Of a stretch of 64,000 nucleotides of DNA, positions 1 through 64,000 are shown one piece after another; position 1 is the first letter of the stretch, and each line of letters opens with the position of its first letter. The position numbers and the translations under genes were made by a program. Below the pieces are notes generated by a model. That model was given only the letters and a program-made list of their open reading frames with translations. It did no database searches and had not been told where the DNA came from. The DNA comes from Bdellovibrio bacteriovorus (GTDB lineage Bacteria > Bdellovibrionota > Bdellovibrionia > Bdellovibrionales > Bdellovibrionaceae). The stretch covers positions 1,935,184 to 1,999,183 of the forward strand of contig NZ_LUKE01000001.1 in assembly GCF_001592735.1 (NCBI RefSeq). Reading direction: 5' to 3'.

Positions 1-178
1 AAGAATCAAAGATGAATATGTAACACGTATCATTGAACAGGACATCCAAGTCTTGGCATGTATCGAGATGGCGAAAAACTCGATCATCAAAGAGCTTCAA
101 GAAGTCCGTCGCGGCCGTAAAGCGGTGGGTGGATACAAAACCAAAACGTTTAACAATCGTTTAAACGAAGAAGCATAA
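1..178 (+). CDS. C-terminal fragment of a small FliT/FlgN-like protein
   Basis: The reading frame is open from the window edge and ends at TAA 176-178, leaving 58 residues of a truncated gene. The visible part is helical and charged. It ends with a basic stretch (ELQEVRRGRKAVGGY) that resembles the C-terminus of FliT/FlgN-type flagellar export chaperones, which bind filament-cap or hook-junction subunits in the cytoplasm. That likeness is by pattern only. The glycosylation-like operon that follows would fit a flagellar neighbourhood. The rest of the gene lies outside the window, so any small helical protein remains possible. Confidence 0.45.
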   Translation, partial: RIKDEYVTRIIEQDIQVLACIEMAKNSIIKELQEVRRGRKAVGGYKTKTFNNRLNEEA

Positions 179-189
179 TTTTATTTATA

Positions 190-224
190 TTTTCCCGGAC
201 TATACTACCGATGGTCCGGGAAAA
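190..224. terminator. Inverted repeat after the first gene, weak terminator candidate
   Basis: Arms TTTTCCCGGAC (190-200) and GTCCGGGAAAA (214-224) are perfectly complementary with a 13-nt loop. The + strand has A rather than T after the stem, so this is not a standard rho-independent terminator in that direction. It may act as a 3'-end stabilising hairpin. Confidence 0.5.
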
Positions 225-318
225 AATTTCCTGCCGAAACTTTGACGGCCGCATTTGGCAAACAGTCAAAGACACTGTCCTTAAACACTTCAGATCAAAT
301 AAAACTTCAAGCCGAGTC

Positions 319-335
319 TTGGCATCTGTGTTGCT
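319..335 (+). promoter_or_regulatory. Candidate sigma-54 promoter for the glycosylation operon
   Basis: The sequence TTGGCATCTGTGTTGCT has GG at 321-322 and GC at 333-334, separated by exactly 10 bp as required for -24/-12 promoters. TTGGCA and TTGCT match the consensus, while the C and G following TGGCA do not. The start would fall near 346, 29 nt ahead of the TPR gene. Sigma-54 control is common in flagellar regulons, so this fits the context. Confidence 0.6.
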
Positions 336-374
336 CTAGAAATCTTCATCAAAATTTCTAGGAGTGAAATTCAG

Positions 375-1424
375 ATGATCGATAATCAGTTCGTGCCAAA
401 GTCTAGCGAAGTTTCAGGATCAATAGCCGGGGAATCCAATACCACCGCCGAGTCCAGAGGACGTATCTATTTTGATACCCTGCAAGCTCTTGCGGAGTTC
501 GATGCTGAAGCACAACAAGAAGATATCGTAATATCTGAAGATCCTCGCGTGGCTACCTATCAACGTAATGCCCAAGTTTTGATGAAGCATAAGGAATATC
601 CTTTAGCACTTAATCTGTTAAGACAGGCTAGTAATATCGACTCTAAAAACCCTGTCACATTGGGTTTGCTGGTGGTGGCTCTTGAAAGTTCGCAACGAAT
701 TGATGAGGCTCTTTTGGTTTCTAGAGCGCTTTCAAAAATCGATTATGGCTTTGAAAGTATGTGTAAATACGCAACGACCTTATACAAATTAGGTAAGGAT
801 CAAGAGGCTTTGGATAAATATTACGAAGCTTTGGCGGTGCTGACCCAGGAAAATTCTTTGTTATTTGAAGTGTATAAGAACATGGGGAATATTTTCGTCA
901 GACAGGGCGATTTTGACGGGGCGGAAGAGTACTATAATAAGGCCTACACCTTAAACCCAGAGTCCGACATTTTGTTAGTTAACCTAGGAACGCTTGAAGT
1001 TCAGCGCAATGACTTTGATAAATCCGTTTATTGCTTCCGTCGCGCAATTGAAATCAATGCCGATAACGACAAGGCTTGGGTCGGATTGGCAATGGTTCAT
1101 AACCACATCGGTGATGCGGAATTAGCGTGGGCCAATATCGAAAGAGCCTTAGATATTAATCCCAAAAATCGCACTGCGGTTCACTTAGCCTCTAACTGGG
1201 GAGTGCGTGATCAGCAACCGGGCCGGGCCATCGAAGCCCTGCAAAACTATCTTTCGTCCGTTGAACAAGATGAAGACATGTCTTTGGTTTTGATCAATTT
1301 GTTCTGTATGCAGGGCCAATTTAACGAAGCTTTGATGGAAATCGAAAGAGTTCTTTTATGGAACCCTTCGCACCAAGAGGTTCGAGAGTTGAAACGTAAA
1401 CTTCAAGGTTCGAAGGCGGCTTAA
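375..1424 (+). CDS. TPR-repeat protein, first gene of a glycosylation-like operon
   Basis: This 349-residue protein has no signal peptide. Tandem tetratricopeptide repeats run from about residue 55 to the C-terminus; the clearest are near 165-195 (GNIFVRQGDFDGAEEYYNKA), 200-232 and 233-266, each ending in a Leu/Ile-x-Pro/Ala turn. The first 45 residues are Ser/Thr/Glu rich and probably disordered. TPRs serve as protein-binding scaffolds. The gene lies 1 nt before the MptE-like gene and ahead of two GT9 glycosyltransferases, so it may present a protein acceptor such as flagellin; that role is inferred. TAGGAG lies about 10 nt before ATG 375. Confidence 0.85.
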   Translation: MIDNQFVPKSSEVSGSIAGESNTTAESRGRIYFDTLQALAEFDAEAQQEDIVISEDPRVATYQRNAQVLMKHKEYPLALNLLRQASNIDSKNPVTLGLLVVALESSQRIDEALLVSRALSKIDYGFESMCKYATTLYKLGKDQEALDKYYEALAVLTQENSLLFEVYKNMGNIFVRQGDFDGAEEYYNKAYTLNPESDILLVNLGTLEVQRNDFDKSVYCFRRAIEINADNDKAWVGLAMVHNHIGDAELAWANIERALDINPKNRTAVHLASNWGVRDQQPGRAIEALQNYLSSVEQDEDMSLVLINLFCMQGQFNEALMEIERVLLWNPSHQEVRELKRKLQGSKAA

Positions 1425-1425
1425 G

Positions 1426-2037
1426 ATGTCAGCAATTACATTTTCAGAAAATCATGAAGGCAGCCTGATTTCTTTTGAGGCGGGTGAACCCCTGGTTTCT
1501 TTGCGTGATCCCCAAGGCGAAGGCTTGAAATGGGCTTATTCATTAGGAGCGATGCCGACCAAACACGTAGTGGTCGTGGGGTTGGGCTCGGGGTTTCATG
1601 TGGCGGCACTGGCCGACGTGGATCCGAACTTAACTATCACGGTGATTGAAAATCGTGATGCCCTGTTAAGAGTTTTCTGGTCGCAATTTCCGGAATTGGA
1701 AAATCGCGTGGAAGTGATTAGTTTGCAAAATGCCCAAGATATTTTCAAAACGGCGTTTTTTACCGAAGTGGTGGCAGAAGCGCCATACATTTTGTCATTT
1801 GTTGATTGCTGGGGCCAGCAATCGGCGTTCTTCACCGAAGTTTTTGCGCACCTTAGCGGCCGCTCTTTAGAGTCGATCAAATATCACTTTGAAGAATTTG
1901 GGATCAATATCAAAGCAGCTTTTTTAAAAAACAAAGATCTTATGTCTTTGAAAGATGTTTTCCCGGCGATTGAGAGTTCCGAGGTTGCCGAGAGTAAAAA
2001 GGAAATTTTTCGGGTTCTTAATGAACTGGTGAAGTAA
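1426..2037 (+). CDS. MptE-like/Maf-related Rossmann protein
   Basis: This 203-residue protein carries a nucleotide-binding Rossmann motif at about residues 48-65 (VVVVGLGSGFHVAALADV), followed by an acidic strand end (TVIE). This resembles the glycine loop of the DUF115/MptE-like domain in motility accessory factors (Maf), which take part in flagellin modification with nonulosonic acids. It also resembles SAM methyltransferase motif I, so the activity is unresolved. It is shorter than full Maf proteins and has no clear C-terminal transferase region. Its stop overlaps the next start by 1 nt, suggesting translational coupling to the GT9 gene. Confidence 0.6.
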   Translation: MSAITFSENHEGSLISFEAGEPLVSLRDPQGEGLKWAYSLGAMPTKHVVVVGLGSGFHVAALADVDPNLTITVIENRDALLRVFWSQFPELENRVEVISLQNAQDIFKTAFFTEVVAEAPYILSFVDCWGQQSAFFTEVFAHLSGRSLESIKYHFEEFGINIKAAFLKNKDLMSLKDVFPAIESSEVAESKKEIFRVLNELVK

Positions 2038-3578
2038 TGAAAATCTTAGTGGTTTCTCTTTTACGTCTGGGTGACGTGATTCAACAAGCCGCGCTTTTTA
2101 GGGGTCTGCGACAGCAAAATCCGGACGCGGAAATTCATTTGTTGATCAATCAACAGTTTTCGCATGTCGATGAGGTTTTGCCGGGCATCGTGGATAAGTA
2201 TATCTATTTTGATCGCGAAGCTTTGCAAAAAGGGATTGGGGAGCCTGCTTACAATATCCTTTGGCCTTATCGTCAGCTGGAAGGCCTTATCAATCAGCTG
2301 AATGCGGAAGACTATGATGTCGCCTATAACTTTACGCACACCAAGCTCAGTGGTTATCTGTTGGGGGCGACCGAGATTAAAAACGTCAAAGGCTTGATGC
2401 ACACGGAAGGACGCTTCCAAGGTCTTTCGAATAAGTGGTTGCGCTATTTCAACGATCGTTTTTCGGTCGAAGGAAAATCCCTTTTTCATTACGTCGAGCT
2501 GTTGGGACGTTCTTTTGATATTCCGGTCACGAAAACGCCCAGTACTATTTCGAACAAATCCAAAAACAAACTGGTTTTATTTCAGTGCCTGACAAGCAAG
2601 GCAGCGAAAAACTGGAATCTTGAATATTTCCAGGTTTTAAAAAACATGATTGAAACATCCTTGGTCGATCATAAGGTTCGCATCTTAGGCGCGTCTTTTG
2701 AAAAAGAAGATCTTTTGAAGTTCTTTGCGGAAGAAGATCTTTTGATCTGCAATCTTTCTGATGCCAAAGAATATCTTTCCGAAGCAGCTCTTCTAGTAAC
2801 GGGGGATACCAGTATTAAGCACTTGGCGGCCCAAGCGGGGACTCCCATTGTTGAGCTGGCTATTGGGCCCAGTGATCCAATTAAGACCGGAGCCTTTTCA
2901 GCCAATTCGTTGGTGTTGCAAGGGGATGATTTAAAACCCGAAAAAGTATTTGAAGCGGTTTGGGATCAATTAAGCCTGGCGCCTCTTAAAATGCCATCGT
3001 TCAGTCATTTGATGGAAAGAGCGGTGTGGAGTCTGCACCTTGACGGGGATACTTCGGCGTTGGCCTATGAACATCGGGTGCGCGAAATTCGCCAGCAGCT
3101 GCCCGCTGAAGAGATTAATAAAAGTCTAAAGGCTTGGAACCAGACGTCAGAAAAATTTGCTACTTGGATGAAGCAAGCCAAAAAAGCACTGCCCTCAAAA
3201 GAGGAGATTTCGCAAAAGCGACAATTTCATTCCGCCGATATCGCGGATCTTATTTTGATTGCCCAGGATATTTTAAAATCGAAAATGGACGCGGCGGGGT
3301 ATTTCCAAGATTTTATCGAAGCGCTTTTGTCGCGTTTTGCTCAGCCGATCCAGATTCATGACCGTATTACGAAAGCGCTTACGGAAATTGAAGCGCTCTT
3401 AGAAGTGCGCACCCAATTGACTCAAGTCTTACAAATTCCGTCCATGGAAGGACAATATTATGCAAAAGGAATTGGAAAATTACCTGTCGATGGCTTTGCT
3501 GAAACTGGAAAAGGTTCAAAGCCAATTGCAGAAGACTCAAAACTACAACCAAGAGACAGAGAAACTACAGCTACTTAA
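2037..3578 (+). CDS. GT9 family (heptosyltransferase-like) glycosyltransferase
   Basis: The 513-residue protein begins MKILVVSLLRLGDVIQ, the classical GT9/ADP-heptose transferase N-terminus. The family's nucleotide-sugar-domain motif is near residues 255-275 (VTGDTSIKHLAAQAGTP). The transferase core spans about 1-320. An extra helical region (about 330-470) is not part of the usual fold, and the last 40 residues look low in structure. That tail overlaps another coding frame (3460-3633). Because the neighbours are TPR and Maf-like genes rather than LPS core genes, a protein-glycosylation role is as likely as an LPS one; this is inference. Confidence 0.8.
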   Translation: MKILVVSLLRLGDVIQQAALFRGLRQQNPDAEIHLLINQQFSHVDEVLPGIVDKYIYFDREALQKGIGEPAYNILWPYRQLEGLINQLNAEDYDVAYNFTHTKLSGYLLGATEIKNVKGLMHTEGRFQGLSNKWLRYFNDRFSVEGKSLFHYVELLGRSFDIPVTKTPSTISNKSKNKLVLFQCLTSKAAKNWNLEYFQVLKNMIETSLVDHKVRILGASFEKEDLLKFFAEEDLLICNLSDAKEYLSEAALLVTGDTSIKHLAAQAGTPIVELAIGPSDPIKTGAFSANSLVLQGDDLKPEKVFEAVWDQLSLAPLKMPSFSHLMERAVWSLHLDGDTSALAYEHRVREIRQQLPAEEINKSLKAWNQTSEKFATWMKQAKKALPSKEEISQKRQFHSADIADLILIAQDILKSKMDAAGYFQDFIEALLSRFAQPIQIHDRITKALTEIEALLEVRTQLTQVLQIPSMEGQYYAKGIGKLPVDGFAETGKGSKPIAEDSKLQPRDRETTAT

Positions 3579-3633
3579 AGAACTTGTGAAGGAACAGCTG
3601 AAAAATGAAAATTCTGGTCACACAACTCGCTAG
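3460..3633 (+). CDS. Small coiled-coil protein nested out of frame between two GT9 genes
   Basis: A 57-codon frame starts at ATG 3460 with GGAAGGA 7 nt upstream, overlaps the last 119 nt of the preceding GT9 gene, and stops at TAG 3631-3633 inside the next GT9 gene. The product is a continuous Leu/Gln/Lys/Glu-rich amphipathic helix (KLEKVQSQLQKTQ, then LQLLKELVKEQLK), typical of a coiled coil. By contrast the overlapping GT9 tail reads as low-complexity, non-family sequence. The good ribosome site and ordered heptads argue for real translation. A frameshift that fuses this helix to the GT9 protein in relatives is the main alternative. Confidence 0.6.
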   Translation: MQKELENYLSMALLKLEKVQSQLQKTQNYNQETEKLQLLKELVKEQLKNENSGHTTR

Positions 3634-5062
3634 GTTAGGCGATATTTACATGACGTGGCCGGTGTTACGGGCTGTTCGTCGTACATATCCAGATGCAGAA
3701 ATCCATTTGTTAACGCGCCCTCGTTTTGAAGGCGCGGTCGAAGGGCTTAAGATCATTGATCGTCATTGGAGCTTGTCATCAAGTACGATCTTATCCCCGT
3801 TGGTGCAAGCCGAAGCGGATATTGATACGTCATTGGCAAGATTAGATCATTTTGTTTCTGAACTTTCAGAGCAGAATTTTGACTGGATCATCAATCTTAC
3901 TTTTTCGCCGGTTTCAAGTTACCTGACACACGCGATCAGCGGTTTGCACACTCGCGTTTCGGGCTACAGTCGTTATAACGATGGAACTTTATGTCTTAGT
4001 GATGAAGTCAGTGGCTATTTTTATTCACAGGTGGGAACGAACAAAGCCAATCGTGTCCACTTAAGTGACATCTTTGCTTCCATGCTGGAGCTTGAATACG
4101 TCGAATCAGATTGGGCGGCCCCTGAAATTCAGGAGTGCGCTTTTGCTTTACCCGAACGCTACATCATAATTCATGTCGGGGCCAGTGAAGCCCACAAGTC
4201 ATTAACCCCCAAGCAGTGGATTCAGGTGTTGCAAACCCTGGGGCAAAGGGGACAAAGTATTCCGATTGTTTTAATTGGAGCCCCCAATGAAAGTGTTTTG
4301 TCACAAGAGATAATAAAGGGTTTAACCGGTTCCCACGTCGTAGATCTGGTCGGTAAAACCAAAGTGTCTGATCTTTTTGCGATCTTGCAAAAGGCTGATT
4401 TGCTGGTGGGCTGCGACAGTGCGCCGATCCACATGGCCTCCTTGACGGACACGCCGACTTTAAACATCAGTGTTGGCAACGTGAATTTTTGGGAGACAGG
4501 CCCGAAAGCGTCTTTAGGATTTATTTATCGTGCCGAAACCGCGGCGTCCTTAAACGGGCCCGAGCTGGGGGCGGTGTTAGCTGATCTTTTAGACGGAAAC
4601 ATCACCGACGGCCTTATCGTGCGTTCTGCGGGTTTAGTGAGTTATCAAAAATCAGAAACCGCTTCTGAAAGATTTCAATGGGACTTAGTGCAAGCCTTAT
4701 ATCTAGGTGGAAATTATCCCGTGGCCGATCGAATTGAGATCATCCAAGGGGCTTATCAATTGCAAGAGATCAATACCTTCGCCATGGAACAGATCAAAAC
4801 TGTGCCGACCAAGGGATTGGAATTAATTGGTCCCTTGCTCGATCGTGCAGAAGAAGTTATTCAAAATATTAGCCAATGGGTTCCCGAGCTGAGTCCTTTA
4901 ATAAGCTGGTACCAAGCGGAAAAGATCCGTATAGGTCCTGGCTCCTTAGAGGAGATTTGTACCGCAGCTTTGAATGTACATGAAAGAATGGCACGCCATC
5001 TTCAGCCGTATATTCCTCATGAGGCAACAACCGAAAATGGGGTGGGCGATGGAACGCTATAA
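3605..5062 (+). CDS. Second GT9 family glycosyltransferase
   Basis: This 485-residue paralogue of the upstream GT9 protein starts MKILVTQLARLGDIYMTWP. It has the acceptor-domain fold and the conserved motif near residues 265-285 (LLVGCDSAPIHMASLTDTP). The transferase part occupies about 1-330. A helical C-terminal extension of about 150 residues is again present, paralleling the first enzyme. Neither ends in a membrane segment. It overlaps the small coiled-coil ORF at its 5' end and the next gene by 14 nt. The paired enzymes with matching extensions may form a dedicated glycosylation complex; substrate and acceptor cannot be read from sequence. Confidence 0.8.
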   Translation: MKILVTQLARLGDIYMTWPVLRAVRRTYPDAEIHLLTRPRFEGAVEGLKIIDRHWSLSSSTILSPLVQAEADIDTSLARLDHFVSELSEQNFDWIINLTFSPVSSYLTHAISGLHTRVSGYSRYNDGTLCLSDEVSGYFYSQVGTNKANRVHLSDIFASMLELEYVESDWAAPEIQECAFALPERYIIIHVGASEAHKSLTPKQWIQVLQTLGQRGQSIPIVLIGAPNESVLSQEIIKGLTGSHVVDLVGKTKVSDLFAILQKADLLVGCDSAPIHMASLTDTPTLNISVGNVNFWETGPKASLGFIYRAETAASLNGPELGAVLADLLDGNITDGLIVRSAGLVSYQKSETASERFQWDLVQALYLGGNYPVADRIEIIQGAYQLQEINTFAMEQIKTVPTKGLELIGPLLDRAEEVIQNISQWVPELSPLISWYQAEKIRIGPGSLEEICTAALNVHERMARHLQPYIPHEATTENGVGDGTL

Positions 5063-5732
5063 AGTCTCGGGAGATGAGTTACGCAATTTCTATAAGGATA
5101 ATATCGCGCTGGAAGAAGTCTTTAGCGATATTGAGATGGATCTGATGACCAATAATCAGGTGGTCTGCCGTTATATCATCAATGGCCTGGAAATTTCGGA
5201 AGCCGACGAAGCGAAGTTTTCAACCGTCACTTTGGATCAAGTTCAGACTTTGGAATACCTCACAGAAAATAGCCGTGACCTGACGGGTCTAGTTTTACGA
5301 GGCTGGATTGAAGCGATGCCGGAGCTTATGCAGGCCACGGAAAACCTAGCTCGTCGTATGAGAGCACAAGGTCTTAAAGGATTGCTAAAATCTATTCATG
5401 AATTGGTACAAAACTGTGAGTATTTGATTGATAGCACCATCTCGATTAAAGCGACGATGGGGGATCAGTTTTTGGGGGCACATCCGCTAAATTGGGCCGC
5501 AACCGAAGAACACAGCAAAAAAACTGTGACAGAGGCATTACGCGCTTTGGAAAATAAGGATTTTATTCTTTTAGCGGATGTCCTAGAGTATGATTTAAAC
5601 CATACGCTCCAAATGTGGACGGAGCATTTAAAATCGCTAGAGAAGGCGCTAAACGGTGAGCAATCAGGATCTAATAACAAATCCGAGCAAGCTGGATCCC
5701 ATCCTATGGGTCGGAAACGCGTCGCCAATTAG
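5049..5732 (+). CDS. Hypothetical helical protein of the glycosylation operon
   Basis: I place the start at ATG 5049 (MERYKVSGDELRN) because the 25 codons further upstream lie inside the GT9 gene and look like shadow sequence. GGGGTGGG precedes it as a weak ribosome site. The 227-residue product is soluble and mainly helical, acidic in its first third, and ends in a Ser/Asn/Lys-rich tail. I do not recognise a family. Its last 77 nt also encode the start of the histidine kinase in another frame, so translation of the two is probably coupled. Position suggests a link between the glycosylation genes and the two-component pair. Confidence 0.7.
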   Translation: MERYKVSGDELRNFYKDNIALEEVFSDIEMDLMTNNQVVCRYIINGLEISEADEAKFSTVTLDQVQTLEYLTENSRDLTGLVLRGWIEAMPELMQATENLARRMRAQGLKGLLKSIHELVQNCEYLIDSTISIKATMGDQFLGAHPLNWAATEEHSKKTVTEALRALENKDFILLADVLEYDLNHTLQMWTEHLKSLEKALNGEQSGSNNKSEQAGSHPMGRKRVAN

Positions 5733-7692
5733 ACTGCCGCAGTTCTTTCCGTTTCAGAAAAATGAAATTGAAATTATGTTCAAGGCTTCGTGTCACGAAG
5801 CCTTGAGTCTTTTAAGCACCCAAAAATTTTCTGCAATCTTGGTTCATAATACCGATGATGGTGAGGGCTTAGAGTTCTTAGTTCACGCTCGTCAGTTGCA
5901 ACCTATCGCGACAAGACTTTTACTTGCTGAAAATCTGACCGAAACTGAAGTGCGTGAGGGGATTAACAAAGCCCATGTCTTTCGCTTTATGCGGTGGCCG
6001 ATGGGTGAAAAAGAGATCTGGGATCATTTAGACAGTGCTTTAAAAAAACATTCCACTTATCTATCGCGCTCTCAGCTTTTGCGCGAGTCCTCGTTTCAAA
6101 ATAAGCAGCTGGAAGCATTGACTCATTCTTTAGAAGGTTTGGTTGATGAGCGCACGCAGTACATCGAAATGTCTCATCGTGAGGAAGAAGAAAAACTCAA
6201 CCGTGAACGACAGTTGATCCGTTTCATCAAAGATCTAGGAACGCAGACATCTTTTGAGGAAATCTTAAGTATTTTAAGAAAAGAGCTGCGCAAGTTCCAC
6301 AAAATGGGTGACCCGATCTTGGCTTACCGCTTGGGTGATGATAAAACTTTTTTCTTAAGTTTTCATTCCGGCCACTTTAATCAAACCGAAACAAACATCG
6401 GCCATGAGTTTCCTCACAGTCCGGAAGTGCCATCGGCAGAGCTGATTCGTTATTTTGCCAATCACTTTGGCCGGCCCTTTGTAAAAGCGTATGTGGTGCC
6501 GTTAGAGCTGCGCTTGACCAGTCACTTTGTGGGGCACGATGCGGAAGCCATTTTGTGTATTGAGAATTCGTTATCGGATAAAGAAATCGGCCCCTTTATT
6601 GATTTTATGTCCGACCGCATGCGTCCTTTAAGTATGGCTTTAGATCGTGTGCTTTTAGAAAATCAGCTTTCAAGCTTTTCTTATCGGTGGGAAAAAACCT
6701 TTGACGGGATGAGGGATCCTATCGCCATCGTCGACGTGGACTATCAAGTCGTGCGTGCCAATCGTAAATTCGCAGATCGGTTTCTGCACGGGAAATGTTA
6801 TGAGAGTTTTGCCCATCGCCGCACACCCTGTGAGGGCTGTCCTGTCCCGGAAGCACTTAAAAAAAGCCAACCCAGTGCGGGACAAATTCAAGTGGGGGGC
6901 CGTGTTTATCAGGTTCATTCTTATCCAGTGCTGTTAGAGCAAAGCTCTCGTCCGACTAATATTGTGAATCAGTATGTGGATATCACCCAAAGCCGGGAGC
7001 TCTACTTGCGGATGTTGCAAAGTGAAAAAATGGGCGCGATTGGGATGCTGGCAGGAAACATCGCCCATGAGCTGAATAACCCACTCACGGGGCTGCGCTC
7101 TCTGGCGCAAGTTCTTTTGCAAGAGACCTTAAAAGAGCCCACCCTGCACGCGGATCTTCTGGAAATCGAAAAGGCGGCGGCGCGTTCACAACGCATTATC
7201 AAAAATCTCTTGGATTTCTCTAAGGGAGAAAATCAGCCACTGGAGTATATCAGTGTGGATGAAGTGATCGAGCGCACATTGCCGATGTTGAAATCAGCCT
7301 TAAGAACGCATCGTCTTGAGGTGGATTTGCAAACTTTGGCCCACAGCGTATTGGTGGAGCCTCATTTGTTGCAGCAAGTGGTATTTAATCTCATTAACAA
7401 TGCCTGCCAAGCGATGAAAGAAAATGGTCGTTTAAAAGTCTCGAGTTATTCCGGGCGCAGCTCGGTTTACATTGAGATTGAAGACACGGGGCCGGGTATT
7501 CCGATAGAAATCCAAAAGCGCATTTTTGAGCCGTTTTTTACTACAAAAAAAGAAGGACATGGAACCGGTCTTGGGTTAAGTATGTCTAAATCAATCATTG
7601 AAAAATTCGGGGGCACCATCCAGTTTCAAAACGTGGAACCTCATGGCTGTCGGTTCTTGATCGTGCTCCCACAAAAGACACCGGAGTCCTAA
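5656..7692 (+). CDS. Hybrid-type sensor histidine kinase with degenerate receiver and PAS domain
   Basis: The 678-residue soluble kinase starts at GTG 5656 with GAGAAGG upstream. Residues about 8-130 resemble a receiver domain (ILWVGNAS, ILVHNTDD) but lack the paired acids and phospho-Asp, so this is probably a pseudo-receiver. A coiled coil follows at about 135-185, a GAF-like region to 330, and a PAS domain near 340-440 with clustered Cys (TPCEGCPVPEA). The HisKA H-box (GNIAHELNNPLTGLRS) lies near 470. HATPase motifs NLINNACQAM, DTGPGIP and GHGTGLGLSM are present. It sits 1 nt before a CheY-like gene, its likely partner. The Cys-rich PAS suggests a redox or cofactor signal (inference). Confidence 0.9.
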   Translation: MSNQDLITNPSKLDPILWVGNASPIRLPQFFPFQKNEIEIMFKASCHEALSLLSTQKFSAILVHNTDDGEGLEFLVHARQLQPIATRLLLAENLTETEVREGINKAHVFRFMRWPMGEKEIWDHLDSALKKHSTYLSRSQLLRESSFQNKQLEALTHSLEGLVDERTQYIEMSHREEEEKLNRERQLIRFIKDLGTQTSFEEILSILRKELRKFHKMGDPILAYRLGDDKTFFLSFHSGHFNQTETNIGHEFPHSPEVPSAELIRYFANHFGRPFVKAYVVPLELRLTSHFVGHDAEAILCIENSLSDKEIGPFIDFMSDRMRPLSMALDRVLLENQLSSFSYRWEKTFDGMRDPIAIVDVDYQVVRANRKFADRFLHGKCYESFAHRRTPCEGCPVPEALKKSQPSAGQIQVGGRVYQVHSYPVLLEQSSRPTNIVNQYVDITQSRELYLRMLQSEKMGAIGMLAGNIAHELNNPLTGLRSLAQVLLQETLKEPTLHADLLEIEKAAARSQRIIKNLLDFSKGENQPLEYISVDEVIERTLPMLKSALRTHRLEVDLQTLAHSVLVEPHLLQQVVFNLINNACQAMKENGRLKVSSYSGRSSVYIEIEDTGPGIPIEIQKRIFEPFFTTKKEGHGTGLGLSMSKSIIEKFGGTIQFQNVEPHGCRFLIVLPQKTPES

Positions 7693-7693
7693 T

Positions 7694-8044
7694 TTGAAAG
7701 TGCTGATCGTCGATGATGAAACCTTGGTGCGTCGCTCGTTGCAAAGAGCTTTAAAGTCCAAAGGCTATGAAGTCTTTGAGGCAACAAATGGCGTGGAAGG
7801 TTTGCAGATGTGGCGCTCGGAAAAGCCCGATCTGGTATTTTTGGATGTTCTGATGCCGGGCCTCACCGGGCCAGAAGTTTTAAAAGAGGTCGGCGAAACC
7901 AATGCTAAAGTTATTTTGATGTCGGCATTTTCGGGCGAGCACAACATGCAGACCGCCCAGCAAATGGGTGCAAATATTTTTGTCCCAAAACCATTTGAGG
8001 ATATTTTTGGTGTGATCGCTTTAGCAGAAGGTTTAATGTCATGA
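7694..8044 (+). CDS. CheY-like single-domain response regulator
   Basis: This 116-residue protein is a receiver domain only. It has the acidic pair in LIVDDE, the phospho-acceptor Asp in FLDVLMPG, the Ser in LMSAFSG and the Lys in VPKPFE, so it should be phosphorylatable. I use the TTG start at 7694, with GGAG about 7 nt upstream. It directly follows the kinase gene and overlaps rsmD by 4 nt (ATGA). With no output domain it probably acts by protein contact or as a phosphorelay shuttle. Confidence 0.9.
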   Translation: MKVLIVDDETLVRRSLQRALKSKGYEVFEATNGVEGLQMWRSEKPDLVFLDVLMPGLTGPEVLKEVGETNAKVILMSAFSGEHNMQTAQQMGANIFVPKPFEDIFGVIALAEGLMS

Positions 8045-8619
8045 GAATTATTGCCGGCAAATACCGAGGTCACCAGCTGGTTGCTTTTAAGGCGGATCAC
8101 ATTCGCCCCACTACCGATCGCGTAAAAGAAACGTTGTTCAACAAAATTCAATTTCAAATTGATGGTGCCAACGTTGCCGATCTTTTTTGTGGTACGGGAA
8201 ATTTGGGGATTGAAGCCCTCTCGCGCGATGCGAAGTTTTGCACTTTCGTGGAAAAGAATCCGAAATCGGTGGCGATTGCTAGACAAAATTTAGAAAAGCT
8301 TAAAGTTCCGTCTAATGAATATAAAATAGTCGTGATGGACGTGATTGCATTTTTAAAATCTTTTTCAGGCGAATCCTTCGATATTATTTTGGCAGACCCC
8401 CCATTCACCGAAAAAATGGCTCACGCGGTGATGGAAGCGGCCGGGAGCAGTGCGGCTGTGGGCCCCCAAACGATTCTCGCCATCGAATCATTAAAGCAAG
8501 AACGTATGGAAGAGCGTTACGGAGTTTTGGTGCGCTATAACCAAAAAGATTATGGCGATAAATACTTAAACATGTTTTGTCATGAATCCGCAATTGAACA
8601 AGAGGAATCCAATGGCTAA
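8041..8619 (+). CDS. rsmD: 16S rRNA (guanine966-N2)-methyltransferase RsmD
   Basis: The 192-residue protein matches RsmD in length and motifs: the N-terminus RIIAGKYRGHQL, the segment RPTTDRVKETLFN, SAM motif I (ADLFCGTGNLGIEALS) and the N-methylase motif ADPPF. The enzyme methylates G966 of 16S rRNA during 30S assembly. Adjacency to coaD is very common in bacteria and supports the call. The start overlaps the response regulator stop; the 3' end overlaps coaD by 8 nt. Confidence 0.95.
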   Translation: MRIIAGKYRGHQLVAFKADHIRPTTDRVKETLFNKIQFQIDGANVADLFCGTGNLGIEALSRDAKFCTFVEKNPKSVAIARQNLEKLKVPSNEYKIVVMDVIAFLKSFSGESFDIILADPPFTEKMAHAVMEAAGSSAAVGPQTILAIESLKQERMEERYGVLVRYNQKDYGDKYLNMFCHESAIEQEESNG

Positions 8620-9094
8620 GATTGCAGTCTATCCGGGAAGTTTTGATCCGATCACCATGGGACATGTGGATATTATCAATCGCATGTCGCCGATGTTTGA
8701 ACAAGTGATCGTGTTGATCGCGCAGTCTTCACAAAAACAATCGCTTTTTTCTGCTGAGGAGCGTAAGCAGCTTATTGAGCAATCACTCTCGCACCTAAAA
8801 AACATTAAAGTTGATATTTTTGAAGGTCTTACCGTCGATTACATGAAGCGAGTAAATGCTCAAGTGATCGTGCGTGGCTTAAGAGCGGTTGTGGATTTTG
8901 AATACGAAATGACCATGGCCAATATGAATAAGAAATTAGCGCCAAGCATTGAAACCATGCTGGTCTTCGCAAGCCCCGAATACTACTATATTTCCTCACG
9001 CGGTGTGAAAGAGGTTGCCATCAATGGGGGGGCTTTGAAAGGCTTAGTACCAGATACCGTGATTGAAGCCCTTGCTAAAAAAATCAAAAAATAA
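8612..9094 (+). CDS. coaD: Phosphopantetheine adenylyltransferase CoaD
   Basis: I choose ATG 8612 (MAKIAVYPGSFDPIT), preceded by AGAGGAA, over a frame start 30 nt earlier, because it gives the usual 160-residue length. The nucleotidyltransferase motif TMGHVDII and the C-terminal signature ISSRGVKEVA are present. The enzyme transfers AMP from ATP to 4'-phosphopantetheine, the penultimate step of coenzyme A synthesis. It lies in an operon with rsmD and the downstream aminotransferase. Confidence 0.95.
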   Translation: MAKIAVYPGSFDPITMGHVDIINRMSPMFEQVIVLIAQSSQKQSLFSAEERKQLIEQSLSHLKNIKVDIFEGLTVDYMKRVNAQVIVRGLRAVVDFEYEMTMANMNKKLAPSIETMLVFASPEYYYISSRGVKEVAINGGALKGLVPDTVIEALAKKIKK

Positions 9095-9103
9095 GGAGCT
9101 CCC

Positions 9104-10306
9104 TTGATCTCACTTTCTAAACGAGCGCAAAATCTAAAGACTTCACCGACTCTAGCCTTGGTGGCGAAAGCCAAAGAGCTGGCTTCGCAAGGTCATGATG
9201 TGATCTCGTTAACGGTGGGGGAGCCTGACTGGCAAACTTTCAAGGCGCCGTCTGAAGCGGGTATTGAAGCTATCCAAAAAGGTATCACGAAGTATACGCC
9301 GGCGAATGGCACGATCGAGTTGCGTAAAGCGATCTGTGAAAAATTAAAATCAGAATTGAATTTTGACTACGGTCCGAAGGAAATCACGGTGGCTTCAGGC
9401 GCCAAGTACGTGATCTTCGCCGCTTTGCAAATGCTTTGTTCCCCCGGCGATGAAGTGATCATCGCCACTCCGTACTGGGTCAGCTATCCCACGATGGTGG
9501 AACTTGCCGATGGCGTTCCGCATATCGTTGAATGCGGTGAAAAAGAAAATTTCAAAATCACTCCGGCTTTATTAGAAAAAGCCATCAATGCCAAAACGAG
9601 AGCCTTTTTATTCTGTTCACCCAGCAATCCGACGGGACTGGCTTACACGGCGGATGAATTAAAAGCTTTGGCCGACGTTTTACGTAAACATCCTCAAGTG
9701 GCCGTGATTTCGGATGATATCTACAACCGCTTGGTTTTTGATGGCACGAAAGTCGCTCCTCACTTATTGCAAGTGGCTCCGGATTTGAAAGATCGCACGA
9801 TCTTAGTGAATGGTGGCTCTAAAGCTTATTCAATGACAGGATGGCGCATTGGTTGGGCGGCGGGGCCAGAGAAAATCATCACGGCGATGGGCGACTATCA
9901 AAGTCAATCCACGGGTTCTCCGTCGAGCATTTCGCAACATGCGTTGCTGGCAGCGCTGAAAAACTCTGAAAGTGATGTCACCCATGTCGTGAAAACTTTG
10001 ATCTCGCGCAAAAATGCGGGCATGAAAGAATTAGCGACGATTCCGCAGTTTAAAGTCGCTGATCCGCAAGGGGCTTTTTATTTCTGGGTGGATGTGCGGG
10101 CTTTTTTAGGCAAAACGTTTAAAGGCCAAAAGATTGCTAACGACAAAGATTTCTGCGGTGTTTTGTTAAATCAATTCTATGTGGCCACCGTTCCTGGGGC
10201 TGAGTGCGGTTCTGATGGATTTATGCGCCTGAGCTTTGCGGTGACCGAAGAAACGATGGCTCGCGCCGTGGCTCGCATGCGAGAGTTTGTCGCGCAATTA
10301 ACGTAA
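9104..10306 (+). CDS. Class I PLP-dependent aminotransferase (aspartate type)
   Basis: The 400-residue enzyme starts at TTG 9104, nine nt after coaD, with AAGGAG upstream. It shows the class I fold: SLTVGEPDWQTF near the N-terminus, the PSNPTG substrate/cofactor motif, SDDIYNRL, and the Schiff-base Lys in GGSKAYSMTGWRIGW. Overall form is that of subgroup 1-gamma aspartate aminotransferases (AspB/AspC), which interconvert aspartate and oxaloacetate with glutamate. Closely related prephenate or alanine aminotransferases cannot be excluded. Confidence 0.9.
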   Translation: MISLSKRAQNLKTSPTLALVAKAKELASQGHDVISLTVGEPDWQTFKAPSEAGIEAIQKGITKYTPANGTIELRKAICEKLKSELNFDYGPKEITVASGAKYVIFAALQMLCSPGDEVIIATPYWVSYPTMVELADGVPHIVECGEKENFKITPALLEKAINAKTRAFLFCSPSNPTGLAYTADELKALADVLRKHPQVAVISDDIYNRLVFDGTKVAPHLLQVAPDLKDRTILVNGGSKAYSMTGWRIGWAAGPEKIITAMGDYQSQSTGSPSSISQHALLAALKNSESDVTHVVKTLISRKNAGMKELATIPQFKVADPQGAFYFWVDVRAFLGKTFKGQKIANDKDFCGVLLNQFYVATVPGAECGSDGFMRLSFAVTEETMARAVARMREFVAQLT

Positions 10307-10309
10307 TCC

Positions 10310-12385
10310 ATGAGGACCTTCAGCAGGACACCCGGCTTTCGCTTTCTGTTCGTTGTGCTGACTGCAGTGATTGCTGCGGGAGTCATCTTAAAGCTGGGGC
10401 TGGATGAGCCTCAGTTTAATCCAGCTTTTCAAGTCGGCGACTCTGTCGTATCAGATAGCGGATCTTTTCAAGTCGAAGCCTTAGATCTTTTGGCTGAACC
10501 CGGGGAGCTTGCCACCAAAGCCGAGCTTCGTCGGTTTTATTTAAGACAGCAAGAATGGCGTCATATCTTAGAATCTCCTTCGGCAGAGTTGGTTCGCAAA
10601 GAAGTTCGTCAGCCATTGCAAAAAATGCATCGAAAGCTCAAGGATCTTTCTGCCGTATTTTGGATTCCTTTGATCGTGGGCTTGGGAACTTTGATCATCG
10701 GTGGTTGGATCTGGTCTTTAAAGCCACAAGATACGGCTGTGCGTTTATTTGCATTAAGTGGATTTGCCACGTTTCTTTCGGCTCTGCCTTCTTCGGTGTA
10801 CACTTCGCGCGAGGGGCCGCTGTCTGAAAATCTTTTTAGAGTTTTAGAAACTCTCAATGCGTGGGGGGCGGCTTTATTCGGGATCGCCGTCTTAGCTTTG
10901 TTTTTGATTTATCCCGTAAGATTAAAACATTGGAAAAAGGTCTCTTTATTTGAAGCAGCCTTCTTTGTCCTATGGACCTTAGGATTTTCTCTTCAAGTTG
11001 TTCCGGATTTTGCAAATATCAGTTTGATCATTGTGTCATTAATGGCTTTGATCTGTGTGGCGATTGCCGTGCAGTTTTTTGCAACGAAAAGAGATCCAGC
11101 CGCGCGTGCCTCCTTAGTTTGGTTGGGTTTATCGGTGGTGTTGGGGGCGGGCGGATTTGTGGTGTTTAATACCGTTCCGTCATTAATCGGAACGACGCCA
11201 TTTAATCAAAGTTATGCGTTTTTATCTTTCTTGGTTATTTATCTGGGACTTGCGGCGGGCTTAACTCGGTACCGACTTTTTGAAGTGGGTCAGTGGGCCT
11301 TTCGATTTTTATTTTATTCTGCCGCCGCGGCCATTTTTATTGTCTTTGATTTGATCTTGATTTCCCTTGTGGGCCTAGGACAAGTTGCGGCTTTAGAAGT
11401 GTCTCTTTTGCTTGTGGTTTTTATTTATCTGCCATTTCGTGATTTTTTATGGCGTAAATTTACTCGTTCTGGAAAGTTAGATGCCTCTCATTTACTGAGC
11501 GATGCTTTGGCCGTGGCTTTCGCTCTTAATTCAGAAGAGCGTGAAACGCGCTGGCTGGTGTTCTTGAAAAAAACATTTGATCCACTTCAGGTTGAAAACT
11601 TTTTTGGCAATATTCAGAAAGTTGAAATTATCGAAGACGGGGTCAGCTTACTGATTCCTTCGGTGTCAGGAATGCCGGCCGTAAAGATTTCCTACCCCTG
11701 GGCGGGGCGAGGACTTTTCAATCGTGAAACCGAAAATATCGCAACCCAGTTTATCACCCTGATTCATGAGGCCGAATCAGGGCGTGAAGCTTACGATCGC
11801 GGTGTGCAAGAAGAGCGTCGTCGCGTGGCGCAGGATCTTCACGATGACGTGGGGGCAAGGCTTCTTTCAGGCTTGCATTCTTCAGATGAAAACCTGCGCA
11901 CGACGATTCAAGGCGCGATGGCCGATATTCGGGCAATCATCAGTGCCGTGGCGGGTGAAAAAACCTCGTTAAAGATGTTTTTAGAGGATCTTCGCTTCGA
12001 GGTGCAAAGTCGCACAGACATCAGTAAAATCACCTTAAATTGGAATGAGCAAATCACTGAAGATCACGCCAAGATTCTTTTAGATTATCGCGTGCGCAAG
12101 TCATTAACTTCAGTTTTAAGAGAGGTCTTAAGTAACGTCATTCGCCACTCTGAAGCCAACCAATTGAAAGTTGATGTTTGCTACGTGGATTCCAAATTGA
12201 CTATCTTATTAGAAGATAATGGAAAAGGTTTTGATTTGGACACGACTCTAAATGAAACGCGCGGTTATGGCCTTAAAGGCATGCAGCGCCGTCTGCAAGA
12301 TATCGGAACCTTGCATATTCAATCATTCCCCGCAGGGACCTCCGTAAAAATTTCTTTACCATTAAGTGGCCCCCAGACCCCCTGA
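10310..12385 (+). CDS. Polytopic NarX-type sensor histidine kinase
   Basis: The 691-residue protein has a first membrane segment at about 10-28, an extracytoplasmic loop to about 110, then roughly seven or eight further hydrophobic segments to about 385. The cytoplasmic kinase follows: a HisKA_3 H-box near 500 (ERRRVAQDLHDDVGARLL), then a HATPase domain with REVLSNVIRHS and DNGKGFD motifs. This is the NarX/LiaS/DesK class, which pairs with LuxR-type regulators; one lies three genes downstream (13955). Two lipoproteins lie between, suggesting an envelope sensing unit. The start is 3 nt after the aminotransferase stop. Confidence 0.9.
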   Translation: MRTFSRTPGFRFLFVVLTAVIAAGVILKLGLDEPQFNPAFQVGDSVVSDSGSFQVEALDLLAEPGELATKAELRRFYLRQQEWRHILESPSAELVRKEVRQPLQKMHRKLKDLSAVFWIPLIVGLGTLIIGGWIWSLKPQDTAVRLFALSGFATFLSALPSSVYTSREGPLSENLFRVLETLNAWGAALFGIAVLALFLIYPVRLKHWKKVSLFEAAFFVLWTLGFSLQVVPDFANISLIIVSLMALICVAIAVQFFATKRDPAARASLVWLGLSVVLGAGGFVVFNTVPSLIGTTPFNQSYAFLSFLVIYLGLAAGLTRYRLFEVGQWAFRFLFYSAAAAIFIVFDLILISLVGLGQVAALEVSLLLVVFIYLPFRDFLWRKFTRSGKLDASHLLSDALAVAFALNSEERETRWLVFLKKTFDPLQVENFFGNIQKVEIIEDGVSLLIPSVSGMPAVKISYPWAGRGLFNRETENIATQFITLIHEAESGREAYDRGVQEERRRVAQDLHDDVGARLLSGLHSSDENLRTTIQGAMADIRAIISAVAGEKTSLKMFLEDLRFEVQSRTDISKITLNWNEQITEDHAKILLDYRVRKSLTSVLREVLSNVIRHSEANQLKVDVCYVDSKLTILLEDNGKGFDLDTTLNETRGYGLKGMQRRLQDIGTLHIQSFPAGTSVKISLPLSGPQTP

Positions 12386-12420
12386 ACGGGGGGTGATTGT
12401 CATTCCGCACGCGCATAAAC

Positions 12421-12470
12421 TTCTTCCATCGGTGACCTATGGAAGGAAAAAAGAATGATCAGAATCATTC
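12421..12470 (+). promoter_or_regulatory. Two hairpins masking the lipoprotein ribosome site and start codon
   Basis: CTTCCAT (12423-12429) pairs with ATGGAAG (12439-12445), covering part of the GGAAGGA ribosome site. GAATGAT (12453-12459) pairs with ATCATTC (12464-12470), and the start codon at 12455 lies in this stem. Together they could limit initiation of the lipoprotein gene. Confidence 0.5.
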
Positions 12471-12865
12471 TGTCCCAAGCACTTTTGTGTGCGGGACTTA
12501 TTGCATGCGCGACAAAACCCACCCCTTATCAATCCACGGGCTTTGCTAATCCCGAAGGCTACAGCGAAGAAATGCAGGCCCCGCGTGTATATCGTGTTTC
12601 ATTTACGGGCATCGGTTTTTCGACTGCAGAAATGGTGGAAAAACTTTTGCATCGTCGTTGCGCCGAAATCACCGTGCGTGAGGGTTATGATTGGTTCACC
12701 TATTATGCCAAAGGCCGCAATGATTATGTGCGTACTCATCAAAAAACAGTGCCATCAATGTATGGAACCATCCACTTGCATAAAGGCGAGGTGGGTGAAG
12801 ATGGCTTCCTGGCGAATGCGATATTAGCGGAACCGTTGCCTGAGGGCGTTCAAGAAAAAAAATGA
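12455..12865 (+). CDS. Small lipoprotein resembling the CC0125/CC1285 family
   Basis: This 136-residue protein has a short signal peptide ending in a lipobox (GLIACAT, Cys 18), so it should be membrane-anchored. The mature part has PYQSTGFANPEGYSEE, then YRVSFTGIGFSTAEMVEKL and a Cys/Ala-rich helix ending EGYDWFTYY. This pattern matches my recollection of the CC0125/CC1285 family of proteobacterial lipoproteins, function unknown. The GYSEE motif recurs in the next lipoprotein. It is encoded between a kinase and its likely regulator and may form their envelope input or output. Translation may be restrained by hairpins over the start. Confidence 0.8.
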   Translation: MIRIILSQALLCAGLIACATKPTPYQSTGFANPEGYSEEMQAPRVYRVSFTGIGFSTAEMVEKLLHRRCAEITVREGYDWFTYYAKGRNDYVRTHQKTVPSMYGTIHLHKGEVGEDGFLANAILAEPLPEGVQEKK

Positions 12866-12886
12866 TCCAGTCTCAAGGAGGAGAAT

Positions 12887-13945
12887 ATGAAGAAGGAATT
12901 TTTAGTGTGTGCTGCATTGGCGGCCGTTTTAAATGGTTGTGCGTCCGGAGGCGCGAGCAACGGGGGGTCTGCGGGCTTCGGCGGCAACGCGACGACGATG
13001 TTTTCGGATCCTAAAGGTTTTTCAGAGGAAGAGTTTAAAAAAGACTCAAAGTCCTACGCAAAATCCTGGTCGTCCGTGGGTGCTGACATTGAATTTAAAA
13101 AGGTGACCATTCCGACTTGCACCGTTGAATTTCAGCGTTTGGTCTATGATGTCAACCGTAGCAAATTAGGAGCTCTTTTAAAGGGAGATGGTACCAAGAG
13201 TGAACTTACGATGGGCGTTGAGCTGCCCGTGGACAGATACGATAAAATGCTTAGAGAGATCACTACGGCCTCATGCAATCGGTTGAAAGAAAAGTTTAAA
13301 AAAATCGGTGCGGAAGTTGTCGAATGGAGTGAAGTGAAAGGCAAATACCCAGAAGCCGTAAGTTTTGAGAAGGATCGTTTGTCGGCTGACGCGGCCGTCG
13401 CAAATGAAATGCAAATTTCTTACGCGGGTGAAGGGTTTAATCGCTTAAATCGAGGTATGTGGGCGTTTGGCGCAAGTTCCCTTTCGCGCGAAGCTGAACT
13501 TTCAATCGTATTGCCAAACTTTGGTGTCGGGTTTGGATATTTTGGGGGGGAAGCGACGCCTTATTCTATCACCGAAAAGCATGACTTTGCGGAGCTTCAA
13601 TTCACGCCTCAAGTTCAAATTTATGCGGGCAGTGGTTTTAGTTATCACTCAAAATGGGATGGCGGAGCCATGGTACTAAAAAGCACGATGGTCGACAGTG
13701 GCCCGTTTGTTAAAAAGCTAGAGATCGTGGATGACTCACGTGCCGCCGCTAAGAAAAGTGGGGAGCAAGCACGCGGAATTCTTATGGGTGCCACCGGGGC
13801 CGAGGTTCATGAAACTCAAGTGAGCACACGAGGGCGGGTCAACTACGACATGGTGTTAGATGAAGCAAAATTTAAAAACATGGTTCTAAAAGAATTAGAT
13901 CAAGCAGAAAACATCGTGGTTGAGCGTTATCGAAATGCGATGTAG
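12887..13945 (+). CDS. Lipoprotein of the kinase-regulator module
   Basis: The 352-residue protein has a signal peptide with lipobox (LNGCAS) and a Gly/Ser-rich start to the mature chain. DPKGFSEEEFKK near residue 45 echoes the NPEGYSEE motif of the preceding lipoprotein, suggesting shared ancestry or a shared partner. The rest is a mix of strands and helices with no family I recognise. AAGGAGG lies 6 nt before ATG 12887, a much stronger ribosome site than the first lipoprotein has. It ends 9 nt before the NarL-like regulator, so all four genes probably form one transcript. Confidence 0.8.
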   Translation: MKKEFLVCAALAAVLNGCASGGASNGGSAGFGGNATTMFSDPKGFSEEEFKKDSKSYAKSWSSVGADIEFKKVTIPTCTVEFQRLVYDVNRSKLGALLKGDGTKSELTMGVELPVDRYDKMLREITTASCNRLKEKFKKIGAEVVEWSEVKGKYPEAVSFEKDRLSADAAVANEMQISYAGEGFNRLNRGMWAFGASSLSREAELSIVLPNFGVGFGYFGGEATPYSITEKHDFAELQFTPQVQIYAGSGFSYHSKWDGGAMVLKSTMVDSGPFVKKLEIVDDSRAAAKKSGEQARGILMGATGAEVHETQVSTRGRVNYDMVLDEAKFKNMVLKELDQAENIVVERYRNAM

Positions 13946-13954
13946 TTTGGGTTC

Positions 13955-14608
13955 ATGAGATCTCTTTGTGTTATCGTCGAAGATCAAGTTAAAGTGGCCG
14001 AGTCGCTAAAAAAACTAGTTGAAACTGGGTTTCCGCAATTGCAGACGGTGGTACTTAAAGACGTCCGTGAGACCACTGAATTTTTTCATTTACGCCAGCA
14101 CCTCGTAGAAAAGCCCAAAATTCAGTTTGCTCTGATAGATTTAGGTCTTCCAGACGGATCAGGTGTAGATCTGATTCGTCTGATTTCAGAAAAAGAGCCT
14201 GACGCTCGATGCGTCGTCATCACCATCTACAACGATGATCATTTTCTTTTTGAGGCGCTCAAAGCCGGCGCCTTTGGGTACATTCTGAAAGATGATGATC
14301 AAGCCACCATTGAGAGTTTGCTTCGCCGTATTGAAGCTGATGAACCACCTCTATCACCAGCCATTGCGCGAAGATTGCTAACTCACTTTCAAAAACCATC
14401 CGTCGAAGCCGAGGCTTCAGATTTAAGCCCTCGCGAAAAGGAAACCCTGGTTTTACTCTCTAAAGGCATGACGGTCGCCGTAGCCGCGCAAACCTTAGGC
14501 TTAAGCCCCCAAACTGTCGCGGGTTATGTAAAGATCATCTATCAAAAACTGCATGTTTCTAGCCGCGCAGAGGCCGTTCGTGAAGCGGTCCGACGCGGGC
14601 TTGTTTAA
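13955..14608 (+). CDS. NarL/LuxR-family response regulator
   Basis: The 217-residue protein has an N-terminal receiver with acidic residues in VIVEDQ, the phospho-acceptor Asp in LIDLGLPDGSG, Thr in VITIYND and Lys in ILKDDD. The C-terminal LuxR HTH spans about 150-217 (LSPREKETLVLLSKGM, then SPQTVAGYVKIIYQKL). It should bind DNA when phosphorylated by the polytopic kinase encoded at 10310. A strong terminator follows directly, closing the kinase-lipoprotein-regulator transcript. Confidence 0.93.
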   Translation: MRSLCVIVEDQVKVAESLKKLVETGFPQLQTVVLKDVRETTEFFHLRQHLVEKPKIQFALIDLGLPDGSGVDLIRLISEKEPDARCVVITIYNDDHFLFEALKAGAFGYILKDDDQATIESLLRRIEADEPPLSPAIARRLLTHFQKPSVEAEASDLSPREKETLVLLSKGMTVAVAAQTLGLSPQTVAGYVKIIYQKLHVSSRAEAVREAVRRGLV

Positions 14609-14615
14609 AAATAAA

Positions 14616-14644
14616 AAAACCCAAGGTTTTCGCCTTGGGTTTTT
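14616..14644. terminator. Bidirectional rho-independent terminator
   Basis: Stem AAAACCCAAGG (14616-14626) pairs with CCTTGGGTTTT (14633-14643) around a TTTTCG loop. T-rich sequence lies on both outgoing sides, so it can serve the regulator (+) and the VWA lipoprotein (-). Confidence 0.9.
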
Positions 14645-14665
14645 GATTTTTGAAACTTTAATACT

Positions 14666-15946
14666 TTAGAACAAGTTCTTAAAGAAGTTTACGATGCGAG
14701 CAAAGAATCCTGGTTGCTCCACCTTGATCGCTTCACCGAAAGAACTTGGCGCGCGATCCAAGCACTTATATCGAACGTCGATCGTTGTGCCATTAGATAA
14801 TGGCTTACTAAAGACGATGCTGGCCCCTTGAACCGAACCTACGGAGTTCTCCGGATTTGGCGAGATCGTGATCGTGGCTACGTTGTTATAGGGCGTACAT
14901 TCTAAATTCACTGAGCTTAAAGAAGCTTTGATGCGACCGAAGAATAAATCCATGTTCGCGGTGTAGTCCGAATCACAGATACTTCCGATACCGCCACCTG
15001 TCAGGTTTGAAAGCTCGGCATATTTAAAGCCGTAATGGCTTTTTGCACCTTGAGCATCTTGGGAAGCTTTACAAGTGCTATCGCCTGGTTTCACGATGAT
15101 TGAATTCACGGTGAAACGACGAGTGTCCCCGAAAACAGTCTTGAAATAATCGACGAACACTTGTGGTTTGTCTTCTTCTTCAAGCGTTTTCAATTCGTCT
15201 TGGTAAAACTTCTGTGAAGGATCTCCACCGACGCTGCGAACATCTTCATCTGAAATAATAATGTAAGTTACTGCGGAATCAGTGCGATAACATCCGCTAT
15301 TGCCGCTGTAACGAAGGTCCCCGTTATAAACGTGTCTCCACGCAGCTTTAATACCGCGTTCGTCATCCGAACCCTCCCAACCCGCATCGATATAATTGAT
15401 GGTATTAGCAAAAATGCTCGCTAGGTTCGATGTCCCTCTTTTAAGAATATAGCCCAAGCTAGTATCTGGAGCTAGACTTGAAGCACGGGCGTTTGGTTGC
15501 CAGTAAATCGAAGCCCCCCAAGCCCAAGAGCCTTGGTAAGGAGTTGCGCGGGTGACTGTCGCACACATTTGCCAATCAATATTGGATCCGGCCGCTTCAA
15601 GCTTTGTAACTAAACTTGAAAGTCTGTTTGCCAGCTTCTGATTATCCGCCAGCATCGAATTTGAATCGTCGATGATAAGCACGATATCCAACTTATAATT
15701 GGCCGCCGCGATTGTTTGATTGAAATGCTTATCGATCAGCGTCGGAGTTGGCGAAGTCGTCGGAGACGGACTTGGAGATCCCGTTGGCGAAGGAGATGGA
15801 GATCCAGAAGGTGTTGGTGATGGTGTCACTCCACTTGGAGTTAAATCTGCTTCTGAAGAGGATGAAAACTTTACGGGTCCACAGGCAGACAGAAAAGCCA
15901 TTGACGCCGTCACGGCGCAAGCCAACGCTCTAGATTTTAATAACAT
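14666..15946 (-). CDS. VWA-domain lipoprotein with Pro/Ser spacer
   Basis: I choose ATG 15946 (MLLKSRALACAV), preceded by GGGAGAG, over an upstream frame start. The 426-residue product has a lipobox (FLSACG), then a roughly 30-residue Thr/Pro/Ser spacer of SPTPSG-like repeats. A von Willebrand A domain follows with an intact MIDAS start (LIIDDSNSM, the D-x-S-x-S pattern). The spacer should hold the domain away from the membrane. Cys residues scattered through the domain suggest disulfides outside the cytoplasm. A role in surface adhesion or protein binding is inferred. It is transcribed alone. Confidence 0.88.
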   Translation of the reverse strand: MLLKSRALACAVTASMAFLSACGPVKFSSSSEADLTPSGVTPSPTPSGSPSPSPTGSPSPSPTTSPTPTLIDKHFNQTIAAANYKLDIVLIIDDSNSMLADNQKLANRLSSLVTKLEAAGSNIDWQMCATVTRATPYQGSWAWGASIYWQPNARASSLAPDTSLGYILKRGTSNLASIFANTINYIDAGWEGSDDERGIKAAWRHVYNGDLRYSGNSGCYRTDSAVTYIIISDEDVRSVGGDPSQKFYQDELKTLEEEDKPQVFVDYFKTVFGDTRRFTVNSIIVKPGDSTCKASQDAQGAKSHYGFKYAELSNLTGGGIGSICDSDYTANMDLFFGRIKASLSSVNLECTPYNNVATITISPNPENSVGSVQGASIVFSKPLSNGTTIDVRYKCLDRAPSSFGEAIKVEQPGFFARIVNFFKNLF

Positions 15947-16107
15947 ATACCCACTCTCCCTTTGTTGCAGAATAGCACACAGCCTTTTGTCTCCCAAAGA
16001 GCTGTTTAGTCCAGGTCAGCATTCTTCCAAGTTTTTAGGACCATGGTCTCATTGTGAGACGGACCTTCGCCAGGCTACACTGTCTTTATCCGTATGCAGG
16101 AGGCCTC

Positions 16108-17022
16108 GTGAGCTTTTGGTTCTTATTACAAATTCTGGTGAATCTAATTCTTTTAGCGGGCGTGGTGGGGCTTTGGATACGCCTGCAAAGACCTCCCAAA
16201 GACGATCCGCGCTTAAGCAAAGGTTTACAGCTTCTGCAAAGCAAGATTGCGATCTTAGAAGACTTGTCGGATCGCACGGAAACCCAAGTCAATCAACTGA
16301 CTTCGTTGTTAGAACAAAAAGTAAAAGACATCCAAAATAAAATCCAGTCCGCGGATAAGCAATTAGCGCGCATTGATCAAAGCATGGAAAAGAGCTTGGA
16401 AGTCGCGAAGATTTTCCAAGACCGTATTCCTCACGAGGAAATTTTAGAACGTCAGAACACCATTAAATATGTCAAGGCCGCTCGCATGGCTCATCAAGGG
16501 ATGGGGGTTGAAGAAATCGCCGCCGAATGCCCAGAGCTTTCAAGAGGCGAGATCGAGTTTATCGCCAAGGTGAACCGTGATCAATTGATGTTCTGTGAGG
16601 AAAGCTTGCCGGAATGGGCCAATACTGAAATTCCAGAGGAAGAGTTTTCAGTGTCTTCACTCAACGAAATGGGAGAAACGAAATTCTCCGCCCCCTTACA
16701 GCGGGAAGGCACCGATTACAGTGCCGTGTTTGAAGTTCCAAAAACGGATCAAGAAGCTTTAAAAAAATTAGGCGATGCTTTTAAAGCGGCTTGCAATGAA
16801 GTGAAAGAGCAAGATGAAGCCGCTCAGCAGACGGCAAACAACGTTTCGGCCCTTTTTAGTGTGACGCAAAATATCGCGCAAAACTTTTTAGGGGAAAAGC
16901 CCGTGGCGGCTACGCCGACGGCAGCACCTATTGCAAAGACCAAACCTTTAAATTCAAATAAAGAGGGCGTGGTTCGTCCGGTAGCATTTCGTCGTATTGA
17001 TATGACAAAGGATTTAGAATAA
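16108..17022 (+). CDS. Membrane-anchored coiled-coil protein, DUF2802-like
   Basis: I choose GTG 16108 because CAGGAGG lies just upstream; the earlier ATG frame start has no comparable site. The 304-residue protein has one N-terminal membrane segment (about 3-25), a long coiled coil to about 110, and a helical segment with VKAARMAHQGMGVEEIAAEC and LSRGEIEFI. This resembles the DUF2802 helix-turn-helix-like region, in which a small-residue-rich helix is followed by an EIA..C..S.GE pattern. The C-terminal half is acidic and disordered. Function is unknown. The next small gene starts directly after its stop. Confidence 0.75.
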   Translation: MSFWFLLQILVNLILLAGVVGLWIRLQRPPKDDPRLSKGLQLLQSKIAILEDLSDRTETQVNQLTSLLEQKVKDIQNKIQSADKQLARIDQSMEKSLEVAKIFQDRIPHEEILERQNTIKYVKAARMAHQGMGVEEIAAECPELSRGEIEFIAKVNRDQLMFCEESLPEWANTEIPEEEFSVSSLNEMGETKFSAPLQREGTDYSAVFEVPKTDQEALKKLGDAFKAACNEVKEQDEAAQQTANNVSALFSVTQNIAQNFLGEKPVAATPTAAPIAKTKPLNSNKEGVVRPVAFRRIDMTKDLE

Positions 17023-17259
17023 ATGGCCTCGCGGGCTTTTCTTAAATCATTAAAGAAAGGCCAAATCTTACGCGCGACGATTGAGGAAATTCAGTCGGCG
17101 CAAATTCTGTGTAATTTTGAAGGTGAGTTGTTGCTAGTGGGAAATCACACGGGCAAATCCTTTCGCAAAGGGGAGCCGATCTCTTTGCAAGTTATCCACA
17201 TTGACCCGTTACAATTTCAAATTTTCTCAGGTTCGGGATCTTTTCAGCGCGTTATTTAA
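17023..17259 (+). CDS. Small beta-rich protein, unknown
   Basis: This 78-residue protein begins at the base after the DUF2802-like stop, so translation is probably coupled. It has a basic helical N-terminus and then predicted strands (ILCNFEGELLLVGNHTG, then PISLQVIHI) that suggest a small OB- or SH3-like barrel. I do not recognise a family. RNA or membrane-complex binding is possible but unproven. Confidence 0.7.
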   Translation: MASRAFLKSLKKGQILRATIEEIQSAQILCNFEGELLLVGNHTGKSFRKGEPISLQVIHIDPLQFQIFSGSGSFQRVI

Positions 17260-17340
17260 ATTTTTTTTGTTCACTTCTTCCCCAGACCAAGGTCTCATTA
17301 GTAGTGCAAATAACCTAATAAGCTATAAGGGGGATTATAG

Positions 17341-17919
17341 ATGAAAGCGTTAGCATTGGGCTTTGTAAGCCTGTTTATGAGTACTTTGGCATTCGCCCAT
17401 CCAGCAAGTGACCGCGTTTTAAATTTTTTCCAGGATTTAGATGCCGCTCGTGATGGCAGCCCATCAAAAATTTGCCGAATCATCCATCAATCATTTGAGC
17501 ATTCACAAATCATGGATCGTCTTATGGGCAATTACGTCAGCAGCCCTGACAAAGCGGGCGTGGCGGATATGCGCCGTTCTTCAGCGACTTTCATGGCGAC
17601 CAAAGCGATGCCAGAGCTAAAAAAACTGGCGGGTGAAAACGGTTCTTACTCTGTGAATCCAAATGCAACAGCACGTGGCAATGGTTACTTCGCGGTGTCT
17701 GCAAAAGTCAGCTCTAAAGGAAAAACTTATAACCTTGTGTTTTTGGTTTCTCCGAATCAAAAAATTTCTGATGTTGAATATATCGGTTTCAGCGCGATCA
17801 ATCACTTGGGCCGCAAATTCCGTGGGGATCTTGATGAGTTGAAGCGCACCACGAACACGCCGGTGACTCAGTACATGCGCAACTTGCGTGCGGATTCTGA
17901 TTACGTTAACTGCAACTAA
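17341..17919 (+). CDS. Secreted MlaC/Ttg2D-like protein
   Basis: The 192-residue protein has a classical signal peptide ending at AFA-HPAS. The mature chain has FFQDLDAARDG, a helical middle, and a beta sheet region (GYFAVSAKVSSKGKTYNLVFLV, in part) followed by VEYIGFSAINHLG. This layout resembles MlaC/Ttg2D, periplasmic carriers of phospholipid between outer and inner membranes. No other mla genes are nearby, so the assignment is tentative. GGGGGA lies upstream of ATG 17341 and a strong terminator follows. Confidence 0.6.
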   Translation: MKALALGFVSLFMSTLAFAHPASDRVLNFFQDLDAARDGSPSKICRIIHQSFEHSQIMDRLMGNYVSSPDKAGVADMRRSSATFMATKAMPELKKLAGENGSYSVNPNATARGNGYFAVSAKVSSKGKTYNLVFLVSPNQKISDVEYIGFSAINHLGRKFRGDLDELKRTTNTPVTQYMRNLRADSDYVNCN

Positions 17920-17940
17920 GAATTGCGCATTAAAAAACAA

Positions 17941-17967
17941 AAAAGGGAGCGAAGGCTCCCTTTTTTT
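17941..17967. terminator. Rho-independent terminator
   Basis: GGGAGC (17945-17950) and GCTCCC (17955-17960) form a stem with a GAAG loop, followed by seven T on the + strand. A residues on the left side allow use by the convergent topoisomerase gene as well. Confidence 0.9.
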
Positions 17968-17969
17968 AT

Positions 17970-19001
17970 CTAAGCTTGCTGCAAAAGCTTGAGCAAGATG
18001 CACTCTTCCTTGCTTAAGCCCTTTCTTACACTTTTCACGGAACAAGCGGTTTTATAAAGATCGCCTTTTTTATCGGCACTAAATATTAACGGATGAACAT
18101 AATATTTGCGACAAATCGCCACGGTATTACCTAAGTGTTTCGCGACGTCTTTGATCGTGCTGACCTCACGAGTTTTAAAATATTCTTTGGCATCTTTGGG
18201 GAGATCCTCATCGCCGATCAGAATTTCTAAAGCCTTCACCGTGCCACTCCAGGTGCGAAAATCCTTGGCTGTGATTTGATCGCCGGTGATGGATTTTAAG
18301 TAGTTGTTAACATCTTCAGAACCGATGTCATGAACTTTTCCTTCTTCATCTTCATAGGCGAAAAGTTCTTGGCCGGGAAGTTCTTGGCAATGCTTTACGA
18401 TACGACTTAAGGTGCTGTCCTTTAAATCCATTTCATGTAAGACGCCGCTTTTTCCACGAAAGCGAAAATGCATGCGGGGTCCTTCGACTTTCACATGGCG
18501 ATTGCGCATGGTTGTCAGTCCGTAAGAATCGTTGGTTTCGGCGTAAAAGTCATTGCCGATGCGGATGCGCGTGGATTGCATCAGGGCCACAATTCCTGCT
18601 AACACTTTTTCTTTGGTGAACTTTTTTTTCGCCAAGTCTTTTTTGATCCGCTGGCGAATGCGGGGAAGTAATTTTCCGAACTGAATCAGCTTATCGAACT
18701 TAGTTTCATTGCGCTGGGAACTCCAGTCGGGATGATATAAATACTGTTTGCGCTTTTTAATATCGTAACCAGTGCATTGCAAATGACCGGAAGGAGAGCT
18801 GCAAATCCACACCTTTTCCCAGGCCGGAGGAATAACCAGCGATTCAATTCTTAAAAGAGTTTTCGCGGCGGTGATCTTTTTTCCTGCAGAGTTGAAATAA
18901 TCAAAACCATGGCGCGTGCGTTTCCGAGTATAGCCCGGCTCTTTATCAGTGACGTATTTAAGACCTATTTTTTTAGCTTCGCCGCGGTTTTTCTCACTCA
19001 T
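17970..19001 (-). CDS. Poxvirus-like DNA topoisomerase IB
   Basis: The 343-residue enzyme, starting at ATG 19001 (MSEKNRGEAKK), has the small type IB architecture. The N-terminal domain contains GYTRKRTRHGFDYFN and the catalytic domain contains QSTRIRIGN, LTTMRNRHV and KDFRTWSGT. The nucleophilic Tyr is in CRKYYVHP near the C-terminus. Such enzymes relax supercoils through a 3'-phosphotyrosine nick and do not need ATP. They occur sporadically in bacteria, and length and motifs look complete. An alternative start lies 18 nt upstream (MFIYKP), neither with a strong ribosome site. Confidence 0.92.
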   Translation of the reverse strand: MSEKNRGEAKKIGLKYVTDKEPGYTRKRTRHGFDYFNSAGKKITAAKTLLRIESLVIPPAWEKVWICSSPSGHLQCTGYDIKKRKQYLYHPDWSSQRNETKFDKLIQFGKLLPRIRQRIKKDLAKKKFTKEKVLAGIVALMQSTRIRIGNDFYAETNDSYGLTTMRNRHVKVEGPRMHFRFRGKSGVLHEMDLKDSTLSRIVKHCQELPGQELFAYEDEEGKVHDIGSEDVNNYLKSITGDQITAKDFRTWSGTVKALEILIGDEDLPKDAKEYFKTREVSTIKDVAKHLGNTVAICRKYYVHPLIFSADKKGDLYKTACSVKSVRKGLSKEECILLKLLQQA

Positions 19002-19079
19002 AGGTTTATATATAAACATGCGGACAGAATTTCCCAGTCCGCATGGCAAGAAACACAAAGATTGTGTGGGCTTAAAAGA

Positions 19080-19592
19080 CTATTTAGAGCTCTCTTTAAT
19101 GAACAAAGTCATGTAATGGCGAACCATGTATTCCAACTTCGCTGGAAGACCTTGGTAAGTCCAAATGATTTCTCCAAACGCGCCCCATTTGGCTTCAAGG
19201 ATGTGTTCATCCATGACGGTCGTCGTTGTTTGGGCAGAATCCAAAGATCCTGGTGCTGGAATATAATTGGTACCAATGAAGTTAAAACGGATGCTGATTT
19301 GGCCCGGAGCTTTTAAAGAAAAAATCATTTTAAAGCCGTTACGGAAAAGCATGAAATCTGCGTGAGTTTTCGCGATACCGTAAATTTTAATGCGGCCAAG
19401 AGCTGAAGACTTCAACTCGTTAAATGAAGTTGAGGCGTCGACGAATTCCGTTTTTAGTGCCAACAAGAATTGGACGGACTCATTGACCAGAACTCTTTCT
19501 GAATCAAATCCGAAAGTCATGTCGACAAGACCGGACTCTTCCATCTGCTGTTCAGCTTTTACCAGATCTTTAATCCAGCTGACTTTTTCCAT
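19080..19592 (-). CDS. Hypothetical cytoplasmic protein
   Basis: This 170-residue protein has no signal or membrane segment. It has a helical N-terminus (SWIKDLVKAEQQMEESGL) and several predicted strands, and resembles no family I know. A run of six G precedes ATG 19592 as a good ribosome site. It lies upstream of the topoisomerase gene on the same strand with a 78-nt gap, so they may share a transcript. Function cannot be given. Confidence 0.75.
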   Translation of the reverse strand: MEKVSWIKDLVKAEQQMEESGLVDMTFGFDSERVLVNESVQFLLALKTEFVDASTSFNELKSSALGRIKIYGIAKTHADFMLFRNGFKMIFSLKAPGQISIRFNFIGTNYIPAPGSLDSAQTTTTVMDEHILEAKWGAFGEIIWTYQGLPAKLEYMVRHYMTLFIKESSK

Positions 19593-19701
19593 GATCCCCC
19601 CTGACGCTTCTTGTTGCCGATATCTTCAATAATTTCGAGGGGCTCCTGCTTTGTCAAGAGCGCCGGGTTTGGCTCGCCGCAATAGATCAAGATCTAGACA
19701 G

Positions 19702-22632
19702 CTAGAATCCGACTAGCTGCAAGCTTAAGGCAAAAGCCCCTTCGTTTCCAGCAGGTTGATTGAATGCCACATAATATCCCAGAACAAAACTGACCGGGAT
19801 GACGTAACCAATAGTGGTTTCGGTTTTTAATTCCACGCCCGAGCTTAAGAAAGTGCGGTGCATATTAATAACTTCATAGGCTCTTTCGTCTTCATTATAA
19901 AAACGTCCATCGGCGGCGACTGCGTCGGTGATCAAGGCTCCTGAAAAACGACGTAAAAAGATCGGGTCCGTGCCCGAACCGCGATAAATACTGGCAATGG
20001 GGAAGCGATATTCGGCAGTTGCGGCCGCTAGGTTGCGACCGAAGATTTGTCCTCGTGAATATCCACGCAAAATATATTCGGGCAAAGGAGTGTCGGGTAC
20101 ATAGACCACGGACTCTGTTGCGACCCCGTAAATGGGCGCGATCACTTCAGGCGTATAAACCCCATTAAGACGGAACATCAACGAATGATTTTTAGGCAGA
20201 TATTTTGAAAGATAAAGTTCACCACCGGCTAAGAATCGCGAATGATTTAAATAACCTTCCTGCTCAATAAAGTTATAAGCCCCGAGGTAAAATCCACTGC
20301 CAGATTCCGGTGAAATCTGCGCGCCCGATTTAGAATAATTGCTGTGATTGTACATAAAATAAGGACCGGTTCTTTTAACGGTGGTCGTTGGATTTTCTCG
20401 CTGCAGATAATTCCAACCCAATTGCAGACTGGCGTATTTTGAAATCCAAAAAACATCTGGCAACGCCGCCAAAGTTCCAGAAACGTCGGTGATTTGGTAA
20501 TCGGGTGTTCCCAAATAAGAATTGCGATTCGCGGCAAGTAACAAAACCGGCAACGACGTGGTTTGATTCATGTAAAATCCATCTACACTGCCTTTATCTA
20601 AGCCTGTATCCCACGTTCCTAACAGGGTGTACGAGTGTTTTTTTAATGGATCAAATCCCGAAGTTTGTGCGGAAAGAATCACGCCATTTTCCGTGGTGGA
20701 TCCAGAAATAAATGGCAACCAGTATTGAGGCCATAAATACCCATACGGAGAATAATCTTTTTCGGTGGCCGATTGCACTGCCGCCTTGGCTTCGGCCTCG
20801 GACTTCGAAGTGTCCGGGGCTTGATAGCGATCCGCCATCAGCGGAGTGATTTCGGGAAGACGGTTTTGAGTTTTCTGCCAGTCCTTCGGCAAAAGGGCCA
20901 CGACGCGGGGGCCTTCTTCGGTCATTTGTGTCGCAAAAATCTCTTTACGAACCGGATCCATGTCGGCGGTGAAAAGAGCCGTCAAAGTATTTGAAACCGG
21001 GCGAGCTGATTTTAGATCTTTATCCGCGAGATAAAGATTTAGCACGCCACTTTTTCCGGAAGTGAAAAGCAGCCCTTCAGTCGTGTTTTTAACAAAGCGA
21101 ATGTCCTTGTATTCAGAAAATAGTCTTTCATTAGACTTGCTGGAAATAGTGAAGCGGTAAAGTTCATCATTTCCATGACGGCGCAGGGAGTACAAGATGG
21201 TGTCGTCATCGCTATAGATCGGATAAGAAATTCGCTCTTGCCAATCGGCACTGAAAAGAAGGCTTTGTTTTTCAGGATTCGCGATGGAAAGCTCTGCCAG
21301 ATGGGTTTTGCCACCTTCAAGTTTTACAAAGACGATTTTGTTTCCGTCTGCCGAAACTGCGGGTTCACGTCCACGCAAGCCCGTCGTCAGGCGTTTAATT
21401 TCTTCTTTTTCTAAAGCGTAAACATAAAGATCTGAAAAGCGCTCAATGCGGTTGGTGTAATCAATTTTGTCGTAAACGAATTTTTTAGAGTTTGGGAACC
21501 AACTGATACGTTGAATACCACCAGACGGAGGGCCGTCACGCAAAAGCTCTCGGGAAAAGGCTTCATCGAATTTTTCTACGGTGTCGGCACTTTTAGCTTC
21601 TAGAAAACTTTGCTGGTCATTTTCTTTAGAGATAATCTTAATGGAACGCTTATTCGCATCGTCTTCCACCACGACGGCCAAGTGTTTACCATCCGGAGAA
21701 ATCGCCGGGGCGGTGACGGACATGAAATTATTTTTTGGAACGATCACCGGAGTGACGGCCGCCATCTTAAGCGCTTGAATTTGTTTGCGCGCGCGTAAAC
21801 TGACCTCATCAAGCATGATTTGATATTTGCTGGAATAATCGTAGCCACCTAAATACTCTCGGGCCGGGGTTTCTATAAAATACGGAACTCGACGGCCCTG
21901 GCGCTCATTGAGCTTTCCGACCACATCGACGTTGGTGTCAGCGATCATCTGACTCCACATCAAAGAGCCAAACAAATAAGGTCGCATGCCTTCAGGCCAT
22001 GTCGGAATCTGCTCGTTGGCCTGAGCAATGCTATGACTGCGAAAAGTTTCTTTATCCACCATCGCGCGAATCGTGGCGTCTTGATAATAAGAGCGCAAAC
22101 GACCGTGATCTCCTAAGCGGGTTTCCATATCCACCGCCAACCCTTCGGTCCACCAGCGCGGTAAAAGCATGTTAGGGGCGATAATATTACCGAAAATCGC
22201 GCGCAGCGGACGCATCACGCCACTCGCGGGCTCAAACGTCAGGATATGTGTGTACTCATGGGCTAAAAGTTCAAAAGCCCAATCACCCGTATCAGCCAAG
22301 CTGTCTTCAGGCCCGGGAAGGACGGGGAAGGCCATGATGTGAGGATAAGGGATGCGTGTTGCATAGCCGTTAGTAATGTCGGTTTTGTCGTTGATAACAA
22401 CCACGGTCTTTTCGCGCATGGTTGGAAAGTACAAACGCAGCTCTAGGTAAGCTTTTTCCAGCTTTTCTGCATAAATTTTGCCCAACGCCTGCTGCTCAGC
22501 ATTATAGATAACTTCGAAATGCGGCGTGTGCAGAGTTTTCCATCTAATTTGCGGTCGAACCTCGAGTTGAGCGAATGAAGAAAGGGAAATTAAGAAAGTG
22601 AAAAGTGCTGCCGAAACCAATGATTTTTTCAT
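19702..22632 (-). CDS. Secreted metallopeptidase/beta-propeller/barrel protein
   Basis: The 976-residue protein has a signal peptide (cleavage near SFA-QLEV). Residues about 35-290 form a zinc peptidase-like domain with HEYTH near 128 and a downstream Glu (WWTEGLAVDMET), the gluzincin or peptidase-MA layout. Residues about 295-620 contain PD40/TolB-like blades (AISPDGKHLAVVVED, AVSADGNKIVFVKL, YPIYSDDDTILYSL). The last 330 residues look like an outer-membrane barrel, with strands such as YFMYNHSNYS and a C-terminal Phe (LQLVGF). Both zinc-ligand His are present. It may be surface-exposed or act on envelope proteins. It is divergent from pal. Confidence 0.85.
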   Translation of the reverse strand: MKKSLVSAALFTFLISLSSFAQLEVRPQIRWKTLHTPHFEVIYNAEQQALGKIYAEKLEKAYLELRLYFPTMREKTVVVINDKTDITNGYATRIPYPHIMAFPVLPGPEDSLADTGDWAFELLAHEYTHILTFEPASGVMRPLRAIFGNIIAPNMLLPRWWTEGLAVDMETRLGDHGRLRSYYQDATIRAMVDKETFRSHSIAQANEQIPTWPEGMRPYLFGSLMWSQMIADTNVDVVGKLNERQGRRVPYFIETPAREYLGGYDYSSKYQIMLDEVSLRARKQIQALKMAAVTPVIVPKNNFMSVTAPAISPDGKHLAVVVEDDANKRSIKIISKENDQQSFLEAKSADTVEKFDEAFSRELLRDGPPSGGIQRISWFPNSKKFVYDKIDYTNRIERFSDLYVYALEKEEIKRLTTGLRGREPAVSADGNKIVFVKLEGGKTHLAELSIANPEKQSLLFSADWQERISYPIYSDDDTILYSLRRHGNDELYRFTISSKSNERLFSEYKDIRFVKNTTEGLLFTSGKSGVLNLYLADKDLKSARPVSNTLTALFTADMDPVRKEIFATQMTEEGPRVVALLPKDWQKTQNRLPEITPLMADRYQAPDTSKSEAEAKAAVQSATEKDYSPYGYLWPQYWLPFISGSTTENGVILSAQTSGFDPLKKHSYTLLGTWDTGLDKGSVDGFYMNQTTSLPVLLLAANRNSYLGTPDYQITDVSGTLAALPDVFWISKYASLQLGWNYLQRENPTTTVKRTGPYFMYNHSNYSKSGAQISPESGSGFYLGAYNFIEQEGYLNHSRFLAGGELYLSKYLPKNHSLMFRLNGVYTPEVIAPIYGVATESVVYVPDTPLPEYILRGYSRGQIFGRNLAAATAEYRFPIASIYRGSGTDPIFLRRFSGALITDAVAADGRFYNEDERAYEVINMHRTFLSSGVELKTETTIGYVIPVSFVLGYYVAFNQPAGNEGAFALSLQLVGF

Positions 22633-22752
22633 AAACCCTTTTAGCCTTACAGCATCGCAACATCAATTAGAACATCTAAGGTTTGACAATGAGCCGCTAT
22701 AAATTAAAGTTTTTAGCTAATGATAATTTAAGGAACTTCCTAGGAGGACATC

Positions 22753-23250
22753 ATGCTTCGTAAATTAGCTCTTGGTCTTGTAGCCTGCGCAATGGTTGCT
22801 GGTTGTAAGGGTAAACAATCTCAATCAGATCAATCCATCGAAACTTTGCCAACAGGTGGCCAAGCAGCGATTGATACTTCAACATACAATCCGTTGGGTT
22901 CTGACTCTGGTCAAATCGCGGGTTTAGTAACTGTTCACTTCGGTTACGACAAATCGAATCTTGATTCTAAAGCGAAACAAGATATCGCGACGAACGTCCA
23001 GTGGATGAAATCTAATCCAGCGGCTAAAGTTCAAATTGAAGGTCACTGTGACAACCGTGGTACTATCGAGTACAACGTAGCTCTAGGTGAGCGTCGTGCA
23101 AACGCAGTGAAAGCTTACATGGTAAGCCTTGGCGTTGCTGCTGATCGCTTAAGCGTTATCAGCTACGGTAAAGAAAAACCACTTGAGTCAGGCGACAATG
23201 AAGCTGCTTGGGCGAAAAACCGCCGCGCAAACTTCGTACCTGCTCAGTAG
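22753..23250 (+). CDS. pal: Peptidoglycan-associated lipoprotein Pal
   Basis: The 165-residue protein has a lipoprotein signal with Cys in MVAGCKG and an OmpA-like domain: VHFGYDKSNLD, then KVQIEGHCDNRGTIEYN, and LGERRANAVKAYM. The final YGKEKPLESGDNE...NRR pattern is typical of Pal. It links the outer membrane to diaminopimelate in peptidoglycan as part of Tol-Pal. CTAGGAGG lies before ATG 22753. TolA, TolB, TolQ and TolR genes are not in the window. The downstream cpoB/ybgF gene supports the assignment. Confidence 0.95.
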   Translation: MLRKLALGLVACAMVAGCKGKQSQSDQSIETLPTGGQAAIDTSTYNPLGSDSGQIAGLVTVHFGYDKSNLDSKAKQDIATNVQWMKSNPAAKVQIEGHCDNRGTIEYNVALGERRANAVKAYMVSLGVAADRLSVISYGKEKPLESGDNEAAWAKNRRANFVPAQ

Positions 23251-23273
23251 TCTTTTAAGCCAGAAAGGTGTGG

Positions 23274-23585
23274 ATGAGATTCTTACAGCCAACTCTCGGA
23301 GCGATTTTACTCTCGGTGATTGTCAGCTGTCAGACTGTACCGGCACCTATTGAGGATTATTCCTTAGCACGAGCTGCCGTTGAGGCGGCTCGTTCTGTTC
23401 AGGCGGCTCGCCATTCCCCAGGATACTGGCATCAAGCTGAAGAAGCTTACCGCAAAGGTCGCATCTATTACGAAGATCGCGATTTCCAAAAAGCTAAAGA
23501 ACAATTTGTAAGAGCGCGTATGGCTGCGGAAAAGGCAGAAAATTCGGCGCGACTAATCCGTCAAAGAACGGGAGACGTATTATGA
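23274..23585 (+). CDS. DUF4398-like small lipoprotein
   Basis: I use ATG 23274 with AAAGGTG upstream rather than the GTG six nt earlier. The 103-residue product has a lipobox (IVSCQT), then two helices rich in Ala/Arg/Glu (LARAAVEAARSVQAA; AKEQFVRARMAAEKAEN). This matches the helical repeat of DUF4398 lipoproteins, which often sit beside pal or OmpA-type genes. It lies between pal and cpoB and overlaps cpoB by 4 nt, so it probably belongs to the same envelope complex. Confidence 0.85.
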   Translation: MRFLQPTLGAILLSVIVSCQTVPAPIEDYSLARAAVEAARSVQAARHSPGYWHQAEEAYRKGRIYYEDRDFQKAKEQFVRARMAAEKAENSARLIRQRTGDVL

Positions 23586-24265
23586 AGTTAGTGATCTTGC
23601 TATCAGCTGTAGTTCTTTTTATGACGGGTTGCTTAAAAACTCGCAACGAAGTTAAAGAAGGTGAACAACGCAGTACCATGCAACAGCAGGTGGTGACTTT
23701 GCAAAGATCCAATGCGGACGTCGGCAATCGCTTTTCTGATCTGGAATCTCAAATCCGTGAATTAAATGGCCGCGTGGATGTGGTGGAAAACAATGTCGGT
23801 AAAGGCAGTGCGGGCATGGAAAACGCACTTAAAAATTCACAACAACAAAATATGGAAGTCGGTCAGCGCGTTGCCATTTTGCAAGAAGCGATGGGCAAGT
23901 TAGAGCGTGATCTTTTAGCTTTGAATGCCGAAGTCCAAGGTTTGAAAGCGGAAAAAATGGCCGCCCAAGGTCAGCAAGCCGCAAAAGCAGCACAAGCAGC
24001 ACGTAAAGATTTCCATGAGCAAGGTGAGGAAGCCTTTGAAAAGAAGGATTGGAAACAAGCCATCTTGCAATACCAAAAATATCGTGATGAATACCCGAAA
24101 GGGAAAAAGTTTGCAGATTCCACTTACAAAATCGGAGTCGCATTCCAAGAGTTGGGCATGAAAGACGAAGCTAAAACTTTTTACGATGAAGTCGTAGCCA
24201 AGTTCCCAAAATCTGAAGAAGCTCGTCGTGCTCGTATCCGCCTAAAAAGCGTAGGTAAGAAATAA
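23582..24265 (+). CDS. Tol-Pal cell division coordinator CpoB/YbgF-like
   Basis: The 227-residue protein has a lipobox (FMTGCLK), an N-terminal trimeric coiled coil (about 25-125, with FSDLESQIRELNGRVD), and C-terminal TPRs (about 135-225, EEAFEKKDWKQAILQYQKY and FQELGMKDEAKTFYDEV). This is the CpoB/YbgF layout, which coordinates outer-membrane constriction with septal wall synthesis in enterobacteria. A lipid anchor is less usual, since E. coli CpoB is soluble. The position after pal supports the name. Confidence 0.88.
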   Translation: MKLVILLSAVVLFMTGCLKTRNEVKEGEQRSTMQQQVVTLQRSNADVGNRFSDLESQIRELNGRVDVVENNVGKGSAGMENALKNSQQQNMEVGQRVAILQEAMGKLERDLLALNAEVQGLKAEKMAAQGQQAAKAAQAARKDFHEQGEEAFEKKDWKQAILQYQKYRDEYPKGKKFADSTYKIGVAFQELGMKDEAKTFYDEVVAKFPKSEEARRARIRLKSVGKK

Positions 24266-24268
24266 TCA

Positions 24269-25306
24269 GTGATTGAAAGAGTTCTCGCCATTGAAACCAG
24301 CTGTGATGACACTTCCGTTGCGATCGTGGATCGCAGTGGCTGGGTGCATTCGGTGGTTGCGGCCTCTCAAGATTTAGAACATGAACTTTACGGGGGCATT
24401 GTTCCCGAAATCGCGGCAAGAAATCATTCCATTGCGTTGATCCCTTTAATTGAAGAAGCCTTTAAAAAAGCCGGCATGTCTTGGTCAGATATTCACGGGA
24501 TTGCGGTCACGAATCGCCCGGGTTTGATCGGGGCTTTGATTGTGGGTTTGGTGACTGCTAAATCACTTTCGCAAGCTAAAAAAATTCCTTTCTTAGGTGT
24601 GAATCATCTTGAAGGCCATTTGCTGGCGCCATTTTTAAAAGACAGTCAGTATTCTCCTCCGGAAGATTTTGGTTATCCGTATGTAGGCTTAGCGATCAGT
24701 GGGGGGCACACCAGTCTTTATCAAATTAAAGGTTTAGGTGATTACAAAGTGTTAGGGGCGACAAGAGACGACGCTGCCGGGGAATGCTTTGATAAGTTTG
24801 CTAAAATGGCAGGCCTTGGTTTTCCAGGTGGTGTGCGCGTAGATCAATTAGCAAAAACCGGAAACCCGGAAGCCTTTGAATTTCCTCGCAGCATGATTCA
24901 TGACGACACTTTCGATATGAGTTTTTCAGGTCTTAAAGCCTCAGGCCAAAGAATGCTTGAGCAGTTGGGTCCAGAATTGGTGCAAGAACAGTTGCCAGAC
25001 TTATGCGCCTCTTTTCAAGAAGCCATCGTCGATGTTCTTATTGCCAAGTTGGACCGAGCCGCTAAAGTGTATCGCGCTAAGCGTGTGATCTTGACCGGTG
25101 GAGTCAGTGCGAATTCTCGCTTGCGTGCGCGGGCGGAAAAATGGGCGGCCGAAAAAGGTTTGACCCTGGTTGTGCCGCCGATTCGTTATTGCACCGACAA
25201 TGCGGCTATGATTGGTTACGCCGGTGTATTAAGAATGGCCCAAGGGGAAACTTCGGCGATGGATTTAGGTCCTTCACCGCAAGCATTGACGACGGACTTT
25301 AAATGA
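24269..25306 (+). CDS. tsaD: tRNA threonylcarbamoyladenosine transferase TsaD
   Basis: The 345-residue protein starts at GTG 24269 and matches TsaD throughout: LAIETSCDDTSVAIV, GGIVPEIAARNH (metal ligand His), AISGGHTSLY, and CTDNAAMIGYAG near the C-terminus. With TsaB and TsaE it forms t6A37 on ANN-reading tRNAs. It overlaps rsmA by 4 nt, giving a translation-quality operon tsaD-rsmA-smpB. Confidence 0.96.
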   Translation: MIERVLAIETSCDDTSVAIVDRSGWVHSVVAASQDLEHELYGGIVPEIAARNHSIALIPLIEEAFKKAGMSWSDIHGIAVTNRPGLIGALIVGLVTAKSLSQAKKIPFLGVNHLEGHLLAPFLKDSQYSPPEDFGYPYVGLAISGGHTSLYQIKGLGDYKVLGATRDDAAGECFDKFAKMAGLGFPGGVRVDQLAKTGNPEAFEFPRSMIHDDTFDMSFSGLKASGQRMLEQLGPELVQEQLPDLCASFQEAIVDVLIAKLDRAAKVYRAKRVILTGGVSANSRLRARAEKWAAEKGLTLVVPPIRYCTDNAAMIGYAGVLRMAQGETSAMDLGPSPQALTTDFK

Positions 25307-26127
25307 GCGAATCCAGCAAGCGTTTAGCGCAAGCCTTAGACGAATTAGGAATTTTAGCCAAAAAATCTTTGGGTCAAAATTTCTTAGTCAGCGATACGGT
25401 GATTGAAAAGATCATCAATCAAGTCAAAGAATTTAAGCCCGAAGTTTTAATCGAAGTGGGGCCAGGCCCTGGGGCTTTGACTTATTTCTTGCAACAAATG
25501 AATGTGCCTTTGACCGTGATTGAACTAGATCACGTGATTGCCGAATACTGGCGTGGTAAGGGTTTGCCGGTTTTAGAAGAAGATGCTTTAAAGCTCGATT
25601 GGAATCAGTTTTATTCTGATAAAAAAACGGTTTTTGTCAGTAATCTGCCGTATCAGATTTCATCAAGCATCGTGATTGATCGTTCGATGGAAGATTACGG
25701 TATTGAGCACATGGTTTTGATGTTCCAAAAAGAAGTGGCGCAAAGAATCCGCGGGCCTGCAAAGTCGGAGCATTACGGGTTACTGAGTGTGATCGCACAA
25801 ACTTTCTGGAATACCGCTTTAGTCAGCGAAGCCGGGCCCGGTGATTTTAAACCCCCTCCGCGTGTGGCTAGCCGAGTTTTATCGTTTTCAAGAATCCCGA
25901 CAGAGATTAAAAAGCGTCCGCAGTTCTTAACCTTTGTTAAAACCGCCTTTGCCCAAAGACGAAAGCTTCTGAAATCAAATTTATCTGGTCTTTTAAAGCA
26001 AAAGCAGCTAACTGAAGAACAAATGGTTGGTTGGCTGGCCGACATGGGCTTTAAAGAAACCGTCCGCGCGGAAGAGCTCAGCCCTCCACAGTTTGTAGAG
26101 CTTTATAAGAAATTCGGGTTTGAATAA
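25303..26127 (+). CDS. rsmA: 16S rRNA dimethyladenosine transferase RsmA (KsgA)
   Basis: The 274-residue enzyme has KKSLGQNFLVSD at its N-terminus, SAM motif I LIEVGPGPGALTYFL, the catalytic VSNLPYQISSSI and the C-terminal FAQRRKLLKSNL. It dimethylates A1518 and A1519 in helix 45 of 16S rRNA late in 30S maturation. It overlaps tsaD by 4 nt and smpB by 1 nt. Confidence 0.96.
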   Translation: MSESSKRLAQALDELGILAKKSLGQNFLVSDTVIEKIINQVKEFKPEVLIEVGPGPGALTYFLQQMNVPLTVIELDHVIAEYWRGKGLPVLEEDALKLDWNQFYSDKKTVFVSNLPYQISSSIVIDRSMEDYGIEHMVLMFQKEVAQRIRGPAKSEHYGLLSVIAQTFWNTALVSEAGPGDFKPPPRVASRVLSFSRIPTEIKKRPQFLTFVKTAFAQRRKLLKSNLSGLLKQKQLTEEQMVGWLADMGFKETVRAEELSPPQFVELYKKFGFE

Positions 26128-26582
26128 TGAGCAACATCTTGATCATTCAAGAAAACAAAAAAGCACGATTCGATTACACGATCGTTGAAACCTTCGAAGC
26201 AGGGTTGGTGCTGACGGGCAGTGAGGTGAAATCGCTTCGTGCCAAAGATGTTGTGTTGAAAGATTCCTATATCGCCTTTCGCGGGGATGAAGCTTTTTTG
26301 CAAAATGCCCACATCGCCGAATACAAAGCTTCTAGTTATAATAATCACGTGCCGGAACGCTTAAGAAAGCTGTTATTAAATCGCAAAGAGCTTGATGAAA
26401 TTTACGGGGCTCTTCGTGAAAAAGGTTATTCGTGCGTGCCTCTAAAAATTTATTTTAAACAGGGACGCGCGAAATTAGAAATTGCTTTGGTGAAGGGTAA
26501 AAAAACTCACGACAAACGTGAGGCGATTAAGAAACGCGACGTTTCTGATCAAATTCGTTCAAATTTACGACGCTCTCGTTAG
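26127..26582 (+). CDS. smpB: SsrA-binding protein SmpB
   Basis: The 151-residue protein has the SmpB core: ARFDYTIVETFEAGLVLTG, SEVKSLRAKDV, KLLLNRKELDEI and GKKTHDKREAIKKRD. The C-terminal tail is basic. It delivers tmRNA to stalled ribosomes for trans-translation. No tmRNA gene is visible nearby. Its last 56 nt overlap a convergent membrane protein gene on the other strand. Confidence 0.95.
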   Translation: MSNILIIQENKKARFDYTIVETFEAGLVLTGSEVKSLRAKDVVLKDSYIAFRGDEAFLQNAHIAEYKASSYNNHVPERLRKLLLNRKELDEIYGALREKGYSCVPLKIYFKQGRAKLEIALVKGKKTHDKREAIKKRDVSDQIRSNLRRSR

Positions 26583-27186
26583 TCATAAATTCTTCTTTAA
26601 TACCAAGGCGCGAACGTTTTTCTGCTAGCAGATGTTTCCACGCGGCATAAGCTTCACGATTTTGCGGATCAATACTGAGCTTTTCTAAAAGTTTTAACTC
26701 AGTTTCAGTGTTGGCTTTAAGCGCGCGATAAAAATAGTCGTAAGTCATCGACAGATCCCGGAAATCATCCTCTTCAGGGAGATGATAATCAGGGATGTGC
26801 CATTGCCCTAGCATCAGTTGATGCATGTGACGCTCCATACTTACTAAGGGAGAAATCAGATTCTTGGTCATGCGTAAACTTAAAAATAAGGTGACGCCGC
26901 TTAGAAAGATCACGCTGGCGCCCAAAAAGACTTTTAACCATGTGATTTCACGTTCTAAGTGCTGAATTAAATGCGGATGAGTGTCGTAGGCTAGACTTTT
27001 AAACAGCTCATAGTTCTGATTGATAAAATAAAACGACGGCAATAAGAATAATAACGCAGCCCCGGCCACGGCGGTGATCATGTACCAAGAGTATTTATAT
27101 TGAAAGCTGGCGCTTAATATAAAGCGACGGGGTTTTAATCCGTGAGGTACTCTTTGAGGTTCAATCACTCTGCGTCCGTATAACAT
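26527..27186 (-). CDS. Two-helix membrane protein with HAMP-like segment
   Basis: I choose ATG 27186 (MLYGRRVIEPQR), preceded by AAGAGGC; the upstream part of the open frame runs antisense to the next gene and is not coding. The 219-residue product has membrane segments at about 35-57 and 85-108, an intervening loop, then SLRMTKNLISPLVSMERHM, which resembles a HAMP linker. No kinase or other output domain follows, only a soluble helical tail. It may be a membrane scaffold or an adaptor to a partner enzyme. Its 3' end overlaps smpB by 56 nt, convergently. Confidence 0.78.
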   Translation of the reverse strand: MLYGRRVIEPQRVPHGLKPRRFILSASFQYKYSWYMITAVAGAALLFLLPSFYFINQNYELFKSLAYDTHPHLIQHLEREITWLKVFLGASVIFLSGVTLFLSLRMTKNLISPLVSMERHMHQLMLGQWHIPDYHLPEEDDFRDLSMTYDYFYRALKANTETELKLLEKLSIDPQNREAYAAWKHLLAEKRSRLGIKEEFMTNESVVNLNEFDQKRRVS

Positions 27187-27256
27187 AAGCCTCTTATCGG
27201 CGGGTTGTGTTTTGAGCGGAGTCCAATTATTCTCAAAATGATAGGAGAACACCCCG

Positions 27257-28039
27257 ATGTTACCACTTTCATGCCAGACCTCTTGGTCCAAAAGCCAAAA
27301 TACAAGAAGACAAAAGTCCGGAGCCCTTGGCCTATGTATGGTGATGATGACATCAATGCTGGCCATCGGCTGCGCGACCGGGAGATCTGGCCCAGACGCT
27401 CCCCTGGTGGATGAAAAGTATTCTTTAAAACAAGACCGCGAGGCCTTAGCGAACTTGCGTAAAGAAATCCCTGAAGAAGTTCGTCGCGATAATGACGAAA
27501 AGGCCTTTATGGCCGAAATGATGTCGGACCTATCCCGAACACCCATGGATGTGCGCAATCAGTTTACGCGGATTTTGACTAAGAAGCGCGAACTGTTTAG
27601 CAAAGACATGACTAAGACGCGCGAGAAATTCAGCAGCGACATCAAAGCAAAAAGAGAAGAATTTTCTCGTCAGCAAACATCGGCGCGCACGAGTTTTGCC
27701 GGACAGAAAAAGACCGCCGATGAAAGATCGGATTTTTACAATCGACTGGATTCAGAGCGCCGTGAATTTAACTCTGAACAACAGCAAAAACGCGATGAGT
27801 TTGAATCTGACATGCGCGATAAACGTAAAAATTTCGATGATTATATTCGAGCTAAAACCGATGAATTCAATCAGCTTCATCGCGATTACATCAAACGTTA
27901 TGACGAAGATAAAAAAGCTCGTGCCGATTTGAAAAAGCAGGCCGAAGAAAAACAACGCCAGATGCAAAAAAGCGTCGATGCGGAATACGAAGCGATCCGT
28001 AAGCAGTCACCGACTTACTTAGAAAGCCAGGGGCAGTAG
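27257..28039 (+). CDS. Charged coiled-coil lipoprotein
   Basis: The frame begins at ATG 27257 with AGGAGA at good spacing. The n-region is unusually long (about 23 residues) before a hydrophobic core and lipobox (LAIGCATG). The mature chain, from about residue 40 to the end, is almost wholly Lys/Glu/Asp/Arg/Phe-rich helix, with repeated segments such as KKRELFSKDM, KREEFSRQQ and KRDEFESDM at about 11-residue spacing. This points to a long rod. An alternative start closer to the hydrophobic core (MVMMTSML) would remove the odd n-region. It is divergent from the HAMP-like gene. Confidence 0.78.
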   Translation: MLPLSCQTSWSKSQNTRRQKSGALGLCMVMMTSMLAIGCATGRSGPDAPLVDEKYSLKQDREALANLRKEIPEEVRRDNDEKAFMAEMMSDLSRTPMDVRNQFTRILTKKRELFSKDMTKTREKFSSDIKAKREEFSRQQTSARTSFAGQKKTADERSDFYNRLDSERREFNSEQQQKRDEFESDMRDKRKNFDDYIRAKTDEFNQLHRDYIKRYDEDKKARADLKKQAEEKQRQMQKSVDAEYEAIRKQSPTYLESQGQ

Positions 28040-28052
28040 GCGGCGTGGCCTA

Positions 28053-28736
28053 TTAAGTCGGGCGTTTGAAGAGCTCTTTGTGCAGTTCCATGGTGATGGC
28101 AAAGAGTTTGTTTTCTAAGATATTTGGCAAGGGTGAAAACTCAATACCAAAAGTTTGCACAACTTTGGAACCTTCGTGAGTTTTAATATGGCGAACGACG
28201 CCATGAACTTCGATAGGTGCACGCTGCCCAATCACCAATTGTCCAATCACCTTATCGCCAGATTTCATCAAGGGCGCATCCATACGGTACACCACGCGGC
28301 AGCCTTGGCTGCTTAAGTCGGCCAAGCGGCCCGTGATCTTTTCGGGCTTTGAGTTCACCTGAATGATGTTGTAATAGGCTGGATAAATTTCTGGCAAACG
28401 CACCCGATAGTTCTGGCGGCGTTGCAGGTGATAAAGCTCATCCGGGATTTTTATCGTCAAAAAGTTTGCGGCGACAACGGCTTTGGCTTGAAAGTAATAT
28501 TTTTCTCCACCCAAAAAGAAGTGACCCAGATATTCTTCGCCATTGCCCATGATGGTAGCGCCTTCAAATTCCCCTTGTAAGGATTCGGTAGCCGCATTAA
28601 AAAAGCTCACCCGCACTTTGCAAAGGGCATCGTCTTTGCCTTTACAGATCAATTCGCCCTTAGAGGCGCCAAGATCAACCCACAATTTGATTTTGTCTTT
28701 ATCATCTTTGATTAAGGTGAAGATGTCCTGATCCAA
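28053..28736 (-). CDS. YcgR-like PilZ-domain protein
   Basis: The 227-residue protein starts at TTG 28736 with GAGGT upstream and overlaps the preceding gene by 25 nt. A YcgR-type N-terminal barrel covers about 1-110. The PilZ domain follows, with the c-di-GMP motif RRQNYRVR and the downstream D-x-S-x-x-G in DLSSQGCR. Both binding elements are present, so it should bind c-di-GMP. Proteins of this type brake flagellar motors or gate other envelope processes. A motility role here is inferred. Confidence 0.9.
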   Translation of the reverse strand: MDQDIFTLIKDDKDKIKLWVDLGASKGELICKGKDDALCKVRVSFFNAATESLQGEFEGATIMGNGEEYLGHFFLGGEKYYFQAKAVVAANFLTIKIPDELYHLQRRQNYRVRLPEIYPAYYNIIQVNSKPEKITGRLADLSSQGCRVVYRMDAPLMKSGDKVIGQLVIGQRAPIEVHGVVRHIKTHEGSKVVQTFGIEFSPLPNILENKLFAITMELHKELFKRPT

Positions 28737-29611
28737 ACCGTGACCTCGTGTTTGTTGTGATACAAATGTTGTACGTGCGAGTTCGGCAAATCTTGAAACT
28801 TTCTAAGAGTTTCAAAATCCGTCTTACCTTGAAATTTTATCGTACAAACGAAGTTTCGGCAAAGTCCTGAACTTTGCCAGGTCTGAACAAGTTCTAAAAG
28901 CTTTTCGGGGTAGCAGATAATATCGGAAAAGAACCAATCAATGGCCCCGATGTCCTCAGGCTTTACATTAAAGGCATTGGTCTTTTTAAATTCGACCCGC
29001 GGAAGCGCGGCGATATGAGGTTCCAAAGGAGCTCGGTCAATACTAACCACATGGCAACCCACTTGTTGCAGCACCCATGTCCATCCACCGGGACAGCTAC
29101 CAAAATCCACGACACGTTCGCCGGGTTTTGGTTTGATTCCATAAACCGTAAACAACTCCCAAAGCTTGAGGTAAGCCCGCGAAGGCGGGTTCTTTTTGTC
29201 TTCGTTGAACCGAACTTCCCCTAATGGAAATAATGAGTTGGTTTCTGAAGAAGCAATCAGAGTGTTTTTATCAATGAGGGTCCAGGCGCCGATAGGCATA
29301 TCCGGTAAGGGACCCAAGAAATTCATCACTCGAGGTTTCACTTTTAAAAGCTGATCTTGAATCAGTTGAGCGCGGCGATGTTGATCGGTGCTATAGACCG
29401 CCCACAATTTGCCACGTTCCTTAAGGGCTTTTCCGGCTTGAGAGACGGATTCAAAAGAAATGATTTCGGGATTCAGCCAAATGTTTTGGGCCCACACAGA
29501 GGTCTGTAAGGGCCCATCGGTTAGAACCAGCCCACCATAGGTGGCGCGGATGTTTTTCAGTTCCGCTTTGAGTTCGGGAAGAAATTGTTCGTTTGTTAAA
29601 TAACCAATCAC
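28712..29611 (-). CDS. RlmM/FtsJ-like ribose 2'-O-methyltransferase
   Basis: The 299-residue protein starts at GTG 29611, overlapping the preceding stop by 1 nt. Its N-terminal half resembles a THUMP-like region. The catalytic half has SAM motif I VVDFGSCPGGWTWVLQ, an acidic motif (VSIDRAPLE), an Asp before the active site (WFFSDIIC) and a Lys/Glu pair (TIKFQG; HEVTVW). This is the K-D-K-E pattern of rRNA 2'-O-methyltransferases such as RlmM, which modifies C2498 of 23S rRNA. The exact target nucleotide is uncertain. Confidence 0.8.
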   Translation of the reverse strand: MIGYLTNEQFLPELKAELKNIRATYGGLVLTDGPLQTSVWAQNIWLNPEIISFESVSQAGKALKERGKLWAVYSTDQHRRAQLIQDQLLKVKPRVMNFLGPLPDMPIGAWTLIDKNTLIASSETNSLFPLGEVRFNEDKKNPPSRAYLKLWELFTVYGIKPKPGERVVDFGSCPGGWTWVLQQVGCHVVSIDRAPLEPHIAALPRVEFKKTNAFNVKPEDIGAIDWFFSDIICYPEKLLELVQTWQSSGLCRNFVCTIKFQGKTDFETLRKFQDLPNSHVQHLYHNKHEVTVWIRTSSP

Positions 29612-29910
29612 TATGCGGCTTTAGTTGCCACAGCTGGAGTCAGAAGTCCACGACTGTTCCAACAAGTGATCGCATCCCCCCAAAATTTTTCTTTCAATTT
29701 GATTTCATTCGGGTTGAATTTACATTTCGGAAAATCTTGCTTTTCAAAGTGCTCAGTAAATTGAGCTTCGTTGCAAGCTCTAACCACTTTCATCATCAGA
29801 TTGAAGTGAACTTCAGAAAAAGGCTTGTTATCGACAAGCATTTTGCGCAGGCCGGCTTCCGGAGTTTGATGAAGAAAGCTATAGAGATTAGGTACATCGT
29901 ATTGACTCAT
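29611..29910 (-). CDS. Hypothetical small protein upstream of the RlmM-like gene
   Basis: This 99-residue cytoplasmic protein begins MSQYDVPNLYSFL and contains three Cys (RACNEAQ, FPKCKF, ITCWNS). I do not recognise a family. Its stop shares one base with the methyltransferase start, so the two are probably coupled. A good ribosome site (AGGGAG) lies before ATG 29910. Confidence 0.75.
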   Translation of the reverse strand: MSQYDVPNLYSFLHQTPEAGLRKMLVDNKPFSEVHFNLMMKVVRACNEAQFTEHFEKQDFPKCKFNPNEIKLKEKFWGDAITCWNSRGLLTPAVATKAA

Positions 29911-30071
29911 TATGAGACTCCCTTTTTGGTTGTACGGTCTTATATCGGCAAGGCGGGGGCCTTTCTTGAGGAAAGGACCTAGACCAAGAGGATTACAAAC
30001 GGACGCAAAACTAGACCTAAAAAGGGCTGAGGAAGCCTTAAGTCCTAAGACCTAGTTCCGATCTAGGAGGC

Positions 30072-31298
30072 ATGAAAACAAACCATAGCGCTTTCCGCAT
30101 CTTGATCTCTGTTTTAGCAATTCTTTTGGCCGTAAATACGGCTGCGGCCATGTCACAAAAACCGCCGACTCAGCCGACCCCCACGCCAAGCCCAAGTCCC
30201 ACACCAAAGCCTAGTCCCTCACCGAGTCCATCACCAACACCGTCTCCGGGCAGGGAGCCGGCCGCCATCACGGGTTCGATCACGCCTAAAGATTTCAATG
30301 TTTTTAACGAGGTTTCCTATTCTGTAGGCTCCGTAGTGGACACGACTTATAAAAGTTATCGCGAGCTTTTAGAAACACGCAATATCCAACAAGGTCATAC
30401 CACAGATTCATGTGATCCAACCTTAGACACCCGAGATCGTTTTGCCGATCGTATTTCATATGCCGTGGAATTAAAAATGCATCCTTCAAAAGCTCAGCTC
30501 GGATATGTCGCTTCATATTTTAATTTAAATAGTGATATCAACACATACTTACCCAACAGCTTGATTTCTCATCCCCTGTGTTCAGTATCGGCGGACAGCT
30601 TAAAGACAACTTTAAGTGGGAAAAATATTCCGACGGCGGCAACGATCAATAAGATCAACACATTTACTAATAAAATGAATCAGTACCGTCGCGAAGCTTT
30701 AGCCGGTGATCGCCAAAGTTACGTCAAGGCCTCTAAACTGTGGTCCAAATACATGATGTGTTTATCATACATGGAGTCTTTAACGACAGCCGACACCGCC
30801 AAAGCCAAAGAAATTGCTCAGCGTGTGGCGCCCAGCGATTATCGTCGCCCGGCGGGAGTGAATTTTTATGAAGATAAATTACAACCCATCGAATCGCGCT
30901 TAAATATCGGTCTTTATCAGTTCACGCCCGATGCGGGGGGGAATGTGCAAGCCTGCATTCGCGCGTGGAATGTGCTTTATCCAAAATGCATGATTTCAAG
31001 ATCCGCAAGTCAGGACGAGATGATTCGTATCTTGGGAAGTTCGATGCAGACTTTCAACGCTTTCTGTGCGGCGACGAAAGTGACGGATATGTTCAGTGTT
31101 CAGGTAAATGCAAAAAGCGCCTATAACACGCATCCGGCGAACGTGAACTCTAATGGCAGCCTAAAGCCTGCCGCTGAAAGATGCGTGAGCCCGCATATGT
31201 CTGTAGGCAGATCTTATAACCACTTCGGCCCCTTCCAAAACTCGTCGGGCTTTACGTTAGATAATATTATTTCGTGCACACTCAACGGCGAGTACTAG
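30072..31298 (+). CDS. Secreted protein with Pro/Ser/Thr-rich linker
   Basis: The 408-residue protein has a signal peptide (ILLAVNTAAAM), then a low-complexity Pro/Ser/Thr stretch at about residues 33-61, then a helical domain with six or more Cys. The globular part includes DSCDPTLDTRDRFADRI, then MHPSKAQLGYVASYF and NIGLYQFTPDAGGNVQAC. I do not recognise the domain; the last segments are compatible with a secreted enzyme or structural domain with disulfides. AGGAGG lies just before ATG 30072, with CTAG arms around it. The protein has the same spacer type as the VWA lipoprotein. Confidence 0.78.
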   Translation: MKTNHSAFRILISVLAILLAVNTAAAMSQKPPTQPTPTPSPSPTPKPSPSPSPSPTPSPGREPAAITGSITPKDFNVFNEVSYSVGSVVDTTYKSYRELLETRNIQQGHTTDSCDPTLDTRDRFADRISYAVELKMHPSKAQLGYVASYFNLNSDINTYLPNSLISHPLCSVSADSLKTTLSGKNIPTAATINKINTFTNKMNQYRREALAGDRQSYVKASKLWSKYMMCLSYMESLTTADTAKAKEIAQRVAPSDYRRPAGVNFYEDKLQPIESRLNIGLYQFTPDAGGNVQACIRAWNVLYPKCMISRSASQDEMIRILGSSMQTFNAFCAATKVTDMFSVQVNAKSAYNTHPANVNSNGSLKPAAERCVSPHMSVGRSYNHFGPFQNSSGFTLDNIISCTLNGEY

Positions 31299-31319
31299 GG
31301 CCCTTAGGCTTGCCCTAGT
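31294..31319. terminator. Perfect stem shared by two convergent stop regions
   Basis: ACTAGGGC (31294-31301) and GCCCTAGT (31312-31319) form an 8-bp perfect stem with a 10-nt loop. The + gene's TAG lies in the left arm and the - gene's TAA in the loop. T-rich sequence is short, so termination in either direction is plausible but not certain. Confidence 0.6.
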
Positions 31320-31819
31320 TTAAAGATATTTTTGATGATTCTTTCCATGAAAGAATTTAATTGAGTCTTTTCTGGCTCACTGAACTCGCTCCAGTAATTG
31401 CTAATGCGTTCATGATAAAGAGGCATGATCTCCGCAACCTTAGCAATTCCTTCCGGCGTTAATTGAATCACGAAGGAACGACCATCTTTTTCATGGCTCA
31501 TGCGCTTTACGATGCCGGCCTTTTCAAGACTGTTAATCAGCCCCGAAATAGTGGCCTGGGTTACGCCGACCTTTTGCGCCAACTCTGAAGGCATTAATCC
31601 AGAGGTGTGTCTATTTAACAAAGCCATCAAAGTAAAACGACCTGCGGAAAGATTGTATTTAGAAAAAAAACTATCCAGATTCACTTCTAAATCTGTCGTG
31701 ATTTTTCTTAATAATATGTGTGAATACAGTGTCAAATGATCCAAGTCTGGATACATGAGTGCTGAATTCTGACGAAGTTCTTCTTGAGTTGGAAGCTCGG
31801 TGAAGTAGAGTTTTGCCAT
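31304..31819 (-). CDS. MarR-family transcriptional regulator
   Basis: I place the start at ATG 31819 (MAKLYFTELPTQ), preceded by GGAGG; the open frame extends 58 codons further but is AT-rich and not coding-like. The 171-residue product has the winged-helix core: LSAGRFTLMALLNRH, MPSELAQKVGVTQATISGLINSLEKAGIV, then the wing RMSHEKDGRSFVIQLTPEG. MarR proteins usually repress, and sense small molecules. No divergent target gene is adjacent, so its regulon is unknown; a palindrome in the upstream gap may be its own operator. Confidence 0.92.
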   Translation of the reverse strand: MAKLYFTELPTQEELRQNSALMYPDLDHLTLYSHILLRKITTDLEVNLDSFFSKYNLSAGRFTLMALLNRHTSGLMPSELAQKVGVTQATISGLINSLEKAGIVKRMSHEKDGRSFVIQLTPEGIAKVAEIMPLYHERISNYWSEFSEPEKTQLNSFMERIIKNIFKLGQA

Positions 31820-32132
31820 ACGTCCTCCAAGTCGCGTACGTTCAGTGAATTCCAATGCGACATCTCTTATGTTAGTTAACGGTCCATACTTCGCGCAAGC
31901 GAAAGAAAAAAATTTATCAGAAATATATTCGCGTTTGTTCCTGATTAATTGCGAAAACGTCTTTCTCAATAAGTTTTCGCAAGACGTTTTCATTCAGAAT
32001 GTATCCGTTTTTCACTCGAGAAAGTGTCGAAGTGATAATGAATGTGACGAAAATATTTTTCTGACAAGAAAAGTATAATTCACAGCATTATACATTCTAC
32101 TGTTTAGGCGGTGCATTAGATAAATCTAACAA
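31820..32132. other. 313-bp AT-rich gap upstream of the MarR gene
   Basis: No convincing gene is visible. It holds the MarR promoter region and a perfect palindrome at 32073-32093. Confidence 0.6.
32073..32093. promoter_or_regulatory. Palindrome with paired -10-like arms
   Basis: GTATAAT (32073-32079) and ATTATAC (32087-32093) form a perfect inverted repeat with a 7-nt centre. Each arm reads as a consensus -10 box, one per strand. It may be a MarR-type operator or a bidirectional promoter. Confidence 0.45.
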
Positions 32133-32894
32133 TTATAAATAAATTGAATCAGGGATCGTGACGATCTCTGCGCGATCTTTTCGCACAATCATGGTGTGCT
32201 CAAATTGGGCAGAGCGATGATTTTTTCCCGCCACTAGCGTCCATCCATCGGCTTCTTCATCCACGAAACGCGCGCCAGTAGAGAGAAAGGGCTCAATGGT
32301 GATGACTTGCCCCTCCTTCAGGCGGCGATCATCCTTGGGATCATAATAGCCCGCGATAAACGTAGGCTCCTCATGAAGTCCACGACCCACGCCATGGCTG
32401 CCAAGATTTTGAATGATGGAATAGCCATATTGTTGAGCAACTTCTTCGATCTTTTTGCCGATGATATTGATAGGAGCTTTTGCTTGCACGCCGTTAATTG
32501 CGTTTTGCAAAGCTTCGCGAGTGGCCTTTAAAAGGCGTTCATAATTTGCTGAGGATGGGGGAAGAATGAAGGAGCCGCCGTTATCGGCGTAATAACCGTT
32601 TAGTTCGGCCGAAACATCGATATTTATCAAATCACCTTTAGCAATTTTTTTGTCAGATGGCACACCGTGGGCAACCTCATGATTCAGACTGATGCACGTG
32701 TGGCCTGGGAAATTATAAACCAAGATAGGTCCGGAGCGAGCGCCATGCTTTTCTAGAAATGCACCGCCCAGTTGATCCAACTCTAAAGTTGTCATGCCAG
32801 GTTCCATTTTCTTGGCCATATAATACAGGCAATTGGCGACGATTTTGCCAATCTGTTTTAAACCCGCTAAGTCTGCTTCTGTCTTTACGATCAT
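32133..32894 (-). CDS. map: Methionine aminopeptidase, type I
   Basis: I choose ATG 32894 (MIVKTEADLAG) over a GTG 18 nt upstream. The 253-residue enzyme has the pita-bread fold and the metal ligands: Asp in NIDVSAEL and DNGGSF, His in GSHGVGRGLHEEP, Glu in ITIEPFLS and FEHTMIV. It removes the initiator methionine from nascent proteins. No zinc-ribbon N-terminus is present, so it is the type Ia form. It is divergent from nnrD with a 26-bp gap, so promoters overlap and leaders must be short. Confidence 0.95.
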   Translation of the reverse strand: MIVKTEADLAGLKQIGKIVANCLYYMAKKMEPGMTTLELDQLGGAFLEKHGARSGPILVYNFPGHTCISLNHEVAHGVPSDKKIAKGDLINIDVSAELNGYYADNGGSFILPPSSANYERLLKATREALQNAINGVQAKAPINIIGKKIEEVAQQYGYSIIQNLGSHGVGRGLHEEPTFIAGYYDPKDDRRLKEGQVITIEPFLSTGARFVDEEADGWTLVAGKNHRSAQFEHTMIVRKDRAEIVTIPDSIYL

Positions 32895-32920
32895 GATGGG
32901 CCGGTTATACACTTAAGTTT

Positions 32921-33766
32921 ATGAAAAAAGCCACACCCGAAGTCATTCTTTTTAAAAAAGAACACGCCTCTCGCTTACTGCCCTCTGTATCTACCGATGA
33001 CAACAAGGCTTCTCGCGGGCGCAGCCTGATTTTAGGTGGAAGTCATGATTATCCTGGGGCCGGGATCTTGGCGGCACGCGGAGCCTTAAGGGCGGGCAGT
33101 GGATACGTGATGCTGGCGCAAAAAGATCTGGTGGTTTCAAGCTTAGAAAATCCCGATTTTTTAGTGAAAGACTTACGAGGCTCAAGCCTTTCAGATTTGA
33201 ATTTTGATGCCGTATTAATCGGTCCGGGCTTTGGGGTGAATGACTACACCGCTGAGCTCATCTTAGAGCTTAAAACGAAAAATTTTCCAAACGTTGTGCT
33301 GGATGCCGATGCCCTCACCACATGTGTGGATTTTAAGCTTTTCCCGTTACCGGCTTCCTGGATCGTGACCCCGCATACGGGTGAGCTGGCGCGGTGTCTT
33401 AAGGTTTCCGTGCACGAAGTGACGAAGGATCGTCTTGCCGCTATAAAAAAAGCTCGTCAGCTTTTTCAGTGCGTCGTGCTTTTAAAAGGACATGGGACCT
33501 TGATAACGCAAGGACAAGAAATCTTTCGCATCGCCAGTGGCAATGCCGCTTTAGCTAAATCCGGAACTGGTGACGTTTTGGCCGGAATGATCACGGCTTT
33601 TCGCGCGCAAGGCCTTAAACCCTTAGAGGCGGCCCTGTTAGGGGCTTATGTCCATGGGGCGACGGCGAATTTATGGGTTCAGAGCCATAAAGATGCACTA
33701 TCCATGATAGCTTCAGATGTCATAGATTCTATTCCTCGTATTCTGTGGCGTCTGCGTCAGGGGTGA
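32921..33766 (+). CDS. nnrD: ADP-dependent NAD(P)H-hydrate dehydratase NnrD
   Basis: The 281-residue protein matches the C-terminal YjeF/ribokinase-like domain: GRSLILGGSHDYPGAGILA, AVLIGPGFGVN, DADALT, TPHTGELARCL, VVLLKGHGT and the anion-hole/active site GNAALAKSGTGDVLAG. It repairs damaged hydrated NAD(P)H. The N-terminal NnrE epimerase domain found in many fusions is missing; it may be encoded elsewhere. Confidence 0.93.
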   Translation: MKKATPEVILFKKEHASRLLPSVSTDDNKASRGRSLILGGSHDYPGAGILAARGALRAGSGYVMLAQKDLVVSSLENPDFLVKDLRGSSLSDLNFDAVLIGPGFGVNDYTAELILELKTKNFPNVVLDADALTTCVDFKLFPLPASWIVTPHTGELARCLKVSVHEVTKDRLAAIKKARQLFQCVVLLKGHGTLITQGQEIFRIASGNAALAKSGTGDVLAGMITAFRAQGLKPLEAALLGAYVHGATANLWVQSHKDALSMIASDVIDSIPRILWRLRQG

Positions 33767-33856
33767 AATTTCTTCTTACAAGCATTCCTAGCAAAACCAT
33801 GACTATCTTTTTGTAATTTAGAAAGGTAAAAGGCCGACAATTGCAGGGAGATTTGC

Positions 33857-34807
33857 ATGTTAAAAGGTCTTATCGTTTTGGCGGTAACCGCGGCGGGTAT
33901 GTCGGTTTACGCTCAAAGTTCTTCAACCACGGTCACTCAGATTTCACCAACGGAAGCGCAAGGCGCGACCGCGATTCAAGAGTCGACTTTAAAAATGAAT
34001 GACGTCATTAAAAATGAAAAGTTTGAAGAAGATAAAGACATCACAGACACACGCTTGAAAGCCGACTCCGGATCTCTTTCAAGATATTCTTTGAAATTCT
34101 CTCTTTCTTATTTTGGTCCCCCCGTCGGTGACTTGAGCAACGAAAACCAACCTAATCCCAACGGATCTATCGGTCCTAACGAAACTTCTGTTGGCGGTTC
34201 TATCAGCGGTCGTTACCGTTTAGACAGCAAAACAGCCATCAGCATGGGAACAGGTATTAGCATGTTAACACCTTTCCACGGTGTGAAACGCACGGATGTT
34301 AAAACTCCGTTCATCAGCTATGATCGCAGTGCTCGTGTTTGGGATGCGCAGATGAGAAACTCTTTCGGCGCATCAGTCACGACCGTTCCAAACTATCGCG
34401 ATGTCGGCCAAGTAGGAACTTTATCTTACGATAATAACTTGGTTTACAACTTTGGTTCTTCAGGTTTTGCGGCCGGCGTAGATTCCTCTTTAAGCTATTT
34501 TCTGTACGAGCGTGATTACGAAAAGGCCGATAAAAAAGCCAGCCGTTACTTCGTGGGTTTTTATCCGCAAGTAAAATACAACTTTACGGACAAATTGAAT
34601 GTTTATACATCAGTCGCTTTAAACTTTATGAATCCACGTTGGGAAGCGGAACCGGTTCTTTTAAATCAAATTTTAAGTGGTCGTTTGGGGATGGGTTATG
34701 GTTATTCACGTGATATTTATATCGCGCCATATTTGAACTTCTATCCTGAAAATCTTCGTGGCGATAACACGACATTCAGCGTATCTACGATCTTCTCGAT
34801 CCTGTAA
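33857..34807 (+). CDS. Secreted outer-membrane beta-barrel-like protein
   Basis: The 316-residue protein has a signal peptide (cleavage near VYA-QSS). After a Thr/Glu-rich stretch, the chain from about residue 80 has alternating hydrophobic strands with aromatic ends (SRYSLKFSLSYFG, KYNFTDKLNVYTSVALN, YGYSRDIYIAPYLNFYP). This suggests an outer-membrane barrel. The C-terminus ends ...FSIL rather than in Phe. A strong terminator follows. Function is unknown. Confidence 0.82.
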   Translation: MLKGLIVLAVTAAGMSVYAQSSSTTVTQISPTEAQGATAIQESTLKMNDVIKNEKFEEDKDITDTRLKADSGSLSRYSLKFSLSYFGPPVGDLSNENQPNPNGSIGPNETSVGGSISGRYRLDSKTAISMGTGISMLTPFHGVKRTDVKTPFISYDRSARVWDAQMRNSFGASVTTVPNYRDVGQVGTLSYDNNLVYNFGSSGFAAGVDSSLSYFLYERDYEKADKKASRYFVGFYPQVKYNFTDKLNVYTSVALNFMNPRWEAEPVLLNQILSGRLGMGYGYSRDIYIAPYLNFYPENLRGDNTTFSVSTIFSIL

Positions 34808-34834
34808 GTTAAAAACACAGATTTAGAAAAAAAC

Positions 34835-34858
34835 AAAAAGGGCCTTAGGGCCCTTTTT
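34835..34858. terminator. Rho-independent terminator
   Basis: AAAAAGGGCC (34835-34844) pairs with GGCCCTTTTT (34849-34858) with a TTAG loop. T-rich on the + side, so it ends the outer-membrane protein transcript. Confidence 0.93.
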
Positions 34859-34936
34859 TATTTTAAAACCAGAACTTCTTGATGACTCTGATTTTTCTTT
34901 GCTTCTGTTAGGAGAGCAAGGTTGCTATTATGGTGG

Positions 34937-35087
34937 CCCCGTCTCCGGGTGATCCTCCAATTCACGAATCTCAGTGCAAAGAATGTATTCGTGAAGCAAT
35001 TTAGATGAATAAGCCATTGGAGGCTCCTTTCTCATCAAGGTAGATACTTTATCGGCTGGACCTTGGTAGAGTTGAGCCCTTTTTTTT
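34937..35087 (+). ncRNA. Candidate structured small RNA
   Basis: There is no gene in this gap, but there is strong secondary structure. TATTAT (34926-34931) could be a -10 box, putting the start near 34938. Hairpin 1: CCCG (34938-34941)/CGGG (34946-34949). Hairpin 2: CCTCCAAT (34954-34961) with ATTGGAGG (35016-35023), enclosing TTCACGAAT (34961-34969) and ATTCGTGAA (34987-34995). Hairpin 3: GGCTC (35022-35026)/GAGCC (35074-35078) enclosing CAAGGT/ACCTTG, followed by eight T. Hairpins 2 and 3 share GG at 35022-35023, so they may compete. The CCTCC arm equals the anti-Shine-Dalgarno sequence. It does not fit 4.5S RNA, a c-di-GMP riboswitch or tmRNA; 6S RNA is not excluded. Confidence 0.6.
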
Positions 35088-35694
35088 AAATTTTAGAAAT
35101 TATTTTTTTTGAGACGCCAAGTCGGAGCATAAGGTCCTGAATCATCATATAAGTCAGCCCCCACAGAGGAACTTCGCGCCCTAATGAGATGCCTGGAAGT
35201 TCGACAGCCACTAATTCCCGCTGCAATTTATAAGTTATCTGACTGGTGGGATCTAAAAGTGTCGTGAGCGAAATCCAAAAAAAGTCAGCGACCTCGGTGG
35301 GCTGCAAATTTATCACCGGCTCGCGATTGATATGAAAGACAATCGGGCGAATATAAAACGGCAAAAGCACGCCGGCTTTTCGACCTTGAATATCGTCGAT
35401 TCGTCCCACCAACTCTTGCAGGGACAAATGAAATCCGACTTCTTCTAAAGTCTCCCGCTGAGCCGTCGCGATATCATTTATATCCCCGGGCTCACGACGG
35501 CCTCCGGGAAAGGCGATCTGTCCTGACCATTTGTCGTTAGGTTGAATGGCTCTTTGGATAAAGGCGATTTCTAAGTTTTTAAAAGAATCACCGCGCAAAA
35601 TGATCGCGACACAAGCATGATCCGAAAGCTCTTTGGAAAGATCTTGGGTCGATTGCGAGCGGAGAATTTCGGCGAGGCTTTTTCCAAACGACAT
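35086..35694 (-). CDS. Nudix hydrolase, CoA pyrophosphatase type
   Basis: The 202-residue protein (ATG 35694; a TTG lies 9 nt upstream) has a complete Nudix box near residues 65-87 (GGRREPGD...RETLEEVGF), preceded by the UPF0035 signature WSGQIAFPGG. That combination marks CoA and acyl-CoA diphosphatases (NudL/CoaD-degrading type), which hydrolyse CoA to 4'-phosphopantetheine and 3',5'-ADP. The gene's stop codon overlaps the T-run that ends the candidate small RNA on the opposite strand. Confidence 0.9.
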   Translation of the reverse strand: MSFGKSLAEILRSQSTQDLSKELSDHACVAIILRGDSFKNLEIAFIQRAIQPNDKWSGQIAFPGGRREPGDINDIATAQRETLEEVGFHLSLQELVGRIDDIQGRKAGVLLPFYIRPIVFHINREPVINLQPTEVADFFWISLTTLLDPTSQITYKLQRELVAVELPGISLGREVPLWGLTYMMIQDLMLRLGVSKKIISKI

Positions 35695-35812
35695 ATGGAT
35701 CAAAGTAACGAATTCTTAGAATGCTGTCAGCTTCGGACTTAAAAGGGCCAGGAAAATTAACCGAATGTGTCTGTGGGTGTATCCTATAAATAGATTAACA
35801 AGGAGGCCACGG

Positions 35813-36055
35813 ATGCGCTTCTTCATAGTTCTTCTCAGCATGTATAGCACGGTTACTTTCGCCGCAGTCGATAACTTTAATAGCTTGATTGCGGAAACGA
35901 CTCATCAAGAAAAACGCCTGCACAGAAAGCTGTTGCAGACGATTCAAAATACGCAGTATTCCATCGCGTACAATGATCAGATTGAGAAATTGCAGGCTCA
36001 CGAGCGTGCCCAAAAACTCGAAGTGCCAGTGACGCTCATCAAATATACCGAGTAA
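35813..36055 (+). CDS. Small secreted helical protein
   Basis: I choose ATG 35813 (MRFFIVLLSMYS), preceded by AAGGAGG, over an upstream frame start. The 80-residue product has a signal peptide (cleavage near FAA-VDN), and the mature part is a charged helix with HQEKRLHRKLLQTIQ. It carries no known domain and no Cys. It is transcribed alone. Confidence 0.75.
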   Translation: MRFFIVLLSMYSTVTFAAVDNFNSLIAETTHQEKRLHRKLLQTIQNTQYSIAYNDQIEKLQAHERAQKLEVPVTLIKYTE

Positions 36056-36183
36056 GTATTATTCGGATGTTACGATCTCGATGTGAGACTGTGTATAGCC
36101 TAACAGCAGGTTGTCTAAAGTGACGACGATGAGAAGCCATAAAACGGCTCTCACTTGGCCCTCAACTTGCTTATTAGCTCTCT

Positions 36184-36939
36184 ATGACACGAACATCTTA
36201 TAAAATCACATGTGTGTTAGTAGCCCTAAGCTTCGTGATTTCGTCAGAAGCCTTGGCTGCTAAAAAAAGAAAAGCGAAGGCCGGGGGATGTGGTGCGGGC
36301 ATCGCCACTTCGTCTGTTTATTTTGTTCCGCACATTAAAGATTATTGCCCGACGCCGAAACCTTGTAAGGCTTTTAAAGATGAAGTTCGCATGCAAGGCT
36401 CAGGAACCATGTCCGACAATCATGTTTACACGTACACCGGTAAAACACGTGATATTGGTGATTGCGACACCGCGATTGGTGCGGCTGGGGAGTGCCTTAT
36501 TCCATTTGTTTCTATTGCCGCCGATCCTAAATTCTATAGCATGGGTGATGTGATCAGCATGCCCGCGATGAAGGGGAAAGAAATCCAACTTCCTAACGGC
36601 AAAAAAATGCTGCATCCAGGGTACTTTATTGTTCACGATACAGGTGGCGCGATCAAAGGCCCGAACCGCTTTGATTTTTTCACCGGCTCTTTTGATGATC
36701 ACAACTCTAATAATGCCTTTGGCTATGATGGCTTTTCGGACCTGGCGATGACCGATATTAAGAGCTGCAACAAGAAAAAGCAGTTTAACGTGGTTCGCCG
36801 GGGGAATGATAAGTATGATTCCATCATCACCGCTATCGATCACGCGAAGCTTGGGATGGCTGTGCCAAAAATGATGGCCTCTTCTGAAAATAACGCGGGC
36901 CGCAGTTCTGGTGGCGGATACGTCAAGGGAGTCAACTAG
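36184..36939 (+). CDS. Secreted 3D-domain protein (MltA-C-terminal-like)
   Basis: The 251-residue protein has a signal peptide (ISSEALA) followed by a Lys/Arg-rich stretch and several Cys. The 3D domain (about 90-190) has FVSIAADPKFYSMGDVI and the Asp-containing motifs HDTGGAIKG and RFDFFTG. The three catalytic-type Asp of the fold are visible. Such domains occur in MltA, Rpf/YocH and other wall-active proteins, so a peptidoglycan role is likely. No clear ribosome site precedes ATG 36184. The next secreted gene starts directly after its stop. Confidence 0.85.
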   Translation: MTRTSYKITCVLVALSFVISSEALAAKKRKAKAGGCGAGIATSSVYFVPHIKDYCPTPKPCKAFKDEVRMQGSGTMSDNHVYTYTGKTRDIGDCDTAIGAAGECLIPFVSIAADPKFYSMGDVISMPAMKGKEIQLPNGKKMLHPGYFIVHDTGGAIKGPNRFDFFTGSFDDHNSNNAFGYDGFSDLAMTDIKSCNKKKQFNVVRRGNDKYDSIITAIDHAKLGMAVPKMMASSENNAGRSSGGGYVKGVN

Positions 36940-37344
36940 ATGTCTCGTGCGTTGGTTTTCCTGTTTTTAGCAGTGCAGCTTTTTTGTATTACTAGCTGGG
37001 CGGCGCCGCAAGGTGATGACCCGGCTCCTGAAATCAACTTACAAGAGCCGCCATTTTGGATGCCGTCTTACGACGAGTTCAAAAACCTACGACCGGTTCA
37101 AAAAGAATATTATCTAAAAAAAGTCCTTCCCGCTCTGCAAAAGATCCCGGGACTGGAGAAAGTCTCGCAAAACTCCCTGGAGGAAGCCTCAATTTGGTAC
37201 AAGTCCTGGGATGGCGTTCGCCTTAAACTTTACACCGCCTGCTTAAAAGATAGTCTGGCCAAAGCCTGTGACGAAGTGGCGGATGTAAGAATTAAGACCC
37301 TCGAGAATTATTCTGTGAAGAAGAATGGTTCTACCAGACCTTAG
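36940..37344 (+). CDS. Secreted protein paired with the 3D-domain gene
   Basis: The 134-residue protein starts on the base after the 3D-domain stop, indicating translational coupling. It has a signal peptide (ITSWA-APQ) and a helical mature part with two Cys (YTACLKDSLAKACDEV) that could form one disulfide. I do not recognise a family. A joint role with the 3D-domain protein in the envelope is inferred from coupling alone. Confidence 0.75.
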   Translation: MSRALVFLFLAVQLFCITSWAAPQGDDPAPEINLQEPPFWMPSYDEFKNLRPVQKEYYLKKVLPALQKIPGLEKVSQNSLEEASIWYKSWDGVRLKLYTACLKDSLAKACDEVADVRIKTLENYSVKKNGSTRP

Positions 37345-37386
37345 TCTCTCCATATTTTCGTAGATATTCCGTTATATTCTGTGTAC

Positions 37387-38643
37387 ATGAACCGCATGGC
37401 ATTTAGTACTTTCATCTTTGTATTGCTTCTTGCAATTCCGGGCGCTTACGCCCAGGAGCTGTACACCTTTTCTGAAAGCATCGACATTTTGACCCGTCAT
37501 AATGCGGAACTCCGCTCGGCGGAAGCGGGAGTGGAGATCGCTCGTAACCAGCTCAATATCGCCTATGGGAATTTTCTTCCCGAGATTTCTGTTGGTACCA
37601 ACTATCTACAAAAACAGGTCAACGACACCAATTCAACCGGATACGGTGCAGAGATTGTCGTTACAGAAAATATTTTTAATGGTTTTCGTGATCTCTCCAC
37701 ACTGGATGATGCTAAAGCCAAACTTGAAATCGCCGAGGCGACTCTTCGCAATGTAAAAGCCAAATTGAGCTATGATCTAAAATCTTCTTTTGCCGGCCTC
37801 ATTTACGCCCATGAAAACATTAAGCTTGCCGAAAGCATCCACAAACGTCGTTCGGACAATAACAGCCTGGTGCAATTGCGTTTTGAAAGTGGTCGGGAAA
37901 ACAAAGGTTCCGTGATGTTGTCGGCGGCTTATCTGCAAGAAGCGGCGATTGATGTAAAAAGAGCACAATTGACCTTAGATACGGCCAAAACCAATTACCT
38001 GCGAGTATTGGGCCTGGCGGCGGGGAAAGACGTGGATATCAGCGGGACGATGCCTGAAGTGGTTGAACCTGGCGTGACCCCCCAGTTTTTAGAGTTGGTA
38101 CAAACAGTTCCTGACCGAGTGATTGCGGTCTCCCAGGTAAAAACCGCCGAGGCGGTCTTGAAATCGACTTATGCGGGTTATTATCCCACCCTCGGGGTGA
38201 AAGGAAAAATAGGCCGTAATGGGGACACGTGGTTCCCCGATGACAATGACTATTGGGAGCTTGAAGCTTCTTTGGGCTGGTCCCTTTTTAACGGCGGCAA
38301 AACTTTCTTTGCTTCCAAGTCGTCTTTCGCGGATAAAATGGTGGCAGAAAACAATTTGCGTAACATGGATTTAAGCTTAGCCACGGCGTTAAAGACGGCT
38401 TACGCGGAGTTTGTTATCGCCATTGAAAATTACAAAGTCAGTCAAGCCTTCGTCGAAGCACAAAATGTGCGTGCCGAAATTGGCCGTAGTAAATATAACA
38501 ACGGTCTAAGCACTTTTGACGATTGGGATATTATCGAAAACGATCTTATCAGTCGCCAAAAGAACTTGATTGAAAAGCGCCGAGACAGAGTGAATGCCGA
38601 GGCGTCTTGGGAAAGATCCCAAGGCAGAGGAGTCATACCGTGA
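37387..38643 (+). CDS. TolC-family outer membrane efflux protein
   Basis: The 418-residue protein (ATG 37387; a GTG lies 6 nt upstream) has a signal peptide (PGAYA-QEL). It has the two-fold OEP repeat: ESIDILTRHNAELRSAEAGV, long helices and the second half starting AVSQVKTAEAVLKSTYAGYYPTLG. It is a trimeric outer-membrane channel for the MacB-type exporter that follows. The membrane-fusion gene starts 3 nt inside its 3' end. Confidence 0.92.
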   Translation: MNRMAFSTFIFVLLLAIPGAYAQELYTFSESIDILTRHNAELRSAEAGVEIARNQLNIAYGNFLPEISVGTNYLQKQVNDTNSTGYGAEIVVTENIFNGFRDLSTLDDAKAKLEIAEATLRNVKAKLSYDLKSSFAGLIYAHENIKLAESIHKRRSDNNSLVQLRFESGRENKGSVMLSAAYLQEAAIDVKRAQLTLDTAKTNYLRVLGLAAGKDVDISGTMPEVVEPGVTPQFLELVQTVPDRVIAVSQVKTAEAVLKSTYAGYYPTLGVKGKIGRNGDTWFPDDNDYWELEASLGWSLFNGGKTFFASKSSFADKMVAENNLRNMDLSLATALKTAYAEFVIAIENYKVSQAFVEAQNVRAEIGRSKYNNGLSTFDDWDIIENDLISRQKNLIEKRRDRVNAEASWERSQGRGVIP

Positions 38644-39617
38644 GCAAGGGTACCACAACTAGAAATGCCATCATCGCCATTGCGGTCTTAGTGATCTTGC
38701 TGATCGCGGGATTTGTGTGGTTGAGCTCGCGTGAATCTGCCGTCACGTTTAAAGAAGTTTCTGTTACTCGGGGCAATATCGCGCACACAATTTTATCTTC
38801 AGGCTTTGTGCAACCACGCAACCGTTTGCAAATCAAAGCACCCGTCGCGGGACGCATCGAGCAGATCTTAGTGAAAGAAGGCCAAGTCGTTAAAAAAGGC
38901 GACGTCATGGCGTGGATGAGTTCAACGGAGCGGGCGGCATTACTAGATGCGGCTGCGGGACAAGGTCCAGAAGTTTATAAAAAATGGGCTGAGCTTTATT
39001 TAGCGACCCCCGTTTTGGCGCCCATTGAAGGAACCGTCATTCAAAAAAATGTTGAGCCCGGTCAAACCTTTGCCAGCTCCGATGCGATTTTTCAGCTTTC
39101 AGATCAATTGACAGTGAAAGCGCAAGTGGATGAAACAGATATTTCAAGAATCAAACTGAAAGAACCTGCGGTGATCACTCTGGATGCGTATCCGGATGAA
39201 AAATTACCGGCGTTTGTAGATAAAATTGCTTTTGACTCAACAACCGTCAATTCTGTCACGACTTTCGTGGTCGACGTGATTCCGCAAAAAACACCGACCT
39301 TCATGCGCAGTGGTATGACGGCGAATGTCACTTTTTCCGTCGATCTTCGTTCCGATGTTTTATTAATGCCAAGTGAAGCATTAAAAGTGGTCGATGGAAA
39401 AACCGTCGTTCTTTTAAAATCACCAGAGACGAACAAACCCGAAACTCATCGCATCGAAGTCGGTATCACCGACGGTAAGATGACGGAAGTTTTAAGTGGC
39501 CTGAAAGAAGGCGACGTCCTTATGATCAGCGAATTTAAACTGGGTGATAGAAAATCAAATAACTCTCCATTCGGGATGCCAGGAAGCCCAGCCCGTAAAA
39601 GTAATAAACGTCCATGA
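38640..39617 (+). CDS. Membrane-fusion (HlyD/MacA-like) protein
   Basis: I choose GTG 38640 (MSKGTTTRN), overlapping the TolC stop with AGAGGAGT upstream. The 325-residue product has one membrane segment (about 8-28), a lipoyl-like half motif (IKAPVAGRIEQILVKEGQVVKKGD) given here as a split biotinyl domain, a very short helical hairpin, LAPIEGTVIQKNVEPGQ, and beta-barrel domains. It links TolC and MacB-type partners in tripartite efflux. The hairpin is shorter than in MacA. It overlaps the ABC gene by 4 nt. Confidence 0.92.
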   Translation: MSKGTTTRNAIIAIAVLVILLIAGFVWLSSRESAVTFKEVSVTRGNIAHTILSSGFVQPRNRLQIKAPVAGRIEQILVKEGQVVKKGDVMAWMSSTERAALLDAAAGQGPEVYKKWAELYLATPVLAPIEGTVIQKNVEPGQTFASSDAIFQLSDQLTVKAQVDETDISRIKLKEPAVITLDAYPDEKLPAFVDKIAFDSTTVNSVTTFVVDVIPQKTPTFMRSGMTANVTFSVDLRSDVLLMPSEALKVVDGKTVVLLKSPETNKPETHRIEVGITDGKMTEVLSGLKEGDVLMISEFKLGDRKSNNSPFGMPGSPARKSNKRP

Positions 39618-41581
39618 AACCTTTGATAGAGATCAAAGATGTTAGAAAATCCTACCAAATGGGACCTCACTCGGTGGAAGTCCTTAAAGGTATCAGCTTG
39701 CAAATCGAGCAAGGGGATTTTGTCGCCATCATGGGACCTTCCGGCTCTGGAAAGTCCACCCTGATGCACATCTTAGGTCTTTTGGATGTTCCTACTTCAG
39801 GCAGTTACGAACTTAAAGGGCGTGAAGTTTCTTTGCTTGAGGAAGACGAATTGGCCGTTGTCCGTCGCGATGAAGTCGGCTTTATTTTTCAGCAATTCAA
39901 TTTATTACCTCGATTAAAAGCATGGCAGAACGTTTCTTTGCCTTTACTTTACAGTTCTGACGGCTTTGATTTTGATCGTGCCAATGAGCTTTTAGGCAAA
40001 GTCGGTTTAAGTCAGCGTGTGGATCACCGTCCGAACGAACTTTCGGGCGGTCAGCAACAGCGTATCGCGATTGCCAGATCCCTGATCAATCGCCCGGGAA
40101 TTATTTTTGCCGATGAACCGACGGGAAATCTTGATTCGCAAAGCGAACAAGAAGTTTTAGAAATTCTGCAAGAACTTAATGCCCAAGGAATCACGATCAT
40201 TGTCGTCACCCATGAAGAAGAAATCGGACAGCTGGCAAAGCGTTTGATCCGTTTAAAAGACGGCGAAATCTTAAGTGATGAACGTCGCGCACCACTTCCC
40301 TTGGTGAAAAACTTTGAAACGGCGCCAGCGCCTTCATCAGGTGGCAGTTCTGAATTTGCGATAAAGGAAGTGATGGAGCACTTCCATCAAGGTTTTCAAA
40401 CCTTGGCCGGAAACAAAGTGCGTTCGATTTTATCGATGCTGGGTATTTTAATCGGGGTCGCGGCCGTTGTTGTGATGCTAGCCCTAGGAACTGGCGCGCA
40501 AAAAGCAATCGAAGATCAGTTATCTAGTTTAGGATCTAATTTATTGATTTTAAGTGCCGGGAATATTCGTGTTTCGGGAGTGATGCGGGAATCTGGCGTG
40601 CGGATTCGTTTACGCACCGATGATGTCAATGCGATCAAAGAAGAAGTTGATGGCATTCGCGATGTATCGCCCTCAGTTTCCGGCAGGGCGCAAGCGACTT
40701 TTGGGAATAAAAACTGGAATACGCAGATCATGGGTGTTACTTCGGCGTTCACACGTGTTCGCGCCAGTGACCCCGTGTATGGACGATTCTTTTCCGACAG
40801 CGAAAATCAATCCCGAGCTTTGGTGGCTGTCATCGGAACAACGGTAGCACGGGAAATCTTTGGAAAAAAATCTCCGATTGGGGAGCTGATTAAGTTAAAC
40901 AAAGTGAACTTTCGCGTGATTGGGGTTTTACCTGAAAAAGGAGCCGCCGGTCCGCAAGACCAAGATGATCGTATTGTTGTTCCCGTTAATACAGCGATGT
41001 ATCGTTTGTTTGGTCGTGATTACGTCGATTCGTTAGATATCGAAGTTTTCAATGTGACCGAAATGGATCAAGTGCAAAAATCAGTCTTAGATCTGATGAA
41101 CCGCCGTCATCGCGTGCCGATTTCTTCACGCGAAGATGCTTTCAGAATCTTTAATATGTCCGACATTCAACAAGCGCTGAATTCAAGCTCCCGAACCATG
41201 TCTTTGCTTTTAGCCTCGATCGCGGCCATCTCGTTGATTGTGGGCGGTATCGGAATCATGAACATCATGCTGGTATCGGTGACTGAAAGAACCAAAGAGA
41301 TCGGCTTAAGAAAAGCCATCGGGGCGAAACGCCGTGATATATCGATGCAGTTCTTAACGGAATCTATCGTGGTCAGTATCAGTGGCGGGGTCCTGGGAAT
41401 TCTGTTGGGCTTTGCGGTTTCGTTCCTCCTTTCAAGTCTGATTGGTTGGAACACGTCGGTGTCTTTTGCGTCGGTCGCCGTGTCTTTTTCATTCTCGGCC
41501 CTGATTGGTGTGGCCTTCGGAAGTTACCCGGCGCAAAAGGCCGCGAAGCTTCATCCGATAGATGCGCTTCGCTACGAATAG
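39614..41581 (+). CDS. MacB-type ABC exporter, ATPase and permease fused
   Basis: The 655-residue protein has an N-terminal ATPase: Walker A GPSGSGKST, signature LSGGQQQRIAIARSL and Walker B IIFADEPTGNLDS. The permease half has a first membrane helix near residue 275, a large periplasmic MacB_PCD domain, and three C-terminal helices (the last starting after TKEIGLRKAIGAKRRDI). MacB systems export peptides, lipoproteins or macrolides by mechanotransmission. With the two upstream genes this is a complete tripartite exporter; the substrate is unknown. It stops 2 nt before the convergent gene's stop. Confidence 0.94.
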   Translation: MKPLIEIKDVRKSYQMGPHSVEVLKGISLQIEQGDFVAIMGPSGSGKSTLMHILGLLDVPTSGSYELKGREVSLLEEDELAVVRRDEVGFIFQQFNLLPRLKAWQNVSLPLLYSSDGFDFDRANELLGKVGLSQRVDHRPNELSGGQQQRIAIARSLINRPGIIFADEPTGNLDSQSEQEVLEILQELNAQGITIIVVTHEEEIGQLAKRLIRLKDGEILSDERRAPLPLVKNFETAPAPSSGGSSEFAIKEVMEHFHQGFQTLAGNKVRSILSMLGILIGVAAVVVMLALGTGAQKAIEDQLSSLGSNLLILSAGNIRVSGVMRESGVRIRLRTDDVNAIKEEVDGIRDVSPSVSGRAQATFGNKNWNTQIMGVTSAFTRVRASDPVYGRFFSDSENQSRALVAVIGTTVAREIFGKKSPIGELIKLNKVNFRVIGVLPEKGAAGPQDQDDRIVVPVNTAMYRLFGRDYVDSLDIEVFNVTEMDQVQKSVLDLMNRRHRVPISSREDAFRIFNMSDIQQALNSSSRTMSLLLASIAAISLIVGGIGIMNIMLVSVTERTKEIGLRKAIGAKRRDISMQFLTESIVVSISGGVLGILLGFAVSFLLSSLIGWNTSVSFASVAVSFSFSALIGVAFGSYPAQKAAKLHPIDALRYE

Positions 41582-41583
41582 AT

Positions 41584-42681
41584 TTAATAAAGCTGTTTAT
41601 ACCAAGTGCGGGTTGGCGAAACTAAGTCGATTTTTACCACTTCAAAATAAATGCGTCCGATTTCCCGACCATCGGTTGTTTCAATGCTGATGCGCCAATC
41701 ACCTGCAGGATAATTCTGCTTCATGGCAAATCCGCGATAGCCTTCTTTACGACCGCCGGTAATACGCATCGGTATGCGATCGGTACTTAGCCAGCCCTGT
41801 TTGGGATCTTTAAAATACCAATGTAAAATCACCGAATCGCTAAATCTTGCGGGCGAAAAAATCTGGGCAAAAACGAAAAGCTTGTCACCTGGCTCTGCAA
41901 TAAATTCTTTATCGCCTTGATTACGCCAAAAACTCCAGGCCGAGTTTTGGTGAAAGACGGCGTATTTTCCGTCTTGCCGTTCGACCCGGTGATAGATTCC
42001 GATATGTTGTACGGAAAGTGGAACTGGAGGAATAAGACCCAGCATGTAAAAGACAAAAAAGAAAGCCAGCACGGCCATGCCGGGGGCTAAAAGGCTTCCC
42101 ATCAGCAAACGTACATTCTGAACTTTTTTAAGCAGCAGGTGATAAATCCCGTAAAGAGCTCCGCCCGTTAAAATCAAGGACAAGAAAAATGGAATATAGC
42201 CTACAAACCCCAATAGGACCGGCACCGTGATCGAAAAAAACGAAAACAGACAAATCACGAACAGGGCGATCTTAATATTAACCCCTTTTTCGCGAATGCT
42301 TTTTAGTTCATTAGCGACCATCACTAAAATCAGGACCGCGACAAAAACAATGGACGTGAAAATCGACGCACTTTTTAAAAAGAACAAAGAATACAGGCTT
42401 AAAAGACTGCCTAAAAAGAAATGTAAAATCGGCTGTCGGTATTCCCAGATTCTTTGCAAACGTGGCGGAATTTTAAAAAATCCATTCACATCTAAGAAAT
42501 CAAAATAAAGAATCGATCCCAGGATCAAAAGATAAACTAATTGCTGGCCGATCCCTAAAACATCATCGACATCCGTCAGGGTGAGGACATCAAAAAAGAA
42601 TCCACCTAAGAAAAACAAAATATCAATTCTGGTTTCATGGGCTTCGTAATAATTTAAGATGCGATCTTTTAATTTTTCCAC
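41584..42681 (-). CDS. Polytopic membrane protein with DUF2914 domain
   Basis: The 365-residue protein has about seven hydrophobic segments between residues 20 and 215, followed by a soluble C-terminal domain (about 225-365) with LFVFAQIFSPARFSDSV and WRISIETTDGREIG. That region is the DUF2914 beta-sandwich. Function is unknown; the extracytoplasmic beta domain suggests envelope sensing or transport. It is transcribed alone, convergent with the MacB gene. Confidence 0.85.
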   Translation of the reverse strand: MEKLKDRILNYYEAHETRIDILFFLGGFFFDVLTLTDVDDVLGIGQQLVYLLILGSILYFDFLDVNGFFKIPPRLQRIWEYRQPILHFFLGSLLSLYSLFFLKSASIFTSIVFVAVLILVMVANELKSIREKGVNIKIALFVICLFSFFSITVPVLLGFVGYIPFFLSLILTGGALYGIYHLLLKKVQNVRLLMGSLLAPGMAVLAFFFVFYMLGLIPPVPLSVQHIGIYHRVERQDGKYAVFHQNSAWSFWRNQGDKEFIAEPGDKLFVFAQIFSPARFSDSVILHWYFKDPKQGWLSTDRIPMRITGGRKEGYRGFAMKQNYPAGDWRISIETTDGREIGRIYFEVVKIDLVSPTRTWYKQLY

Positions 42682-42770
42682 GAAATCAGTGTAAAAAAAG
42701 GCTCGCGGAACGGCAATAAGACTTCTTTAGTTGACGCTCTAGGAGACAGGGCGGTACAGACAATCCCATC

Positions 42771-42974
42771 ATGACTGAAGAACGTTTAATTGATATTGAA
42801 ACCAAAATCGCCCATCAAGAACACCTTTTAGAAGAGCTCAGCCAAGTTCTTTATGAACAGCAAAAAACCATCGATCATCTTGAAAAGCGTCTGATTCAAC
42901 TAAGTAAAAAAATTGAAGATGGACCCGACGGCGGCGATATTGGACCGGCCAATCAAAAGCCTCCGCATTATTAG
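42771..42974 (+). CDS. slyX: SlyX family coiled-coil protein
   Basis: The 67-residue protein has the SlyX helix: IDIETKIAHQEHLLEELSQV, in split form, and EQQKTIDHLEKRLIQL, ending in a short Gly/Pro-rich tail (PPHY). Length and layout match SlyX. The biochemical role of SlyX is not established. It has a good coding frame but no obvious operon partner. Confidence 0.88.
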   Translation: MTEERLIDIETKIAHQEHLLEELSQVLYEQQKTIDHLEKRLIQLSKKIEDGPDGGDIGPANQKPPHY

Positions 42975-43078
42975 ATTCAATTTTGCGATTTAACACCCGA
43001 CCTGACTGTATCTTATCCTGACCTCTTGGGTTCTCGATTCTCTGATGATGTACTTCTTGGATGTAACAAGGAGAGTTT

Positions 43079-43882
43079 ATGAGAAATTGGCTTTTAACCA
43101 TCCTAAGTGTGACCTTTTCGTTTTCAGTAACAGTGGAGGCGGCTCCCACTCCCAAAGCCCCCGGCGATAAAACTGTCGTATTAGTGCATGGCGCTTTTGC
43201 CGATGGCACCGGGACTTGGGATAAAGTAATCCCGATGCTTCAAGCTGCCGGTCTTAAAGTCATTGCCGTACAAAATCCTTTAACAACTTTGGCTGGGGAT
43301 GTGGCAGCAACTCAACGTGCTCTCGCGCGCGCGGAAGGCCCGGTGATTTTGGTGGGTCACTCTTGGGGAGGGGCGGTTATCACGGAAGCTGGAAATGACC
43401 CCAAAGTGGCAGCCTTGGTTTACGTCGCGGCGTTTGCGCCTAACGATGGACAATCTATTTTGGATATCACAAAACCTTATCCGGCGGCTCCCGGTTTTGG
43501 TGAATTGGTATTTGATGACGAAGGATTTGCCACTTTAACGACCACAGGGATGACAAATTTCTTTGCTCAAGATCTACCTATCCCCCAAAGCTCACTTATG
43601 TATGCGACGCAAGCTCCGACAGCGGGGGCTTTGTTTTCAGAAAAGATCACCACCGCGGCTTGGAAGAACAAACCAACGTGGTACGTCGTTGCGGAAAATG
43701 ACTATATGATTCAGCCCGATTTACAAAGAGCCCTGGCGACGCAAATGAAGGCCCATACAAGCAGCTACCCCTCGGGGCACGTGATTTCTCAATCCAAGCC
43801 TCAAGAGACGGCAGATGCCATTATTTCGGCGGCGAATTCTGTTGTAATGCCTCCACCACCGGAGCTGCATTTGTTGCAATAA
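43079..43882 (+). CDS. Secreted alpha/beta hydrolase
   Basis: The 267-residue protein has a signal peptide (TVEA-APT). The alpha/beta hydrolase fold shows VVLVHGAFADGTGTWDKV, the nucleophile elbow GHSWGGAV, an Asp in VAENDYMIQPDLQ, and His in YPSGHVISQ. The Ser-Asp-His triad is therefore complete. This form resembles the small esterase/EstC-like group within alpha/beta hydrolases, periplasmic or exported. Substrate is unknown. AAGGAG lies before ATG 43079. Confidence 0.88.
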   Translation: MRNWLLTILSVTFSFSVTVEAAPTPKAPGDKTVVLVHGAFADGTGTWDKVIPMLQAAGLKVIAVQNPLTTLAGDVAATQRALARAEGPVILVGHSWGGAVITEAGNDPKVAALVYVAAFAPNDGQSILDITKPYPAAPGFGELVFDDEGFATLTTTGMTNFFAQDLPIPQSSLMYATQAPTAGALFSEKITTAAWKNKPTWYVVAENDYMIQPDLQRALATQMKAHTSSYPSGHVISQSKPQETADAIISAANSVVMPPPPELHLLQ

Positions 43883-43981
43883 TGGAACACTGATTCCTAA
43901 TTATCCTATCTAATCAACGATCTAAAAGTGCCGTAAAGTATTCACATGATCTAAACAACGGTCTTAGACCAGGAGTAAATT

Positions 43982-44506
43982 ATGAGCACTTTTAAAATCG
44001 ACCCCGCCCACTCAAGCGCAAACTTTTCAATTAAACATATGATGATCGCTAAGGTCCATGGCAGTTTTGATAAGCTCAGTGGAACTTTGTCTTACGATCC
44101 TCAAAACGTGGCAAAATCCTCGATCGAAGTTTCTATTGAAGCGGCCAGTGTGAATACTCGTGAGGCTCAAAGGGATGCACATTTAAAAAGTGCTGACTTT
44201 TTTGACGTAGAAAAGTATCCCGCTCTGACATTTAAATCTACCAAAGTGGAAGAAGACGGGGACTCCCTGAAAGTGACAGGCGATTTGACGATCCACGGGG
44301 TGACGAATTCAGTGGTTTTAGATGTGGAGCGCCCTTCGGCAGAAATGAAGGACCCTTGGGGCAATGTTAAAATCGGATCTTCAGGCTCAACCAAAATAAA
44401 AAGAAAAGATTATGGTCTTAATTGGAATGCGGCTTTAGAGGCCGGTGGCATTTTGGTCGGTGATGACGTACAAATCACTTTAGACATTCAGTTTGTGAAA
44501 GCTTAA
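43982..44506 (+). CDS. YceI-family protein
   Basis: The 174-residue protein matches the YceI lipocalin-like barrel: FKIDPAHSSANFSIKHMMIAKVHGSF, in part, VNTREAQRDAHLKSADFFDVEKYP, and LTIHGVTNSVVLDV. No signal peptide is seen, unlike periplasmic E. coli YceI, so it may be cytoplasmic. The family binds polyisoprenoids. AGGAG lies upstream of ATG 43982. It converges with the DUF1513-like gene; a CGCGACC/GGTCGCG stem lies at 44524-44545. Confidence 0.9.
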   Translation: MSTFKIDPAHSSANFSIKHMMIAKVHGSFDKLSGTLSYDPQNVAKSSIEVSIEAASVNTREAQRDAHLKSADFFDVEKYPALTFKSTKVEEDGDSLKVTGDLTIHGVTNSVVLDVERPSAEMKDPWGNVKIGSSGSTKIKRKDYGLNWNAALEAGGILVGDDVQITLDIQFVKA

Positions 44507-44511
44507 TGAAG

Positions 44512-45603
44512 CTATTCTTGAATCGCGACCTCTAACGGGGTCGCGTGTTCGGCATAAAATTTTCTCGGATCATCCAAAGCGGCGTCAGAACCGCTGACGT
44601 TTTTTAAATTATAAGCTTTCTGCATGCCTTCACCGCCGTAGGTTCCGACGGAAATCATAAGAAGCTCTGGATTTTCTAATGGCGAGGCTAAAATCGAAGC
44701 GGGCTTCGTCGCCGCGAAGGTCTTAGCAATTGCCAAAGTCTTTTGTTCTAAGACCACAATCAGGTCCTTGGTGGGCACGGTAAGCCAGATCTTTTCATTC
44801 ATCACGTCTTGATAAGCATTTAGAATCTCTCCTGCATATTGAGGATTCTTGCTTGGCCAATCGGCAATTTTAATGGCTTCATCTTTGCGATTAAACATTG
44901 CAAACGAAGAAGGGCCGTAAAGATAAATCAGCTTTTCACTTTGGGAAAAATGTTTAACCGTCAGGCCCTCAGAAAAAGAAATGCTTTTAACGATCTTGCC
45001 GTCTTCTTCGGAAAGCCACAGCAATTGCCCTTTTTCCTGCTCACTGCCCGCATTTATCAAAATCAGATTTTTGGAATTCGTCAGATCATATTGCAAGTCG
45101 TGGGGATTAAGGCCTTCGGTTTTAACTTGCTTCGCTAAGGCATTTGTTTCGGTATCGTAAATAAGAAGAAAGCCTTCGGCCGTTTTTTTATCTTGAGCGG
45201 CAATAAATAGACGATCGCCTTGCGTTGAAAAAATCCCGTGGCCGCTAAATACCAAGCCCTCGGGGGCCTTGATAGCTTCGACCGTGTTTTTTATGCGGGC
45301 GTCGATGATAGCCATGGAATCCCCCAAGTTTTCAACAGCGGCTAGTTGCCAAGGCAATGCATTATTGTGCGAAAACGTATGAACGGAAAATGGGACTGGC
45401 CAGCGGCGAATGATATGGCCGTTATCGGCCACCAAGGTGGCTTTTCCTTTGGTCTTTGGCGTTTTGTATTCACCCACCAGATAGGCAGGATTTAATTTTT
45501 TAGATTTACTGTAAGGGCCGTAATAGACAAAACCTACTACTGCCAAAAAAATAATGCCGCCTAAAAACTGTTTTGATGAAAATCCCAACATGTCTGAAAG
45601 CAT
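44512..45603 (-). CDS. DUF1513-like beta-propeller protein
   Basis: The 363-residue protein has an N-terminal membrane anchor or signal (about 10-28) and then a repeat of strands with SGHGIFSTQGDRLFIAAQD, FLLIYDTE and LNPHDLQYD. The pattern GHG-FS-DG followed by a PHDL/PHE motif is what I recall of DUF1513 periplasmic propellers, often found near iron- or thiol-related genes. No such genes lie beside it here. Function is uncertain. Confidence 0.75.
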   Translation of the reverse strand: MLSDMLGFSSKQFLGGIIFLAVVGFVYYGPYSKSKKLNPAYLVGEYKTPKTKGKATLVADNGHIIRRWPVPFSVHTFSHNNALPWQLAAVENLGDSMAIIDARIKNTVEAIKAPEGLVFSGHGIFSTQGDRLFIAAQDKKTAEGFLLIYDTETNALAKQVKTEGLNPHDLQYDLTNSKNLILINAGSEQEKGQLLWLSEEDGKIVKSISFSEGLTVKHFSQSEKLIYLYGPSSFAMFNRKDEAIKIADWPSKNPQYAGEILNAYQDVMNEKIWLTVPTKDLIVVLEQKTLAIAKTFAATKPASILASPLENPELLMISVGTYGGEGMQKAYNLKNVSGSDAALDDPRKFYAEHATPLEVAIQE

Positions 45604-45682
45604 AGCATGCTTTCAGAGAGCTCCAACAGGATTCACCCTATTGAAGCGTCTCATTGGACTAAGGATTAGACTCAGGGTTTGA

Positions 45683-48600
45683 CTAAGGAACTTTGGCCGT
45701 CGCAGAGACGCTGTTAAGCTCACAACTTTGTGTGAATGCCGCGTTGGTGTTAAGGAAAGCTTTAAACTTAAAGCTTCCCGAACCCAAAGCCTGCAATCTT
45801 GAAAGAGTATAATCACTCAAAGGATTTGAGTTCCCCGTTCCTTCGGTGGTCGTCTCCCACGCTCCACCTACGGTATCATAATACTTCCAGGTGCTTCCTC
45901 CATTGGTGGAAACTTGATAGGTCGTACAAGAATTAGGATCAACACGAGTGAGTGATTGCAGTTCGGTGTACGTGAAGGCGTTGTTATTAACCACACTGGG
46001 GGCACCTCCATAGTACCTTCCGGAAGGCCCTATAGACATGGCGGTGATTTCGGGCAAGCAAGGACCACTGTTACATGCCGTGCTGTTGTCATCAGAATCC
46101 ATGAAGGCGCGATACTGAAAGTAGCGATTGTTCGCCGGCCGTGCTGCGGTCGGGTAAAAGCTGGTGGACCAGTCGTAAACCATGTTGGTTGTTTTGACCG
46201 AACCATTTGGATTTTGCGATGAATCTAATGACGAGTTATTTTGCAGCTCTGAAAAGAAACTGCCAGAAGTACCGTCTGCGCCAAACCATTCGGCGGCAAA
46301 GCTGTCAGAAAGATCTAAGTTATTAGCCACGCCGTCGCCGTCACAGTCGTTGCTCGATCCGCCGGTGTTGATGGATTTACAATTACAAGCGATGTCGATA
46401 CATGTTCTGACTTGATAGCGAATGCGGTTGGCTCCACGACGATACACTTGCTGAATTTCGTCGGCGGTGAGGCCTCGTTTCCACAACGCAAGTTCATCCA
46501 TGGCCCCCGAATAGAAATTGCCGGTGCCCGCCGGAATACTTCCCACCCGAATCGGTACCGATGCGCTAAGGCTTGTCGAGTTTGCGACGTTGGCATCGGA
46601 GGCGCTCTTGGCTTCGACCCCATTAAGGTACAATATTGCTTTGTTGCCACTAATGGTTAAAGCCACGTGAACAAGCTCATCTGCTTTGACGGTGACATCT
46701 GGGATTAGTTCTTTTTGGGTCCCTGAAGCCCCAGAACTGTCCATGTAAAATGCTGAGATTTTTTGTTGAGATCGTCCGATAGCAAGCCCAAATACAGTTC
46801 CCGTACCATTTTTTGTTCCGCTGATAATCCGGCGATCGTCGACGGACGAGGCGCCCACTTCGGCAGGTGTTAACCACGCAGAGATAGTTAGGCCCGTCGT
46901 GGTCGCGGAAGGGAAAACGGTGCTGCCAATGCCTAAACGAACATGGGTGCTGCCATTGAAAGTAACACCGCGGACGAAATTACTGCGAGCGTTGAGGGGT
47001 AAATTACCACTGCCGTTGTTCCCACTTCCAGTACTGTCATAATAATCGGCGGCCCCGGCGTATTGATCTAAAGATGTTTCGTTAAAATGATATAAGGCTA
47101 CGAGATCTGTCATGAGTGCGGGCGCAATTGTTTCATTCGTCGCCGAAAGTTCCTTTAAAAATGGCAACGGTGTGCTTGGTGTCATGGTAGTCCAAGGAGC
47201 ACTTGTTCCCATGTCGACCACCGGTGATGTGTAAAGACCGTTGTAACGCGAACGTTGACGGGCATAAATCACATTCACCTCATTCGAGCTTAGAGGAGTG
47301 CTAAATATCGCAAGTTCATCGACCGATTGAGCCATGGTTGTCGCATTGATGCGACCCACATCAATCGCACTTAAGCTGGATGAAGCGGTCGCGGTCCCTG
47401 CAAGAACACCATTGATGTACAAGGCTTGGCTTGTGCCATTTTGAACGGCAACAAGGTGAGTCCATAAGCCCGCAGAAGCTTTCACCGTGGTGGTGACGCT
47501 GCCAAAGGCCCAATATAAATTTCCAGAGCTATCAATGAAAATGGCCGGGTTTGCGGCACCGGATTGTCCCACGGGACCGCCACCGGCAACCAATGTTGTG
47601 GGATTCACCCACACGGAAATGGCATAGCTTGAATAACTCGCGGCTAAAGTTCCGTGGGCGTAATGTCCAGACGGAAAGCCTGCCGCGCCCGAGCCGCTTT
47701 TGATCGCGGCCGGATTCGTAATCGCATTTGCTGTATGGGTTAGGGTGACGTTCGAACTCGAAGAATCATTCCAGTTGCCATCAAATTTCCAATAGCCCAC
47801 CAGATAAGAATATTTTGGTGTCCAAGAAGCGGCGTGAATCATGTTGGTTGCGGTGCTGGGATTCAATGTCAAGCTTGTCCCATTGTGCGTGACCCCTGAA
47901 AGAGTGCCCGCATTAAATTCTGTCGCATTGTTGTGAACAGAATCCACCTGACTTAAAGTCACCGAACCCGTCGCGAAATTTAAGAATGATCCCAAAGTGT
48001 AATCGCCTACATTTTGAAAATCCCAAATTCGTGTATCGGGGTCATCGTTGGTGATGGTGGCGGTTGCCGTTAAAGTTGAACCTGCCGGCGTAGACCCGGT
48101 GAGATTGCTTAACGTCATCGTGAAGGTTTCATTGCTTTCAAATGTGGTATCACGAGTAATAGGGACGGTGAGCGTGGTTTGTGTCTGACCGGCAGCGATG
48201 CTGGCAGAGCCCGAAGTCGCCGTGTAATCAGAACCGGCAGTTGCCGTGCCGTTACTAGTTGCATAATCAAAAGTGACGTTGACCCCAGAAATAGCACTTA
48301 AAGTGACCGTAAAGATCGCGTTGGTTGTTCCCGCACCAGATCCTTCGACCAGCGAGATGTCAGAGATCGTGACCGTCGGGGCTGCATCATCATTTTGAAT
48401 TGTGCCGGTGGCTGAAAGTGTTGAGCCTGCGACGGTATAACCTGTTCCTGCACTTAACGTGACCGTAAAACTTTTATTATTTTCATAGCGAGTGTTACCA
48501 ATGATCTGAACGGTGATCGTGGTGGTCGTAGATCCCGCGATGATGGTTTTTGATCCACTGGTGGTGGTGTAATCAAAACCACTCGCGGCGGTTCCGTCAC

Positions 48601-49831
48601 TGGTTGCATAGTTAAAACTGATAGGGAGTGCAGAGGCCGCACTTGCCGTGACCGTGAACGTCATATTTGTCGTGCCAGAGTTTCCTTCGCTGGCGCTGGC
48701 ATTGGCAATGGAAATAGTCGGTGCAGCATCATCGTTTAAGATCGTGCCGGTGGCGATAAGGGTCGAGCCGGAGACAAGATAGCCGGAGCCTCCAGAAAGT
48801 CTTAAGGTGAACGTTTTATTATCTTCATAAATGGAGTTTGGTAAAACCGGAACGCTGACGGTGGTTGAAGTAGATCCTGCAGTGATGGTGGCGGTTCCGG
48901 AAGTCGTTGTATAATCCGTGCCGGCAATCGCGGTGCCATCTTGAGTGGTGTAGTTGACCGTCACGTTTTGCGCAGAAACACTGGCCATCGTGATCGTGAA
49001 AACAGCATTCGTAGATCCCCCACCTGTACCTTCGTTCATACTGATGTCGGCCACCGATAAAGTGGATTGGGATTCGTCGTCTTCGATGGTGCCAATGGCG
49101 GTCAATCGCGAGCCGGCGACGGTATAACCGGAGCCCCCAGAAAGGACGACTGAAAAATTCTTATTTGCTTCGTAAATAGAATCACGAATAACGGGCACAG
49201 TGATAGTTCCCGTTAAAGAGCCAGCGGGGATCGTGAGCGTTCCGGAGACCGCATTATAGTCATTGCCACTGATAGCAGTCCCATCAGTAGTAGTGTAATT
49301 CACGACTATGTTAGAGGCTGAAGGATTGCTGGCTGTTACGGTAAAGATGGCGTCGGTGGTTCCTGCCCCATTTCCCTCGGCGACAGAGATATCTGCAACA
49401 GAAATGAGCGGCGCACTTTCATTGTCGATGATGGTAACTTGAATGTTGATGCTGTTGGCAAAAACCAAGCTTGAGCCTGATATCGTGAGGAGATAATTGC
49501 GATGGCCGTCAGTCACGTTGTTGTCGATAGAGTCAAGAGTGATCAGGGCCGAAGATTGACCTTCACTCATTCCAACGATGCCATTCGTCGTGGTAAACTG
49601 TCCATTGGGAGCAGAAACACTCCAGTCTAAAGTCGTTGAGCGAGATACGCCGTGGTCAAGAACAATAAGAAGGCTGTGAGACGCGCCTTCTGTGATGGAA
49701 ATGCTTAATGCTGCCGTGGAAAGGGTGGAGCGGTCTAAAGCGCTGTTAACGTAACCGACCACGCCGCCTCCGGTATCGCGGCAGCCCACTAAAAATATTA
49801 TTGTCACCAGGACGTACCAGATTTTTGCCAT
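45683..49831 (-). CDS. Giant lipoprotein with Calx-beta repeats and LamG-like domains
   Basis: The 1382-residue protein has a lipobox (FLVGCRD). A degenerate Calx-beta unit (about 43-137) is followed by four clear units of about 110 residues (about 141-590), each with NYTT or NYAT, DGTA, DY, a TIPAG or TIIAG turn and an ATGTI or GTIEDDE end. Two LamG/concanavalin-type domains follow (about 690-850 and 950-1130), then a thrombospondin-3-like calcium site (DCDGDGVANN). The C-terminus is rich in Cys and Trp. Calx-beta and the DxD loop bind calcium. A surface adhesin role is inferred. It directly follows the barrel gene, so the two may act together. Confidence 0.9.
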   Translation of the reverse strand: MAKIWYVLVTIIFLVGCRDTGGGVVGYVNSALDRSTLSTAALSISITEGASHSLLIVLDHGVSRSTTLDWSVSAPNGQFTTTNGIVGMSEGQSSALITLDSIDNNVTDGHRNYLLTISGSSLVFANSINIQVTIIDNESAPLISVADISVAEGNGAGTTDAIFTVTASNPSASNIVVNYTTTDGTAISGNDYNAVSGTLTIPAGSLTGTITVPVIRDSIYEANKNFSVVLSGGSGYTVAGSRLTAIGTIEDDESQSTLSVADISMNEGTGGGSTNAVFTITMASVSAQNVTVNYTTQDGTAIAGTDYTTTSGTATITAGSTSTTVSVPVLPNSIYEDNKTFTLRLSGGSGYLVSGSTLIATGTILNDDAAPTISIANASASEGNSGTTNMTFTVTASAASALPISFNYATSDGTAASGFDYTTTSGSKTIIAGSTTTTITVQIIGNTRYENNKSFTVTLSAGTGYTVAGSTLSATGTIQNDDAAPTVTISDISLVEGSGAGTTNAIFTVTLSAISGVNVTFDYATSNGTATAGSDYTATSGSASIAAGQTQTTLTVPITRDTTFESNETFTMTLSNLTGSTPAGSTLTATATITNDDPDTRIWDFQNVGDYTLGSFLNFATGSVTLSQVDSVHNNATEFNAGTLSGVTHNGTSLTLNPSTATNMIHAASWTPKYSYLVGYWKFDGNWNDSSSSNVTLTHTANAITNPAAIKSGSGAAGFPSGHYAHGTLAASYSSYAISVWVNPTTLVAGGGPVGQSGAANPAIFIDSSGNLYWAFGSVTTTVKASAGLWTHLVAVQNGTSQALYINGVLAGTATASSSLSAIDVGRINATTMAQSVDELAIFSTPLSSNEVNVIYARQRSRYNGLYTSPVVDMGTSAPWTTMTPSTPLPFLKELSATNETIAPALMTDLVALYHFNETSLDQYAGAADYYDSTGSGNNGSGNLPLNARSNFVRGVTFNGSTHVRLGIGSTVFPSATTTGLTISAWLTPAEVGASSVDDRRIISGTKNGTGTVFGLAIGRSQQKISAFYMDSSGASGTQKELIPDVTVKADELVHVALTISGNKAILYLNGVEAKSASDANVANSTSLSASVPIRVGSIPAGTGNFYSGAMDELALWKRGLTADEIQQVYRRGANRIRYQVRTCIDIACNCKSINTGGSSNDCDGDGVANNLDLSDSFAAEWFGADGTSGSFFSELQNNSSLDSSQNPNGSVKTTNMVYDWSTSFYPTAARPANNRYFQYRAFMDSDDNSTACNSGPCLPEITAMSIGPSGRYYGGAPSVVNNNAFTYTELQSLTRVDPNSCTTYQVSTNGGSTWKYYDTVGGAWETTTEGTGNSNPLSDYTLSRLQALGSGSFKFKAFLNTNAAFTQSCELNSVSATAKVP

Positions 49832-50893
49832 TTAGAACTCCATCCCAAGTCTTAAATCAAAGTTGGTGAAGAAAAGACTTTGTCGTCCCGACACCTCCGC
49901 CGTAGAGGGTGTTTGATATTTAAAATCAAAATCATGATACTGACCGTACCAATAGACGCCGATGAATGTATTTTCGCTAAGTTGATAAGCCGTTCCCAAG
50001 GAGCCATCAAATGACACCGTGGGGCTGACTTTAAAATTCGTGCCTTCGTTGTTAGAGGCGGCAATCGGGTACTGGTAACGCATCAACCATTCAAGACGCA
50101 GACGCTTTTTAAGCTGCTTTTTATATTCAAACCCCAGAGAAAGATTTGTCATCGAAGTTTCGACCATTGAAACTTCGTTCGCGCCGTCGACGTGAAGAAA
50201 TGGCATTTGGTGTTGTTGTAAACCTAAGCGCCAAGTCCATTCGCTGTGTTTTACTTTCTCCACCGGGCGATAAAGAGCTTCTGCCGACATGGTCAGCCAG
50301 TTGTACTCACCATCATTCACAGTGATGCTTTCTGAAGACTTTGCTTCGCCCGGAGTATTTTTAAATCCTAATTCAAGGCCTGCGTTATCGCTGACATAAA
50401 AACCCGCACGCAGCATCGTCGATGGGCCTTTGATGCGACCGAATTCAAGTTCAGAAAACCCTTCCACGGTTTGAGAAGAGCTTGTGTAGTTCACACCCAG
50501 TCCCGCCCACGCCCAAAAATCAATCTTAGGTAAAAGAAGTTTTGTTTCTTCTTCTTTTGAGGTTTTTAAAGTCTCGGGATTTTTTTCGGGAATGACTTGC
50601 GGGGCCATTTCAATTTGAACTGTGGAAACTTTCGCTGGGGAGGTTTCGGCCAATGTATTTTGTATTACAGGCTTTAGATTTTCATTGGCAGGTTCGTCAA
50701 CCGTGGTTGGAGCTATTGCGATATTTTCTTCCGCCGATGCGGGGAGATGATCGCGAGACGTTGCGATTGATTTTCTTGAATTTGGGGATTCTTGCGAGTG
50801 GGATAAGAAAAAATATGAGCTGGCTGCGAGGCTTAGCCCCGCTAATAAAAATCCTATTCGAATTTTTAATGAACCAGCCGTTGTCTCAGACAT
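49832..50893 (-). CDS. Outer-membrane barrel partner of the Calx-beta lipoprotein
   Basis: The 353-residue protein has an N-terminal hydrophobic segment (about 12-30), a Pro/Glu/Thr/Ser-rich linker of about 90 residues, and from about 125 a beta-barrel region with alternating strands (FWAWAGLGVNYTSSS, EYNWLTMSAEALYR, FTNFDLRLGMEF). The C-terminal Phe fits a BAM recognition signal. A hydrophobic start plus long linker before a barrel is unusual. Its stop is directly before the giant lipoprotein's start, so the two genes are co-transcribed and coupled. Confidence 0.82.
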   Translation of the reverse strand: MSETTAGSLKIRIGFLLAGLSLAASSYFFLSHSQESPNSRKSIATSRDHLPASAEENIAIAPTTVDEPANENLKPVIQNTLAETSPAKVSTVQIEMAPQVIPEKNPETLKTSKEEETKLLLPKIDFWAWAGLGVNYTSSSQTVEGFSELEFGRIKGPSTMLRAGFYVSDNAGLELGFKNTPGEAKSSESITVNDGEYNWLTMSAEALYRPVEKVKHSEWTWRLGLQQHQMPFLHVDGANEVSMVETSMTNLSLGFEYKKQLKKRLRLEWLMRYQYPIAASNNEGTNFKVSPTVSFDGSLGTAYQLSENTFIGVYWYGQYHDFDFKYQTPSTAEVSGRQSLFFTNFDLRLGMEF

Positions 50894-51158
50894 TTCCGTA
50901 AAGTTCCTTTAACTGAAATATTCATCGGAAGAGGAACAGCTTTTCTTAATGTTTTCGGCGGCTTATTACTCACTTAAAATTGCTCAAGGTGAGATATGAT
51001 TTAATTTGGAATTATTGGACAAAAATATCACGGCTATCGTCGTACTTTTGGGGCGAATTTCCCGAAAAACACGAGACTAAATTGAAATAGGGTTAAAAAC
51101 TAATTAAAGGCGAATAACTTTAAATTTCTCACTTTAAAACAAGACGTAGAGCGGGGCC

Positions 51159-51512
51159 CTAGACTTTTTTGACGAACTCCGATTTTAAATTCATCGCACC
51201 AAAGCCATCAATCTTGCACGCGATATCATGCCCGTCAGCACCATCCACCAAGCGGATGTTCTTTACCTTCGTGCCCACTTTGACGACGGACGAAGACCCT
51301 TTTACTTTTAAATCTTTGATCACGGTGACTGTGTCGCCATCTTGCAAAACATTTCCGTTGGCATCGCGAATGCGCGTGTCGGCCTCAGTCTCTGTTGTCG
51401 CAGCTGCATTTTGCGGAGTCCATTCGTGGGAGCATTCAGGACAAACCCAAAGATTTCCATCTTGATAAATATTTTCGGATTGGCATTTTGGGCAGTTCGT
51501 TGGTTCGTTCAT
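51159..51512 (-). CDS. YjdM/PhnA-like zinc-ribbon protein
   Basis: The 117-residue protein has an N-terminal zinc ribbon with two C-x2-C pairs (CPKCQ and CPECSHEW) and a C-terminal domain with [28 protein letters not shown], in part, and [15 protein letters not shown]. This matches the YjdM family, once called PhnA. Genuine phosphonoacetate hydrolase activity belongs to a different PhnA; the function of YjdM is not established. It is transcribed alone. Confidence 0.92.
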
Positions 51513-51556
51513 GACTTAGTTCAATCACACCCAGGAACTTTTGGCCATTAAATTCG

Positions 51557-52687
51557 TTATTGCCGGCCGACTTCGGTGTGTCGCAGATGCGTGCGCACGT
51601 TGACGCGATTTTTTTGTAGGCGTACGGCTTCCACCGCGCGAGCGTATCCAAGATTGAATTGCTTTTGAATGATGTAAGCGAATTTCTCATGAGAGCTGGG
51701 AAATCGATTTATAAAAAGCACACCAAAAAGTCCCGGATCCAGTCCTAACTCGTGAGACCCTGACGTATCAATCCACTTGATGTCATTAAGTCGAGACACT
51801 TCCGTGGTGCGATCTGACTGCGCAAATCCGTAAGTGCTAGAGATCGCGAGGTCTTCAAACCTATTATACAAACCGCCCGGAAAATTCATTAAAACCTCTT
51901 CAGCTAAATGCTGAGCGGTTTCTACGGGAAACAGATCCACGGCTCCACCCCAGTAATAGGAATTTCCAATGCGGGTGGGATTTACATAAAAAGGATCGGT
52001 GATCGAGGCGCGCACGGCCTGGCTTAAGGCCACGTCACTGCGAACTTCAGTTTTGCGATCCACACGCGAATAAGGAAAAGATTTTTTTACCGGTGATTCA
52101 AATCCACGCAGCTCATTGGCCGTTGCGGCATCCGTAAGATAACTTTCTCTGAATAAAGATCCAGTGCCGGTGTCTTTACCTTGATGCTCGGGACCGAACG
52201 AGGCGCGGGCGGCAAGGATTATCAAGCGAGATTTGTTTTTGCTTAAAGGAAACTTTTCTGACGGTAAAAGACCTTGAGCTTCATTGGGAATTTTTAAGAT
52301 ATTCCCTTCAAAAATTTCGGGCAAGTTTTTGGGATTTGCCAAAACGGTTTGCATTTTGTTTTTTAATCCTAAAGCGGACCACGCCCCCAATCTGACAAGC
52401 TTTTGGAAGCGTAAATAGAATTCCTCGGACTTGGCGTACTTTAATGCTTCTTTAGGGGAAGAAAAGGACCCATAAAGGGCCGCCCCCAAAGAGGCTCCGC
52501 AAGCGGCAAGGATTACATCCGGATTATAGCCCGCATCTTTGGCGCCCGCGATCATGCCTAAGGCAACACCTGGCGTGATACCACCTCCGCCAATGACCAA
52601 GGCTTTTTTAAAGGGTTTAGAGGGGCTTGAAAAAGCCGTGCAGCTGACAAACGTAATAAGGCTGATCACTGTCAAAAGTTTATTCAT
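51557..52687 (-). CDS. Secreted patatin-like protein, catalytic Asp replaced
   Basis: The 376-residue protein has a signal peptide (CTAFS), with a Cys that could be a lipobox. The patatin oxyanion loop (VIGGGGITPGVAL) and nucleophile elbow G-A-S-L-G (CGASLGAALYG) are present. The usual D-G-G/A motif that supplies the catalytic Asp reads WGGAVD here, with Trp in the Asp position. The family's lipase dyad is therefore incomplete unless the later Asp substitutes. C-terminal about 90 residues are extra. It may be an altered phospholipase or a non-catalytic binder. Confidence 0.82.
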   Translation of the reverse strand: MNKLLTVISLITFVSCTAFSSPSKPFKKALVIGGGGITPGVALGMIAGAKDAGYNPDVILAACGASLGAALYGSFSSPKEALKYAKSEEFYLRFQKLVRLGAWSALGLKNKMQTVLANPKNLPEIFEGNILKIPNEAQGLLPSEKFPLSKNKSRLIILAARASFGPEHQGKDTGTGSLFRESYLTDAATANELRGFESPVKKSFPYSRVDRKTEVRSDVALSQAVRASITDPFYVNPTRIGNSYYWGGAVDLFPVETAQHLAEEVLMNFPGGLYNRFEDLAISSTYGFAQSDRTTEVSRLNDIKWIDTSGSHELGLDPGLFGVLFINRFPSSHEKFAYIIQKQFNLGYARAVEAVRLQKNRVNVRTHLRHTEVGRQ

Positions 52688-52742
52688 TCAACTGCAATAC
52701 GATGCACGTTAAAGGCATCGTTTCCCTTTGCGAAATGGATAT

Positions 52743-53426
52743 TCAGGATTTAGACCAGCCGCGTGCAGTGAAAGGTTTGTCCGTACCCAAGTAGTCGATC
52801 CCCAAGGCTTTCATCTCCTGATAGGTTTCGGGATCATTCGCGTTCCACGCCGTGACGGTGAATCCTGCCTGATGGCAAGCTTGAACCAACTCTGTATCAA
52901 TCCAATTTACGCTGAGTGAAAGCCCTTGGGCTTTAGCGCTTTTGACAATTTCCACGGGATTCATGGGTAAGCCAAAGAGCAAGCATGTGGTGCGAATATC
53001 GGGGGCGGAATTTTTAAATTCGAAAAGCCAGCGATGATTAAAAGAAATAATAGTGATTTTAGAAACGTCGATGGACGAGCGCAGAACTTGGGCCAGAGCC
53101 TGGTAATTCCCTGGGGACTTCAGTTCGATTTGTAATTCCATCGAGGTGTTTTTGAAAATTTCCAGAACTTGTTCTAGGCGCGGTAAAGGGTCGCCTTCAT
53201 GAGTTTCTATTTTGCAGAGTTCTGCCCAGGATTTTGAAGATAAATGTCCTGTGCCTTTCGTAGTGCGTTCCAAGGTGTCATCGTGATGAACCACCCAAAC
53301 TCCATCTGCACTTTCGTGAATATCAAATTCAACAGCGGGGATGCCAGCTTCGATCAGGTGAGAAAAAGAACGTAACGTATTTTCTGGAGCTTTATCCCGT
53401 GCCCCGCGGTGGCCCATTAATTTCAT
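52743..53426 (-). CDS. Glycerophosphodiester phosphodiesterase
   Basis: The 227-residue cytoplasmic enzyme has the GDPD core: GHRGARDKAPENT (His, Arg, Glu), EFDIHESADGVWVVHHDD (metal ligands and His) and ELKSPGNY. I use ATG 53426 (MKLMGHRG); an ATG 9 nt upstream lies inside an 11-bp stem. The family hydrolyses glycerophosphodiesters to glycerol-3-phosphate and an alcohol, often in phospholipid turnover or prey-derived lipid use. Length matches UgpQ. Confidence 0.92.
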   Translation of the reverse strand: MKLMGHRGARDKAPENTLRSFSHLIEAGIPAVEFDIHESADGVWVVHHDDTLERTTKGTGHLSSKSWAELCKIETHEGDPLPRLEQVLEIFKNTSMELQIELKSPGNYQALAQVLRSSIDVSKITIISFNHRWLFEFKNSAPDIRTTCLLFGLPMNPVEIVKSAKAQGLSLSVNWIDTELVQACHQAGFTVTAWNANDPETYQEMKALGIDYLGTDKPFTARGWSKS

Positions 53427-53455
53427 AGGCGCCATTAAAGCAAAAATGGCGCCTA
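53426..53455. repeat. Perfect 11-bp inverted repeat in the gap upstream of the GDPD gene
   Basis: TAGGCGCCATT (53426-53436) pairs with AATGGCGCCTA (53445-53455), with an 8-nt loop. It lies in the short gap between two same-strand genes and overlaps possible GDPD starts. No T-run follows, so RNA processing, translation control or a weak attenuator are the options. Confidence 0.65.
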
Positions 53456-53464
53456 GGATTCAAG

Positions 53465-53851
53465 CTAGTTTCTTACGTATTCCACAAATTTGCAGTTGCG
53501 AACATTTTCTGTTTTTACCTTGGCTGTATAGTTTTGACTTAAGATAACGCGCACGTCCGCTTGGCAGCGATAAAGGTCACAAGAGCCTGCATCGTTGCGG
53601 GGATCAAAAGAGCAGTTTTCATAGCTTTCAAAATCATTAGCCAAGTAAGTGATCTCAGTCACTCGGTTGCCATTGCTGATCACGGCCTGCAATACAAGTC
53701 GGTCGATGCTAAAAGGAAGTTCTTGAAGATCTGAAGTCGAAGCTGCAATCGCTGACTTTCCAAGTTGAGCCACTTGCTCTTCAGAAGTAGCAGCAGCAAA
53801 GGAAGTTAAAGACACCAGAGACAATAACGCAGAAAAAAGAATGGCTTTCAT
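53465..53851 (-). CDS. Secreted Cys-rich small protein
   Basis: The 128-residue protein has a signal peptide (TSFAA-ATS). The mature part has five Cys, including SFDPRNDAGSCDLYRCQ and ENVRNCKF, which could form two disulfides. I do not recognise a family. It lies upstream of the GDPD gene on the same strand. Confidence 0.75.
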   Translation of the reverse strand: MKAILFSALLSLVSLTSFAAATSEEQVAQLGKSAIAASTSDLQELPFSIDRLVLQAVISNGNRVTEITYLANDFESYENCSFDPRNDAGSCDLYRCQADVRVILSQNYTAKVKTENVRNCKFVEYVRN

Positions 53852-53944
53852 TTCGGCTCCTTAGGGTTGTTTCCCCTAGGCAAATAGTGCATAAGTCCGC
53901 GAAAGAAAAGCCTTAACCGCCATTTTATGAAGTTTACAAATTTA

Positions 53945-53959
53945 CCTTGCCTGGCAAGG
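53945..53959. promoter_or_regulatory. 15-bp perfect palindrome between divergent genes
   Basis: CCTTGCC (53945-53951) and GGCAAGG (53953-53959) flank a single T. It sits in the 242-bp gap between a secreted protein gene (-) and a methyltransferase gene (+), where an operator is expected. No regulator gene is adjacent. Confidence 0.5.
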
Positions 53960-54093
53960 CAAGTATCGAATATCTTCCGCTCATCAAATGACTAACTAGC
54001 TTTCCAAAACGCAGTTTTTTATATACGACCGCCCCAAATAGGGTTCGCGGCGTTTAGTTTCTATTTTTATTTTAATTTATTTCGGAGTTAGTC

Positions 54094-54888
54094 ATGAAAT
54101 CTCAATTTCACGAAGATTTTTATTCGTTCGCAAAATATTACGATATCGCCTTTGATTTTAAAGATGTTCCCCAGGAATGTCGGTTTTTGGAAGACGTATT
54201 TCAAAAACATTCAAAATCACATTTAAACTCATTTATAGAGTTCGGCGCGGGCCCTGCTTTGCACTGTCTAGAAATGGCTAAGAGCCTGCAAAGTGTGACC
54301 GCCGTGGACCTTTCGGCAGAGATGACCACCTATGCCCAAGACAAAGCGGCAAAAGCGGGTGTCGTCGTTCACTGCGAGTGCGCTGATATGATCAAGTATC
54401 AGTCTGAAAATCGCTATGACTTAGCCGTTTTGCTGATGGATTCGACTTCGTACTTGCTTTCAAATGAAGCCGTTATTGAACATCTCAGGTCCGTGGCGCA
54501 GATTTTAAACCCCGGTGGTTTGTATATTTTAGAGATGAGTCACCCCAAGTCCGTTTTTGAAATATCTAAATCCACCGCGAGTGAATGGGAGATGGAGAAA
54601 GACGGCATTAAAGTGAAAATCCAGTGGGGTTCCCCCAGCGACACCTTTGACCCTGTTTCCCAGATAACCAATGTATCGTTGAAAATGGAATATCAAGACG
54701 GGGAAAGAGTTGGAACCCTCAAGGATCAATCGCCACAGCGTTGCTTTACCGCGACGGAATTCGCGGCCCTGGTTGCGGCCTCGGGGGTATTTGAGATTGT
54801 CGATTGGTATGGCGCTATGTCCACGGGCGTGCCGTTTAATAACGCCGAAGCGGCCTGGAGAATGGTTCCCGTTCTTAGAAAAAGCTAG
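54094..54888 (+). CDS. Class I SAM-dependent methyltransferase
   Basis: The 264-residue protein has SAM motif I FIEFGAGPALHCLEMAK, an acidic motif (VTAVDLSAEM) and motif for post-I strands (YDLAVLLMDSTSY), plus LNPGGLYILEM. This is the small-molecule or ubiE-like methyltransferase core; substrate is not readable. CGGAG precedes ATG 54094. Its end overlaps the convergent PLD gene by 14 nt. Confidence 0.88.
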   Translation: MKSQFHEDFYSFAKYYDIAFDFKDVPQECRFLEDVFQKHSKSHLNSFIEFGAGPALHCLEMAKSLQSVTAVDLSAEMTTYAQDKAAKAGVVVHCECADMIKYQSENRYDLAVLLMDSTSYLLSNEAVIEHLRSVAQILNPGGLYILEMSHPKSVFEISKSTASEWEMEKDGIKVKIQWGSPSDTFDPVSQITNVSLKMEYQDGERVGTLKDQSPQRCFTATEFAALVAASGVFEIVDWYGAMSTGVPFNNAEAAWRMVPVLRKS

Positions 54889-56212
54889 CGCCCAAAGCGC
54901 CTAGGACCGTCCAAAGCAGGTTGTCATTATTGTTCGGTGGAACGCCGGCGGCTTTATCTTGTTCGTAAACGATCAAAAGATCATTAAAGCCGGCGTCCAC
55001 ATCTTGAGCAAAAGCAGGGCAATTGCGAACCAGGATCATCGACTCCATATTTAAAGAATAGGATCGTTGATCAATGTTAAAGCTGCTGACGATAATATCT
55101 TTATCATCGCGAACGCCGACTTTGCCATGCAGGCGGTATTCGGTGTTAGGCGGGGATAATAACCAGTTATCTTGCAAGGCTCCGTGCATGGAAATCTGTT
55201 TTACGGCCATCGAACCTTGGTTTTGCAATCGAGCCGCACGATTGTTATGGCTGTCCTCGGCGTATTTCAAAATACCCGGGCCATCCATATTGTCGTTGGT
55301 GATAAATAAAACCGGAATTTTCTTCCAGCGTAGGTCGAAAAACTCATAGCGCATATTTTCATGCGGCATCAGCGACCAGTTTTCCATCACCATAGTTTTT
55401 TTAGTATTGCGAATGAATTTTAAAAACTCAGCCGTCGTATGTTTGCCTTTGCTTTCAGCCATTTCAATGCCGTTGCGATGTTGATCTAAAATTTTAGCAC
55501 CGGGTTCATCAGCGATGAAATGGGTGTCAGGACAAGAACGTAATGGCAGAGCGTTCACCAGTTCAGTGCGGTATTTATTAAAATGATCTTTGATTTCAGC
55601 AGCCCGCTCGGACTCATCATATTCACAAACTTCTTTCCACGAAATACGAGTATGCGAGGGCTTGACTGTTTTCGTCCAAGAAGAGGCCCACATCGTATTA
55701 AAAACTTTTTGTGCTTCTTTCGCCGAAGCACCTTCCACGAAAGCATCACGATCAATAAAGTTGGCGCCTTCAAAAAGGCCGAAGTATTCGTCCGCGTAAT
55801 TACGTCCGCCAGTGATATATTTTTGCCCATCAGAAACAATCAGCTTGATGTGCGAACGGAAGTTCAAATTTAAAAGCGGACTGGTATTAAACCAACGGAT
55901 CTGAATCCCCTGTTGAGCAAAATAGTTGTTCAACTGCCACGCTTGTTTTTTATCGTGCATAAAGGCATCAAGCAGGATGCGCACTGAAACTCCTGAACGC
56001 GCCTTAGCCGCCAAGGCATCCATCACCACCAGAGTGCTAGCATGGCAGGGTTCAAAGATAAACGTGGTCATATCGATCGATTTACGCGAGTTCTGAATGA
56101 TATCTAAAAAGCTCGCCAACGCGCCTTCAGAGTGAGGAATATAACGAACTTGGTCGGCAACCACCGCTTTAGAAAAAAGAAAAACGCTTAAAGCAAGAAT
56201 GATAGAACGCAC
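54875..56212 (-). CDS. Phospholipase D-like/cardiolipin synthase-type protein
   Basis: I choose GTG 56212 (MRSIILALSVFLF), preceded by CGGAGG, over a frame start 45 nt upstream. The 445-residue product has a signal peptide or anchor (KAVVADQ) and two HKD-type motifs: HIKLIVSDG near 120 and HGKVGVRDD near 365. Both are complete, so it should be active. Export plus HKD fits secreted phospholipase D or phosphatidyltransferase; relatives act on prey or host lipids. It is divergent from the HiPIP gene. Confidence 0.88.
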   Translation of the reverse strand: MRSIILALSVFLFSKAVVADQVRYIPHSEGALASFLDIIQNSRKSIDMTTFIFEPCHASTLVVMDALAAKARSGVSVRILLDAFMHDKKQAWQLNNYFAQQGIQIRWFNTSPLLNLNFRSHIKLIVSDGQKYITGGRNYADEYFGLFEGANFIDRDAFVEGASAKEAQKVFNTMWASSWTKTVKPSHTRISWKEVCEYDESERAAEIKDHFNKYRTELVNALPLRSCPDTHFIADEPGAKILDQHRNGIEMAESKGKHTTAEFLKFIRNTKKTMVMENWSLMPHENMRYEFFDLRWKKIPVLFITNDNMDGPGILKYAEDSHNNRAARLQNQGSMAVKQISMHGALQDNWLLSPPNTEYRLHGKVGVRDDKDIIVSSFNIDQRSYSLNMESMILVRNCPAFAQDVDAGFNDLLIVYEQDKAAGVPPNNNDNLLWTVLGALGASFF

Positions 56213-56392
56213 CAGAGCCTCCGAATAGGAGGATCCATAGCGAAAAAGATGCCACAAGATAAGGACCCTAAAATCATTGTCCAGATTTACACTGGGAAGT
56301 TTCTATAGGCCGGTGACAAAAGTTGCGCATCCATCAGCTGCATTTTCATTTAATTATTACCATGGCAGGGTTTTAAGAATCAGGAGAGTCCA

Positions 56393-56728
56393 ATGAAATC
56401 AATAAGTCGAAGAGCATTTTTTAAAAACGCTGCCATTGTTGTGGGTGGAATAACGGCGTTTAATTTTGTAGGTCCATCACGAGCTGAGGCCCAGGCATCA
56501 AAAGGTGTCATCCCTCTTTTAATCCCAGGGGATTCCACCGCCAAGGCGGTGAAATACGTTGAAGACTATAAAAAAGTTCCAGCAAGTAAAGGCAATCACT
56601 GCGCAAACTGTGCATTCTATGCAAAAAAAGAAATTCGGGCAGGAAAAGAAGTTGGCACTTGTTTGATCTTTGCTGGCAAATACGTTTTAGCCGACGCCTA
56701 CTGTGCATCCTGGGCCAAAAAGTCTTAA
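56393..56728 (+). CDS. High-potential iron-sulfur protein, Tat-exported
   Basis: The 111-residue protein has a twin-arginine signal (SISRRAFFKNAA) with a hydrophobic core and an Ala-rich cleavage site (AEAQA). The mature part has four Cys: CANC, then GTCLIF and AYCASW, in the HiPIP order, binding a [4Fe-4S] cluster that transfers electrons in the periplasm. No quinone oxidase or cytochrome gene lies beside it. AGGAG precedes ATG 56393. A terminator follows. Confidence 0.92.
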   Translation: MKSISRRAFFKNAAIVVGGITAFNFVGPSRAEAQASKGVIPLLIPGDSTAKAVKYVEDYKKVPASKGNHCANCAFYAKKEIRAGKEVGTCLIFAGKYVLADAYCASWAKKS

Positions 56729-56754
56729 GAATTTTTTTGGGGGGATTAAAATAA

Positions 56755-56783
56755 AAAAAGCCGACTTATCCAGTCAGCTTTTT
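56755..56783. terminator. Bidirectional terminator of HiPIP and tRNA-Leu
   Basis: AAAAAGCCGACT (56755-56766) pairs with AGTCAGCTTTTT (56772-56783), with a G-U/A-C mismatch-type pair inside and a 5-nt loop. T-runs on both outgoing sides allow use in both directions. Confidence 0.85.
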
Positions 56784-56807
56784 GCGGATCTCTTTCAAGA
56801 AGAGATT

Positions 56808-56890
56808 TGGTGCCCCGCGAGGGACTTGAACCCCCACGCTTGCGCACTAGATCCTAAGTCTAGCGTGTCTGCCAATTTCACCAGCGGGGC
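56808..56890 (-). tRNA. tRNA-Leu (anticodon UAG)
   Basis: Reading the minus strand, acceptor arms GCCCCGC and GCGGGGC pair, followed by A and an encoded CCA. The anticodon loop ACTTAGGAT with stem CTAGA/TCTAG gives UAG. A long variable arm (TGCGCAAGCGT) and the GGTTCAAGTCC T-arm mark a class II leucine tRNA. It lies just downstream of gcvH on the same strand and may be co-transcribed or have its own promoter in the 59-bp gap. Confidence 0.95.
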
Positions 56891-56949
56891 ACACCTAAAA
56901 TTCGAAAGTCATTTCTAGCCTAATCGGCCAGGCGCTTGCAAGTAAAAAA

Positions 56950-57339
56950 TTACTTCTCAGCGATCAATTTTTTGTAGTCCGGAGCACGCATCAGATTTGC
57001 GAGTTCCTTTTCAGTATCCATTTCGATACGAACCAACCAGCCTTCGTTCACGGGGTCGTCGTTCAATACTGAAGGGTCATCACCCAAAGAAGCATTTACT
57101 TCGATAACAGTGCCTGAAACCGGAGCATAAAGGTCGCTCACGGCTTTAACCGACTCAACAACACCAAAAGTTTGGCCTTGAGTGATCTTTTGACCTTCCT
57201 CTGGAAGCTCAACGTAAACGATCTCGCCCAATGAATCTTGAGCAAACTCAGTGATACCAACAGTGACGATGTTCTCATCAACTTGAGCCCATTCGTGTTC
57301 TTTAGTGTAGTAATAGTCTTCAGGAATATGAAATGCCAT
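56950..57339 (-). CDS. gcvH: Glycine cleavage system H protein
   Basis: The 129-residue protein has the lipoyl-domain motif GVVESVKAVSDLYAP, with the lipoylated Lys, and EHEWAQVDEN near the N-terminus. It carries the aminomethyl group between P, T and L proteins. It follows gcvT by 10 nt. No gcvP gene is in the window. GGAG precedes ATG 57339. Confidence 0.96.
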   Translation of the reverse strand: MAFHIPEDYYYTKEHEWAQVDENIVTVGITEFAQDSLGEIVYVELPEEGQKITQGQTFGVVESVKAVSDLYAPVSGTVIEVNASLGDDPSVLNDDPVNEGWLVRIEMDTEKELANLMRAPDYKKLIAEK

Positions 57340-57349
57340 GTGAGGCTCC

Positions 57350-58432
57350 TTATTTAGTCACAAAAGGGGTTTTGCAAACCACCGCTTTAACACGGCGACC
57401 GCGAACATCTAGGTGGAATTCCGTTCCTTCTTTGGCGTAAGCCGCATCAATGAAAGCAATTCCGATAGGTTCATCCAGGGTCGGTGAGTGTGTCCCACTA
57501 GTTACCTTGCCGATTTCTTTGTTGTCAAAAGAAAACAGGGCGTAACCCTGACGAGGGATGCCCTTCTCAAGCATCTTAAATCCCACAAGATTTTGGGTTA
57601 AACCTGCCTCTTTTTTGCCCACGATAATGGACTTCCCCATAAAGTCTTTTTTAGCCGGTTTAATCACCCAGCCAAGACCCGCAGAATATGGATTCGTCGT
57701 GTCATCAATCTCATGGCCGTAAAGCGAGTACTTCATTTCTGTACGCAATGTATCGCGAGCGCCTAAACCAATAGGGGCGACTCCCAAGTCCTTGCCTTGC
57801 TCCATAAGGGCCTTCCATAAAGCCGGGGTTCCCGCAGCTTCCACAAAAACCTCACAGCCTTTTTCGCCGGTATAACCTGTGGTTGCGACCATGATTTTGT
57901 AGTTTTGGAATTGGCCCGTTTTCACGGTGAAGGATTTCATTTCGCTGACTTTAAAGCCAAAAACGCGATCGCAAAGCTCTAGGGCTTTGGGTCCCTGAAT
58001 CGCAATCTGACCCCACATATCGCTTTCATCTGTGATGTCAGCACCTTTGTTATGTTTGGTCATCCACGCAAAGTCTTTGTCTTTGTTCGAAGCATTTACG
58101 CAGACCAAATAGTCCGAATTTTTTGTTAGGCAATAAACGATGATGTCATCAACCAAGCCACCTTGGTCATTTGGAAGCAAAGAGTACTGAGCTTCGCCGT
58201 CGTTCAATTTAGAAACGTCATTGGTGGTTAACCATTCTAAAGTCTCAAGAGCTTTAGGTCCTTTAACGCGGACTTCGCCCATGTGAGAGACGTCAAACAA
58301 ACCCACATTCTTACGAACATTGTCGTGTTCTTCGCGAAGGCCCGTGTATTGAACAGGCATATACCAACCAGCAAAGTCGACCATGCGGCCGCCGGACTTT
58401 TCATGAGTTTCTGCTAAAGGTGTCTTTTTCAT
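57350..58432 (-). CDS. gcvT: Glycine cleavage system T protein (aminomethyltransferase)
   Basis: I choose ATG 58432 (MKKTPLAETHEK), which gives the usual 360 residues; the longer frame is hairpin-rich leader. Motifs include GGRMVDFAGWYMPVQY, LFDVSHMGEVRV, VLATTGYTGEKG-like GYTGEKGCEVF, and ARDTLRTEMKYSLYG. The enzyme transfers methylene to tetrahydrofolate and releases ammonia. It forms an operon with gcvH. Confidence 0.96.
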   Translation of the reverse strand: MKKTPLAETHEKSGGRMVDFAGWYMPVQYTGLREEHDNVRKNVGLFDVSHMGEVRVKGPKALETLEWLTTNDVSKLNDGEAQYSLLPNDQGGLVDDIIVYCLTKNSDYLVCVNASNKDKDFAWMTKHNKGADITDESDMWGQIAIQGPKALELCDRVFGFKVSEMKSFTVKTGQFQNYKIMVATTGYTGEKGCEVFVEAAGTPALWKALMEQGKDLGVAPIGLGARDTLRTEMKYSLYGHEIDDTTNPYSAGLGWVIKPAKKDFMGKSIIVGKKEAGLTQNLVGFKMLEKGIPRQGYALFSFDNKEIGKVTSGTHSPTLDEPIGIAFIDAAYAKEGTEFHLDVRGRRVKAVVCKTPFVTK

Positions 58433-58446
58433 CTTAATCCAGTTCC

Positions 58447-58507
58447 GCGGGCTCACCCGCTGCACATCTTGCGGCGCAAGCCGCCAGGCGAGTTTCCTTT
58501 CCCCTGG
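58447..58507 (-). promoter_or_regulatory. Three stacked hairpins in the gcvT leader
   Basis: On the + strand coordinates, GCGGG (58447-58451)/CCCGC (58456-58460), GCGGC (58471-58475)/GCCGC (58480-58484) and CCAGG (58484-58488)/CCTGG (58503-58507) form three stems in the region between gcvT and trmK. I see no glycine riboswitch core. They could be a leader of the minus transcript. Confidence 0.5.
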
Positions 58508-58532
58508 ACAGACAGTCAACGAGGATTCTATT

Positions 58533-58538
58533 TATACT
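58533..58538 (+). promoter_or_regulatory. Candidate -10 box for a leaderless trmK mRNA
   Basis: TATACT ends 5 nt before the trmK start ATG 58544, so transcription would begin at or next to the start codon. No ribosome site is seen ahead of that ATG. A -35 is unclear. Confidence 0.45.
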
Positions 58539-58543
58539 GCTCG

Positions 58544-59047
58544 ATGTTCAAACTCTCCCCGCGCATGCAGCTTATTTACGATCAACTGATTCCCGGAAAC
58601 CCGGTGTGGGACTTCTGTTGCGACCATGGCTATATGGGCCTGAATGCCTATGAAAGCGGTGAATTTCCGTCTATTCACTTCGTAGATCAGGTTCGCCATA
58701 TAATTGAGCAACTTGAGCGGCGTTTTGAACAAGAGCATTATATAAAAGATCATTCCGCCCAAGCTTTCTTTCTGCCTCTAGCGGGGGAGGATTTATTGAC
58801 ACCGGTTGAGGGCAACGTCGTGATTGCGGGGGTGGGCGCTTTTACCATCGAAAGGATTTTAAGATCGATTTCTTCCCGTGGGCTTCTGCGAGCAAAAAAA
58901 TTGATTTTATGCCCCCAGGGTAGAGCTGAAAAATTACTTCAGAGTTTGCCTGAGATTCCTGACTTTGATTACGAAATCGGCAATGAAGATTGCCAAATTG
59001 ATGAGCGAGGACGGATTCGTAAGCTATTGATTTTTAATAAGAAATAA
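58544..59047 (+). CDS. TrmK-like tRNA (adenine22-N1)-methyltransferase
   Basis: I choose ATG 58544 (MFKLSPRMQLIYDQL); the earlier frame runs through the gcvT leader. The 167-residue protein has VWDFCCDHGYMGLNAYESG (SAM motif I with DHG), VDQVRHIIEQLE, VIAGVGAFTIERIL and LILCPQGRAEKL. This is the COG2384/TrmK layout, m1A22 in tRNA, although it is shorter than Gram-positive TrmK at the C-terminus. Transcription appears leaderless. Divergent from gcvT. Confidence 0.8.
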   Translation: MFKLSPRMQLIYDQLIPGNPVWDFCCDHGYMGLNAYESGEFPSIHFVDQVRHIIEQLERRFEQEHYIKDHSAQAFFLPLAGEDLLTPVEGNVVIAGVGAFTIERILRSISSRGLLRAKKLILCPQGRAEKLLQSLPEIPDFDYEIGNEDCQIDERGRIRKLLIFNKK

Positions 59048-59154
59048 AATTTTTTTAATCGGAACTTAACGCAACCTCTTTGGGCAGCATTAAATGTATG
59101 TAAGGCGTGAACAAGTTATTGATTATTCGGTCTGCTATCAATAATTGTGTCCTC

Positions 59155-59634
59155 ATGCAGGATGTAAATAAAAACTCAGATTTTAGACAGTTTCTTGAAG
59201 ATGAATTGGCTCGCCGTAGCCAAAACTATCCTCGTTACTCGCTGCGTGCTTTCGCACGTCATTTGGAAGTGGACTCGTCATTCTTGTCCAAAATTCTTAA
59301 TGGCAAACGCACAGTAACAATGCGTACTATTCGCATGTTTGGGGAGCGTTTAAACCTTTCACCGGAAGAATTATCTCGTTTTGGCGAGATGAGCCGCGAA
59401 AAGAAGATGAAACGTAAATTGGAGCGCCTTCTAGAAAAGATGCCAACTGAAGAGCGCGAACAATCTACGATCTCTATCAACGTGGATGAAAACCGTCTTC
59501 CAGAAGCCAAAGAAAGAATCAAAGCTTTCCGCCGCGAGATTGCCCAGTTACTAGATGCAGGGGCAACTCCAGGGAAAACTTATCAGATCTCTTTGTCGTT
59601 GTTTCCAATCTCCGGATTCGGTCTTAACGATTAA
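59155..59634 (+). CDS. TIGR02147-type helix-turn-helix protein
   Basis: I prefer ATG 59155 (MQDVNKNSDFRQFL); a GTG 48 nt upstream is possible. The 159-residue protein has an HTH (about 20-75: YSLRAFARHLEV, SSFLSKILNGKRTV) and a C-terminal domain with RLPEAKERIKAFRREI and YQISLSLFPI. This matches my recollection of TIGR02147, a family frequent in Bdellovibrionota and Fibrobacteres, function unproven. It is shorter than typical members (about 260 residues). A terminator follows. Confidence 0.75.
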   Translation: MQDVNKNSDFRQFLEDELARRSQNYPRYSLRAFARHLEVDSSFLSKILNGKRTVTMRTIRMFGERLNLSPEELSRFGEMSREKKMKRKLERLLEKMPTEEREQSTISINVDENRLPEAKERIKAFRREIAQLLDAGATPGKTYQISLSLFPISGFGLND

Positions 59635-59706
59635 GAAGCGGTCTTCAGCCTAACATCGGAACGTTTCAAGGCTGCGATTCAAATTAAAACTCGACTATTT
59701 TTAAAC

Positions 59707-59738
59707 ACCCGGGGCTTGGACGCCTCGGGTTTTTTTTC
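59707..59738 (+). terminator. Rho-independent terminator
   Basis: ACCCGGGGC (59707-59715) pairs with GCCTCGGGT (59722-59730), including one G-U pair, followed by a run of T. It ends the TIGR02147-type gene. Confidence 0.9.
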
Positions 59739-59749
59739 GTCTTCGATCT

Positions 59750-59871
59750 GGCGAATGAAAAGGGCCCATCCACTTCGTTGTGCGGTTCGGGCTTGCTCTC
59801 CGACGTACTAGGAGTACGCCTCCGTGGCAGCCGAAATCCTCCGCCTCGCGGCTGAACCCTTTTGATTCGCC
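59750..59871. repeat. 122-bp compound inverted-repeat element
   Basis: Outer arms GGCGAATGAAAAGGG (59750-59764) and CCCTTTTGATTCGCC (59857-59871) pair with one mismatch. Inside are CGTACT (59804-59809)/AGTACG (59813-59818) and CAGCCG/CGGCTG (59828-59854). No ORF is visible. This resembles a dispersed palindromic intergenic repeat or a small MITE-like element; the copy number outside the window is unknown. Confidence 0.65.
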
Positions 59872-59964
59872 TTAGTTTGTAATCGTAGGAACATGTTCTA
59901 TATCTAAGATCTAGTTTTTAAATTTTGATTCAAAATTAACAATTAATTGTTTATAATTGTTTCG

Positions 59965-60336
59965 ATGGCAAAAAAACAAAATCAAAAAAAATGGCTTCAC
60001 AGTCCGCTATTTCGGACCTTGGTATTTGCAGTCACTACCATTGGAATTGCACTATTGGTCGGAGTGACTGTAAATCAGACGACAGACAAAAATGGAACCG
60101 AATGGAATAAGCTTTTGTCCCTGTGGTCTTTTTGGCTACTCATTATTTTAATTCCGATTGCATTTTGGTACTATTATAAAATTGAAGACGCAGATAGACG
60201 CCTTAAGTCCCTCGTCGGTGATATCCAATTAGAGTTATCCGACGTGATTGTTCAACGATATAAAGATCTCGTAGCTGCGGGAAAATATGACGACGAGTTG
60301 GTCGATAGCAGTGTTATAAAGGACATCATTAAATGA
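59965..60336 (+). CDS. Two-helix membrane protein of a two-gene module
   Basis: I choose ATG 59965 (MAKKQNQKKW). The 123-residue protein has membrane segments at about 20-40 and 55-77, a Lys-rich N-terminus and a soluble helical tail (KSLVGDIQLELSDVIVQRYK). I do not recognise a family. It overlaps the next gene by 4 nt (ATGA), so both are coupled. Base composition is more AT-rich than the genes beside it, and a repeat element precedes it, which may point to recent acquisition. Confidence 0.7.
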   Translation: MAKKQNQKKWLHSPLFRTLVFAVTTIGIALLVGVTVNQTTDKNGTEWNKLLSLWSFWLLIILIPIAFWYYYKIEDADRRLKSLVGDIQLELSDVIVQRYKDLVAAGKYDDELVDSSVIKDIIK

Positions 60337-60593
60337 AATTACTATTTACGCGCCACTCTAGAGATAAAATTGAAGAGAGTGGGGGGGCTTACTCGGGACT
60401 CTCTCAGTTCATTGAAATGGTCGAGTCCGCAAAAAATAAAGATCAGGTGATGAGGAATTCAGAGGAAATTGGTGAGGATCGTTATCTTTACAAAACTAAA
60501 GATGGCTTGAGAGTCATTTATTCTTTGACCGCCGATGAACACAGTCATCCGACGGCGATTGTAATTAGCGTGATGAGCCGCAAAGACTATTAA
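60333..60593 (+). CDS. Small toxin-like protein, partner of the membrane gene
   Basis: The 86-residue protein has LLFTRHSRDKIEESGG and GEDRYLYKTKDGLRVIYSL, then AIVISVMSRKDY. This layout (strand, RHxxxKI helix, several strands with an Arg before a Tyr) resembles DUF4258- or RelE/ParE-fold toxins, though the family cannot be named. Known catalytic positions cannot be verified. The partner is a membrane protein, not a DNA-binding antitoxin, so a standard toxin-antitoxin reading is not supported. It is the last gene of the module. Confidence 0.65.
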   Translation: MKLLFTRHSRDKIEESGGAYSGLSQFIEMVESAKNKDQVMRNSEEIGEDRYLYKTKDGLRVIYSLTADEHSHPTAIVISVMSRKDY

Positions 60594-60617
60594 AATTCTT
60601 ATATTAGGTGCCGCGAC

Positions 60618-61499
60618 CTATTTTAGGTAGCGGGCCATTTTTGGGTCGTTCAGATTTGTGAAGGTGAAGCCTTCGCGTTTCAATCTGACGATGATTTCAT
60701 CTAAAGAATACACTGTGCGCTGATGCACTTCGTGCATGAGTACGATACCACCATTAAGGCGTCGGACTTCGCTCAGAACGTGTCCGGCAAAGTTCGCGGT
60801 GTTAGCGGGTTTCACCGCGCAAAGAGCGGCTTGTTTTGATGTAACATAACCGTTCTTAGAAAAGGCCCAATCGCAAGAATCCACATGCCAGCCTACGATT
60901 TTATACCCTTGTCTTTGTGCTAAGGCGTTCGTGCTGCAAGTCGAGTTTCCGTAAGGATAACGGAACAGTTTGGTCGAAGATGGCATCTCTGAGCGCAAGA
61001 TCGAATCTGTTGTTGTGAATTCACTGACTTGAGTCCCTTGTGATAATGTGTGGAAATTCGGATGGCTGTAAGAATGATTAGCCACGATGTGGCCTTCGGC
61101 GTTCACTCTTTTTACGATGCTCATTTTTGAAGTGGCGGCATTGCCCTTCATAAAGAAGGTCGCTTTGACCCCGTGCTTTTTTAAAATATCTAAAACTAGG
61201 GGAGTCAGTGACGAAGAAGGACCGTCGTCAAAAGTCAGCACCACCGTTTTTGCTGGGGGCGGAGAGAAAATACTAGAAACGTATTTACAGCTGCCTCCGG
61301 CGCGAGGACGCGCCCATGTGCCGCGCATCCAGTTTTCTTGAAGTTCTTCAAAATATTCTTTTTGTTCAGAACGGATTTGTTCCGTCATTTCGATTTCGGC
61401 ATCTTGATTTTCGATGTCATCGAATTCGTGAGCATAGGTTGTGTTCGAAATTAAAACCAAGGAAGCAATAAGGCTTTTAAGAATGATTTGTTTTTTCAT
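60618..61499 (-). CDS. Secreted NodB-type polysaccharide deacetylase
   Basis: The 293-residue protein has a signal peptide (TTYA-HEF). The NodB domain (about 85-290) has TFDDGPSS, with metal and base Asp, the metal His pair in NHSYSHPNF, RYPYGNST, and HVDSCDWAF plus LMHEVHQ near the C-terminus. All motifs are intact. In Bdellovibrio, two such deacetylases modify prey peptidoglycan so that it can be digested later; whether this is one of them cannot be told here. Metal is probably zinc. Confidence 0.92.
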   Translation of the reverse strand: MKKQIILKSLIASLVLISNTTYAHEFDDIENQDAEIEMTEQIRSEQKEYFEELQENWMRGTWARPRAGGSCKYVSSIFSPPPAKTVVLTFDDGPSSSLTPLVLDILKKHGVKATFFMKGNAATSKMSIVKRVNAEGHIVANHSYSHPNFHTLSQGTQVSEFTTTDSILRSEMPSSTKLFRYPYGNSTCSTNALAQRQGYKIVGWHVDSCDWAFSKNGYVTSKQAALCAVKPANTANFAGHVLSEVRRLNGGIVLMHEVHQRTVYSLDEIIVRLKREGFTFTNLNDPKMARYLK

Positions 61500-61559
61500 G
61501 GACCAAAAAATAACTCGGCCCCGAAAAATTTTAAAGAGCGAAGGCGGTCTTTGAAAAAT

Positions 61560-62315
61560 CTAGCCAGCTAATGCTTTATTGGCCTTTTTAAGTCGGGTTG
61601 AGAGGGTTTTTACCAGCGCCTTAGCCCATGACGGCCGGGTAAAGATGACGTTGTCTACCGCCGAATTAGGGATGGCAATCAGCTCGACATCCGTAATCGC
61701 TTCGACGGTGGCCGAACGAGGTTCGTGATTAAAATGCCCCATTTCGCCGACAAACTCACCGGCAACGATCTCACCTAAAGTGATTTTGTCCCCTTCGGGG
61801 CTGGCGCAATAGGCGCGCAGGCTGCCTTTTTTTACGATATAGGTCAGCTCGGTTTTTTCACCTTCCGCAAATAGAATGGCTCCGGGTTCAAGCTGTTTGA
61901 TTTGATATTGAACTTGAGTTTCTACCTTATGGGGTGAAACTATTTTCGAAACACACTCTACCAGGGCCGACTCGCGGTCGGGTTCATTTAAGAACTGCAC
62001 GCGGCCGGAGGCCACTTCTTTGGTAAAGGCATCATGGTCACTCACGTAAGACATGATGATAATCGAAATGTCATTGTTGTTACGCTCTTTTAAAACCTTG
62101 GTGACGACGTCAAAGCCCGAGCCTTTAGGTAAATACTCATCCACCAAAATGGCTTTGGGATGGACGTTATCCAGCTTGTATTTTGTCTCGAACCATTCGG
62201 CACTGTGAAAGATTGAACAGTTAGGGAAATTGCGATTTAAAATGTCGGTGCACTTCTGCACGCGCACTTTATCGCCACTGACGATCAAGAACGTGTTCTT
62301 TTTTTCCTGTCCCAT
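61560..62315 (-). CDS. Degenerate receiver fused to cyclic-nucleotide-binding domain
   Basis: The 251-residue protein has an N-terminal receiver-like domain (about 8-125) with Asp in AILVDEYLP, but the acidic pair reads SGDK and the conserved Lys site reads NEPD, so phosphorylation is doubtful. A CRP-type cNMP-binding domain follows (about 135-245), with GAILFAEGE, GEFVGEMGHFN and PRSATVEA. No HTH follows. It may sense cAMP or c-di-GMP and act by contact. It is transcribed alone. Confidence 0.85.
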   Translation of the reverse strand: MGQEKKNTFLIVSGDKVRVQKCTDILNRNFPNCSIFHSAEWFETKYKLDNVHPKAILVDEYLPKGSGFDVVTKVLKERNNNDISIIIMSYVSDHDAFTKEVASGRVQFLNEPDRESALVECVSKIVSPHKVETQVQYQIKQLEPGAILFAEGEKTELTYIVKKGSLRAYCASPEGDKITLGEIVAGEFVGEMGHFNHEPRSATVEAITDVELIAIPNSAVDNVIFTRPSWAKALVKTLSTRLKKANKALAG

Positions 62316-62465
62316 CTTAAACCTTCCATAATTAAACCCGTCTCACTTAAGGACGAGTCAATGGTGACACCTTTTACATTTTCGCTTACTTAGGAACACC
62401 TCACAAGGGTAAGGGGTCAGATCGAAACTGAATGTCGTGATTTGAGATTTTAAACTAGGACCTAG

Positions 62466-63533
62466 CTAATCAAGCCAAGAAGAAATCACATCAAGGGGTG
62501 GTAAACTGACAGAGTCAAAACGATAGGAATAAGCAAGACTCAGTTCAGCCAAGGTGCCACCGATTTCCCCATCGCCGACGTTAGAGCCTACGCGCTCAGC
62601 TAAAACCTGAAGTCCCACGACATGTTTCTGGCCATTGTAACCGGCACCCATTCGAAGGGTCGAATAAGTGCCCAGATCTTTTTTATTTTCCTGACCGCCA
62701 TCCGTACTTTTAAACTGGGCATCTTGATAACCTAAACCTAGCGCCAAGAGTCCCGTGGCATAATATTTTTCTTTGAAAATCAAGATCGCACCAAAGCCCG
62801 CTCCACCGGCAAGCGTGAATCTATTGATATCAGTGATATCGGCAAGCGAGCCAAAAGTAGGCGCGGCACTCGCCGGGATGAGGGATTGATTGCCATTCGT
62901 GATTTTTGATTGGCTGGCGTGACCGAAGACACTCCAGCCCAAAGCATTTTTACGTTGATGTCCCGCCTGATCAAAGGCCACGGCAAAAGAGAACTCTTCG
63001 TCGTCTAAATTCCAGAAAAAATTCATCCCATAATTTTGAGTTTTTAGGTGGGGATACAGAATTTTTTTATCAGTATTTACATAGGCTGGATCAAGCTCGG
63101 CCGAGTTATCTAAATAGTAGCCATGATAGGACTGGTAAAAGAACTCATAGGTTCTTTTACCATAAAGTCTGAATTGAAAGTCGGTTCCATCACTGCTGCC
63201 TTTGGTGGATTCATCTTCGTGGCTTTGCGCTTGGGTCGTGGAAGCGGTGGCAGAAAGATTGCGATAGCCTAAATTCAAAAATACTTTTGAATTTGCATTG
63301 GGTTCAAATTTCGCTTTGGTTTTGTTTGGGCTATCGAATTCGACACTGTATCTGGGGACTGAAAATCCCGTTTTGACTTTTAATTGATCAGATTTTTGCG
63401 GCTCCCAAAATGGAGTTTCTTGAGATTGGTATTCTTCGGCTAAGATTTCTTGAGTGCTTTTAGTTTCTTCCGCAAAAGTCGTGGCTGAAACAGCTAAAAG
63501 AATCAGGAAAAGAAATCTTTTTAATAAGGACAT
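62466..63533 (-). CDS. Outer-membrane protein, DUF4421-like
   Basis: The 355-residue protein has a signal peptide (ATTFA-EET) followed by an amphipathic beta pattern: FLNLGYRNLSATAST, FQFRLYGKRTYEFFYQSYHGY, in split form, and ALGLGYQDAQFK. The KRTYEFFYQSYHGYY segment resembles DUF4421 outer-membrane proteins. The C-terminus ends SSWLD, not Phe. Its start overlaps the next gene's stop by 1 nt, so both are coupled. Confidence 0.75.
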   Translation of the reverse strand: MSLLKRFLFLILLAVSATTFAEETKSTQEILAEEYQSQETPFWEPQKSDQLKVKTGFSVPRYSVEFDSPNKTKAKFEPNANSKVFLNLGYRNLSATASTTQAQSHEDESTKGSSDGTDFQFRLYGKRTYEFFYQSYHGYYLDNSAELDPAYVNTDKKILYPHLKTQNYGMNFFWNLDDEEFSFAVAFDQAGHQRKNALGWSVFGHASQSKITNGNQSLIPASAAPTFGSLADITDINRFTLAGGAGFGAILIFKEKYYATGLLALGLGYQDAQFKSTDGGQENKKDLGTYSTLRMGAGYNGQKHVVGLQVLAERVGSNVGDGEIGGTLAELSLAYSYRFDSVSLPPLDVISSWLD

Positions 63534-64000
63534 TACTTTAATACCTTGATTTCTTGATTCACGCGAAGTTCGTTTGAAACCTTTGGTAAATCCGCGGGCA
63601 GATCAATCAAAACTCCGCGCGGAATTTCTTGGCGTAAGCCTGTTTTATGCAGCCACGCTAGGAATTCCCTTTCGGGACTGCGGCAGACCATCTGGCGGTC
63701 TTTGCCTTTTTCCTCTAAGCGATCACCGACCACGCGAGCCGCCAGGATTTTTGGGGCCGGTGTTTTTCGCATCAATACATAGCTCATAGTCAGCGTGCGA
63801 TTTTTCATCGGCAGTTGCTCTTCCATTTTCAAAAACCAAGAAGGGGCGGCAAAGTGAACGCGATCATGACACCAATCGTGTTTTGATTGGGAATAAAGTG
63901 GGCAAGCTAATTGATGAGTGCAGGGCGCCCAGGCTTGATAGCCCTTATCAATGAGTTTTTGTCTTAAATCTAACAACTTCCGCCCATCTTGCTGGGTGGA
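63533..64000 (-). CDS. 3' part of an Rsm22-like small-subunit methyltransferase gene
   Basis: The frame is open to the window edge; the first residues seen read STQQDGRKLLDLRQ. The C-terminal part has PCTHQLACPLYSQSKHDWCHDRVHF, in split form, where the Cys/His pattern PC-H-CPL and DWCH is that of the Rsm22 family C-terminus, a possible iron-sulfur site. The SAM core would lie upstream, beyond the window. The family methylates or assembles small-subunit rRNA in mitochondria and bacteria. The start cannot be given. Confidence 0.75.
   Translation of the reverse strand, partial: STQQDGRKLLDLRQKLIDKGYQAWAPCTHQLACPLYSQSKHDWCHDRVHFAAPSWFLKMEEQLPMKNRTLTMSYVLMRKTPAPKILAARVVGDRLEEKGKDRQMVCRSPEREFLAWLHKTGLRQEIPRGVLIDLPADLPKVSNELRVNQEIKVLK

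Follow-up and report, generated by a model that had tools for sequence, protein, structure and literature searches.

The flagellar operon of Bdellovibrio bacteriovorus carries, between the genes for two GT9-family glycosyltransferases (GT9#1 and GT9#2), a short out-of-frame ORF that is almost certainly a real protein-coding gene. This small gene is ancestral to the order Bdellovibrionales, its open frame is conserved, and the frame is under purifying selection. Judged from the compared sequences, the C-terminal tail of GT9#1 that runs across it is a nearly unconstrained passenger, and the long overlap of the two genes very probably arose through losses of the GT9#1 stop codon, whereupon GT9#1 was read on into its neighbor. 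The features discussed below are listed in Table 1; their coordinates refer to the analyzed stretch of 64,000 nucleotides, here called the window.

Table 1. Features of the small gene and its operon in the window.
Feature	Position	Strand	Basis
TPR protein, upstream operon member	375..1424	+	Pfam TPR families
p203, 203-aa Rossmann-like protein	1426..2037	+	Kept in most loci
GT9#1, GT9-family glycosyltransferase with helical C-terminal domain	2037..3578	+	Pfam Glyco_transf_9, E=1.2e-11
Shine-Dalgarno-like GGAAGGA	3446..3452	+	7 nt 5' of the ATG; sequence
Small gene, 57 codons, predicted two-helix hairpin protein	3460..3633	+	ORF, homologues, omega-like ratio, AF2
GT9#1 C-terminal tail (aa 475-513) running out of frame across the small gene	3460..3578	+	Omega-like ratio 1.07; pLDDT <50 from aa 479
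Conserved small-gene core (codons 1-48), which closes shortly past the motif L-x-E-L/I-V/I-K/R-E-Q	3460..3603	+	Invariant residues, short homologues
Small-gene codons 49-57 (C-terminal), imposed by the GT9#2 start	3604..3633	+	Omega-like ratio 3.06 vs 0.11; G063 tail
GT9#2, GT9-family glycosyltransferase consistently co-occurring with the small gene	3605..5062	+	Pfam Glyco_transf_9, E=5.2e-16; 99/141 genomes
p252, conserved operon member	5049..5732	+	Listed ORF 4974-5732

The initial annotation had described a 57-codon frame preceded by GGAAGGA and overlapping GT9#1 by 119 nt and GT9#2 by 29 nt; all of these details are exact in the sequence, and the frame runs from an ATG to a TAG codon. Most genomes of the genus have a GGAAGG-type motif at this same distance from the small-gene ATG. 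Nested overlaps of such a length had also been called unusual, but the length of the ORF by itself is unremarkable: ten same-strand ATG ORFs of 57-199 amino acids lie mostly within longer ORFs in the window, and 17 do so when both strands are counted. Since nested ORFs of comparable size are common by chance, we dropped ORF length as evidence for a gene. What sets the small ORF apart from chance is its conservation. When 49 candidate ORFs of 40-200 amino acids from the first 10.4 kb of the window were compared with 15 related loci, only the small ORF, a partial FliT-like gene, and the genes for the response regulator, RsmD and CoaD recurred at full length in 13-14 of the 15 loci; each of the remaining candidates did so in at most seven.

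Selection on the overlapping frames was analyzed in a gapless alignment of 21 genomes of the genus with a parsimony-based omega-like ratio. Between relative positions -145 and -60, inside the GT9#1 overlap, 77 of the 141 changes fell at third codon positions of the small ORF, which are first positions of GT9#1 and account for 28 of the 86 sites (P=6e-8). Downstream of this region, the proportion was 91 of 139 (P=3e-14). The omega-like ratio of the small frame was 0.20 where this frame stands alone and 0.31 inside the GT9#1 overlap, whereas that of the GT9#1 frame in the overlap was near neutral. Thus, when constraint is compared in both frames of the aligned locus, it is the small frame that is constrained. 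Relatives that fail to conserve the frame, stop codons inside it, or constraint confined to the GT9 frame would each have spoken against a gene; we looked for all three and found none of them. Over the first 47 nt of the overlap, 5 of 26 changes that are synonymous in the small frame are also synonymous in the GT9#1 frame, compared to 1.3 expected (P=0.009), a weak signal that some extra constraint may act on the GT9#1 frame there.

With regard to GT9#1 itself, its best Foldseek matches are WaaC/WaaF/GT9 proteins, and its AlphaFold model is ordered to about residue 470. The predicted onset of disorder roughly coincides with the start of the small gene at GT9#1 codon 475, which is supportive and not decisive, since few homologues cover the tail. 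The stop codon of GT9#1 shifts in position between relatives, and the small frame remains open. In most other genera, the two genes overlap by 4-50 nt, and in most of the genus by 89 nt; an overlap of at least 89 nt is present in 22 genomes, all of one genus. The longest overlaps are those of the window (119 nt), of G005 and G019 (122 nt each), and of G004 (170 nt). Since the window genome groups apart from the G005/G019 pair on the tree (G004 is outside it), the GT9#1 stop codon was probably lost more than once. The tail is near-neutral, predicted to be disordered, and variable in its end, and we therefore regard the small gene as the old partner and the GT9#1 tail as the newcomer; the same three properties bear out the earlier impression that this tail looks foreign to the GT9 family. 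In G004 (L053:1308-1526), which has the longest overlap, the hairpin loop of the small protein is enlarged by 16 inserted residues. As a separate observation, nearly all GT9#1 relatives in alignment A5 possess an insertion of the form CxPC-HS-x2-C-x(5-6)-C at a site corresponding to about 2919-2940 of the window (residues 295-301), and the GT9#1 protein of the window is wholly without it.

Among 66 sequences of the small protein, M1, E45, and Q46 are invariant, and the homologous frame stops soon after the KEQ residues in G046, L163, L168, and L169. The codons that follow the conserved core have a different character. In the overlap with GT9#2, the omega-like ratio of the small frame is 3.06, compared to 0.11 for the GT9#2 frame. 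In G063, where GT9#2 resides on another contig, the flagellar operon keeps the small-gene core, followed by an unrelated tail sequence. Because the GT9#2 frame is constrained at codons 49-57, and because the tail changed once GT9#2 had moved, we attribute the sequence of these codons to GT9#2. A C-terminal NENS..TR motif had been considered as functional and was ruled out on the same grounds. Structure predictions, for which we used alignments A4 and A5 built from related loci, yielded an AF2 model with helices at residues 3-26 and 31-50 (mean pLDDT 86). Hence, of the clean amphipathic helix proposed initially, the helical character is upheld; instead of a single helix, the product is predicted to fold into a hairpin of two antiparallel helices, about 50 residues long. 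Searches of Pfam, NCBIfam, and PDB sequences with the small protein gave no credible match, no similarity to FliT, FlgN, or FliS was detected either for it or for the 20 members of alignment A1, and we found no solved structure related to it. A Foldseek search with the predicted hairpin returned no significant match (best E about 4); helical hairpins are a generic fold.

A profile of the small protein matched 88 of the 141 genomes of the order and two further genomes from another order of the same class, with no matches elsewhere in a 369-genome sample of the phylum. Across the order, the gene holds one operon slot. GT9#2 is present in 99 of the 141 genomes, and all 88 genomes with the small gene are among these; in other words, the small gene occurs in 88/99 genomes with GT9#2 versus 0/42 without it, the co-occurrence to be expected of an accessory subunit of a GT9 enzyme. 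Since it is also absent from 24 genomes that possess FliD and lack GT9#2, its occurrence is tied to GT9#2 and not to the flagellum as such. As to the 11 genomes with GT9#2 and no profile match, in four (G037, G047, G052, and G056) the slot is occupied by a divergent ORF, the GT9#2 match of G106 is only partial, G015 has a fused GT9#1/GT9#2 locus, and the last five (G090-G094) were left uninspected. We judge the locus of G015 to be L148 (B. bacteriovorus strain kdesi), in which truncated GT9#1 (741 nt) and GT9#2 (876 nt) genes adjoin each other and the small gene is missing; this arrangement looks like a deletion that joined the two paralogues, although an assembly error may also account for it. 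Two other observations were made in this survey. A contig titled as a Streptomyces griseus MAG (L141) bears a Bdellovibrionales flagellar operon, and its record is probably mislabelled. In loci L186-L193 from Nitrospirales (L190 excepted), GT9 genes related to GT9#2 adjoin flagellin, FliD, and FliS genes, some of them together with a large TPR gene, and no small gene was detected in these loci.

The genes of the operon are arranged in the order two flagellins, FlaG, FliD, FliS, FliT-like, TPR, p203, GT9#1, small gene, GT9#2, p252, histidine kinase, and response regulator, and this order of the flagellar operon is kept over many genera. The small gene is thus linked to the genes for flagellin, FliD, and FliS, as a member of a flagellin glycosylation operon should be. 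The FliT-like member is a separate gene of 141 amino acids further upstream; among the loci of the order whose sequence extends far enough upstream, nearly all contain the TPR gene. A Pfam search gave no match for p252. The arrangement varies in a few loci. Seven of them, from several genera (L156, L160, L165, L166, L172, L181, and L183), have the small gene but lack GT9#1 in front of it: the small gene directly follows the TPR gene in L156, L166, L181, and L183, and in L160, L165, and L172 the place of GT9#1 is taken by an unrelated gene about 160 codons long. We did not find GT9#1 elsewhere in the genomes G033 or G058. In G063, the operon is split between two contigs, one of which carries the part from FliD to the small gene and the other GT9#2, p252, and the histidine kinase, RsmD, and CoaD genes (loci L222 and L155, with L155 matched to G063 via contig coordinates); the GT9#2 block adjoins purine-biosynthesis-like genes. 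Farther upstream, beyond the window, visual inspection pointed to a REP-associated transposase-like ORF between the two flagellin genes (L092:5052-5807). In the literature on HD100 locus tags near fliD and fliS (bd0611 and bd0612, respectively; PMC9140294) and on small proteins of Bdellovibrio, we found no mention of the small gene.

From this gene context, we infer that the products of the FliD-FliS-FliT-like-TPR-p203-GT9#1-small-GT9#2 segment form a cytoplasmic module for the modification of flagellin. Given this operon composition, we tentatively propose that the small protein may serve as an accessory subunit of the glycosylation module, in conjunction with GT9#2 and/or the TPR protein. 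The TPR protein would bind flagellin in the cytoplasm and present it, the GT9 enzymes would attach sugar to it ahead of export, and the hairpin would bind GT9#2 and/or the TPR protein, such that the complex is assembled or positioned. Because the small gene of G063 is not located beside GT9#2, the TPR protein or a different operon member is an alternative candidate for its partner. Taking the gene model, the origin of the overlap by stop-codon loss, and the accessory role together, we lean slightly toward this combined picture. We consider a more far-reaching version unlikely, in which the small protein, specific to the order, is indispensable as the third subunit of a new TPR-GT9 complex for flagellin glycosylation and, in addition, both frames of the 89-122-nt overlap are functional in the genus; if true, this dual-functional same-strand overlap would belong to the small number of long co-directional overlaps kept by selection.

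Other explanations of the ORF have to be weighed against this proposal. An ORF arisen by chance, or one read as a continuation of GT9#1 after a +1 frameshift to give a GT9#1-small fusion, could draw on the frequency of comparable nested ORFs and on the offset of the two frames by one. However, the frame is kept in 88 genomes with its own Shine-Dalgarno motif and ATG, and in many genera GT9#1 ends in a 4-nt ATGA overlap at the start of the small gene, or the operon has no GT9#1 at all; a chance origin is thereby refuted, and this pair of readings retains practically no probability. The ORF overlaps the GT9#2 start by 29 or 38 nt or by an ATGA in nearly all genomes, as would suit a translational coupler or leader that opens or feeds this start while its peptide is inert. 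We regard this as highly improbable, since selection acts at the level of the amino acids, specific residues are conserved, and in G063 the gene persists even though GT9#2 is on another contig and the overlap is gone. Coupling to GT9#2 may nevertheless be an added effect of the ORF.

The position of the small gene between two GT9 genes, in the window and in most loci, had suggested an adaptor that could pair the two enzymes. Such a protein should be present only together with both of them, but the seven loci without GT9#1 keep the small gene beside GT9#2, the genomes G033 and G058 have no GT9#1 elsewhere, and G063 has retained the small gene in its flagellar operon despite the departure of GT9#2. 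This reading is consequently improbable and is disfavored as the ancestral role. Somewhat less remote, although still unlikely, is a small protein akin to flagellar export chaperones that binds helices of flagellin or FliD independently of the glycosyltransferases. A helical hairpin of about 50 residues encoded in a FliD-FliS-FliT-like operon would fit this function, but the gene is absent in the 24 FliD-containing genomes without GT9#2, and the protein resembles neither FliT, FlgN, nor FliS.

With the accessory role in flagellin modification as our working proposal, parts of its mechanism have precedents, which we take as analogies and not as proof. In the Maf/FliS systems (PMC4065374), flagellin is known to be glycosylated first and only then to be bound by its chaperone and exported; unlike there, the candidate enzyme here is a GT9 and not a Maf protein, and p203 has no significant match in Pfam or NCBIfam. 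The heptosyltransferase TibC (PMC4358343) glycosylates a protein, as do the autotransporter heptosyltransferases of the TibC/AAH type generally, and the iron finger of TibC resembles the four-cysteine CxPC..C..C insertion of the GT9#1 relatives. In contrast to these systems, no autotransporter is involved here, and the GT9#1 protein of the window lacks the cysteines; the part of the TibC report at hand describes no small partner protein. Comparable in its modules is FlmG of Caulobacter (PMC7591256), in which a TPR domain that binds flagellin and a GT-B domain are joined in one protein, and whose type of modification is cytoplasmic and possible before export. Unlike in FlmG, the TPR and GT9 proteins are separate here, an extra small helical protein is present, and the modification of flagellin is a prediction from gene context. 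The flagellar operon of these predatory bacteria gains a small protein without a known family, and its gene offers a direct genetic test of flagellin modification in Bdellovibrio.

The overlap has its own counterparts. As in the long co-directional overlaps that arise via stop loss of the upstream gene (PMC2478687, category iii; PMC3887535), the 3' end of GT9#1 has been extended over its neighbor, and the old frame of the small gene can be told apart from the newcomer frame of the GT9#1 tail. Among 715 cases examined in one survey, no co-directional overlap longer than 60 bp was real (PMC2478687), and overlaps of this class are usually dismissed as annotation errors. Here, in contrast, an overlap of at least 89 nt is found in 22 genomes, with a downstream gene that is under selection; a long same-strand overlap can thus conceal a real conserved gene.
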